Assembly: GCA_025923995.1 (NCBI GenBank)
Contig: JAICEW010000017.1
Coordinates: forward strand, 1 to 37,318
DNA: 37,318 bases
Origin: Vicinamibacteria bacterium
GTDB lineage: Bacteria; Acidobacteriota; Vicinamibacteria; Fen-336
Direction of reading: 5' to 3'
Made by a program: the position numbers and the translations under genes. The notes below the pieces were generated by a model that saw nothing but the letters and a program-made list of their open reading frames with translations, was not told the origin of the DNA and did no database searches. Shown piece by piece: positions 1 to 37,318 of this stretch. The first letter of the stretch is position 1. Each line of letters opens with the position of its first letter.

Positions 1-2
1 AT

Positions 3-32
3 CACTCAATACGTTGCGCAACGTGTTGAGTG
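3..32. promoter_or_regulatory. 30-bp near-perfect palindrome, possible operator
   Basis: Arms CACTCAA and TTGAGTG flank a core ACGTTGCGCAACGT that is itself fully palindromic. Only one pair (T10/G25) breaks the symmetry, and in RNA that pair would be a wobble. A further CTCAAC copy at 40-45 pairs with GTTGAG at 25-30. It is noticeably more AT-rich than its surroundings. It lies downstream of the minus-strand beta-lactamase gene and at the window edge. It has no T tract, so an operator for a gene to the left fits better than an intrinsic terminator. The rest of 46-119 shows nothing I can call. Confidence 0.5.
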
Positions 33-119
33 GTCATGACTCAACGGGCGCGCCGCGTTCGACGATGGCGCTGCCGGGAGCGCGCTGGCGATCGGCGCCC
101 CGTTCGAGCCCTGCGAACG

Positions 120-830
120 CTACGGCGCCGCTTTGACCTTGGCCGCCAGCAGCTCCAGCGTCCGCTCGAGCGCGCGGCGCGTGCCCGGCGCGCCGTGCCC
201 GGGCACGACGATCGCGGCCTCGGGATAGCGCGCGCGCACCGCTGCGATCGCGGCCGGCCAGCGCCCGAGGTCGGCCTCCCCCACGTACCCCAGGTCGGCC
301 GACTCCTCGGCCTTCACGAGGCATCCGCCGAACAGCACCCGCTGCTGCGGGAACCAGACCACGATGGTGTCCGGCGCGTGGCCGGCTCCGGGAAAGAACG
401 CCTCGAAGCCGCGCGGATCGGAGAAGGCGCCGGACGAGAACAGCGCGTCCGGTGCGGGCTTGCCGTCCGCGCGGGTGCGCTCGACGGTGAGCTGCAGCGC
501 GCCGACGGGGATGCCGCGCTTGCGCAGCGCGGCCACGCCGCCGGTGCGGTCCTCGTGCGAGTGCGTCGAGACCGCTCCCGCGACGGGGCGGCCGAGCGCC
601 TTGTGCGCCCAGTCGAGCACCTTGTCCGTCTGCGCGTCGCCCCAAGGCGGATCGACCAGCAGCGGTCCGCCGGGCAGCGACACCACGAGGCTGTTGGCGG
701 CCACGTGGTCCGACGCGCGCTCCGAGACGTAGAGCCAGACGTCGGGCACCAGCAGGCGCACCGACGCGCCGTCCCCCAGCTCGGTCGCGGGAGCGGCAGC
801 GGAGGCGAGAAGCAGCAGGGTCGCGAGCAT
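120..830 (-). CDS. Subclass B1-like metallo-beta-lactamase, secreted
   Basis: A 236-residue MBL-fold hydrolase with a short hydrophobic N-terminus (about 1-16) that looks like a signal peptide for periplasmic export. The zinc ligands follow the B1 beta-lactamase pattern. THSHED gives H90, H92 and D94. GAGHAPDT gives H151. FGGCLVK gives C170. VVPGHG gives H212. The Cys in the GGC context and the length match B1 enzymes, and differ from the generic glyoxalase-type MBL family, which has an extra Asp ligand. The start is ATG 830 with GAGGTG five bases upstream; it begins 2 bp after the PhzF stop, so the two are probably co-translated. Hydrolysis of beta-lactams is inferred from family residues. 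A related non-lactam hydrolase remains possible. Confidence 0.85.
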   Translation of the reverse strand: MLATLLLLASAAAPATELGDGASVRLLVPDVWLYVSERASDHVAANSLVVSLPGGPLLVDPPWGDAQTDKVLDWAHKALGRPVAGAVSTHSHEDRTGGVAALRKRGIPVGALQLTVERTRADGKPAPDALFSSGAFSDPRGFEAFFPGAGHAPDTIVVWFPQQRVLFGGCLVKAEESADLGYVGEADLGRWPAAIAAVRARYPEAAIVVPGHGAPGTRRALERTLELLAAKVKAAP

Positions 831-832
831 GG

Positions 833-1624
833 TCACACCTCGATGGCGCCGCGCATGTAGAGCACCGCGTGGCCGGCCAGGAAGACGCGCTTGTGCTTCT
901 GGACGCACACGATCTCCCCGCCGCGCGCCGACACCTGGTGCGCGATCAGGCGGTCCTTCTTCATGATCTTCGACCAGAACGGCACCAGCGAGCAGTGCGT
1001 CGAGCCCGTCACCGGATCCTCGGGCACGCCGACCTTGGGCGCGAAGTAGCGCGACACGAAGTCCGCCTTGTCCCCCTTCGCGGTCGCGATCACGCCCTGC
1101 TTGTCCAGCCGCCGCAGCTTCGCCATGTCCGGCCTCAGCGCGCGGACCTGCGCCTCGGTCTCGAACACGACCATGTAGTCCCGCTCCTCGAGCGTGGCGA
1201 TGGCGCCCTTGCCTCCCAGCGCGCGGAGCACGGCCTCGCTGGGCGCGCACGGCCTGGGGGGCAGCGACGGGAAGTCCATCGCCAGCATGTCCCCGGCACG
1301 GGAGACCGCGAGCAGCCCGCTGCGATCCGAGAGGAACTTCACCGACTTGAGCGACTTGTCCATGTGGTTCAGCACCACGTAGCCGGCCGCGAGCGTCGCG
1401 TGCCCGCACAGGTCCACCTCCGCGGTGGGCGTGAACCAGCGGATGCGGAACTTCCCCTGGCCGCCCACGATGAACGCGGTCTCGGAGAGGTTGTTCTCCG
1501 CGGCGATCGACTGCATCACGCGCGCCTCGGGCCAGACGCGCATCGGGCACACGGCGGCCGGGTTCCCTCCGAACAGCTTCCGCGTGAACGCATCCACCTG
1601 GAACAGCGGGATCTTCATCTTCAT
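833..1624 (-). CDS. PhzF family isomerase/epimerase-like protein
   Basis: A 263-residue cytoplasmic PhzF-family protein (diaminopimelate-epimerase-like fold). It shows the family opening FQVDAF...GGNPAAV, the NLSETAF segment whose Glu (E48) corresponds to the PhzF acid/base residue, FTPTAEVDLCGHATLA, and the C-terminal-half motif PEDPVTGSTH. Such proteins catalyse isomerisation or cyclisation of small metabolites; the substrate cannot be read from sequence and no phenazine genes are nearby. ATG 1624 is chosen because a -10-like GACAAT ends 9 nt upstream, suggesting a leaderless start. ATG 1618 and ATG 1645 are alternatives. It is the first gene of a two-gene unit with the metallo-beta-lactamase. 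Confidence 0.88.
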   Translation of the reverse strand: MKMKIPLFQVDAFTRKLFGGNPAAVCPMRVWPEARVMQSIAAENNLSETAFIVGGQGKFRIRWFTPTAEVDLCGHATLAAGYVVLNHMDKSLKSVKFLSDRSGLLAVSRAGDMLAMDFPSLPPRPCAPSEAVLRALGGKGAIATLEERDYMVVFETEAQVRALRPDMAKLRRLDKQGVIATAKGDKADFVSRYFAPKVGVPEDPVTGSTHCSLVPFWSKIMKKDRLIAHQVSARGGEIVCVQKHKRVFLAGHAVLYMRGAIEV

Positions 1625-1633
1625 ACGCGGGCG

Positions 1634-1639
1634 ATTGTC
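1634..1639 (-). promoter_or_regulatory. Candidate -10 element (GACAAT) for phzF-like gene
   Basis: On the minus strand GACAAT ends 9 nt before ATG 1624, so transcription would start within a few bases of the start codon. There is no Shine-Dalgarno and I could not find a convincing -35. Confidence 0.3.
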
Positions 1640-1689
1640 GCCCACGGCGTGCCCGGGATGCGAGGGACCGCCTCGGCTCGCGCCCGACG

Positions 1690-1695
1690 TATGAT
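1690..1695 (+). promoter_or_regulatory. Candidate -10 element (TATGAT) for mazG
   Basis: TATGAT ends 9 nt before the mazG ATG. This puts +1 at or next to the start codon, and no Shine-Dalgarno is visible. The -35 region (around 1667-1672) is poor. Confidence 0.45.
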
Positions 1696-1704
1696 GCGGG
1701 CCCC

Positions 1705-2493
1705 ATGACGAACACGGCCGGAGACCACTTCCAGCGCTTCGTCGAGCTGATCGCCCGCCTGCGCGCGCCGGGCGGCTGCCCCTGGGACCGCGAGCAGACG
1801 CACCGCAGCCTCAAGCCGATGACGATCGAGGAGGCCTACGAGGTGCTGGCCGCGATCGACGGCGGCGACGACGGCGAGCTGGCGGGTGAGCTGGGCGACC
1901 TGCTGCTCCAGGTCGTGTTCCACGCGCAGATCGCGACCGACGAGGGCCGCTTCACCATCGACGCCGTGATCGAGCGGGTCCACGACAAGATGGTCCGCCG
2001 GCACCCCCACGTCTTCGCCGACGACACGGCCGCCACGCCGGGCGAGGTGCTCCGCAACTGGGAGGCGCTCAAGCAGCAGGAGCGGGCCCAGCGCGGCGAG
2101 GTCCGCTCGGAGTCCATGCTGGACAGCGTCCTCAAGAACCTGCCCGCCGTCATGGAGGCGCTGCAGATGACGACCAAGGTGGCTCGCGTCGGCTTCGACT
2201 GGCCGGACGCGGAGGCGGTCCTGGCCAAGGTGGACGAGGAGCTGGCCGAGCTCAAGGCCGCGCGAGGCGGCCGGGAGGCGGAGGAGGAGATCGGCGACCT
2301 GCTGTTCGCGATCGTGAACCTCGCGCGCCACCTGGACGTGGACCCCGAGTCGGCCCTCAAGGCCGCCAACCGCAAGTTCCGCCGCCGCTTCGCGCACGTG
2401 GAGGCGCGCCTGCGCGAGTCGGGCCGGCAGCCGGCGGACGCGACGCTGCCGGAGATGGACGCGCTGTGGGAGGAAGCGAAGGCGCGCGAGTGA
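1705..2493 (+). CDS. mazG: Nucleoside triphosphate pyrophosphohydrolase MazG
   Basis: At 262 residues it is about the length of E. coli MazG (263). It hydrolyses NTPs and dNTPs to NMP plus PPi and is tied to nucleotide-pool sanitation and stringent-response control. Both tandem MazG domains are visible. The N-terminal one has GGCPWDREQTH, MTIEEAYEV and ELGDLLLQVVFHAQIA, the metal-binding EE..E/ELGD helices. The C-terminal one (about 165-240) has KVDEELAELK and EEEIGDLLFAIVNLARH. The start is ATG 1705 with a TATGAT box just upstream and no Shine-Dalgarno. The stop overlaps the RNase D GTG by 4 bp, so the two are probably translationally coupled. Confidence 0.95.
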   Translation: MTNTAGDHFQRFVELIARLRAPGGCPWDREQTHRSLKPMTIEEAYEVLAAIDGGDDGELAGELGDLLLQVVFHAQIATDEGRFTIDAVIERVHDKMVRRHPHVFADDTAATPGEVLRNWEALKQQERAQRGEVRSESMLDSVLKNLPAVMEALQMTTKVARVGFDWPDAEAVLAKVDEELAELKAARGGREAEEEIGDLLFAIVNLARHLDVDPESALKAANRKFRRRFAHVEARLRESGRQPADATLPEMDALWEEAKARE

Positions 2494-3626
2494 CCGTGTC
2501 CTCCGAGCCGTGGGTCCGCACGGGCGAGGAGCTGGAGCGGCTGGCGGCCGAGCTGCGCGGCGGCCGCACCGTTGCCCTCGACAGCGAGTCCGACAGCCTG
2601 CACCACCACCGCGAGAAGGTCTGCCTCATCCAGGTCGCGGCCGAGGGCGGTCGCACGTGGCTCGTCGACCCGCTGGCGCTGCGCGACCTCTCCGCCCTGG
2701 CGCCCCTCGTCGCCGATCCGCAGGTGACGAAGGTCTTCCACGGGGCCGACTACGACGTCACCACCATGAAGCGCGACTTCGGCTTCACCTTCGCCGGCCT
2801 GTTCGACACCATGATCGCCGCCCGCTTCCTGGGCCTGCCGGCCGTGGGCCTGCAGGCGGTCGCGCAGAGCGAGCTGGGGATCGCCCTCTCGAAGGACAGC
2901 CAGAAGGACGACTGGTCGCGGCGGCCGCTCACGCCCACGCAGGAGCGCTACGCGCGCGACGACGTGCGCCACCTGCACGCGCTGAGGGCGCGGCTCGCGG
3001 ACCGCCTGGCCGAGCAGGGCCGGCTGTCCTGGGTGCAGGAGGAGTGCGACGCGGTGGGGGCCCTGCCGGCCGCGCAGCGGCGGAGCGAGCCCGACGCCTG
3101 GCAGAAGATCAAGGGCATCCGGCAGCTCCCGCCCCGCGCGCGCGAAGTGGTCAAGCACGTCGTGGCCTGGCGCGAGGCGGTGGCGGAGGAGACGGACATC
3201 CCGGCCTTCCGCATCCTCAACACCGAGGCGCTCTTCGCCCTGGCCAAGAGCCCGCCCCGCGACGAGGCCGCGCTGCACGCGGTGCGCGCGATCTGGCCGC
3301 GCTGGCGCCGCCACGCGCCCGCGCTGCTGGCCGCGGTCGCGCGCGCCCTGGCCGTCCCCGACGCCGCGCTCTCCGCGCTCGCGTCGACTCCGCGGCCGCC
3401 CCAGGTGCCGCCCGAGACCAAGCGCCGCATCGACGCGCTGCGCGCGTGGCGCGCGAAGGAAGCGGAGCGCCTGGGCCTCGACATCGCGATCGTGCTGCCG
3501 CAGCGGCTGCTGGAGAAGGTGGCCGAGGCCCACCCGCGCTCGATCGCGGACCTGGAGCGCATCGAGGGCCTGCGCCGCTGGCGCGCCTCGGCCCTGGGCG
3601 CTTCTTTGCTGCCGGCCCTGGCCTGA
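2490..3626 (+). CDS. rnd: Ribonuclease D (DEDDy 3'-5' exoribonuclease)
   Basis: A 378-residue exonuclease for tRNA and stable RNA 3'-end maturation. The DEDDy catalytic set is complete: D31 and E33 in ALDSESD, D87 in FHGADYDVTTMKRDF, and Y154 and D158 in YARDDVRHL. Two helical HRDC-like regions follow, at about 200-285 (DAWQKIKGIRQL...) and about 300-378, as in E. coli RNase D. I place the start at GTG 2490, whose GTGA overlaps the mazG TGA; an in-frame ATG at 2466 would add eight residues and overlap further into mazG. No frameshift or missing residue was seen. Confidence 0.93.
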   Translation: MTVSSEPWVRTGEELERLAAELRGGRTVALDSESDSLHHHREKVCLIQVAAEGGRTWLVDPLALRDLSALAPLVADPQVTKVFHGADYDVTTMKRDFGFTFAGLFDTMIAARFLGLPAVGLQAVAQSELGIALSKDSQKDDWSRRPLTPTQERYARDDVRHLHALRARLADRLAEQGRLSWVQEECDAVGALPAAQRRSEPDAWQKIKGIRQLPPRAREVVKHVVAWREAVAEETDIPAFRILNTEALFALAKSPPRDEAALHAVRAIWPRWRRHAPALLAAVARALAVPDAALSALASTPRPPQVPPETKRRIDALRAWRAKEAERLGLDIAIVLPQRLLEKVAEAHPRSIADLERIEGLRRWRASALGASLLPALA

Positions 3627-3641
3627 CGCCCGCTTTCGGGC

Positions 3642-3647
3642 TAGGAT
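3642..3647 (+). promoter_or_regulatory. Candidate -10 element (TAGGAT) for the secreted dehydrogenase gene
   Basis: TAGGAT lies 32 nt before ATG 3680. Its predicted leader would carry the AGAAAGG ribosome-binding site at 3664-3670. The -35 is not convincing. Confidence 0.35.
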
Positions 3648-3679
3648 GCCGGCCTTCCTCCCCAGAAAGGTCCGGGCCC

Positions 3680-6600
3680 ATGAAGACGTTGCTCGCTGCG
3701 GTTGCGGCGATCGCCCTCGCCGCGCCCACCGCCGACGCCGCGCTGCCTCCGAACTTCTTCGACGAGCTGGTGACGAGCGTCGGCTCCCCGACCGCGCTGG
3801 CCTTCACGCCCGACGGGCGCATGCTGATCACGCGCCAGACCGGCTCGCTGCGCGTCTTCAACGGGACACTGCTGGCCACGCCGGCGATCACGTTCCCGAG
3901 CAGCACGATCTGCACGAACTTCGAGCGCGGCCTGCTGGGGGTGGCGGTCGACCCCGCCTTCGCGAGCAACAAGTTCATCTACCTCTTCTACACGCACCGC
4001 GTGGACACGAGCGCCTGTTCGGGGAGCACCACGCCGGTCAACCGCGTGTCGCGATTCGTGCTGCCCGACAGCAACGTGATCGACCCGGCCAGCGAGGTGG
4101 TGCTGATCGACAACATGCCGTCCACCAACGGCAACCACAACGCCGGCGACGTCCAGTTCGGGCCGGACGGCCTGCTCTACGTGAGCGTGGGCGACGGCGG
4201 CTGCGACTACGCGGGCGGGGGGTGCGGCGGCTCGAACGATGCCTCCCGCGACCAGCACACCCTCATCGGCAAGATCCTGCGCATCACCCGCGACGGGAAC
4301 ATCCCCCCTGGCAACCCCTTCCAGGGCGCCGGCACCGCGCGCTGCAACGTGACGGGCGGCACCACGCCCGGCAACAAGTGCCAGGAGACCTTCGCCTGGG
4401 GCCTGCGCAACCCGTTCCGCTTCGCGTTCGACCCCAACGCCGCCGGCGTCCGCTTCTTCATCAACGACGTGGGCCAGACCGACTTCGAGGAGATCGACCT
4501 GGGGCAGGCGGGCGCCGACTACGGCTGGAACTGCCGGGAGGGCTCGGAGATCAACAACACCTCGGGGCCCTGCAGCCCCACCCCCCCGAACATGGTGGGG
4601 CCCGTCTACGAGTACGCGCACGACGAGCAGATCCCCGGCACCACCAGCCCCTCGAGCTGCAACGCCATCACCGGCGGCGCGTTCGTCCCGAACGGGCTGT
4701 GGCCGGGCTACGACGGGGCGTATCTCTTCAGCGACTACACCTGCGGCTGGATCGTGAGGCTCTCGGGAGCGGCCCCGCCCTTCGCCGCCAGCGACTTCGC
4801 GACCAGCCTGGGCGGCGACAGCGCCGTGGCGCTGCTGTTCGGCCCGCGAGAGGGCAGCCAGGCGCTCTACTACACGACCTACTCGGGGGGCGGCCAGATC
4901 CGCCGCATCTACTACGACCAGACGGGCAACAGCCCGCCCACCGCGGTCATCGGCGCCAACCCGCTGTCGGGCTCGCCGCCCCTGAACGTGACCTTCAGCG
5001 CCGCCGGCAGCAGCGATCCCGACCCGGGCGACACGCTCACGTACTTCTGGACCTTCGGCGACGGCTCGCCCGAGACGCAGACGACGGCGATCACCATCCA
5101 GCACTCGTACGGTGCGGCCGGCACCTACACCGCGACCCTGCGCGCGCGCGACAACCACTTCGCGTTCTCCAACCCGGTGACGGTGCAGATCCAGGTGGGG
5201 ACCAACACGCCGCCGGTGCCGACCATCACGTCGCCGGCCGCCGGCGCGCTCTTCAACGTCGGCCAGCTGGTCACGCTGGTGGGCTCGGCCATCGACCAGG
5301 GTCAGCCGCTGCCGCCCAGCGCGCTGTCGTGGCAGGTCCTGCTGCACCACGACACGCACACGCATCCGTTCTTCGGTCCCGCGACGGGCAACAACCTCAC
5401 GTTCACCACGCCCCCGCCCGAGGACCTGCAGGCCGCGACCAACAGCTACCTGGAGATCCGGCTGACCGCGACCGACGGCGGCGGCCTGTCGGCGACCGTG
5501 ACCAGGGACTTCATGCCCCGCAAGGTCAACGTCACGCTCGCGACGGCCCCACCCGGCCTCACCCTGACGGTCAACGCGATCAACAACATGACCGGTCCCA
5601 CCACCTTCGTCTCGTGGGCCAACGCCTCGCTGGCGCTCCAGGCCCAGGACCAGGTGGGGCCGGGCGGCGTCTTCTACACGTTCGACTCCTGGTCGGACGG
5701 CGGGGCCGCGAGCCACACCGTCCTCACGCCGTCCACGGCCGCGACGTTCACCGCCACCTTCGACCCGCTGGCCGCGAACGCGGGGGACGCGGCAGTCGAC
5801 GAGGGCGACGCCGGGACCGTGGTCGCCCAGGTCCCGATCACGCTGTCCGGCAGCTCGCCCTCGACCGTGACCGTCGCCTGGGCCACCGCGGACGGAACCG
5901 CATCGGCCGCCGCCGGCGACTACCTGCCCGCCTCGGGCACCGTCACGTTCGCCCCCGGAGCGACCAGCACGACGGTGCCGGTGACCGTCCAGGGCGACCT
6001 GAGCGGGGAGCTGGACGAGACGGTCCTCCTCCAGCTGTCGGCGCCCACCGCAGCGGTCGTGGGGAACGGGACCGGCGAGCTGCTGATCCGCAACGACGAC
6101 GCGCTGCCGGCTCCCGATCCCGGCTCCGAGCTCGCGCACGGGTCCCTCGTGACCGACGCCCTCCCGACGCAGCCGGGGCCGGTCGAGCAGGTGGACTGGT
6201 ACCGCATCTCGCAGAAGGCGCGCTCGTCGTACGAGGTGGTGCTCGACGCGGCCTCGGGCGACGTGGTGCCGATCTCGCTGGCCCGCGTCGCCGCGGACGG
6301 CACGACCGTGCGCCAGAACTCCGTGTCCGCCGGCATGGGGCCGGCGCGCAGCCTCCGCTGGCAGAACACGACCTCCGCCAGCAACGACACCGAGCTCCTG
6401 CGGGTCCAGAGCGGGACCTGCGGGACCGCCTGCGGGCCCGACGACGTCTACCGGCTGCGCGTGTACGACACGACGTACACGCTGCCGCGCTTCAGCAACT
6501 TCGGGCAGACGACCTTCGTGGTCCTGCAGAACACGCGCAACCACACGGTCGCGGGCACCTTCTACTACTGGAGCCCGTCCGGCACCCTGCTGACCACCAC

Positions 6601-6787
6601 GACGTTCAACATGGCCGCGCGCAGGGTGCTCGTGTTCAAGGTGTCCGACGTGCCCGGGCTGCCCGGGCTCGCCGGATCGATCACGGTCACGAACGACGCG
6701 CCCTACGGGACGCTCGTCGGCAAGGCGGTCTCGGTGGACAGCGCGGGCTTCTCCTTCGACACGCCGAGGGTGCCGCGGCCGAGGTGA
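3680..6787 (+). CDS. Secreted glucose/sorbosone dehydrogenase-type beta-propeller with PKD, Calx-beta and shared C-terminal module
   Basis: 1035 residues. A signal peptide (1-20, ending TADA) precedes a six-bladed GSDH/PQQ-aldose-dehydrogenase-type propeller at about 25-415. Family marks include ERGLLGVAVDPAF, NGNHNAGDVQFGPDG, WGLRNPFRFAFDP, FEEIDL and GADYGWNCREG. A PKD domain follows (about 419-510, WTFGDG), then a beta-sandwich linker region (about 511-695), a Calx-beta domain (about 700-809) and a 219-residue terminal module (817-1035). That module recurs at the end of the FG-GAP protein at 18858-24146. Sugar oxidation is inferred from the propeller, and the remaining domains imply extracellular display. 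The start ATG 3680 has AGAAAGG upstream. The gene ends 4 bp from the convergent regulator gene. Confidence 0.88.
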   Translation: MKTLLAAVAAIALAAPTADAALPPNFFDELVTSVGSPTALAFTPDGRMLITRQTGSLRVFNGTLLATPAITFPSSTICTNFERGLLGVAVDPAFASNKFIYLFYTHRVDTSACSGSTTPVNRVSRFVLPDSNVIDPASEVVLIDNMPSTNGNHNAGDVQFGPDGLLYVSVGDGGCDYAGGGCGGSNDASRDQHTLIGKILRITRDGNIPPGNPFQGAGTARCNVTGGTTPGNKCQETFAWGLRNPFRFAFDPNAAGVRFFINDVGQTDFEEIDLGQAGADYGWNCREGSEINNTSGPCSPTPPNMVGPVYEYAHDEQIPGTTSPSSCNAITGGAFVPNGLWPGYDGAYLFSDYTCGWIVRLSGAAPPFAASDFATSLGGDSAVALLFGPREGSQALYYTTYSGGGQIRRIYYDQTGNSPPTAVIGANPLSGSPPLNVTFSAAGSSDPDPGDTLTYFWTFGDGSPETQTTAITIQHSYGAAGTYTATLRARDNHFAFSNPVTVQIQVGTNTPPVPTITSPAAGALFNVGQLVTLVGSAIDQGQPLPPSALSWQVLLHHDTHTHPFFGPATGNNLTFTTPPPEDLQAATNSYLEIRLTATDGGGLSATVTRDFMPRKVNVTLATAPPGLTLTVNAINNMTGPTTFVSWANASLALQAQDQVGPGGVFYTFDSWSDGGAASHTVLTPSTAATFTATFDPLAANAGDAAVDEGDAGTVVAQVPITLSGSSPSTVTVAWATADGTASAAAGDYLPASGTVTFAPGATSTTVPVTVQGDLSGELDETVLLQLSAPTAAVVGNGTGELLIRNDDALPAPDPGSELAHGSLVTDALPTQPGPVEQVDWYRISQKARSSYEVVLDAASGDVVPISLARVAADGTTVRQNSVSAGMGPARSLRWQNTTSASNDTELLRVQSGTCGTACGPDDVYRLRVYDTTYTLPRFSNFGQTTFVVLQNTRNHTVAGTFYYWSPSGTLLTTTTFNMAARRVLVFKVSDVPGLPGLAGSITVTNDAPYGTLVGKAVSVDSAGFSFDTPRVPRPR

Positions 6788-6791
6788 CGCG

Positions 6792-8924
6792 TCAGGGCAT
6801 CTCGCCCAGCCAGAGGCGCGCGGTGATCCGGACGCGCTCGAACACCACGCGGTCGCCGGACGGCGACAGGGCGGGCATGCGCACGTAGCCGTCGAACCGC
6901 TCGTTCGCGGTCAGGCAGCGCTCGGGGCCGCCAGAGGTCGGCACGAGGCAGACGTTCCACGCGCCCGCGCGCTGCGCGGCGAACACGATGCTCCGGCCGT
7001 CGGGCGTGAACTCGCCCGGCCAGCTGTGCTCGGGACGCGACGTCAAGGGGCGCATCGGCCCGCCCTCGGCGGGCATGAGGCCGAGGACGGTGTCGCCCCG
7101 GCGGAGCGCTTCGACGGCGAGCGTCCGCCCGTCGGGCGACCACGTCGGCCAGCCCATGCCCTCGGGGTCGTCCGTGACCCGCCGCGGCGTCCCGCCCGGG
7201 AGGTCGGCCGTCCAGATCTGGAACACGTCCTCGTCGGAGGGCATCCGCATGAAGGCGACGCGACGGCCGTCCGCCGAGACCTTGGCCGTCCAGATCGCGG
7301 TGTCGCTGCTGAGCAGCACCTCCTCCCGGCCGCTCGCGGGGTCGAAGGCGACGAGCCGCATCCCCCTGCGCTCGGTGATCGGCTCGGTCACGACCACGCG
7401 CCCGTCGCGCAGCCACGAGAAGTGGGACCGCGCGATCGGGGCGGCGCGGGCCGCGTCCACCCTCCGCCCGTCCGCGTCGGCCATCCAGAGCGACCAGCCG
7501 CCGCCCGGGCGGAAGACGCCCAGCGCCAGCCGCTCGCCGTCCGGCGAGAACGCGGGCGCCATCGCCCGCAGCGTGAGCTGCGGCAGCAGCGGCCGAGGTG
7601 GCCCCGCGGCGGACCCGTCCGGCGCCAGGTCGACCTGGTCGATGCCGTGGTGCGCCTCCGCCTCCACGTACGCGAGCCGCCGGCCGTCGGGCGCCAGCGC
7701 CAGCTGCCCGCGGCCGATGGCCGAGCCGGCCGTGACCTCCTCCGCCTCGCCCGCCGCCGCGCCCTCGGCGGAGAGGCGCAGGCGCAGCAGCCCGCCTCCC
7801 GGGTCGTCGGGCACGGGCGGGGTGAACGCGACGTAGAGCTCGCGCGCGTCGCGCCCGAAGAAGACCTGGTCGACGTCGCTCGCGAAGCGGCTCAACCGAC
7901 GCGCGTCCGTACCGTCGGGCCGGATCGTCCACACCGCCGCGCCCGCCGAGTACGCGATGCGCGCGCCGTCGGGCGAGAAGGAGGGCGAGCCGTGCCCCCA
8001 GCCCGAGCGCTTCGTGAGGATCCGCGGCTCGCCACCCGCCGCGGGCACGGTCCACAGCACGGAGCCGCTGCCGGCGGAGTAGCCCAGCGGGTGGGTGGGC
8101 GTCTGGGACTGGAACACGATCGTGCACGCGTCGGGCGACCAGGCCGGACGTCCTCCGAACGGCGTGAGCCGGCGCGGGGCGCCTCCCAGCGCGGGCACGA
8201 CCCAGATGCCGCCGCGGCCGAGCGAGACGTACGCGACGTGCCGGCCGTCGGGCGACCACGCGGGCTGGATGTTCTGCTGCCCGTCGGAAGTGACGGCGGT
8301 GTCGCGCGCCGTGGCCTCGAGGCCGCGCACGTAGATCTCGAAGCTCCCGGTCCGGTCGGACGCGAACGCCAGGCTGGCCCCGTCCGGAGAGAAGCTGGGG
8401 AAGCCGTTGATGCCGGGCGTCGTCGAGAGCAGGACGGGCGGCCGTGTCGCGGACGCGCGCGCGTCGGCGCGATCGCGTGAGCGCCACCAGCCGGCCGCGA
8501 CGGCGGCCGAAGCGAGCAGGGCCGCCACGGCGAGGAGCAGTCGCCTCCGGCCGGGGCGTCGCGCGGCCGGCCGGACCGGCGGAGGCAGCGCCCCGGTCGG
8601 GGCGAGCCCGTCCAGCACCCGAACCGGCGCGATGAACCGGTACCCGCGCGTGGGCACCGTCTCCACGTAGCGGGCGTCGCGCGCGTCGTCGCCGATCGCC
8701 TTGCGCAGCTGCGCGACCACCCGCGTGAGCGCGCTCTCCGTGACCGCGGTATCGCGCCACACGGCCGCCTGCAGCTCGCCCTTGGTCACGAGCCGGCCGC
8801 GCCGGGCCAGGAGGACGAGCAGCACCTCGAGGGCCTTGGGCTCCAGGTCGAGGGCCTCGCTCCCACGCAGGGCCCGGAAGCCGGCCTCGTCCACGGTGAC
8901 GTCGCCGAAGGAATAGACCGCCAC
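6792..8924 (-). CDS. Membrane-anchored winged-helix regulator with TolB/PD40 propeller
   Basis: 710 residues. Residues 1-100 are an OmpR/PhoB-type winged helix (SFGDVTVDEAGFRALRG ... ESALTRVVAQLRKAIGD ... VETVPTRGYRF), the CadC/ToxR arrangement. One membrane helix at about 128-146 follows basic residues. The remainder is a periplasmic beta-propeller of PD40/WD40-like repeats, recognisable by recurring FSPDG and WSPDGR motifs. It is probably a one-component sensor that binds a ligand outside the membrane and DNA inside. It starts at GTG 8924 with GGAGG 4 bases upstream, and that site is buried in an inverted repeat. It is divergent from the aspartyl protease, which is a plausible target. Confidence 0.88.
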   Translation of the reverse strand: MAVYSFGDVTVDEAGFRALRGSEALDLEPKALEVLLVLLARRGRLVTKGELQAAVWRDTAVTESALTRVVAQLRKAIGDDARDARYVETVPTRGYRFIAPVRVLDGLAPTGALPPPVRPAARRPGRRRLLLAVAALLASAAVAAGWWRSRDRADARASATRPPVLLSTTPGINGFPSFSPDGASLAFASDRTGSFEIYVRGLEATARDTAVTSDGQQNIQPAWSPDGRHVAYVSLGRGGIWVVPALGGAPRRLTPFGGRPAWSPDACTIVFQSQTPTHPLGYSAGSGSVLWTVPAAGGEPRILTKRSGWGHGSPSFSPDGARIAYSAGAAVWTIRPDGTDARRLSRFASDVDQVFFGRDARELYVAFTPPVPDDPGGGLLRLRLSAEGAAAGEAEEVTAGSAIGRGQLALAPDGRRLAYVEAEAHHGIDQVDLAPDGSAAGPPRPLLPQLTLRAMAPAFSPDGERLALGVFRPGGGWSLWMADADGRRVDAARAAPIARSHFSWLRDGRVVVTEPITERRGMRLVAFDPASGREEVLLSSDTAIWTAKVSADGRRVAFMRMPSDEDVFQIWTADLPGGTPRRVTDDPEGMGWPTWSPDGRTLAVEALRRGDTVLGLMPAEGGPMRPLTSRPEHSWPGEFTPDGRSIVFAAQRAGAWNVCLVPTSGGPERCLTANERFDGYVRMPALSPSGDRVVFERVRITARLWLGEMP

Positions 8925-8928
8925 GGCC

Positions 8929-8962
8929 CCTCCGAGGCCTTTCCGAGGGAAATCCTCGGAGG
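8929..8962 (-). promoter_or_regulatory. Nested inverted repeats over the regulator's ribosome-binding site
   Basis: CCTCCGAGG (8929-8937) is exactly complementary to CCTCGGAGG (8954-8962). A third copy, TCCGAGG (8942-8948), can also pair with 8954-8960 through a 5-nt loop. In minus-strand mRNA the arm next to the start codon contains the GGAGG Shine-Dalgarno of the GTG at 8924. The two helices are mutually exclusive. As DNA it could equally be a cluster of operator half-sites for the winged-helix protein. Confidence 0.5.
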
Positions 8963-9004
8963 CGCATCACGACTCCCCCACGGTCCCCGCCGAGCTTGCG
9001 GCTC

Positions 9005-9010
9005 GGAGGT
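9005..9010 (+). promoter_or_regulatory. Strong ribosome-binding site deciding a TTG start
   Basis: GGAGGT sits 5 bases before TTG 9016. This full anti-Shine-Dalgarno match is the reason for calling the protease from a TTG codon; no ATG or GTG in this frame has a comparable site. Confidence 0.6.
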
Positions 9011-9015
9011 GGACC

Positions 9016-9864
9016 TTGCGCAAGTCTAAGGGAACTGCGTGGTTGGCGGCCATGGTCGGGCTGGGGCCGTGGGCGGCGGGTGCTCACGACGCGATCCCCT
9101 TCGTGCGTGGAGAGCGGGACGCGATCGTGGTGTCCGTCGGGGTCGAAGGCCGCGGGCCGTTCCCCTTCCTCCTCGACACCGGCACGGCCGTGACGCGCGT
9201 CGACGCGGAGCTCGCAGGCGAGATGGCTCTCCCCCGCATCGGCGACACGGAGGTGGTCACGCTGGCCGGCAGGCAGAGGGTCGGCCGGTACCGCGCCTCA
9301 CGCCTGGCCCTCGGACCCCACGTGATGGAGGCGGTCGACGTCCTGGCCGGCCCCACGGTACCGCTGCCCGACGTGGGCGTGCCCATCCGCGGCGTGCTGG
9401 GCCAGTCCGCGCTCGCGCGCATCAGCTACGGGATCGACTACCGCCGCCGCCGCGTCGTCTTCAGCCGACCCTCCGGAGACCGGCTGGTGCGGGTTCCGCT
9501 CGCCTGGCGGGAAGGGCGGCCGGCCGCGGTCGTGCGCGACGGGGACGCGCGGGCGCTCGCACTCGTCCTCGACACCGGGCTGGACGCGCCCGTCCTGTTC
9601 GAGAGGCGCGGCCGCCCGCTGCCCTATCCGGACGTCCGCGGCCTGCGCTACGCGGCATCGACGAGCGCGGGCCGCGCCGACCTGCGCGCGGTCTCGGTGC
9701 CCTCGCTCGAGCTGGGCGCCCTGCGCCTGCGCGGCCTGACGGCCGCCGTGGTGGACGACGTGGCCGCGGGCGGGCGCGAGGAGGACGGCCTGCTCCCGGC
9801 GCGGCTGTTCGCGTCGGTGTTCCTCGACCGCGAGGCGAGCGTGATGGTGATGGAGGCGCGCTAG
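9016..9864 (+). CDS. Retropepsin-like aspartyl protease, exported
   Basis: 282 residues. A basic N-terminus and hydrophobic stretch (about 8-23, ending AAGAHA-like) suggest export. Two catalytic-type Asp-Thr-Gly motifs are present: LLDTGTAVTRVD (D54) and LVLDTGLDAPVLF (D186). This single-chain, two-lobe pattern resembles bacterial gag-polyprotein-type aspartyl proteases. A conserved Leu-Gly segment (GVLGQSALARISYGIDY) follows the first motif, as in those families. It starts at TTG 9016, supported by GGAGGT. It is divergent from the winged-helix/TolB regulator with about 90 bp between. It converges with the glycosyltransferase gene, sharing a 4-bp CTAG overlap at the stops. The substrate is unknown. 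Confidence 0.8.
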   Translation: MRKSKGTAWLAAMVGLGPWAAGAHDAIPFVRGERDAIVVSVGVEGRGPFPFLLDTGTAVTRVDAELAGEMALPRIGDTEVVTLAGRQRVGRYRASRLALGPHVMEAVDVLAGPTVPLPDVGVPIRGVLGQSALARISYGIDYRRRRVVFSRPSGDRLVRVPLAWREGRPAAVVRDGDARALALVLDTGLDAPVLFERRGRPLPYPDVRGLRYAASTSAGRADLRAVSVPSLELGALRLRGLTAAVVDDVAAGGREEDGLLPARLFASVFLDREASVMVMEAR

Positions 9865-11030
9865 GAGCGAGGCACGAGCGACTGGAGGAAGCCCTCGACC
9901 CGGCCCTCCACGACGTCCCAGCCGTACTCGCGGCGCACGTAGTCACGGCCGGCCGCGCCGAGCGCGCGGCCGAGCTCCGGTCCGTCCACGATGCGCCGCA
10001 GCGCCTCCGCGAACTCCGCGTAGCCGCGGTAGAACAGCCCGCCCCCGCTGCGCACGCACTGCCCCTCGAGCACCTTGCAGGCCGCGTTCACCAGCACCGG
10101 CCGGCCCATCGCCCAGGCCTCGAGCACGATGACCGACAGGCTCTCGTACGCGCTCGGCATCAGCAGCACGTCGCAGCCCGCCAGCAGCGCGAACTTCTCC
10201 TCCTCGCTCACGAAGCCGAGGTGGCGCAACTTGGGATGGTCCGGGATGGGCAGCGCCGGCTTGCCCACCAGCACCAGCGGCGGGACTTGCGGCCACTCGT
10301 CGGCCAGCCGCCGGTAGTACGCGAACAGCTTGTCGGCGCCCTTGTTGCGGTCGATGCGCCCCGCGTAGAGCAGGTAGCGTTCGGGCAGGGCGTGGCGCCC
10401 GCGCACGTCGGCCGCCCTCCAGGCCTCGGGCACGTTGATGCCGCTCCCGATCACGACCGAGGGCACGGACTCGTTGCCGCTCACGCCGTTCACCAGCGCA
10501 CGCTCCTCCGGCGTCAGGTAGAGGATGCCCCGGGGCGCGCGGAACAGCGGCGCGAAGACCGGCAGCTCGACCGCCGGGTCCTCCTCCGCGGTCGGGACCA
10601 GCACCGCGCGGTCGGCCACGGCGGGCAGCCCGAAGAACGACTGGTAGTACCGGTACGAGTAGAACACCACGACGTCCGCGGGCCAGCCCGGCAAGGCCCT
10701 GACCAGCAACGGGCACACGGGCCCGTTCTCCACGACCCACTGCCGCTCCTCGTCGAGCGTGTGCTCCTCGTGGTAGACGAGGTCCTGGATCAGCGAGAAG
10801 CGGTGCTCCGACCGCGGGCGCGCGACCGGGAAGCGCCGCACGCGCAGGCCGTCGACGGTGTCCTCGCCCGGCGGGTAGTGGTTGCGCCACTCGATGTAGT
10901 CGAGCGCGCAAGTGGTCGCGATCTCGACCTGGTGGCGCCGCGCCAGGCGCGTGGCCAGCCAGCGGCAGTGCAGCTCGGAGCCGCCCGCCACCTCCAGGCC
11001 GTACCGCTGGATGACGAACAGGATGCGCAC
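9861..11030 (-). CDS. GT4-type glycosyltransferase (copy 1)
   Basis: 389 residues with a GT-B fold. The N-terminal half opens MRILFVIQRYG..VAGGSELH, the glycine loop of the acceptor domain. The C-terminal nucleotide-sugar domain has LYAGRIDRNKGADKL, a PLVLVGKPALP strand and an EX7E-type motif in SAYESLSVIVLEAW. This points to a retaining GT4 enzyme acting on a cell-surface or exopolysaccharide intermediate at the inner membrane face. Sugar and acceptor are unknown. It lies 4 bp downstream of an equally long paralogue, so the two should be co-transcribed. The start is ATG 11030. Confidence 0.9.
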   Translation of the reverse strand: MRILFVIQRYGLEVAGGSELHCRWLATRLARRHQVEIATTCALDYIEWRNHYPPGEDTVDGLRVRRFPVARPRSEHRFSLIQDLVYHEEHTLDEERQWVVENGPVCPLLVRALPGWPADVVVFYSYRYYQSFFGLPAVADRAVLVPTAEEDPAVELPVFAPLFRAPRGILYLTPEERALVNGVSGNESVPSVVIGSGINVPEAWRAADVRGRHALPERYLLYAGRIDRNKGADKLFAYYRRLADEWPQVPPLVLVGKPALPIPDHPKLRHLGFVSEEEKFALLAGCDVLLMPSAYESLSVIVLEAWAMGRPVLVNAACKVLEGQCVRSGGGLFYRGYAEFAEALRRIVDGPELGRALGAAGRDYVRREYGWDVVEGRVEGFLQSLVPRS

Positions 11031-11034
11031 CTGG

Positions 11035-12204
11035 TCAGCCGGCGACCGCGCGCAGCAGGCGGTCGTACTTCGCCATCACCACGTCCCAGGCGTAGTGGCG
11101 CTCGAAGTAGGCGCGCCCGCCGCGGCCCATCGCGTCCGCCTGCGCGGGGTGCTCGAGCAGCCACGACAGCGTCTCCGCGAACTCCTCGTACCCGCCGTAG
11201 TAGAGCCCGCCGCCCGCGCGCTGGACCTGTCCGCGCAGGACCGCGCACTTCGCGTTCACCAGCGCGGGGCGCTCCATCTTCCAGGCCTCCAGCAGCGCCA
11301 TCGACAGGCTCTCGAAGGGGCTGGGGTGCACGAGCAGCTTCGCGGCCCCGATCACCGACAGCTTCTCCGCGTCGGAGACGACGCCCAGGTGGGCGATGTT
11401 CACGTGCTGAGGGACGGGGAGGACCGGGCGGCCGATGAGCACCAGGTTGAGGTGCGGCTGCCGCTCCTGCACGAACCGCGCGAACTCGTCGAACAGCCGC
11501 GCGCAGCCCTTCTCGCGCTCGATGCGCCCGACGTAGACGATGAAGTCGCCCAGCAGGTCGAGCCGCTTGCGGATCTCGTCCGGCGTCACGACCGGCGCGT
11601 CCTCGATGCCCACGCCGACCACCTCGCCCGGCAGGTCGCGAGCACCCGTCATCCGCAGCAGCAGGTCCTTCTCCTCGGGCGAGTTGAAGGCGTACTGCGC
11701 GGGCAGGCGGAAGAACGGCTTGAACACGCGCAGGCGCACCGCGCCGTCCTCCTCCGCCGTCGGCACCAGGATGCTCTTGCGTGGCGCCACCTGCAGGCCG
11801 TGATAGGTCGTCCAGTAGCGGTACGAGAAGAAGACGAGCGCGTCGTAGTCGCGCTCGTGGGCGCGCAGGTGGTCGACGAGGCCCGGCGTCACCGGGCCGT
11901 GCGCCTCGACCCAGCGGCGCTCCTCGTCGTCGCTGTGCTCGAAGAAGTGGACCTTCGAGCTGAGCTCGTCGAACCCCTCCGGCGTGCGCCGGCGCGCGAC
12001 CGGGAACCGGCGGACCGGCACGCCGCCGACCTCGGCCCGACCGGGCTCGTAGCGGTTCTCCCACGTGAGGTAGTCGACCGCGCAGGTGGTCAGCACCTCG
12101 ACCTGGTGCGTGCGCGCGAGCCGCTGGGCGATCCAGCGCGCGTGCAGCTCCGCCCCGCCGACGATCTCCTCCCCGTAACGCTGGACGACGACGCCGATGC
12201 GCAT
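11035..12204 (-). CDS. GT4-type glycosyltransferase (copy 2)
   Basis: 389 residues, the same length as the downstream copy and alignable throughout: MRIGVVVQRYG..VGGAELHARW, FFSYRYW, SILVPTAEEDGAVRL, VYVGRIEREKGC, and the EX7E-type PFESLSMALLEAW. The pair clearly arose by tandem duplication but has diverged well beyond recent-copy identity, implying two different linkages or acceptors. It sits between the small partner protein (28-bp gap) and copy 1 (4-bp gap) on the minus strand. The start is ATG 12204. Confidence 0.9.
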   Translation of the reverse strand: MRIGVVVQRYGEEIVGGAELHARWIAQRLARTHQVEVLTTCAVDYLTWENRYEPGRAEVGGVPVRRFPVARRRTPEGFDELSSKVHFFEHSDDEERRWVEAHGPVTPGLVDHLRAHERDYDALVFFSYRYWTTYHGLQVAPRKSILVPTAEEDGAVRLRVFKPFFRLPAQYAFNSPEEKDLLLRMTGARDLPGEVVGVGIEDAPVVTPDEIRKRLDLLGDFIVYVGRIEREKGCARLFDEFARFVQERQPHLNLVLIGRPVLPVPQHVNIAHLGVVSDAEKLSVIGAAKLLVHPSPFESLSMALLEAWKMERPALVNAKCAVLRGQVQRAGGGLYYGGYEEFAETLSWLLEHPAQADAMGRGGRAYFERHYAWDVVMAKYDRLLRAVAG

Positions 12205-12232
12205 GCGCGCGGTCAGGACGCCGCGGCCGCCG

Positions 12233-12703
12233 TCAACGGCTCGCCCCCTCGGACGTCCGGCCGCCCTCGAGCGCCTCCAGCCGGGCCCGCAGCGCCTGGT
12301 TCTCGAGCTGGAGGCGGGCCGTCTCGCGGATGGTGTCGTGCAGCAGGTGGGCGAAGTACAGGTTGATCTGCGCCTGCCGGTTCAGCAGGTGGTCGGTGTA
12401 GAGGCGCACGAACGGGCGCACGACCTTCTTGGCCAGGATCAGCGCGCGGGCGGGAAGGCCGGTCCGCGTGGTGCGGATCAGGTAGTCGGTGTGGATGTTC
12501 CAGTCGTGGCTCTCGCCCAGCAGGCGCTCGAGCAGCTTGTCGTCGATGCGTGCGCCCTCGGCGTACGCGCGCAGGCGGACGGCGGCCAGCGCCTCCACCT
12601 CCTCGTCCGTGTAGATGCCGCGTGCGCGCTTGTCCTGGATGGACTGGCGGATCTCCTTCATGATGCCGACCACGTCCACCGCGGGCGCCTCCGGCTCCGG
12701 CAT
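12233..12703 (-). CDS. Small conserved protein of glycosyltransferase loci, C-terminal coiled coil
   Basis: 156 residues, soluble, no signal peptide. The N-terminal part (IMKEIRQSIQDKRARG..TDEEV) and the middle (NIHTDYLIRTTR..LILAKKVVRPFVRLY) resemble segments I associate with proteins and methyltransferases in O-antigen or exopolysaccharide clusters. The end (about 125-148, LQLENQALRARLEALEG) is a heptad-patterned coiled coil. No catalytic motif is seen. It may organise the two downstream glycosyltransferases, but that is inference from position. The start ATG 12703 has GGAGGAAG upstream. There is a 21-bp gap from the TIGR02757 gene. Confidence 0.7.
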   Translation of the reverse strand: MPEPEAPAVDVVGIMKEIRQSIQDKRARGIYTDEEVEALAAVRLRAYAEGARIDDKLLERLLGESHDWNIHTDYLIRTTRTGLPARALILAKKVVRPFVRLYTDHLLNRQAQINLYFAHLLHDTIRETARLQLENQALRARLEALEGGRTSEGASR

Positions 12704-12724
12704 GCCTTCCTCCAGGCGCGAATC

Positions 12725-13543
12725 TTACGCGAGCGAGCGGATCTGCGCGTCCTCCCGCCCCAGGCCGAGCTGGAACAGCGCGAAGTCGTACTTGACGGGG
12801 TCGAGCGGGTCCAGCTTCCGCAGCCGTTTCGTGATGTCGAGCGCCATGGGCCAGCCCGGCGAGCGGTAGCGCGTGAGCCCCAGGCGGCGGGCGACGGCCT
12901 GGACGTGCGCGTCGAGCGGGATCACCAGCGCGCGAGGCTCCACGGCCCGCCACACGCCCAGGTCCACCCCGCCGCGCCGGACCATCCAGCGCAGGAAGAG
13001 GTTGAGCCGCTTGCAGGCGCTGCCGTCCGCGGGCGACGAGAAGAAGAAGCGCACGCCCGCCCGCGCCGGCAGCGCGCGCTCGCCGTAGAGGCCCGCGTGG
13101 TCGAGGGCCAGGGCCCGCTCGGCGAACGAGACGAGGGAGGGGCCGACGTGCTCCGCGCCCTTGTCGTGCCCCTGCGCGAAGAAGGCCTCGATCGACCCGT
13201 GCGTCTGGCGCATGCGCGCCACGAAGCGCAGCAGGCAGGCCACGTCGCGCCCGTCGTTGAAGCGGTGCTTGAAGGCCGCGAGCCGCAGCGCCATCCGGCG
13301 CGCGTCGAGGCGGTCGAGCGCCCGCGCCGGGCGTTCCCCCAGCGCGTCCACCACCACCGCGATGCTGCGCCGGATCTGGCGGACGTTGCCGTAGGCGAGC
13401 GCGGCGGCCACGAAGCCCACCACCTCCTGGTCCGCCGGGTCGCGCTGGGCGCGGGCGAAGCGCAGCGGGTCGGGGTCCACGAAGCGGTGGTCGTAGTGCG
13501 CGTAGAGGCCGTCGAGCCGCTCGCGCAGCCGGTCGATCCGCAT
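12725..13543 (-). CDS. TIGR02757 family (DUF2400) protein
   Basis: 272 residues matching the TIGR02757/DUF2400 family of uncharacterised, mostly helical bacterial proteins. Recognisable segments are YAHYDHRFVDPDPLRF near the N-terminus, EVVGFVAAALAYGNVRQI, KHRFNDGRDVACLL, KRLNLFLRWMVRR and LVIPLDAHVQAVARRLGL. The last is reminiscent of HhH-type DNA glycosylase folds, but I see no proven activity. It appears to head the minus-strand unit leading to the glycosyltransferases, though the functional link is unclear. The start ATG 13543 has a GATAAT box 7 nt upstream and no Shine-Dalgarno. Confidence 0.85.
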   Translation of the reverse strand: MRIDRLRERLDGLYAHYDHRFVDPDPLRFARAQRDPADQEVVGFVAAALAYGNVRQIRRSIAVVVDALGERPARALDRLDARRMALRLAAFKHRFNDGRDVACLLRFVARMRQTHGSIEAFFAQGHDKGAEHVGPSLVSFAERALALDHAGLYGERALPARAGVRFFFSSPADGSACKRLNLFLRWMVRRGGVDLGVWRAVEPRALVIPLDAHVQAVARRLGLTRYRSPGWPMALDITKRLRKLDPLDPVKYDFALFQLGLGREDAQIRSLA

Positions 13544-13550
13544 GCCGCCG

Positions 13551-13556
13551 ATTATC
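13551..13556 (-). promoter_or_regulatory. Candidate -10 element (GATAAT) for the TIGR02757 gene
   Basis: On the minus strand GATAAT ends 7 nt before ATG 13543, implying a leaderless or nearly leaderless transcript. Its upstream region overlaps the divergent promoter of the deoxyhypusine-synthase-like gene. Confidence 0.4.
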
Positions 13557-13564
13557 GCCCTGCC

Positions 13565-13593
13565 TTGCGCGCGCCACGGGGGGCCCGTAGGAT
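13565..13593 (+). promoter_or_regulatory. Promoter of the deoxyhypusine-synthase-like gene
   Basis: TTGCGC (13565-13570) and TAGGAT (13588-13593) are separated by exactly 17 bp. The predicted +1 coincides with the A of ATG 13600, six bases past the -10, so the mRNA should be leaderless. No Shine-Dalgarno is present. Confidence 0.55.
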
Positions 13594-13599
13594 CGCGCC

Positions 13600-14655
13600 A
13601 TGAAAGACCATCGCGAGTTCCACGATGGGCGCGCCGACGGCCTGGTGCCGCTGGAGAGCCTCGACCTCGACCGCGTGAAGTCGTTCGCCGACCTCCTGCG
13701 CGCGATGGGCCGGACCGCGTTCAGCGGGCGGGCACTGGGCGAGGCGTTCGACGTGATGCTGGCCATGGCGCGGGACGCGGACTGCAAGGTCGTGATGACG
13801 CTGTCGGGGGCGATGACGATCGCCAAGATGGGACGCGTCATCACGAAGATGATCGACTCGGGGCTCGTGCACGCGATCGTGTCCACCGGGGCGCTGATGG
13901 CGCACGGGCTGTCGGAGGCGGTGGGCCTGGTCCATTACCGCCACGACCCGCGCGTGTCCGACGAGGAGCTCTTCGAGAAGGGCTACAACCGCGTCTACGA
14001 CACCCTGGAGATGGAGGCGAACCTCAACTACGTCGAGGAGTTCAGCTCCCGGGCCTTCGACGCCCTGACGGGCGAGCTCTCGAGCGAGATCATCTGCCGC
14101 GCGCTGGGCAGGCTGCTGGCCGAGGACGCGCAGGGCAAGGGCGTGCTGCGCAGCGCCTACGAGAAGGGCGTGCCCGTCTACGTGCCCGCCTTCACCGACT
14201 CCGAGCTGGGCCTGGACCTGGCGACGTGGGCCATGAAGAAGGCGCGCACCGCGGGCCAGACGGGCGCGGCCGTCCTCGACACGCTTCCGACCTACAACCC
14301 CTACCTGGACCTCAACAGCTTCGCGCGCTTCGCGCTGGGGGCGAAGCGCCTGGGCATCTTCACCATCGGCGGCGGCGTGCCCCGCAACTGGGCGCAGGAG
14401 GTGGGGCCCTACATCGACATCATGAACCACCGCCTGGACCTGGAGCTCCAGCCCCCGCGCTACCAGTACGCCGTGCGCATCTGCCCCGAGCCCACTCACT
14501 GGGGCGGCCTTTCGGGCTGCACCTACTCCGAGGGCGTCTCCTGGGGCAAGTTCGTGCCCGAGGCGGAAGGCGGCCGCTTCGCCGAGGTCTACGCGGACGC
14601 CACCACCGTGTGGCCGCTCCTGGTCAAGGGCGTGCTGGAGGAGCTAAAGCGCTGA
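13600..14655 (+). CDS. Deoxyhypusine synthase-like polyamine enzyme
   Basis: 351 residues, full length for the family. Visible family segments are VMTLSGAMTIAKMG, VSTGALMAHGL, GVLRSAYEKGVPVYVPAFTDSE, FTIGGGVPRNW (NAD-binding) and EGVSWGKF. K317 in the last corresponds to the lysine that forms the enzyme-imine intermediate in eukaryotic DHS. Bacteria lack the eIF5A substrate of true DHS, so this group is thought to transfer an aminobutyl or related group between small polyamines (homospermidine-type chemistry). No other polyamine gene is in the window. It is divergent from the TIGR02757 gene and converges within 6 bp on the PKD/InlB paralogue. Confidence 0.88.
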   Translation: MKDHREFHDGRADGLVPLESLDLDRVKSFADLLRAMGRTAFSGRALGEAFDVMLAMARDADCKVVMTLSGAMTIAKMGRVITKMIDSGLVHAIVSTGALMAHGLSEAVGLVHYRHDPRVSDEELFEKGYNRVYDTLEMEANLNYVEEFSSRAFDALTGELSSEIICRALGRLLAEDAQGKGVLRSAYEKGVPVYVPAFTDSELGLDLATWAMKKARTAGQTGAAVLDTLPTYNPYLDLNSFARFALGAKRLGIFTIGGGVPRNWAQEVGPYIDIMNHRLDLELQPPRYQYAVRICPEPTHWGGLSGCTYSEGVSWGKFVPEAEGGRFAEVYADATTVWPLLVKGVLEELKR

Positions 14656-14661
14656 CCCTCG

Positions 14662-16650
14662 TCAGCGCTTCGTGAACGCGACCCCCACGCGCTCGTTCGC
14701 GCGGCCCGAGAGCCGGAAGACGACCGAGTCGGGCCCCACCGCGACCGCGTCGCCCGCGAGCACGCGCAGGCTGCCGCGCTCCAGGCCCGCGATGCCCGAC
14801 AGGTCGAGGGTCCACGTCCCCTTCGCGGCGGCCACCAGCTCGCCTTCGAGGCGGTTCTCGCCCGTGGGCACGGAGACCGTGAGCGACCGCATCCCCGTCG
14901 TGATCGCGCCCAGCGCCGTGCCGTTGAGCGTGGCCTCCGCCCTTCCCGAGGCGGCCAGACGGCTCACCAGCGTCGACGTGCCGGCCGTCGTCGTCCCGAA
15001 CCCGAAGAGGGAGCCCACGTTGCGGTCCTGCGTCATGGCCAGCACGCACGAGTTTCCTGTCGCGACGCCCGAGCAGTCCCCGCTCCAGGCCAGGTGGTCG
15101 CCGGTCTCGGTCACGGGCCGGAGGGTCACGGTCGTTCCGGGCGCGTAGTCGGCCACGCAGGTGGTCCCCGGCGGTGGGGCCGACCCGCAGAAGCCGAACG
15201 GCGAAGGAATCACGTCGACGCCCGCGAGGACGGTGGCGTTCTGCTGCACGTTGAGCGTCAGGCGGAACGTCGTCGGCGCGTTGAAGGTGGCGGTCACGTT
15301 GCGTGGCCCGCTCATCAGCAGATTGCAGGTGAGCCCGGTGGTGCCGGTGCAGTCGCCGCCCCAGCCACCGAACGTCGAGGCACCCGGCGCGGCGTTGAGC
15401 GACACGGACGTGCCCGCCGGGTAGGTCTGGCTGCACGTCCCTGGGCACGCGATGCCCGATCCGCTGACCGTGCCGGAGCCGGTGCCGGCGAGCGTGACGT
15501 TCAGCGGGAACAGGGTCGGCGGCGGGTTGAACGTGGCGGTGACAGAACGGTCCCCGTCCATCGTAAGCGTGCAGGTGCCGGTGCCCGAGCAGTCGCCGCT
15601 CCAGCCGGCGAACGTGGAGCCGCCGGTGGGCGCCGCGGTCAGCGTCACGCTCCTCCCCGGCTCGTACTGCTCGCTGCAGTCGCCGGGGCAGGCAATGCCG
15701 TCCCCGGAGATCGTGCCCGTTCCGCTCCCCGCCACGGTCGCTCGCAGCAGGAACGCGCTCGCGAGCACGGTGATGGTGCGCGGGCAGGTGGCCGCGAGGC
15801 CCGCGCTCGTCGCCACCACGCGGGCCTCGTAGACGCCCGGGTTCGCGTACGTGTGCGTCGGGTTGATCTGCGTCGACGTGTCGCCGTCGCCGAACGTCCA
15901 CACGTAGTCGAAGACGCCGTTGCCGCCGCTGGCCTGCGCGGTGAACTTCACCTGCAGCGGCGCGCGTCCCTGCCGCGGGTCGGCCTGGCAGGCGACGTCC
16001 GCCGGCGAGCCGGGGGGCTGCGTCGCCGGCGGCTGCGTCACGGGCGGGCTCGTCGCGGGGGGCTGCGTCACCGGCGGAGGAATCGGCTCCGGCTCGTCCT
16101 CGCCCTTGGCGAGCAGCACGGCCGCGGTGCCGGCCGCGACACCGCCGCCCACGATCGCGAGCGTCGTGCCGCCCGCAGCGCCTCCGGCGATGGCGAAGCC
16201 TTCGGGGACCGAGGGGAACACCGCGGACGGCGGCTCCTTCGAGTAGAAGGCGGCCACCGGATCGTTCGAGCAGTCGGAGTCCTTGGCCACCACGACGGGG
16301 TCGTACTCGGGTGTGCGGCCGGTGTCGAAGTCCTTGCTGGCCGCCTCGACGTAGTACTCGATGTGCTGCCCCACCAGCTTCTTCGTCGGCTTGGGCAGCA
16401 CCCCCACGTGGCCCAGCGCGGCCTCCGGCTTCATCTCCACGTAGTACCAGCTCGGGACGCCCTCGGGGCGGAAGTAGACGCGCGGCTGCGCGACCTCCGG
16501 CGGCGCGAAGCGCGCCGGCATCTTGCGGTACTTGCCCGCGACGATGCACTTGATCGCCGAGTGCTCGATCGTCGGTCCTTCCGCATGGGCCAGGGTCGCC
16601 TGCGCGAGCAGCACGGCCACGAGGACACTGCAGGAGCGCGGAGCGGACAT
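14662..16650 (-). CDS. Secreted PKD / InlB B-repeat protein (paralogue A)
   Basis: 662 residues. Signal peptide 1-23 (ends AHA). Residues 24-150 form a conserved N-terminal domain (EGPTIEHSAIKCIV, VPSWYYVEMKPE, LPKPTKKLVGQHIEYYVEA). A Gly/Ala-rich hydrophobic helix follows at about 151-181, then a Pro/Thr linker of PPVTQPP repeats (188-216). A PKD domain with WTFGDGD spans about 218-297. Three divergent InlB B-type repeats at about 300-375, 380-456 and 462-550 carry paired cysteines (CPGDC, GDCSG). A conserved tail occupies 551-662. It is probably displayed on the surface through the hydrophobic helix. The function is unknown. ATG 16650 is chosen over an upstream in-frame ATG at 16722 because of the signal peptide and AGGAGG. 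Confidence 0.88.
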   Translation of the reverse strand: MSAPRSCSVLVAVLLAQATLAHAEGPTIEHSAIKCIVAGKYRKMPARFAPPEVAQPRVYFRPEGVPSWYYVEMKPEAALGHVGVLPKPTKKLVGQHIEYYVEAASKDFDTGRTPEYDPVVVAKDSDCSNDPVAAFYSKEPPSAVFPSVPEGFAIAGGAAGGTTLAIVGGGVAAGTAAVLLAKGEDEPEPIPPPVTQPPATSPPVTQPPATQPPGSPADVACQADPRQGRAPLQVKFTAQASGGNGVFDYVWTFGDGDTSTQINPTHTYANPGVYEARVVATSAGLAATCPRTITVLASAFLLRATVAGSGTGTISGDGIACPGDCSEQYEPGRSVTLTAAPTGGSTFAGWSGDCSGTGTCTLTMDGDRSVTATFNPPPTLFPLNVTLAGTGSGTVSGSGIACPGTCSQTYPAGTSVSLNAAPGASTFGGWGGDCTGTTGLTCNLLMSGPRNVTATFNAPTTFRLTLNVQQNATVLAGVDVIPSPFGFCGSAPPPGTTCVADYAPGTTVTLRPVTETGDHLAWSGDCSGVATGNSCVLAMTQDRNVGSLFGFGTTTAGTSTLVSRLAASGRAEATLNGTALGAITTGMRSLTVSVPTGENRLEGELVAAAKGTWTLDLSGIAGLERGSLRVLAGDAVAVGPDSVVFRLSGRANERVGVAFTKR

Positions 16651-16685
16651 CCGGGAATCCTCCTGGGACGATGAGGGACGGGGGG

Positions 16686-16715
16686 ACGCTACTGTGCCGG
16701 ACGTCGGGGTGTCAA
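16686..16715 (-). promoter_or_regulatory. Promoter of paralogue A
   Basis: On the minus strand a perfect TTGACA (16715-16710) is followed after 18 bp by TAGCGT (16691-16686), leaving a leader of roughly 30 nt with AGGAGG. The bases after both boxes (TTGACACCCC and TAGCGTCC) are the same in the promoter of paralogue B. Confidence 0.7.
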
Positions 16716-16743
16716 CGCACAAAGGTGCGCCGAGCCCCGGACG

Positions 16744-18732
16744 TCAGCGCGCCGTGAACGCGACCCCGATCCGCTCGCCCGTTCGACCCGACACGCGGAA
16801 CGCGACCGAGTCGGGGCCCACCGAGACCACCTCGCCCGAGAGCACGCGCAGGCTTCCGCGCTCCAGCGGGGGCACGCCGGACAGGTCGAAGCGCCACGTG
16901 CCCGGCTTGCCGGCGGCGACGATCTGCGCCTCCAGCCGGTTCTCGCCCGCGGCGGGTGTCACGGCCAGCGCCATGAGGCCGGGCTCCGGCGCCGGGAGCA
17001 TCACGCCGTTGAACATCATCTGGCCGCGCGCACCCGCGACGTCGAACGCGCTGCTGATGCTCGCCGTCCCCGCCGGCGGCTGGGTGAGCTGGTCGAAGAG
17101 GGCACCCACGTTGCGGTCCTGGGACATGATGAGGTTGCAGACGGGGTTGGTGCCGGCGCAGTCGCCGCTGTAGCCGGAGAAGAAGCCGGTCGCGGTGAAC
17201 GCGGTCAGCACGATGGGCTCGCCCGGCGAGTAGTCCGCGGTGCAGACGTTGCCTGGCGGCGGTGCGGACGAGCAGTTCTGGAAGACCGACGGGTTGACGT
17301 TGACGCGGCCCGCACCGCCGGCCTGACCGACGACAGTCAGCGTCAGGCGGAACGTGAGCGGCGCGTTGAACGTCGCGGTCACGTTGCGCGGCCCGTTCAT
17401 CAGGAGGTTGCACGTGAGCCCGGCCGCGGCGGCGCAGTCGCCGCCCCAGCCAGCGAACGTGGAGGCACCCGGCGCGGCGGTCAGCGAGACAGCCGTGCCC
17501 GGGGGGTAGCTCTGGCTGCAGGTGCCGGGGCACGCGATGCCCGATCCGCTCACCGTTCCGGAGCCGGTTCCGGCGAGGGTGACGTTCAGCGGGAAGAGGG
17601 TCGGCGGCGGGTTGAAGGTGGCCGTGACGGTGCGGTCCGCGCTCATCGTGACCTGGCACGGACCCGTCCCCGAGCAGTCGCCGCTCCAGCCGGCGAACGT
17701 GGAGCCGCCGGTGGCCGCCGCGGTCAGCGTCACGCTCGCCCCCGGCTCGTACTGCTCGCTGCAGTCGCCGGGGCAGGCAATGCCGTCCCCGGAGATCGTG
17801 CCCGTTCCGCTCCCCGCCACGTTCGCGCGCAGCTGGAACGCGCTCGCGAGCACCGTGATCGTGCGCGAGCACGGGAGCGCGAGGCTCCCGCTCGTCGCCA
17901 CCACGCGGGCCTCGTAGACGCCGGGCGACGCGTACGTGTGCGACGGGTTGATCTGCGTCGAGCCGTCGCCGTCGCCGAAGGTCCAGACGTAGTCGAAGAC
18001 GCCGTTGCCGCCGCTGGCCTGCGCCCCGAACTTCACCTGCAAGGGCGCGCGCCCCTGCCGCGGGTCGGCCTGGCAGGCGATGTCCGCGGGCGAGCCGGGG
18101 GGCTGCGTGACGGGCGGGTTCGTCACCGGAGGGCTCGTGACCGGGGGCTGTGTCACCGGCGGAGGGATGGGCTCCGGCTCGTCCTCGCCCTTCGCGACGA
18201 GCACCGCCGCGCCGCCGGCCACCACGCCCCCGCCGACGATCGCCGCGGTCGTGCCGACCGCGAGGCCGCCGCCGACCGCGAAGCCCTCGGGCACCGAAGG
18301 GAAGACCGCCGACGGCGGCTGCTTCGAGTACAGGGCGATGACCGGATCGTTCGAGCAATCCGAGTCCTTCGCCACCACGATCGGCTCGTACTCCGGCGTG
18401 CGGCCGGTGTCGAAGTCCTTGCTGGCCGCCTCGACGTAGTACTCGATGTGTTGCCCCACCAGCTTCTTCGTCGGCTTGGGCAGCACGCCCACGTGCCCTA
18501 GCGGCGCCTCCGGCTTCATCTCCACGTAGTACCAGCTGGGGATGCCCTCTGGTCGGAAGTAGACGCGGGGCTGCGCCACTTCCGGCGGCGCGAACTTCGC
18601 CGGCATCTTGCGGTACTTGCCCACCACGATGCACTTGATGGCGGAGTGCTCGATGGTCGGTCCCTCCGCACGGGCGAGGCCGGCCGTGGCGAGCAGCACG
18701 ATGGCCAGGGCGGACGAGCGCAGTGAAGGCAT
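16744..18732 (-). CDS. Secreted PKD / InlB B-repeat protein (paralogue B)
   Basis: 662 residues, the same length and domain order as paralogue A. It has a signal peptide ending LARA, the EGPTIEHSAIKCIV domain, a Gly-rich hydrophobic helix, a PPVTQPP linker, a PKD domain, three InlB B-type repeats, and a tail with LERGSLRVL and GPDSVAFRVSGR. The N-terminal 130 residues are nearly identical between copies, while the third repeat and the start of the tail differ most, which suggests divergence in a binding region. ATG 18732 has AAGGAG seven bases upstream. It is divergent from the giant FG-GAP gene. It ends 93 bp before paralogue A's start, so the two are separate transcription units. Confidence 0.88.
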   Translation of the reverse strand: MPSLRSSALAIVLLATAGLARAEGPTIEHSAIKCIVVGKYRKMPAKFAPPEVAQPRVYFRPEGIPSWYYVEMKPEAPLGHVGVLPKPTKKLVGQHIEYYVEAASKDFDTGRTPEYEPIVVAKDSDCSNDPVIALYSKQPPSAVFPSVPEGFAVGGGLAVGTTAAIVGGGVVAGGAAVLVAKGEDEPEPIPPPVTQPPVTSPPVTNPPVTQPPGSPADIACQADPRQGRAPLQVKFGAQASGGNGVFDYVWTFGDGDGSTQINPSHTYASPGVYEARVVATSGSLALPCSRTITVLASAFQLRANVAGSGTGTISGDGIACPGDCSEQYEPGASVTLTAAATGGSTFAGWSGDCSGTGPCQVTMSADRTVTATFNPPPTLFPLNVTLAGTGSGTVSGSGIACPGTCSQSYPPGTAVSLTAAPGASTFAGWGGDCAAAAGLTCNLLMNGPRNVTATFNAPLTFRLTLTVVGQAGGAGRVNVNPSVFQNCSSAPPPGNVCTADYSPGEPIVLTAFTATGFFSGYSGDCAGTNPVCNLIMSQDRNVGALFDQLTQPPAGTASISSAFDVAGARGQMMFNGVMLPAPEPGLMALAVTPAAGENRLEAQIVAAGKPGTWRFDLSGVPPLERGSLRVLSGEVVSVGPDSVAFRVSGRTGERIGVAFTAR

Positions 18733-18764
18733 GTTCGACTCCTTCGGGGACAGGCGAGAAGTGG

Positions 18765-18793
18765 ACGCTACGCGTTCTGGTAGGGGGTGTCAA
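18765..18793 (-). promoter_or_regulatory. Promoter of paralogue B
   Basis: On the minus strand TTGACA (18793-18788) is separated by 17 bp from TAGCGT (18770-18765). It matches the promoter of paralogue A in both hexamers and adjacent bases, with a spacer one base shorter. The rest of 18733-18857, between divergent genes, shows no clear plus-strand promoter. Confidence 0.72.
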
Positions 18794-18857
18794 CGGTCCG
18801 GCCCCGGTAAGGAAGCGCGCGAAAGCACATCCGCTCAACGCGATGCCAGGGGATGTG

Positions 18858-21800
18858 ATGAGGAGATACCCGGGACGTGCGTCCGGCCTCCCAGTGCCCC
18901 ACTTTCCCTCGAACGGGACAGGGGTGAGCTTGCGAGATCTGGCGCGTGCGAGTCGGCACGGGGTGTTCCTGCATGGTCTGCTGCTGGCGGCGCTGGCCAG
19001 CGGCACGACGAAGGCGACGGTGACGTCGACGGAACCATCGCCTTTGTCCGCAAGAGTGCCTCCGGCGCCGCAGGGAGTCACCTTCGTCAACAGCGGCCAG
19101 TTCCTCGGTGGTGAGACGGGGAACGGGGTTGCGCTGGGGGACCTCGACGGCGACGGCGACGTCGACGCCATCGTCGCCAACGGGGACACGCCGTCGCAGG
19201 CGTCCGAGAACCCGTCGGGTGGCGCGAGCCGCGTCTGGCTCAACGACGGACGCGGTCTTTTCGCGGAGGGGGACGAGCTGGGGCCCTTCGGTGCCAACGG
19301 CGTCGCGTTGGCCGATCTCGACGGAGACGGCGACCTGGACGCGGTCACCGCGGGAGGGTTCTCCTATGCCTGGCTCAACTCGGGCTCTGGGCAGTTCGAC
19401 AACGGCCCGTCGTTCGGAGGGATCGGGACCGGACACGGCGTCGCCCTGGGTGACGTGGACAACGACGGCGACGTGGACGCCGTCGTTGTCGGCAACGGCG
19501 GCCGTGTCTTCCTGAACGACGGCAAGGGCACGTTCCAGGCCGGCCCCGTCCTGTCGTTCCTCTTCAGCCGGTCGGCGGTGGTGGTCGACCTGGACGCGGA
19601 CGGCTGGCAGGACGTCGCGGTCGCGGACGCCGCCGAGGGAACCTCGAACCGCGTCTTCTGGAACGACGGCAACTGGACGCCCGGACCGGGGTCGTTCACC
19701 CCCGGCGCCGCGCTGCCGACCACCAACCTGATGGTCCGCGTCGCGGTCGCGAACCTGGACGGCGACGCGCGGCCGGACATCTTCCTGGCCGGGCTCGGCC
19801 CGGACCAGGTCTACTGGAACGAGGGCTCCCGCACCTTCAGCACCAAGGGGGCGTTCGCGACCGTCGACAGCAGCTGGGCGCTCGCGCTGGGAGACGTGGA
19901 CGGCGACGGGAACGTCGACGCCGTCGTCGGCAACATCACGGCCGAGCCCAATCGCCTCTGGCACAACGAGGGCGGCCGGGTCTTCGCGGTCACGCAGGAG
20001 TTCGGCGACGAGACCGGCCTCTACTGGTCGCGCGGCCTGGGGATGGCGGAGCTCAACGGCGACGGCGCGATCGACCTGTTCGAGGCGACCACCGCGGACG
20101 ATCACGTCTGGTTCAACACCTCGCCGCCGGTCCTGCCGCCGCAGGAGGGCTGGCAGCGCCAGACCCTCGACGATCGCGGCGACGTCGGGTACGCCGCCGC
20201 CCTCGCCCTGGATGGGAGCGGCCATCCCCACGTCGCCTATTTCGCGGCCCGCGCGGTCGGAGTGGACGATGCGCAGCGCTACGTCTTCGAGTACCGGCTG
20301 CGGTACGCACGCTGGGACGGCCTGCGCTGGCACCGGGAGGACGTCCCGACCGGCCTGGCCTCCGGCCCGTTCCTCGGCGAGGCGTCGCTGGCGGTGGACC
20401 CGAGCGGGCGTCCGCACATCGTCTACGAGCCGCTGACGTCGGACCCGCCGCGCTACGTGTACTGGGATGGATCCCAGTGGGTTCGCGAGGACCTGTTCCC
20501 GACGCAGGACAGCATCCGTTTCTCGGTGAAGGTCGACGCGAACGGGACCCACCTCAGCTACGTGCGCGGCGCCTCCCTGGGGGCTCCGGCGGAAGTCCGA
20601 TACGCCCTTCGCGGGGGCTCGGGCTGGCAGGAGGAGGTGGTCGACACGACGCACGAGGCGTCGCGCAATACGTCGCTCGCGCTGGATGCCGGCGGCGGCC
20701 CGCACGTCACCTGGACCGACTGCGCCACGCCTGCCTGCTCGTCCCTCGTGGCGAAGTACGCGCGCAAGTCGAACGGCGCCTGGCAGCCGGAGCGGGTCGG
20801 AGGCCCCGTCTTTAGCTTCGGCGGCACGACGCCGGGCGCGTCCCTGGCGCTCGACGCGACGGGCCGCCCGCACGTCGGCTTCGTGCGCGAGACCGGTGGC
20901 GCACCGTCGCACCTCACCTACGCGACACGCGTCGGCTCCACGTGGGCCCTCCAGGACGCGGTGCAGTCGTACTACCTCACCACGTTCGCGATCGACGTGG
21001 ACTCGGCCGGGAGCCCCCACTTCTTCTACCGGCAGCTGCTGGTCGCGAACGGCAACGACTTCAGCCACGCGCGGCTCACGGGGACCGCATGGCAGCACGA
21101 GACGGTCGACGTGAGCCGCAACGCGGACCATGGGACGTCCGCGGCCGTCGGCATGCAGCTCGACGCGAACGACGACCTCCACGCCGCCTACCAAGAACCG
21201 GAGTTCAAGGACCTGCGCTACGTGTCCTGGGCCGCCGACTGGCAGACTCGTGCCCTGCCGGAAACGGGAAGCGCCCGGGCCCCCTCGATCGACGTCGAGG
21301 ACACGATCCCCCACATCGGCTACCACGCCGTCACCAAGGGGCAGGTCAAGCTCGCGAGCGCCGTGAACGGCTGGGACCTCGATCCGCTGGACAGCGTCGC
21401 CGCTCCCGTCACCGACCTGTCGGTCGAGGCCGCCAGCCTCCAGCACGTCAGCTATTACGACGCCGACGACACGCGGCTGATCTACGCGTACCGCGACGCC
21501 TCCGGGAGCTGGCACCCGGAAGTGGTGGACGAGGCGGGCGACGTCGGCAGCCACAACGAGCTGGTGCTCGTCGGAGGCGCAGACGCCTCGCCGCGGATCG
21601 CCTACTGGGATGCCACGAGCCGGCGCGTGAAGCTCGCCGTCCCCGTGCCCAGCTCGGTGCTGTGGGACATCTACCCCAACAACGCGGGGCCGCCCCAGGG
21701 CGCCACCAGCGGCCCGCTCTCCGCGTCCGTTCTCGCGGAGGGCGACGTCGGCGTGTCCTACTACGACGGCGCAAGCGGGGACTTGCGCCTGGCCGTCTGG

Positions 21801-24146
21801 GACGGGGGCACCTGGACATGGACGGACGAGCTGGTCGACGGAGCGGGCGACACCGGCAGGCTGAGCTCGCTCCAGACCGACGGCGACGGCACACCGGTCG
21901 TCGCCTATGTCGCTCCGGGTGGTATCCGGATGGCCTACAAGGTGGGCGGGACCTGGCAATCCCAGGACGTTCCCGGCACGGGCGGCGCGCCGGTGACGAG
22001 CCTCGCGCTCGAGCTGGGCCTCAACTCGCGGCGCCACGCCCGCATCGCGTACACCAGGGCCGGCGCGCCGCTGCAGGCTGCCGAGCTGCGCGGCGGCATC
22101 TGGACGACGCGGGTGGTCGCTCCCCTCGGCGCGGCCGCCCCGGCGGAGGTTTCCGGAGCCCGCGACGGCCGCCTTCACCTGGCCTACACGCGGGGCGGCG
22201 CGCTCCAGTACGCGTTCCGCACCGCCAACCTGGACGTCGACCTCGCGGCTCCGTCGCCGCCGCCGCCTTCGTACTTCGAGGCGCCCTACAACCCGCTCGA
22301 CGCGTGGCAGGCCGGGCTGGGCGAGTACACGGGAAAGCGCGCCTCCGGGCGGCGGCCGGCCTCCCGCGCCTCGCGTGTCGCGGGAGGCCTGATCGGCAGC
22401 CTGCTCACCGACAACGAGGTCATCGGAGGCCTGGCGCCCCTCTTCGGCGCGACGACGGGAGGTCAGCACTTCGTGGACCTCTACTTCCAGCACGGGACCG
22501 AGATGGGACGCATCGGCCTGGACGATCCCCTGCTGCTCTGGGACGCCTACGGCACGCTGCAGAACTTCCTGCCGGGCCTGGAGGCCCTCCTCACCGGCCA
22601 CGGCGACGAGGTGGTCGTGACGCAGCGGATGGTCGACGACGCGCGCTCCGTGTGGCAGCGGCTGGCCGCGGCGGGCAGCCCCCAGCTGGCGGCCGCGATC
22701 CAGACGGAGCTGGTCCGGTTCAACGGCCTGCAGGACTTCGTGGACCTGACGTTCGACGAGTGGGCCGAGGCCATCGGCGTCGCTCCTCCGAGGGTGCTGC
22801 TCGCCGGTGACGCGCTGGCGATCGAGGGCAACGGCGCCGCGGTGAGCGCGCTGTTCGAGGTGCGACTCTCCACGCCGGGGACGCAGCCGGTCCTGGTCGA
22901 CTACGCCACCGTGGACCAGACGGCCGTGGCGGGCGTCGACTACACGACGGTGTCGGGCACCTTGACGTTCGCGGCGGGCGCCGGCGTGGCCACCCTCTCC
23001 GTCCCCGTCCTCGGCGACACCGTGGTGGAAGGGAACGAGACCTTCGCGCTCCAACTCACGAACGCGGTGGGCGCGTCGCTCGGCGACGCGCAGGGGACGG
23101 GCGCGATCACCGACGACGACGCGACGCCCGCCCTCTTCGTCCAGGACACCGGCGTCGTGGAGGGCGACGGCGGGACGAAGGACATGACGTTCACGGTGCG
23201 GCTCACCGCTCCACACGGGCTGCCGGTGACCACTTCCTTCGCGACGGCCGACGGCACCGCCACCGCACCGCTCGACTATGCGGCCGCGACGGGCACGCTC
23301 ACCTTCCCACCCGGCACGACCGCGAGGCCCGTGGCCGTGGCCGTCATTTCCGACTACCTCGAAGAGCCGGTCGAGACGCTCCGGCTCGACCTCGCCAGCC
23401 CGCAGAACGCGACGGTGCTCGACGGCCAGTCCGTCGGGGCCATCGTCGACGACGACTCGCGCTACGTGGGCGAGCTGTCGCACGGGCACGACGCGCGTGC
23501 CGACATGGCGGCCCTTCCCGGACCGGTGGTCCGCGAGCGCTACCACCGGATGCGCCAGGAGCCGCGCTCCTCGTACGAGGTCGTGCTGGACGAGGCCTCC
23601 GGGGACCTGGCGGGCCCCGCCGGCCCCCGTCTCGAGCGTCTCGGGCCTGACGGCTCGACCATCCTCCAGAGCTCGCGGCCCGCCGGCGCGGGCCCGGCTC
23701 GCAGCCTCCGCTGGCAGAACACGGGAAGCGCCGCGGTCACCGACGAGATCGTCCGCGTGGCCAGCGCAGGGTGCACCACGGACTGCGGCGTCGACGACAC
23801 GTATCGCCTGCGCGTCTACGAGACGACGGGCCGGCTGCCGCGCTTCAACAACGTGGGCTCCCAGGTGACCGTGGTACTGCTCGAGAACCGCGGGGCCGAA
23901 GACGTGTCGGGCGTGCTCTGGTTCTGGTCCGCGAGCGGGGCTCCACTCGCCAGCCGACCGTTCGCGCTCGTGCCTCGCGCGACGCTCTCGCTCAACAGCT
24001 CGACCGTCCCCGGCCTGGCCGGGCAGGGCGGCTCGGCGACGGTCTCGCACGACGGCCCCCATGGCTCCCTCGCCGGCAAGGCGGTGGCCCTGGAGCCGGC
24101 CACAGGGCTCGCTTTCGACACGCCCCTCGAGCTGCGGCCCCGCTAG
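18858..24146 (+). CDS. Giant secreted FG-GAP/VCBS propeller, Calx-beta protein with shared C-terminal module
   Basis: About 1762 residues. Seven FG-GAP/VCBS-type blades with calcium-loop signatures (such as DLDGDGDVDA and DVDNDGDVDA) lie at about 65-425, enough for one integrin-like propeller. Residues about 431-1128 repeat a LALDxxGxPHVxY motif in sialidase/BNR-like blades. Residues about 1143-1310 are a helical region containing GGQHFVDLYFQHG. Two Calx-beta domains follow (about 1313-1422 and 1423-1533), then a 224-residue terminal module (1539-1762) shared with the secreted dehydrogenase at 3680-6787. It is likely an adhesin or surface protein. The start is uncertain: ATG 18858 has AGGGG upstream, while GTG 18924 gives a more standard signal peptide. 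Confidence 0.82.
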   Translation: MRRYPGRASGLPVPHFPSNGTGVSLRDLARASRHGVFLHGLLLAALASGTTKATVTSTEPSPLSARVPPAPQGVTFVNSGQFLGGETGNGVALGDLDGDGDVDAIVANGDTPSQASENPSGGASRVWLNDGRGLFAEGDELGPFGANGVALADLDGDGDLDAVTAGGFSYAWLNSGSGQFDNGPSFGGIGTGHGVALGDVDNDGDVDAVVVGNGGRVFLNDGKGTFQAGPVLSFLFSRSAVVVDLDADGWQDVAVADAAEGTSNRVFWNDGNWTPGPGSFTPGAALPTTNLMVRVAVANLDGDARPDIFLAGLGPDQVYWNEGSRTFSTKGAFATVDSSWALALGDVDGDGNVDAVVGNITAEPNRLWHNEGGRVFAVTQEFGDETGLYWSRGLGMAELNGDGAIDLFEATTADDHVWFNTSPPVLPPQEGWQRQTLDDRGDVGYAAALALDGSGHPHVAYFAARAVGVDDAQRYVFEYRLRYARWDGLRWHREDVPTGLASGPFLGEASLAVDPSGRPHIVYEPLTSDPPRYVYWDGSQWVREDLFPTQDSIRFSVKVDANGTHLSYVRGASLGAPAEVRYALRGGSGWQEEVVDTTHEASRNTSLALDAGGGPHVTWTDCATPACSSLVAKYARKSNGAWQPERVGGPVFSFGGTTPGASLALDATGRPHVGFVRETGGAPSHLTYATRVGSTWALQDAVQSYYLTTFAIDVDSAGSPHFFYRQLLVANGNDFSHARLTGTAWQHETVDVSRNADHGTSAAVGMQLDANDDLHAAYQEPEFKDLRYVSWAADWQTRALPETGSARAPSIDVEDTIPHIGYHAVTKGQVKLASAVNGWDLDPLDSVAAPVTDLSVEAASLQHVSYYDADDTRLIYAYRDASGSWHPEVVDEAGDVGSHNELVLVGGADASPRIAYWDATSRRVKLAVPVPSSVLWDIYPNNAGPPQGATSGPLSASVLAEGDVGVSYYDGASGDLRLAVWDGGTWTWTDELVDGAGDTGRLSSLQTDGDGTPVVAYVAPGGIRMAYKVGGTWQSQDVPGTGGAPVTSLALELGLNSRRHARIAYTRAGAPLQAAELRGGIWTTRVVAPLGAAAPAEVSGARDGRLHLAYTRGGALQYAFRTANLDVDLAAPSPPPPSYFEAPYNPLDAWQAGLGEYTGKRASGRRPASRASRVAGGLIGSLLTDNEVIGGLAPLFGATTGGQHFVDLYFQHGTEMGRIGLDDPLLLWDAYGTLQNFLPGLEALLTGHGDEVVVTQRMVDDARSVWQRLAAAGSPQLAAAIQTELVRFNGLQDFVDLTFDEWAEAIGVAPPRVLLAGDALAIEGNGAAVSALFEVRLSTPGTQPVLVDYATVDQTAVAGVDYTTVSGTLTFAAGAGVATLSVPVLGDTVVEGNETFALQLTNAVGASLGDAQGTGAITDDDATPALFVQDTGVVEGDGGTKDMTFTVRLTAPHGLPVTTSFATADGTATAPLDYAAATGTLTFPPGTTARPVAVAVISDYLEEPVETLRLDLASPQNATVLDGQSVGAIVDDDSRYVGELSHGHDARADMAALPGPVVRERYHRMRQEPRSSYEVVLDEASGDLAGPAGPRLERLGPDGSTILQSSRPAGAGPARSLRWQNTGSAAVTDEIVRVASAGCTTDCGVDDTYRLRVYETTGRLPRFNNVGSQVTVVLLENRGAEDVSGVLWFWSASGAPLASRPFALVPRATLSLNSSTVPGLAGQGGSATVSHDGPHGSLAGKAVALEPATGLAFDTPLELRPR

Positions 24147-24165
24147 GACCAGCGGGCCGCGCGGC

Positions 24166-24194
24166 TTGCGGATCGCGCGACACCCTCGTACCAT
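24166..24194 (+). promoter_or_regulatory. Promoter of the nuclease-like gene
   Basis: TTGCGG (24166-24171) and TACCAT (24189-24194) are separated by 17 bp. The predicted +1 falls at or just before GTG 24203, which supports that start and a leaderless mRNA. A 10-bp palindrome, GCCGCGCGGC (24156-24165), abuts the -35. Confidence 0.5.
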
Positions 24195-24202
24195 GGCCGA
24201 TC

Positions 24203-25765
24203 GTGTTGTCGCGTTCCCTCCTCGTCGTGAGCCTCTCCTTGACGCTGTCGAGCCTCCTGGCCGCCCAGACGTCGAAGACCTGCACCGTCCAGGGCCCCAC
24301 CTCCACGCCCCCCGCCCTGGGGACGCGCGTGAGCGTGGGCGGGGTGGTGACGGCTGCCTACCGCGCCGGCTTCTTCCTGCAGGACCCGAACTGCGACGCG
24401 GACGCGGCCACCTCCGATGCGCTGTTCGTCGACGGGGCCGCGGGCGTCGGCGCGCCTCCGGTGGGCAACCGCGCGACGGTCACCGGGCGCGTGGCCAACG
24501 ACGGCGGGCTCACCACCATCGTGGCCGAGAGCGTGTCGGACGAAGGGCGCTACGCGGGCTCGGTCGAGGCGGTGCGCCTCAACCCCCCGGCCGACGCGGC
24601 CGCCGCGGCCGTCTACCTGGAGGCGCACGAGGGCATGCTCGTGTCGCTGGCCGCCTCGCGCGTGGTGGCGGCCACCGACGAGGCGGGCGTCGCGTACGTG
24701 ATGCCCGAGGCCAGCGGCGTCACGCGCCTGTACGCGGCGGACGCGGACGGGCGCAAGATGGGGCTCGTGGCTCCCGACGGCTGGTTCGCCGCGAACCAGA
24801 ACGACCGCGTCGCCGACGCGGCGGGAGCGCTGGCGCACACGCTGGACGGCTTCGCGGTCTGGCTGCGGTCCGGGCGCGCGCCCGCGGTGGAGTCCGGGCG
24901 CGGCGCACCGACTGCGGCGTCGCCCGCCCCGGCCGGCCAGACGAGCCTGGGGACCTACGACCTGGACGCGTTCTTCGACGGCGCGGACGACCCTGCCGTC
25001 GAGGACGCGTCCTCGGCCGCGCGCTATCCCGCGGAGCTGGCGGTTCGCGCGCAGTCGATCGCGCGCTACGTCGGCTCACCCGACGTGCTGGCGGTGCAGG
25101 AGGTCGAGAGCCTGGGCGCGCTCCAGGACCTGGCGGCGCAGCCCGAGCTGATCGCGGCCGGGTATCGCGCGGTCCTGGTCGACGGCGCCGACCCCCGCGG
25201 CCTGGACGTCGGCCTCCTGTATCGCGAGGGGCGCTTCGCCCTGCGCGCCTTCGAGGCCCGGCCCGCCGCGGGAGTGGCGGCGCGGGCGCCGCTGGTGGTC
25301 CAACTGCAATCCGTCGCGAGCGGCGAGCGCCTGACCGTGATCGCCTGCGACTTCGCGACCGCGGCGGACGGCCCCGAGGCGGCGGCGGTCCGCCTGGCCA
25401 TGGCCGACCACGTTCGCGCGCTCGTCGAGGAGGTGCGGCTGACCGAGCCGGGCGCCGGCATCGCGGTGACGGGGAACCTGAGGGACGTCGAGGACAGCGC
25501 GCCGCTGCAGCGGCTGACCGCGGGCCTGCTGCACAACCTGGGCGGCCGCCTGCCCGCCGACCGGCCCTACAGCGTGGTGGCGGCGGGCCTCTCGCTCGCG
25601 AGCGACTACGTGCTGCTCGACGACGCGCTGGCGGCGCGCGTCGTGGAGTCGCGCGTGCTGCACGTCAACGTCGACTGGGCGCACCCCGCGCCGGGCGCCG
25701 ACGCGGCCGCGACGCCGCGCGCCTCCGACCACGACCCGGTCGTGGCCCGCCTGAGGACCCCATGA
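24203..25765 (+). CDS. Extracellular nuclease-like protein (COG2374 type), EEP domain degenerate
   Basis: 520 residues. Signal peptide about 1-22. An OB-fold-like N-terminal domain (VSVGGVVTAAYRAGFFLQDP) is followed by an endonuclease/exonuclease/phosphatase domain from about 245, as in secreted COG2374 nucleases. Retained EEP landmarks are VLAVQEVES (metal-binding Glu), DPRGLDVGLLYR and the terminal SDHDPVVARLR. Several expected catalytic residues are replaced: the FN..N start reads YDLDAFF, the NHL/NHF His position reads CDF, and GDFN reads GNLR. It may therefore be inactive or altered. GTG 24203 is chosen from the promoter position. Its stop overlaps the PBP2 start by 4 bp. Confidence 0.78.
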   Translation: MLSRSLLVVSLSLTLSSLLAAQTSKTCTVQGPTSTPPALGTRVSVGGVVTAAYRAGFFLQDPNCDADAATSDALFVDGAAGVGAPPVGNRATVTGRVANDGGLTTIVAESVSDEGRYAGSVEAVRLNPPADAAAAAVYLEAHEGMLVSLAASRVVAATDEAGVAYVMPEASGVTRLYAADADGRKMGLVAPDGWFAANQNDRVADAAGALAHTLDGFAVWLRSGRAPAVESGRGAPTAASPAPAGQTSLGTYDLDAFFDGADDPAVEDASSAARYPAELAVRAQSIARYVGSPDVLAVQEVESLGALQDLAAQPELIAAGYRAVLVDGADPRGLDVGLLYREGRFALRAFEARPAAGVAARAPLVVQLQSVASGERLTVIACDFATAADGPEAAAVRLAMADHVRALVEEVRLTEPGAGIAVTGNLRDVEDSAPLQRLTAGLLHNLGGRLPADRPYSVVAAGLSLASDYVLLDDALAARVVESRVLHVNVDWAHPAPGADAAATPRASDHDPVVARLRTP

Positions 25766-27633
25766 GGATCTACGAGGACCTGCGCGGCCTCCAGCACCGC
25801 CTGTCCATCATCCAGGCCGCGATCGTCGTGGCCATGGGCCTGCTGGTCGCGTACTTCTGGCACCTGCAGGTGCTGCGCTTCAAGCACTACCGCGAGCTGG
25901 CGGAGAACAACCGCATCCGCTCGGTCGTGATCCCGGCCCCGCGCGGGGCCGTGTTCGACCGCAGCGGCCGCATCCTGGTGGAGAACCGCTCGTCGTTCAA
26001 CATCGTCATGACCGCCGAGCACAACGCGGACCTCCAGCGCAGCGTCGAGGGGCTGGCCAGGCTCCTGAACGTGCCCCTGGAGCAGGTGCGCGCGCGCATG
26101 GCCGGGCAGGGGCCGCGCTTCCGCTCGGTGGTGGTGAAGGCCGACGCGACCGAGGCGGACGTGGCGATCGTGGAGGCGCGGCGGCTGGAGTTCTCCGAGG
26201 CCACGGTCGAGGTGGTGCCCATGCGGTCCTACCCGCTGGGGGCCGGGGCCGCGCACAGCCTGGGCCGCGTGGGCGAGATCACGGACCGCCAGCTCCAGTC
26301 CGCTCTGTTCGAGGGGATCGATCCCGGGATCATGGTCGGCCAGGCGGGCATCGAGTACCAGCACAACCGCCTGCTGATGGGCCGCAACGGCCTGCGCCGC
26401 GTGATCGTCAACAGCCGCGGCGTCGAGGTGGACGAGGCCCAGCGCCTGGACCCGGTGGACGGCCCCATGGTCCACCTCACCATCGACCTGGACGTGCAGA
26501 CGGCGATGGAGGAGGCGATGCGCGGGCTCTCCGGGAGCGCGGTCGCACTCGAGCCGGAGACCGGCGAGGTGCTCGGCCTCGTCTCGAACCCCGCCTACGA
26601 CCCGAACCTGTTCGCGACCGGCATCGAGCCCGCGGTGTGGAGCAGCCTCATCCGCGACCCGGACACGCCGCTGGTCAACCGCGTCATCCAGGGCCAGTAC
26701 CCGGCGGGCAGCACGTTCAAGGTGGTGACGGCGCTGGCCGCGCTGCAGGAGGGCGTGATCACGCCGGGCACGTCGCACTTCTGCCCGGGCTACCTGAACG
26801 TGTACGGAACCATGCGGCGGTGCCACAAGGCGGGCGGCCACGGCTGGGTCAACCTGCGGCAGGCGATCGCGGGCTCGTGCAACGTGTACTTCTACCACGT
26901 GGGCGTGAAGCTCGAGATCGACCGCATCGCGCGCTACGCGACGCTGCTGGGCCTGGGACGTCCCACCGGCATCGACCTGCCCAACGAGATGGGCGGCCTC
27001 ATCCCCAGCACCGAGTGGAAGCGGCGCACGCAGAAGGCCGCCTGGTATCCGGGCGAGACCGTGTCGGTCGCGATCGGCCAGGGACAGGTGCTGGTCACGC
27101 CGATGCAGATGGCGCGCCTGGCGGCGGTGATCGCGAACGGCGGCCGGCTGGTGAAGCCGCACCTGCTGAAGTCGGTGCGCGGCGAGCCGGGGCTGGTGTC
27201 CGCCACCGAGCGGGTCGACCTGGGCCTCAAGCCGGCCGTGGTGCAGGCCGTGCGCGAGGGCATGATCTCCGTGGTCCAGGAGGGCACGGGACGGCGCACC
27301 AACCTGCAGGGGGTCATGGTGGCCGGCAAGACCGGCTCCTCGCAGGTCGTGACCCACGCGCGGCTGGAGCGGGACAAGGACGCGCACGAGCTGCAGCCGC
27401 ACGGCTGGTTCATCTGCTTCGCGCCGGTGGACAACCCGAGGATCGCGATGGCCATCCTGGTCGAGCACGGCCGCAGCGGCGGCGAGTCCGCGGTGCCGGT
27501 CGCGGCCAAGGTCCTCTCGCGCGTGTTCAAGGTGCCGATGCCGGGCGCGGTTCCGACGGTGCCCGAGCCGCCCACGCCCCTGGAGGCGCGCACCTCCGAG
27601 CAGCACGCGCGCATCGTCGTCCAGCCCGACTAG
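25762..27633 (+). CDS. mrdA: Penicillin-binding protein 2 (peptidoglycan transpeptidase)
   Basis: 623 residues, the usual PBP2 length. A short cytoplasmic N-terminus is followed by one membrane anchor at about 15-33 (IIQAAIVVAMGLLVAYFWHL). The dimerisation/pedestal region opens with APRGAVFDRSGRILVENR. The transpeptidase domain is intact, with S317 in AGSTFK (SxxK), SCN at 372-374 and KTG at 523-525. It cross-links lateral-wall peptidoglycan for rod elongation. ATG 25762 overlaps the nuclease-like stop (ATGA). Its usual partners, rodA and mreBCD, are not adjacent in this window. A beta-lactamase about 24 kb away is not obviously linked. Confidence 0.93.
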   Translation: MRIYEDLRGLQHRLSIIQAAIVVAMGLLVAYFWHLQVLRFKHYRELAENNRIRSVVIPAPRGAVFDRSGRILVENRSSFNIVMTAEHNADLQRSVEGLARLLNVPLEQVRARMAGQGPRFRSVVVKADATEADVAIVEARRLEFSEATVEVVPMRSYPLGAGAAHSLGRVGEITDRQLQSALFEGIDPGIMVGQAGIEYQHNRLLMGRNGLRRVIVNSRGVEVDEAQRLDPVDGPMVHLTIDLDVQTAMEEAMRGLSGSAVALEPETGEVLGLVSNPAYDPNLFATGIEPAVWSSLIRDPDTPLVNRVIQGQYPAGSTFKVVTALAALQEGVITPGTSHFCPGYLNVYGTMRRCHKAGGHGWVNLRQAIAGSCNVYFYHVGVKLEIDRIARYATLLGLGRPTGIDLPNEMGGLIPSTEWKRRTQKAAWYPGETVSVAIGQGQVLVTPMQMARLAAVIANGGRLVKPHLLKSVRGEPGLVSATERVDLGLKPAVVQAVREGMISVVQEGTGRRTNLQGVMVAGKTGSSQVVTHARLERDKDAHELQPHGWFICFAPVDNPRIAMAILVEHGRSGGESAVPVAAKVLSRVFKVPMPGAVPTVPEPPTPLEARTSEQHARIVVQPD

Positions 27634-27644
27634 CCGTCCCGCGG

Positions 27645-27658
27645 TCGGCTCGAGCCGA
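27645..27658. repeat. 14-bp perfect palindrome after mrdA
   Basis: TCGGCTCGAGCCGA starts 12 bp after the PBP2 stop. It can form a GC-rich stem, but no T tract follows on either strand, so calling it an intrinsic terminator would be speculative. Confidence 0.35.
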
Positions 27659-27683
27659 AATCCAAGCCGGTCGTGAGAGTCTG

Positions 27684-27705
27684 CTGATCTCTCCCTGATC
27701 TCTCC
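27684..27705 (+). promoter_or_regulatory. Tandem 11-bp direct repeats, possible operator
   Basis: CTGATCTCTCC occurs twice with no gap, 75-96 bp upstream of the metzincin ATG. An 11-bp period is the spacing at which OmpR/PhoB-type winged-helix proteins bind direct repeats. No convincing -35/-10 pair was identified nearby; a small inverted repeat (CGCGT/ACGCG) follows near 27728-27740. Confidence 0.4.
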
Positions 27706-27779
27706 GGCGGTCCCGCGACCCATTTTTCGCGTATCACGCGGGCCGTCGAGTGGGCGGCCCCCCTCCGAGGAGGCGATCG

Positions 27780-29495
27780 ATGCGCGTTCGTCCGCTGGCG
27801 ACGCTGGGCGTCGCCCTCACGACCCTCTCCACGCCGGCCCTGTGGGCCACCGGGACCTGGAACGGGCAGAACACCCTTCACGTGCCGACGTCCTGGTGCA
27901 TCGTGCAGGGCAGCCGGGCGCAGGCCGCGCCCAACGTCGCGGGCGACACCGCCACCGACGACCTGATCTGGCGGCGCCACGAGCGCCCGACCGACGCGAT
28001 CTACGCGAACCAGGCCGGCATCACGTTCCGCTCGGCCATCAACAACGCGTGGACCACGCTCGACTTCCCGATCATCGCCGACCCGAACACGACGCTGGGG
28101 GTGCAGGGCGACATGCGGGGCGAAAACGTCAACACCGGCCCCAGCCAGGTGGAGTTCAATGCCCTCATCAACTCCTGCGACACCGCCTACAACAACATCG
28201 GGCGGGCCGGAGTGGGCATCACCATGGTCAACGCCAACATGTTCCACGACGGGACCGGGGCCTACATCCTGATCGTCGGCTGGGGCGGCTGCAACGAGTT
28301 CCCGGCCGGCACCTGCTCCACGCCGTACGACGGGCGCGTGGTCCTGGTGGACAACGCGTTCCTGCACCCCGGCTCGCCCAACCTGAACTGGCCCAACGGC
28401 GGCGGCCCCTTCCCGGTCACCGACCCCATCGACATCGACGCCGGCCACGAGATGGGCCACGCGCTGTCGCTCGACCACGTCACCGACTCGACGAACATGA
28501 TGAACGCGATCCTCACCGACAACAGCGGGGACGGGACGATCGACAACACGGGGCTCACCGCGGCCCAGGTCACGGCGCTGCGCGCGAACGCGCTCAACGT
28601 GCCGGGCCTGGAGCAGGACCCGCCGGGCGTGATCGTTCCCGCACACGTCGTGGCCCACCGCGTCCCGGACAAGGTGGGCGAGGAGAGGCTCCCCGCCCAT
28701 CTCGACATCGCGTCGGTGCGCGCCTCGTTCGACGAGAAGAAGAAGGAGGTCGTGCTGACCAGCCAGCTCTTCGGCCTGCTGCCGGCCAAGGCCGCGGGAC
28801 CGACGTACTGGTTCCTGGTGGACCGCGACGGTCCGGCCAGCGGCGTCAGGCCCGAGCAGCTGGCGGAGCTGGGGCTGCCGGGCATGAAGTTCACGGGGGC
28901 CGACCTGGTGGCGCGGGCCGAGGTCCGCGGCAAGACCGTCCGCGGCGCGCTGTGGGCCTACCGGGAGGGAAAGCTCACGCAGGTCACGCAGGGCTTCACG
29001 TTCGAGCTGCAGACGCTCGTCATGCACCCGCTCTACGTCGCTCGCCCGAAGGGCGGGAAGCTGCTGGGCCCGGTGCCCACCCACAACCTGGTCGCGCTCC
29101 GCCTCTCGAACGAGCTCATGCGGGTCGAGATGGGCTCCACCTTCCGCATGCAGGCGACGGCGGGCGTGCGCGGCAAGCCCGCGGCCGACCTGCTCGAGGG
29201 CGAGGGCGGCAAGTTCGTGCTGGAGCGCCCGTCGTTCCCGCACTGCTTCCCCGCCAACGACGTGCCTCCGGGGGGCGCAGTGGACGTGAAGCTCGAGGGG
29301 CTGAAGCCCAGCGCGCCCATCCACGGCTTCCTGGGACCGCGGCTCGTCTTCCGTGGCGAGACGAACGCCGACGGCGGCGGCGTCATCCGGCTCGACATCC
29401 CGCGGGACACGACGTACGGCCTGCACCTGGTCACGGTCGGCATCGACAAGACCGCGCTCACGGCCGACTGCGTGGTCAACGTCGTCCAGAAGTAG
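27780..29495 (+). CDS. Secreted matrixin-like metzincin metalloprotease
   Basis: 571 residues with a signal peptide (about 1-23, ending LWA). The zinc motif is HEMGHALSLDH: H223, E224, H227 and H233, the metzincin HExxHxxGxxH pattern with Gly replaced by Ser in the usual Gly position. A downstream NMMNAI supplies the Met-turn. Before it lies an N-terminal pro/matrixin-like beta region with TFRSAINNAW. After about residue 290 a long region of beta-sandwich character has no family I recognise; it carries two late cysteines. ATG 27780 has GAGGAGG six bases upstream. The dihaem gene follows after 9 bp, probably in one operon. Confidence 0.82.
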   Translation: MRVRPLATLGVALTTLSTPALWATGTWNGQNTLHVPTSWCIVQGSRAQAAPNVAGDTATDDLIWRRHERPTDAIYANQAGITFRSAINNAWTTLDFPIIADPNTTLGVQGDMRGENVNTGPSQVEFNALINSCDTAYNNIGRAGVGITMVNANMFHDGTGAYILIVGWGGCNEFPAGTCSTPYDGRVVLVDNAFLHPGSPNLNWPNGGGPFPVTDPIDIDAGHEMGHALSLDHVTDSTNMMNAILTDNSGDGTIDNTGLTAAQVTALRANALNVPGLEQDPPGVIVPAHVVAHRVPDKVGEERLPAHLDIASVRASFDEKKKEVVLTSQLFGLLPAKAAGPTYWFLVDRDGPASGVRPEQLAELGLPGMKFTGADLVARAEVRGKTVRGALWAYREGKLTQVTQGFTFELQTLVMHPLYVARPKGGKLLGPVPTHNLVALRLSNELMRVEMGSTFRMQATAGVRGKPAADLLEGEGGKFVLERPSFPHCFPANDVPPGGAVDVKLEGLKPSAPIHGFLGPRLVFRGETNADGGGVIRLDIPRDTTYGLHLVTVGIDKTALTADCVVNVVQK

Positions 29496-29504
29496 GCCAC
29501 AGCC

Positions 29505-30953
29505 ATGCGTTGGCTGCTGGCCGCTCTCCTCCTGTCGGCCGCGGGCGAGAGGCCCGCGGTCGACGTCCACCTCGACCAGGCGGACATCGTGGCGGGACGC
29601 GTCGGCGCGCGGGCGCTGCTCGACCACGGGCAGCGCCTGTTCGACGCCCGGTTCAACCCGCTCGACGGGCAGGGGCGCCCGGGCACGACCGGCCACGGCG
29701 TGCCACGCAGCCCCACGCAGCCGCCGTTCAGCCGCGTGTCGGGCCCCGACGCCAACTCCTGCTCGGGTTGCCATTTCCAGCCGCGCTCGGGGGGCGCGGG
29801 CGACTTCGCCGTCAACGTGTTCACGCTGGGCCAGGAGGCCGACCCCGTCCTGGACACGCTCGACGCCGCGCGCACCAACGAGCGCAACACGCCGCCGATG
29901 ATGGGTGCGGGCCTGATCGAGCTGCTCGCTCGCGAGATGACCGGCGAGCTGATCGCGGCCCGCGAGGCGGCGCGGGCCGAGGCCCGCTCCACCGGGGCCG
30001 CGGCCCGGCGCCTCCTGCGCGCCAAGGGCGTGTCCTTCGGCGCGGTCACGGTCCAGCCGGACGGCCGCGTGGATCCGCGCGAGATCGAGGGCGTGGACTG
30101 GGACCTCGTGGTGCGCCCCTTCCACCAGAAGGGCGCCGTGGCGTCGCTGCGCGACTTCACCAACACGGCGCTCAACCAGCACCACGGCATCCAGACGTCG
30201 GAGCGGGCCGGGCCCGGCGTCGACCTGGACGGCGACGGCGTGAAGGACGAGCTGACCGTCGGCGACGTCACCGCGCTCGTCTTCTTCCAGGCGGCGCTCG
30301 ACACGCCGGGGCGAATGCTGCCGCGCGACCCGGACCGCCGGGCCGCCGCCGCGCGGGGAGAGAGCCAGTTCGAGGCCATCGGCTGCGCGCAGTGCCACCT
30401 GCCGGCGCTCGTCCTCGACGACGCGCGTTTCGTGGAGCCAGGGCCCTACAACCCGCGGGGCAACCTGCGGCGCGACGGCGCCACGCCCCTGGCCTCGATC
30501 GACCTGGCCCGCGAGGGCATCGGCCCGCGGCCGGAGCGCCTGCCCGACGGGCGCGTGGTGGTGCGCGCGTTCACGGACCTCAAGCGCCACGACCTCAACG
30601 ACGAGGAGCTCCGCCACTTCGCGAACGAGCGCGTCGCGCAGGGGACGCTGGCCGGGGTGCTGCAGAGCGGGTCGTTCACCGAGGTCCCCAAGGGGCGCCC
30701 CCGCACGCAGTTCCTCACGCGCCGGCTGTGGGACGCGGGCAACACCGACCCCTACGGCCACCGCGGCGACCTCACCACGTTGACCGAGGCGATCCACTTC
30801 CACGGCGGCGAGGCGCGCGCGTCACGGGACGCGTTCTTCGCGCAGCCCGAAGTGGACCAGGCGGCGGTGGTCGAGTTCCTGCGTAGCCTGCAGATCCTGC
30901 CCGCGGGCGCGACGGAGCTGACGATGACGGAGGCGGCGCGGGAGGTGCGCTAG
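29505..30953 (+). CDS. Di-haem oxidoreductase family cytochrome c (DUF1111-like)
   Basis: 482 residues, exported (short hydrophobic N-terminus 1-13). There are two c-type haem sites: CSGCH (86-90) and CAQCH (294-298). Recognisable family context includes NERNTPPMMGAGLIELL, KGAVASLRDFTNTALNQHHGIQ, LKRHDLNDEELRHF, FLTRRLWDAGNTDPYGHRGDLTTL and a terminal VEFLRSLQIL. This matches the di-haem oxidoreductase (DHOR/DUF1111) group, periplasmic proteins related to MauG-type peroxidases. The substrate is unknown. It follows the metzincin by 9 bp and converges with the DUF1501-like gene, with a 4-bp overlap of the stops. The start is ATG 29505 with only a weak ribosome-binding site. Confidence 0.88.
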   Translation: MRWLLAALLLSAAGERPAVDVHLDQADIVAGRVGARALLDHGQRLFDARFNPLDGQGRPGTTGHGVPRSPTQPPFSRVSGPDANSCSGCHFQPRSGGAGDFAVNVFTLGQEADPVLDTLDAARTNERNTPPMMGAGLIELLAREMTGELIAAREAARAEARSTGAAARRLLRAKGVSFGAVTVQPDGRVDPREIEGVDWDLVVRPFHQKGAVASLRDFTNTALNQHHGIQTSERAGPGVDLDGDGVKDELTVGDVTALVFFQAALDTPGRMLPRDPDRRAAAARGESQFEAIGCAQCHLPALVLDDARFVEPGPYNPRGNLRRDGATPLASIDLAREGIGPRPERLPDGRVVVRAFTDLKRHDLNDEELRHFANERVAQGTLAGVLQSGSFTEVPKGRPRTQFLTRRLWDAGNTDPYGHRGDLTTLTEAIHFHGGEARASRDAFFAQPEVDQAAVVEFLRSLQILPAGATELTMTEAAREVR

Positions 30954-32020
30954 CCGCGCCGTGCGTCCAGCGTGAGCTCCGGGTTCGGGTTGCGCCCGAA
31001 CGGGGCGTCCTTCACGCGCAGCACGTCGGCGACGTAGGCCCACAGCCCCTCGGGCGAAGGCGCGTGCTCGGACACCGAGCCGTCCGCGTGCTGCGGGCCC
31101 GCGGTGCCGGTCCGGACGTACGGCCCGATCACGGTGGCCGTCCCGCCCTTCTCGTGGTCCGACCGGGGCACGGTCCGGCTGAACTCCCCGGCCAGCACCG
31201 TCACCACGTTGCGCCGTGGCAGCGCCAGCACCCGATCGAGGAAGGTCGCGAGCGAGGGCGTGATGGGCGCCATCACGTCGCGCGAGGCCGCGCCCGTCTC
31301 GTCCTCGTGCGTGTCGAACTGCCTGTCCTTGCGCCCGGTGTACGCCGGCTGCGCGAAGATGACGCCCGTCCCTGCGTGGACCAGCATCTCGACCGCCGCG
31401 AACGTCGATCGCTGGTCCGCCACCGAGGTCGCGTCCCGCGGCACCCCGTACGCCGTGCGGATCTCGTCGGCGCTGCGGGCGCCGACGGCCCGCGTGGGCG
31501 GGCCGAGGTCGAGGACGCGCGTGAGGCTGGCTCCCCCTTCCGAAGGCGGATCGGACGCCACGCCGACCGGCAGGCCGATGTCGTTGACCACCGCGCAGCG
31601 CGGGGCCTCGAGCCCGTGCGGCATGAGCGCGGCCATCTGCAGCAGGCGGCTGCGCGGCCCTCCCTCGAGGACGGCGGCCCGCGCGTGGTCGTGCGGCCTC
31701 GTGATGCCGTGGCGGAAGTTGATCGAGGCCATGTGCGACAGGGCCGCGGCGGGCAGCGCACCGAAGGACGCCGCGTCCACGAACAGGCCGTTGCCGAGCG
31801 CACGGACGTTGTCGGAGCCCACGCCGAAGGCGCCGCTTCGAAGGAACGAGTCGGCGCTGTTGAAGAGGCCGGCGGGACCGCCGTTGAGCCAGAACACGAC
31901 CAGCGTCGGACGCTCCGCGGGCTCGCTCTCGCCCGCGGGCAGGGTCCGGCCCAGCGCCAGCGCGCCGGCGACCGCCGCGCCTCCCTTCAGGACCTGCCGG
32001 CGGCTCACTCGTGCTTTCAT
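30950..32020 (-). CDS. DUF1501-like TAT-exported protein
   Basis: 356 residues. A twin-arginine signal with SRRQVLKGG (R7, R8) and a following hydrophobic stretch implies folded export. The mature part has TLVVFWLNGGPAGLFNS, a HDHARAAVL segment, and VVTVLAGEFSRTVPRSDHEKGG. These match the GGPS, GEFGRTP and DHW-type marks of the DUF1501 (alkaline-phosphatase-like/sulfatase superfamily) proteins. Activity is unproven. ATG 32020 has AGGAGG upstream. It lies 105 bp downstream of the response regulator on the same strand, with two dyad sites in that gap, so it may be a target of that system. Confidence 0.78.
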   Translation of the reverse strand: MKARVSRRQVLKGGAAVAGALALGRTLPAGESEPAERPTLVVFWLNGGPAGLFNSADSFLRSGAFGVGSDNVRALGNGLFVDAASFGALPAAALSHMASINFRHGITRPHDHARAAVLEGGPRSRLLQMAALMPHGLEAPRCAVVNDIGLPVGVASDPPSEGGASLTRVLDLGPPTRAVGARSADEIRTAYGVPRDATSVADQRSTFAAVEMLVHAGTGVIFAQPAYTGRKDRQFDTHEDETGAASRDVMAPITPSLATFLDRVLALPRRNVVTVLAGEFSRTVPRSDHEKGGTATVIGPYVRTGTAGPQHADGSVSEHAPSPEGLWAYVADVLRVKDAPFGRNPNPELTLDARRG

Positions 32021-32052
32021 CGCGCCTCCTCCTTTGCCCCTGGAGGACGAAC

Positions 32053-32070
32053 CTACGGCGTGCGCCGTGT
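32053..32070. promoter_or_regulatory. 18-bp dyad, candidate response-regulator site 2
   Basis: CTACGGCG-TG-CGCCGTGT. The inner 6-bp arms are perfectly complementary around a central TG. Same architecture as the site at 32103-32120, exactly 50 bp away. Upstream of the DUF1501-like gene. Confidence 0.4.
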
Positions 32071-32102
32071 CGTCCGCATCGCCACCAGGGCGTAGGGCGC
32101 GG

Positions 32103-32120
32103 CTACGACTTGAGTCGTAG
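32103..32120. promoter_or_regulatory. 18-bp perfect dyad, candidate response-regulator site 1
   Basis: CTACGACT-TG-AGTCGTAG has perfect 8-bp arms. It lies 5 bp from the response regulator stop codon, upstream of the DUF1501-like gene. No T tract, so an operator is preferred over a terminator; a hairpin ending the two-component transcript cannot be excluded. Confidence 0.5.
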
Positions 32121-32125
32121 GCGCG

Positions 32126-32767
32126 TCAGATGAGGCCCGCCTCCAGCACGCGCAGGACCGCCTGGACGCGGTCGCGCACGCCGAGCTTGGAGAGGATGCT
32201 GGAGACGTGCACCTTCACCGTGCCCTCCGCCGTCCCCAGCGCGTCGCCGATCTCGCGGTTGCTGAACCCGCCCGCGACCATGCGCATGACCTCGGTCTCG
32301 CGCGGCGTGAGCGGCTCCAGCAGCACGGGCGCGGGTGGCACGCCGGACGCGGGCGCGCGCTGCACGCCGCGCAGGAGCTTCTCGGTGAGCGAGGGCTGGA
32401 AGAACGTCCCGCCCGCGGCCAGCGCCTGGATGGCGCGCGCCAGCGTGTCGACCGTGACGTCCTTCCGCAGATATCCGCGCGCGCCGGCCCGCAGCCCGGC
32501 CAGCAGCGCCTCGCGGTCGTCGAACGTCGTGAGCAGGAGGCAGGCCGGGCCCGCGCCGGCGAGCGCCTGGAGCACCTCGATCCCGCCGCGCCGCGGCATG
32601 CGCACGTCGAGCAGCCCCACGTCGACGGATCCGGCGCCCAGGCGTGCGAGGGCCTCCTCGCCGTCGATGGCCTCCGCGCAGACCTCCACCCCGGGGACCC
32701 GCTCCAGCAGCAGGCGGATGCCCTCGCGCACGAGCGTCTCGTCGTCCGCGACGAGGACGCGGATCAC
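32126..32767 (-). CDS. NarL/LuxR-type response regulator
   Basis: 213 residues. The receiver domain spans about 1-117, with the acidic pair in VADDE, phospho-acceptor D54 in GLLDVRMP, T80 in LLTTF and K102 in YLRKDV. A linker precedes a GerE/LuxR helix-turn-helix (about 150-213: LTPRETEVMRMVAGGFSNREIG and TVKVHVSSILSKLGV). It acts as a transcription factor when phosphorylated by the upstream kinase. It starts at GTG 32767, overlapping the kinase TGA by 4 bp. Candidate sites of 18 bp lie just downstream of it and upstream of the operon. Confidence 0.94.
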   Translation of the reverse strand: MIRVLVADDETLVREGIRLLLERVPGVEVCAEAIDGEEALARLGAGSVDVGLLDVRMPRRGGIEVLQALAGAGPACLLLTTFDDREALLAGLRAGARGYLRKDVTVDTLARAIQALAAGGTFFQPSLTEKLLRGVQRAPASGVPPAPVLLEPLTPRETEVMRMVAGGFSNREIGDALGTAEGTVKVHVSSILSKLGVRDRVQAVLRVLEAGLI

Positions 32768-33870
32768 GCGGCCGCGCTCGGCAGCGTCACGCGGATGCGG
32801 AAGCCGACCCCCTCCTCCGTGTCCAGCCGCAGGTCGCCGCCCAGCTCGCCCAGCCGTTGCCTCATGCCTTCGAGCCCGTGGCCCCGGCCCGGGTGCGCGC
32901 AGCCGTTCCCGTCGTCGCGGGCGGTGAGCTCGACCCCGGCGTCGTCCGCCCGGATCTCGATCCAGAGGTTCTCGGCCTCGGAGTGCTTGACCGCGTTCGT
33001 CACGATCTCCTGGCAGCAGCGCCACAACGCGTGCGCGCGCTCCGGGTCCGGGATCGCGAGGCCGGGCGCGCTCACGTGCACGCGCGGGCGCGGGATGTCG
33101 CGCGCCAGCGAGCCCAGCGCGCTCGCGAGGTCCAGGTCGCGCTCGCGGCCGAGCGTGCCCACCAGCGACTCCAGGTCGTCCAGCAGGCGCCGGGTCAGGG
33201 CGCGGGCGGTCTCGAGCGGCGGCGTGCTGCCCTGGCGCTGCCCGAGGGCCTCGAGGTTCAGGCTGAGGCCCGCCAGGTGATGGCCCATCGCGTCGTGCAG
33301 CTCGCGCGCGATGCGGAGCCGCTCCTCCAGTCGCGCGGTCTGGGCCAGGCGCTCGCGGGTGGCCAGCAGCTCCGCGTTCGCGCGCCCCAGCGACTCGCGC
33401 GCCAGGGCCTCGCGGGCGAGCAGCTGCACCATGAGGAACGCCAGCACCTGGAAGCCGACGTAGGGGGGCGCGAACATGAGCGCCGGGCGCAACGCCCAGT
33501 GATGCTGGATCGCCCAGGCCATGCCGAGCGACTGGGCGGCGATCCACGGCAGGCCCACGCGGCGCGGCGCGATCAGCCCGAGCTGGAGGGACACCAGGAC
33601 CAGCAGCGTGCCCTCCAGGCCGTGATACTGCGCCGCGCTCATGACGATCACGCACGCCGACTGGGCCGCGAGTGCTACGAGGAGCGCGCGGCCCGGTCGA
33701 TCGAGACGGCCCGTCGTCCACGCGAACAGCGCGGCGAAGGCGATCATCCCGGCCAGCCACGCGCGGAACTCCCAGGGTTTGCCCAGGCCCTCGACGGCGG
33801 GCGGCGTCGCGACGAGGAGCCAGGTCAGCACGCCCGTCAGGCGGACGAAGCGCCGGGTGTCGGGACCCAT
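32764..33870 (-). CDS. NarL-type sensor histidine kinase
   Basis: 368 residues. About five to six hydrophobic helices in the first 155 residues form an intramembrane sensor without a large periplasmic domain. A coiled coil (about 155-185) leads to the HisKA_3 dimerisation helix, ERLRIARELHDAMGHH, with H192 as phospho-acceptor. The HATPase domain follows (about 275-368), with an N-box in QEIVTNAVKHS, DDGNG and GHGLEGMRQRL. The signal is unknown; membrane-embedded sensors of this layout often report on envelope stress. ATG 33870 has a TATGGT box 6 nt upstream. It is divergent from the FAD oxidoreductase pair. Confidence 0.93.
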   Translation of the reverse strand: MGPDTRRFVRLTGVLTWLLVATPPAVEGLGKPWEFRAWLAGMIAFAALFAWTTGRLDRPGRALLVALAAQSACVIVMSAAQYHGLEGTLLVLVSLQLGLIAPRRVGLPWIAAQSLGMAWAIQHHWALRPALMFAPPYVGFQVLAFLMVQLLAREALARESLGRANAELLATRERLAQTARLEERLRIARELHDAMGHHLAGLSLNLEALGQRQGSTPPLETARALTRRLLDDLESLVGTLGRERDLDLASALGSLARDIPRPRVHVSAPGLAIPDPERAHALWRCCQEIVTNAVKHSEAENLWIEIRADDAGVELTARDDGNGCAHPGRGHGLEGMRQRLGELGGDLRLDTEEGVGFRIRVTLPSAAA

Positions 33871-33876
33871 CGCGCC

Positions 33877-33882
33877 ACCATA
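33877..33882 (-). promoter_or_regulatory. Candidate -10 element (TATGGT) for the kinase operon
   Basis: On the minus strand TATGGT ends 6 nt before ATG 33870, so +1 would fall on the start codon. A weak TTCCCC sits 17 bp upstream as -35. A partial GGTGG is also present, so leaderless initiation is not certain. Confidence 0.4.
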
Positions 33883-33904
33883 GCGCCAAGGCCGCGCGCG
33901 GGGA

Positions 33905-33922
33905 ATACGACGAAAGTGATAG
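33905..33922. promoter_or_regulatory. Imperfect 18-bp dyad copy, candidate response-regulator site 3
   Basis: ATACGACGAAAGTGATAG matches the perfect dyad at 32103-32120 in 12 of 18 positions, mainly the TACGAC and AGT..TAG parts. It lies between the divergent kinase and FAD-oxidoreductase promoters and overlaps both presumed -35 areas. Confidence 0.3.
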
Positions 33923-33927
33923 CGAGC

Positions 33928-33933
33928 TAGAAT
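33928..33933 (+). promoter_or_regulatory. Candidate -10 element (TAGAAT) for FAD oxidoreductase 1
   Basis: TAGAAT ends 8 nt before ATG 33942. There is no Shine-Dalgarno, so the transcript is probably leaderless. The -35 is weak, which would fit an activator-dependent promoter. Confidence 0.45.
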
Positions 33934-33941
33934 CCGCGTCC

Positions 33942-35528
33942 ATGACCCTGGAGCGGTACGACGCGATCGTCGTCGGCGGCGGGCACAACGGCCTGGTGAA
34001 CGCGGCCTACCTCGCCCGGGCCGGGCGCAAGGTGCTGGTGCTGGAGCGCCGCCACGTGCTGGGCGGCGCGGCCGTCACCGAGGAGGTCTTCCCCGGCTTC
34101 CACTTCTCGGTCTGCTCGTACGTCGTCTCGCTGCTGCGGCCCGAGATCATCCGCGAGCTGGACCTGCCGCGCCACGGGCTCGAGATCCTCCCGCTGGACG
34201 GCACGTTCACGCCCATGCCGAACGGCGACCACCTCTGGCGGATGAACGACCACGCGCGCACGCGGCGCGAGATCTACCGCCACTCGCCGGTCGACGCGGA
34301 GGCCTACGACGAGTACGCCAAGGCCATGGTCGACATGGCCCGCTTCGTCAAGCCCATCCTCTCGATGGTGCCGCCGGATCCGTTCAAGGTGGACGTGCCC
34401 GGCTACAACCGGCTCTACGGGCTGCTGCGCCGCTTCCAGAAGCTGCCGCGGCGCGACCAGTCCAACCTGATCCAGCTCATGACCACGAGCGCGGTGGACC
34501 TGCTCGACCGCTGGTTCGAGACGGACGTGCTCAAGGCCACGATGTCGGCCAGCGGGATCATCGGCACGTTCCTGGGCGTGCGCTCGCCCGGCACCGCCTA
34601 CGTCCTGCTGCACCACTACATGGGCGAGATCGACGGCGCGTTCCGCTCCTGGGGCTTCGCGCGCGGCGGCACCGGCGCCATCAGCATGGCCATCGCGGGC
34701 GCGGCCAGGGAGGCGGGCGCCACCATCCGCACCGAGTCGCCCATCGAGCGCATCAAGGTCAAGGAGGGGCGAGCGACGGGCGTGGTGCTGGAGGGCGGAC
34801 AGGAGATCGACGCACAGGTCGTCGTCTCCAGCCTGGACCCGCACCAGACGTTCCTGCGCCTGATGGAGTCGAAGGCCCTGCCCGACGACTTCCTGGCCGA
34901 CGTGAAGCGCTACAAGCTGCGCGGCTCGTCGGGCAAGGTCAACCTGGCGCTGGACGGCCTGCCGGACTTCAAGTGCCTGCCCGGGCCCGGCGCGCACCTG
35001 CGCGGGGCGATGTCGATCTCGCCGAGCGTCGAGTACATGGAGCGCGCGTACGACGACGCCAAGTACGGCGATTTCTCGCGCCACCCGTACATGGACATGG
35101 TGATCCCGACGCTGACCGACCCCTCGGTCGCGCCGCCCGGCAAGCACATCCTGTCCTGCTTCGTGCAGTACGCGCCGTACAAGCTGCGCGAAGGCACGTG
35201 GGACGAGAAGCGCGAGGCCTTCGGCGACACGGTGGTCGACACCATCGCGGAGTACGCGCCCAACATCAAGAGCCTGATCCGTCACCGCCAGGTGCTGACG
35301 CCGCTGGATCTCGAGCGCGAGTGGGGCCTCACCGAAGGCAACATCTTCCAGGGCGAGCTGTCGCTCGAGCAGCTCTTCTTCCTGCGGCCCGTGCCCGGCT
35401 GGGCCCGCTACCGCACGCCGGTGAAGGGCCTCTACATGTGCGGGTCCGCGACGCACCCCGGCGGCGGGATCATGGGCGCGCCCGGACGCATCGCCGCGCT
35501 CGAGATCCTGAAGGACGGCCGCGCGTGA
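33942..35528 (+). CDS. PYROXD2/phytoene-desaturase-like FAD oxidoreductase (copy 1)
   Basis: 528 residues, no signal peptide. The N-terminal dinucleotide fold has VVGGGHNGLVNAAYLARAG (GxGxxG-type) and LVLERRHVLGGAAVTEE. The C-terminal FAD-closing segment reads MCGSATHPGGGIMGAPG. The overall pattern matches the CrtI/PYROXD2 amine-oxidase-like family rather than a carotenoid operon; there are no crtB or crtE genes nearby. The substrate is unknown. ATG 33942 is supported by TAGAAT eight bases upstream. Its stop overlaps the GTG of an equally long second copy (GTGA). It is divergent from the two-component operon. Confidence 0.88.
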   Translation: MTLERYDAIVVGGGHNGLVNAAYLARAGRKVLVLERRHVLGGAAVTEEVFPGFHFSVCSYVVSLLRPEIIRELDLPRHGLEILPLDGTFTPMPNGDHLWRMNDHARTRREIYRHSPVDAEAYDEYAKAMVDMARFVKPILSMVPPDPFKVDVPGYNRLYGLLRRFQKLPRRDQSNLIQLMTTSAVDLLDRWFETDVLKATMSASGIIGTFLGVRSPGTAYVLLHHYMGEIDGAFRSWGFARGGTGAISMAIAGAAREAGATIRTESPIERIKVKEGRATGVVLEGGQEIDAQVVVSSLDPHQTFLRLMESKALPDDFLADVKRYKLRGSSGKVNLALDGLPDFKCLPGPGAHLRGAMSISPSVEYMERAYDDAKYGDFSRHPYMDMVIPTLTDPSVAPPGKHILSCFVQYAPYKLREGTWDEKREAFGDTVVDTIAEYAPNIKSLIRHRQVLTPLDLEREWGLTEGNIFQGELSLEQLFFLRPVPGWARYRTPVKGLYMCGSATHPGGGIMGAPGRIAALEILKDGRA

Positions 35529-37111
35529 GCAAGTCCAACGGCCGCGTCGTGATCGTCGGGGGCGGGCACAACGGCCTGGTGGCGGCCGCGATGCTCGCGA
35601 AGCAGGGCCTCAAGCCGCTCGTGCTCGAGCGCCGCGAGGTGCCCGGCGGCGCGGCGGTGACCGAGGAGATCCACCCCGGCTTCAAGGTGTCCGCGGTCGC
35701 GCACGCGGCGGACATCTCGAGGGACGTCGTGGACGCGCTCGGGCTCGCGGGCAAGCTGCCGCTCATCGAGCCGGAGCCTCGCCTGTTCGCGCCGCTGCCC
35801 GACGGCCGCAGCCTGCGGCTGTGGGGCAACCCCGAGCGTTCGGCGGCCGAGATCCACCGGCTGTCGCCGCGCGACGCCGAGCGCTACAAGCACTTCCACG
35901 AGACGCTGGTCGCGATCTGCGGCGTCCTGGCGAAGCTGCGCGCGCTCACGCCGCCGGACGTCGATCGCCCGCTCAAGGGCAATGCGGTCTCGATGCTCGG
36001 CCTGGGCCTGGCCGCGCGCGGCCTGGGGCGCGAGAACGGCCAGCACCTGCTGCGCTGGATGCCGATGGCGGTCGCGGACTTCGCATCCGAGTGGTTCGAG
36101 ACCGGGATCCTGCGCGCGGTCGTCTGCGCGCGGGGCATCTACGGGACCCTCGCCGGCCCCTGGTCCGCCGGCACCACCGCGAACCTGCTGCTGCAGGCGG
36201 CGGCACACGGAGGCAACGGCGCCGGGTCGGCCACGCTGGTGCGCGGCGGGCTGGGCGCCCTGACCCAGGCCCTCGCGGACGCGGCGCGCGGCTTCGGCGC
36301 CGAAGTGCGCACGGGCGCGGACGTACAGCGCATCGCCGCGAGGGACGGGCGGGTGACCGGCGTCGTCCTGGCGGGAGGCGAGGAGATTCCCGCGGCCGCG
36401 GTCGTGTCGGCCGTCGACCCGCACCGCACGTTCCTCTCCCTGCTCGACCCCGCGCTGCTCGACCCGGAGGACCTGCTGCGCATCCGCGGGTACCGGCAGA
36501 ACGGGATGGCCTCGAAGGTGAACCTCGCGCTCTCGGGGCTCCCCCGCTTCACCGCGGTCGGCTCGGAGGACGCGACGCGCCTGCTGGCCGGGCGCATCCA
36601 CGTCGGCGCCGAGGTGGACGACCTGGAGCGCGCCTTCGACGACGCGAAGTACGGCGGGATCTCGAAGCGTCCGTACCTGGACGTGACCATCCCGACCCTC
36701 ACGGATCCCACGCTCGCGCCCGCGGGCCAGCACGTGCTGTCGGCGTACGTCCAGTTCACGCCGCACCGGCTGCGCGAGGGCCATTGGAGCGAGCGGCGCG
36801 ACGAGGTGGCCGCGGCCACGCTGCGCCTGCTGGAGGAGTACGCGCCGGGCATCGGAGGGCTGGTCCTGCGCCAGCAGGTGCTGACGCCCCTCGACCTGGA
36901 GGAGCGCTACGGGCTGACCGGCGGCCATCCCATGCACGGCGAGCCGTCGCTCGACCAGCTCTTCGTCACGCGCCCGCTCCTGGGCTGGGCCCGCTACCGC
37001 GGGCCGCTGCCCGGCCTGTACCTCTGCGGCGCGGGCACGCACCCCGGCGGCGGCGTCACCGGCGCGCCCGGCCTGAACGCCGCGAGGGAGATCCTGAAGG
37101 ACCTGGGTTAG
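35525..37111 (+). CDS. PYROXD2/phytoene-desaturase-like FAD oxidoreductase (copy 2)
   Basis: 528 residues, the same length as copy 1 and alignable end to end: VIVGGGHNGLVAAAMLAKQG, LVLERREVPGGAAVTEE, DPHRTFLSLLD, FDDAKYGG, QQVLTPLDLEERYGL and CGAGTHPGGGVTGAPG. The early substrate-side region (SAVAHAADISRDVVDAL and onwards) and the middle differ most, suggesting different substrates or a heteromeric pair. GTG 35525 overlaps the preceding TGA, so the two should be translationally coupled and made in similar amounts. The 28 bp after the stop hold only the next gene's ribosome-binding site. Confidence 0.88.
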   Translation: MSKSNGRVVIVGGGHNGLVAAAMLAKQGLKPLVLERREVPGGAAVTEEIHPGFKVSAVAHAADISRDVVDALGLAGKLPLIEPEPRLFAPLPDGRSLRLWGNPERSAAEIHRLSPRDAERYKHFHETLVAICGVLAKLRALTPPDVDRPLKGNAVSMLGLGLAARGLGRENGQHLLRWMPMAVADFASEWFETGILRAVVCARGIYGTLAGPWSAGTTANLLLQAAAHGGNGAGSATLVRGGLGALTQALADAARGFGAEVRTGADVQRIAARDGRVTGVVLAGGEEIPAAAVVSAVDPHRTFLSLLDPALLDPEDLLRIRGYRQNGMASKVNLALSGLPRFTAVGSEDATRLLAGRIHVGAEVDDLERAFDDAKYGGISKRPYLDVTIPTLTDPTLAPAGQHVLSAYVQFTPHRLREGHWSERRDEVAAATLRLLEEYAPGIGGLVLRQQVLTPLDLEERYGLTGGHPMHGEPSLDQLFVTRPLLGWARYRGPLPGLYLCGAGTHPGGGVTGAPGLNAAREILKDLG

Positions 37112-37139
37112 TCTTTCGCGCAGCACGGAAGGAGGATCG

Positions 37140-37318
37140 ATGGACGAAGGTCCCGAGCTTCCCCCGCAGGTGGCCGAGAAGCTCCAGGCGTTGGAGGCGC
37201 AGATCGCGGCCCAGCCGAAGGCCAAGGCGCTCTACCTCCAGGTCGCGCAGCTCTACGCCGACAACGGGCACAAGGCGCAGGCCATCGAGGTGCTCGAGCG
37301 CTGCCTGCAGGTCGACCC
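37140..37318 (+). CDS. TPR-repeat protein, truncated by window end
   Basis: The first 59 codons of a gene running off the window, too short to judge overall. ATG 37140 has AAGGAGG four bases upstream. The translation starts MDEGPELPPQVAEKLQALEA and continues with ALYLQVAQLYADNGHKAQAI and EVLERCLQVDP, which fits one tetratricopeptide helix pair. No signal peptide is seen, so it is probably a cytoplasmic scaffold or secretion accessory. Confidence 0.75.
   Translation, partial: MDEGPELPPQVAEKLQALEAQIAAQPKAKALYLQVAQLYADNGHKAQAIEVLERCLQVD

Follow-up and report, generated by a model that had tools for sequence, protein, structure and literature searches.

A C-terminal double-sandwich module on many secreted proteins of a Vicinamibacteria genome, with a possible role as a docking tag

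The ASRT/ASRAH superfamily, described by De Souza and colleagues, has a sandwich fold of eight strands, in which strand 2 ends in a near-absolute Asn (PMC2739507). Its members are predicted to bind sugars, and TM1070 is tetrameric (PMC2739507). In the T9SS, the export signal lies in the last 22 residues of the cargo, and export fails when the last residues are replaced (PMC4804311, PMC11285876). PPC/collagen-binding domains (PF04151; ColG s3b, 5SV5) form another beta-sandwich group found in the C-terminal region of secreted proteins. Here, we compare these systems with a C-terminal module encoded twice in the window, a stretch of 37,318 nucleotides from a Vicinamibacteria bacterium (GCA_025923995.1, contig JAICEW010000017.1).

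The module in the window and in the host genome

The initial annotation had proposed that two proteins encoded in the window (Table 1) end in a common module. The proposed regions translate, the sequence blocks quoted for them are present, and the two copies match over their full length with 51% identity (E 1.7e-59). Translation places a stop codon directly behind each module (module 1, 6128-6784, stop 6785-6787; module 2, 23472-24143, stop 24144-24146).

Table 1. Features of the two module-carrying genes in the window
Feature	Position	Strand	Basis or remark
Gene 1: secreted GSDH-type beta-propeller, PKD, Calx-beta and terminal module	3680..6787	+	start inferred from signal peptide MKTLLAAVAAIALAAPTADA
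Gene 1 predicted signal peptide	3680..3739	+	rule-based scan
Calx-beta domain immediately upstream of module 1	5819..6055	+	Pfam PF03160
Module 1 first half: PPC/collagen-binding-like beta-sandwich with CX3C	6128..6478	+	approximate border, by alignment to module 2 and module 2 model
Module 1 second half: TM1070/ASRT-like beta-sandwich, ending GFSFDTPRVPRPR-stop	6479..6784	+	alignment; module 2 model
Gene 2: FG-GAP repeats, BNR-like region, two Calx-beta domains, terminal module	18723..24146	+	start uncertain
Gene 2 signal-like hydrophobic segment	about 18924-19000	+	
Calx-beta domain immediately upstream of module 2	23118..23435	+	Pfam PF03160
Module 2 first half, residues 1-117: PPC/collagen-binding-like fold	23472..23822	+	predicted structure
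Module 2 second half, residues 118-224: eight-stranded TM1070/ASRT-like sandwich, ending LAFDTPLELRPR-stop	23823..24143	+	predicted structure

A search of the host genome (6.8 Mb, 592 contigs) with module 2 as query retrieved a family of 62 copies with E values from 1.5e-147 to 7e-25, and the flanking DNA of all 62 matches was taken. A stop codon lies 0-5 residues past the match in all 61 copies with the end present; the remaining copy has lost its end at a contig border. No internal copy was found among the 62 matches, in agreement with the proposal of a portable, strictly C-terminal module on otherwise unrelated proteins. The consensus of the family ends in GKAVALEPATGFSFD(S/T)PM.PRPR. Six module genes lie on one contig (G000:C7; L069, L070). 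At C7:32892-33542, an in-frame TGA just before the last residue trims the tail to ...DSPMIAR. Contamination as a source of the copies is unlikely, as they are found on about 50 contigs, long ones included, and the genome is rated 97% complete and 2% contaminated.

The family includes 43 copies fused to diverse secreted proteins and 16 stand-alone-type paralogues. Where the start is visible, a simple rule predicts a signal peptide for most carriers, which supports the expectation that the carriers are secreted. Among 58 full carrier proteins, Pfam assigned Calx-beta to 27 and DUF11 to 15, and beta-helix, CARDB, FG-GAP, GSDH (three carriers), M4 and M10 peptidase and other domains were also identified. 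Laminin-G and P-domain add to this cargo diversity, and the sugar-dehydrogenase propellers are of the GSDH type. Two generalizations drawn from the window copies need adjustment at the genome scale. The Calx-beta domain placed directly before the module is present in both window copies, but it precedes the module in only 28 of the 43 fused copies, with a DUF11-like domain in the other 15 (calls from Pfam and visual judgement on the 110 residues before the module). The CX3C pair, described as invariant, is present but only near-invariant (41/43 cargo-fused copies). Conversely, 29 of the 34 Calx-beta reading frames in the host genome contain the module; among the five module-free frames, four have an internal Calx-beta domain and one (C34) ends in Calx-beta.

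The stand-alone-type copies mostly consist of a signal peptide, 15-30 residues and the module, and in many the mature N-terminus is D-V-W-D. C202 has a plastocyanin domain between signal peptide and module. Stand-alone copies were recorded for C262, C157, C256, C443, C435, C241 and others, some of them paired (C443). The stand-alone module proteins are possible partners or competitors of the fused copies.

Predicted fold, known relatives and distribution

Neither Pfam-A nor NCBIfam has a family that names the module in the window proteins and genome copies scanned, consistent with the initial view that it is unnamed. DUF5719 (PF18986) gave sub-threshold matches to the second half of three copies (best E 1.2e-4), with a best score of 21.7 bits, below the curated cut-off of 26.2 bits. 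A sequence search of solved structures with the module returned no match. The structure model, built from 58 own copies, shows two beta-sandwiches with a mean pLDDT of 94.8. The model of residues 1-118 resembles PPC/collagen-binding domains (1nqj, Z 11.1; 5sv5, Z 10.9) and also matches the DeCLIC N-terminal domain (Z 11.9). The best match of residues 118-224 is Thermotoga TM1070 (1nc7; Z 13.2, rmsd 2.4, 103 of 117 residues), and the Anabaena sensory rhodopsin transducer is also matched (Z 9.3). For a distant relative belonging to a different family of the class (model pLDDT 82), the top fold matches are again TM1070 (Z 12.0) and collagen-binding/PPC domains. On these models, both halves have known folds, PPC/collagen-binding-like and TM1070/ASRT-like. 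Both fold lists further contain SIDT1, SIDT2 and SID-1, whose paired ectodomains can be superposed on the two-sandwich tandem across some 170 residues (Z about 8, rmsd 6-7); this may reflect no more than a common arrangement.

The second half of the module shares with the ASRT/ASRAH superfamily (TM1070, 1NC7; PF07100) its eight strands, and N139, conserved in 42/43 copies as the last residue of strand 132-139, corresponds to the strand 2 Asn site. However, the strand-1 Trp is absent, with position 120 being mostly G/Y/L/A and R124-F125 conserved instead. The His and Cys of the TM1070 pocket (which precede the conserved Asn by 7 and 3 residues) are also replaced, module residues 132 and 136 being mostly V/I and L/V/I, respectively. 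A further difference is the context of the module half, which follows a PPC-like domain in the same chain and forms the C-terminus of secreted proteins. The PF07100 profile had no match to the module in the Pfam scans. A profile-profile comparison with ASRT, whose template held only three ASRT sequences, was not significant (hhalign E 0.08-0.1). Because the fold and N139 fit but the Trp, the pocket His/Cys and a significant profile match are absent, the modelled second half is ASRT-like and not an ASRT member. The first half has the PPC/collagen-binding fold and, like such domains, lies in the C-terminal region of secreted proteins. It differs in being fixed to a second sandwich and in the CX3C pair, and the PF04151 profile gave one weak match among 58 copies (E 0.042, not over the cut-off).

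The T9SS is closest to the module in logic, but the module is not a T9SS domain by profile. Like the T9SS C-terminal sorting domains (TIGR04183, TIGR04131), the module is a C-terminal beta-sandwich structure found on many unrelated secreted cargos, with a conserved extreme C-terminus; it is terminal in 61/61 copies, and its visible-start carriers mostly have rule-predicted signal peptides. In contrast to those domains, it spans about 220 residues and two sandwiches and has a different best fold match. Among the T9SS sorting-domain profiles, the best NCBIfam match in the two window proteins and 26 second halves was TIGR04183 (E 0.087, one member), and Pfam gave none. The seven-strand Ig-like T9SS fold is not in the fold lists, an absence that excludes nothing; the best match of the second half is the eight-stranded TM1070. 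The SprA profiles (PF14349, TIGR04189) retrieved no candidates from the host genome and were equally silent in control genomes. Secretins related to type II/IV systems are present in the host genome, below the GspD cut-off.

The module was found in none of 13 species of the same family and in none of three species of the same order. In a class sample of 193 species, only four genomes besides the host have clear distant relatives. These are short reading frames that stand alone, and most carry a similar GLSFD-type motif close to the C-terminus. Beyond these, matches in a phylum sample of 396 were weak and fell mostly in the second half. When 84,980 species genomes were scanned twice for conserved peptides of each half, no relative was confirmed; these scans require exact short motifs and would miss distant relatives. 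A plasmid collection contained no module. In these searches the module is not widespread: apart from a handful of distant stand-alone relatives elsewhere in the class, it is essentially confined to the host genome. The gene 1 orthologue of a same-family relative shares 63% identity over the first 510 residues and then continues with FG-GAP-like repeats and no module. Two own paralogues of gene 1 (43%) have other domains at the end and lack the module. In other families of the phylum, tandem sandwiches of the form PHYADGGGWTTQIVLINSTDSDIAGVVQF (L117 in G526, L115, L090 and similar) match the second half weakly and are probably related ASRT-like repeats. Three adjacent genes for distant stand-alone relatives were observed in a genome of another family (L084/L095, G090:C150).

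Phylogeny and the R-x-R carboxyl end

A module tree was built from 59 own copies and five outgroup rows, with deep forks that are poorly resolved. One clade holds all 43 fused copies with support of 98/92, and the 16 stand-alone-type copies fall outside. Because of this arrangement, the tree is most simply read as a single capture by a cargo, followed by spread. The preceding domain type changes 6-7 times on the fused-copy tree versus 12.6 times expected by shuffling, suggesting that the preceding domain is partly inherited with the module and partly swapped between Calx-beta and DUF11 contexts. The median end branch length is 0.59-0.71.

Within the fused clade, the median pairwise identity is 48%. 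R222 and R224 are each R in 40/43 fused copies, while positions 220, 221 and 223 vary. Basic residues occupy positions -1 and -3 in 38/42 fused copies with an unbroken tail (originally 39/43; C7:32892 was excluded for the TGA before its last residue), compared to 2/16 stand-alone copies and 9/259 other predicted genes. The pair follows the last strand (213-218), and in 53/58 copies 10 residues separate that strand from the stop. The fixed end of the module is partly explained by the fold, because the last conserved motif, GFSFD, is the final strand; this does not explain the R-x-R-COOH pair, which is kept only in the cargo-fused clade. Shared descent contributes to the conservation seen in the alignment, yet neighbouring columns have changed. 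R-x-R could be inherited instead of selected, although the branches are long.

Possible roles of the module

Overall, the initial interpretation, a portable terminal module that might anchor, sort or assemble proteins at the cell surface, is partly supported. We consider the chances about even that the module is a C-terminal docking tag, sending or holding many cargos at one extracellular place. The cargo would leave the cytoplasm by its N-terminal signal peptide, as the simple rule suggests, and its last 220 or so residues would fold as the two beta-sandwiches, a structure predicted with high confidence. A putative partner common to all cargos would then recognize the second sandwich at its exposed end, where the basic R-x-R carboxyl terminus lies, and would either retain the cargo on the cell surface or in the matrix outside the cell, or pass it across the outer membrane. 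The tag may have originated from a stand-alone secreted protein of the type still present in 16 copies. On the evidence of the tree, a cargo would have acquired it in a single event, downstream of a Calx-beta or DUF11-type stalk domain, and it would then have spread over about 45 cargos within the lineage. No partner, receptor, protease or translocon for the module was identified, which counts against a docking tag. Among 333 predicted genes around module copies, no recurrent neighbour was found that could serve as a partner, which fits clients whose system is encoded at another locus. Export in general does not need the module, because both host paralogues of gene 1 look secreted despite lacking it. 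The preference for two preceding domain types also counts against docking, as it might stem from recombination that spreads a larger block with no sorting role. It is unlikely that the module defines a new C-terminal sorting system, independent of the T9SS, in which a dedicated receptor or translocon would read the PPC and ASRT-like module ending in R-x-R-COOH and deliver about 45 cargos to the surface.

The docking tag overlaps with three other explanations, and docking is preferred. Retention by glycan binding, in which the second sandwich would bind a sugar of the own capsule or matrix and the first half would add matrix affinity in the manner of collagen-binding/PPC domains, with no dedicated sorting machine, is possible but somewhat doubtful. 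The fold matches to TM1070 and to ColG/PPC domains (Z 10-11), repeated in the distant relative, are consistent with it, as is the argument for sugar binding and tetramers in the ASRT superfamily (PMC2739507), but the pocket His and Cys of TM1070 are replaced and a conserved R-x-R carboxyl end is not predicted by sugar binding. The tetrameric state of TM1070 (PMC2739507) also bears on a self-assembly or cap domain, in which the second sandwich would oligomerize cargos into a surface layer or fibre. In the cargos, Calx-beta, DUF11 and FG-GAP domains follow one another in long chains, and stand-alone copies could act as assembly partners; still, we regard this role as improbable. An outer-membrane export signal resembling the T9SS C-terminal domain, with a translocon reading the fold and the last residues and later cleavage possible, shares with the T9SS the beta-sandwich, the extreme C-terminus and the many cargos; in the T9SS the last residues are essential (PMC4804311, PMC11285876), and R-x-R-COOH conserved only in the cargo-fused clade fits this logic. 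It is unlikely, too, given the unmatched sorting-domain models, the lack of a SprA candidate in the genome, where the controls are silent too, and the best fold match to TM1070 and not to an Ig-like T9SS domain.

Neutral proliferation of a readily duplicating and shuffling block with no common function would suit the restriction to one lineage and the swaps between Calx-beta and DUF11 contexts. However, specific positions are strongly conserved at 34-88% pairwise identity, and the R-x-R end is conserved position by position with a fixed tail length, making this explanation very unlikely.

About 60 proteins of one species with a terminal module that family relatives lack, and that was apparently taken from a stand-alone protein in one step, offer a rare view of the birth of a sorting or anchoring tag. 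Should a partner read the R-x-R end, the module would represent a second, independently evolved C-terminal targeting route and would mark a large set of the host's secreted proteins that are otherwise unannotated. A recurrent C-terminal end was also observed in module-free beta-helix-like proteins on C35 and C231 of G000 (L198, L201), which end in DIGAIER or DVGAFER.
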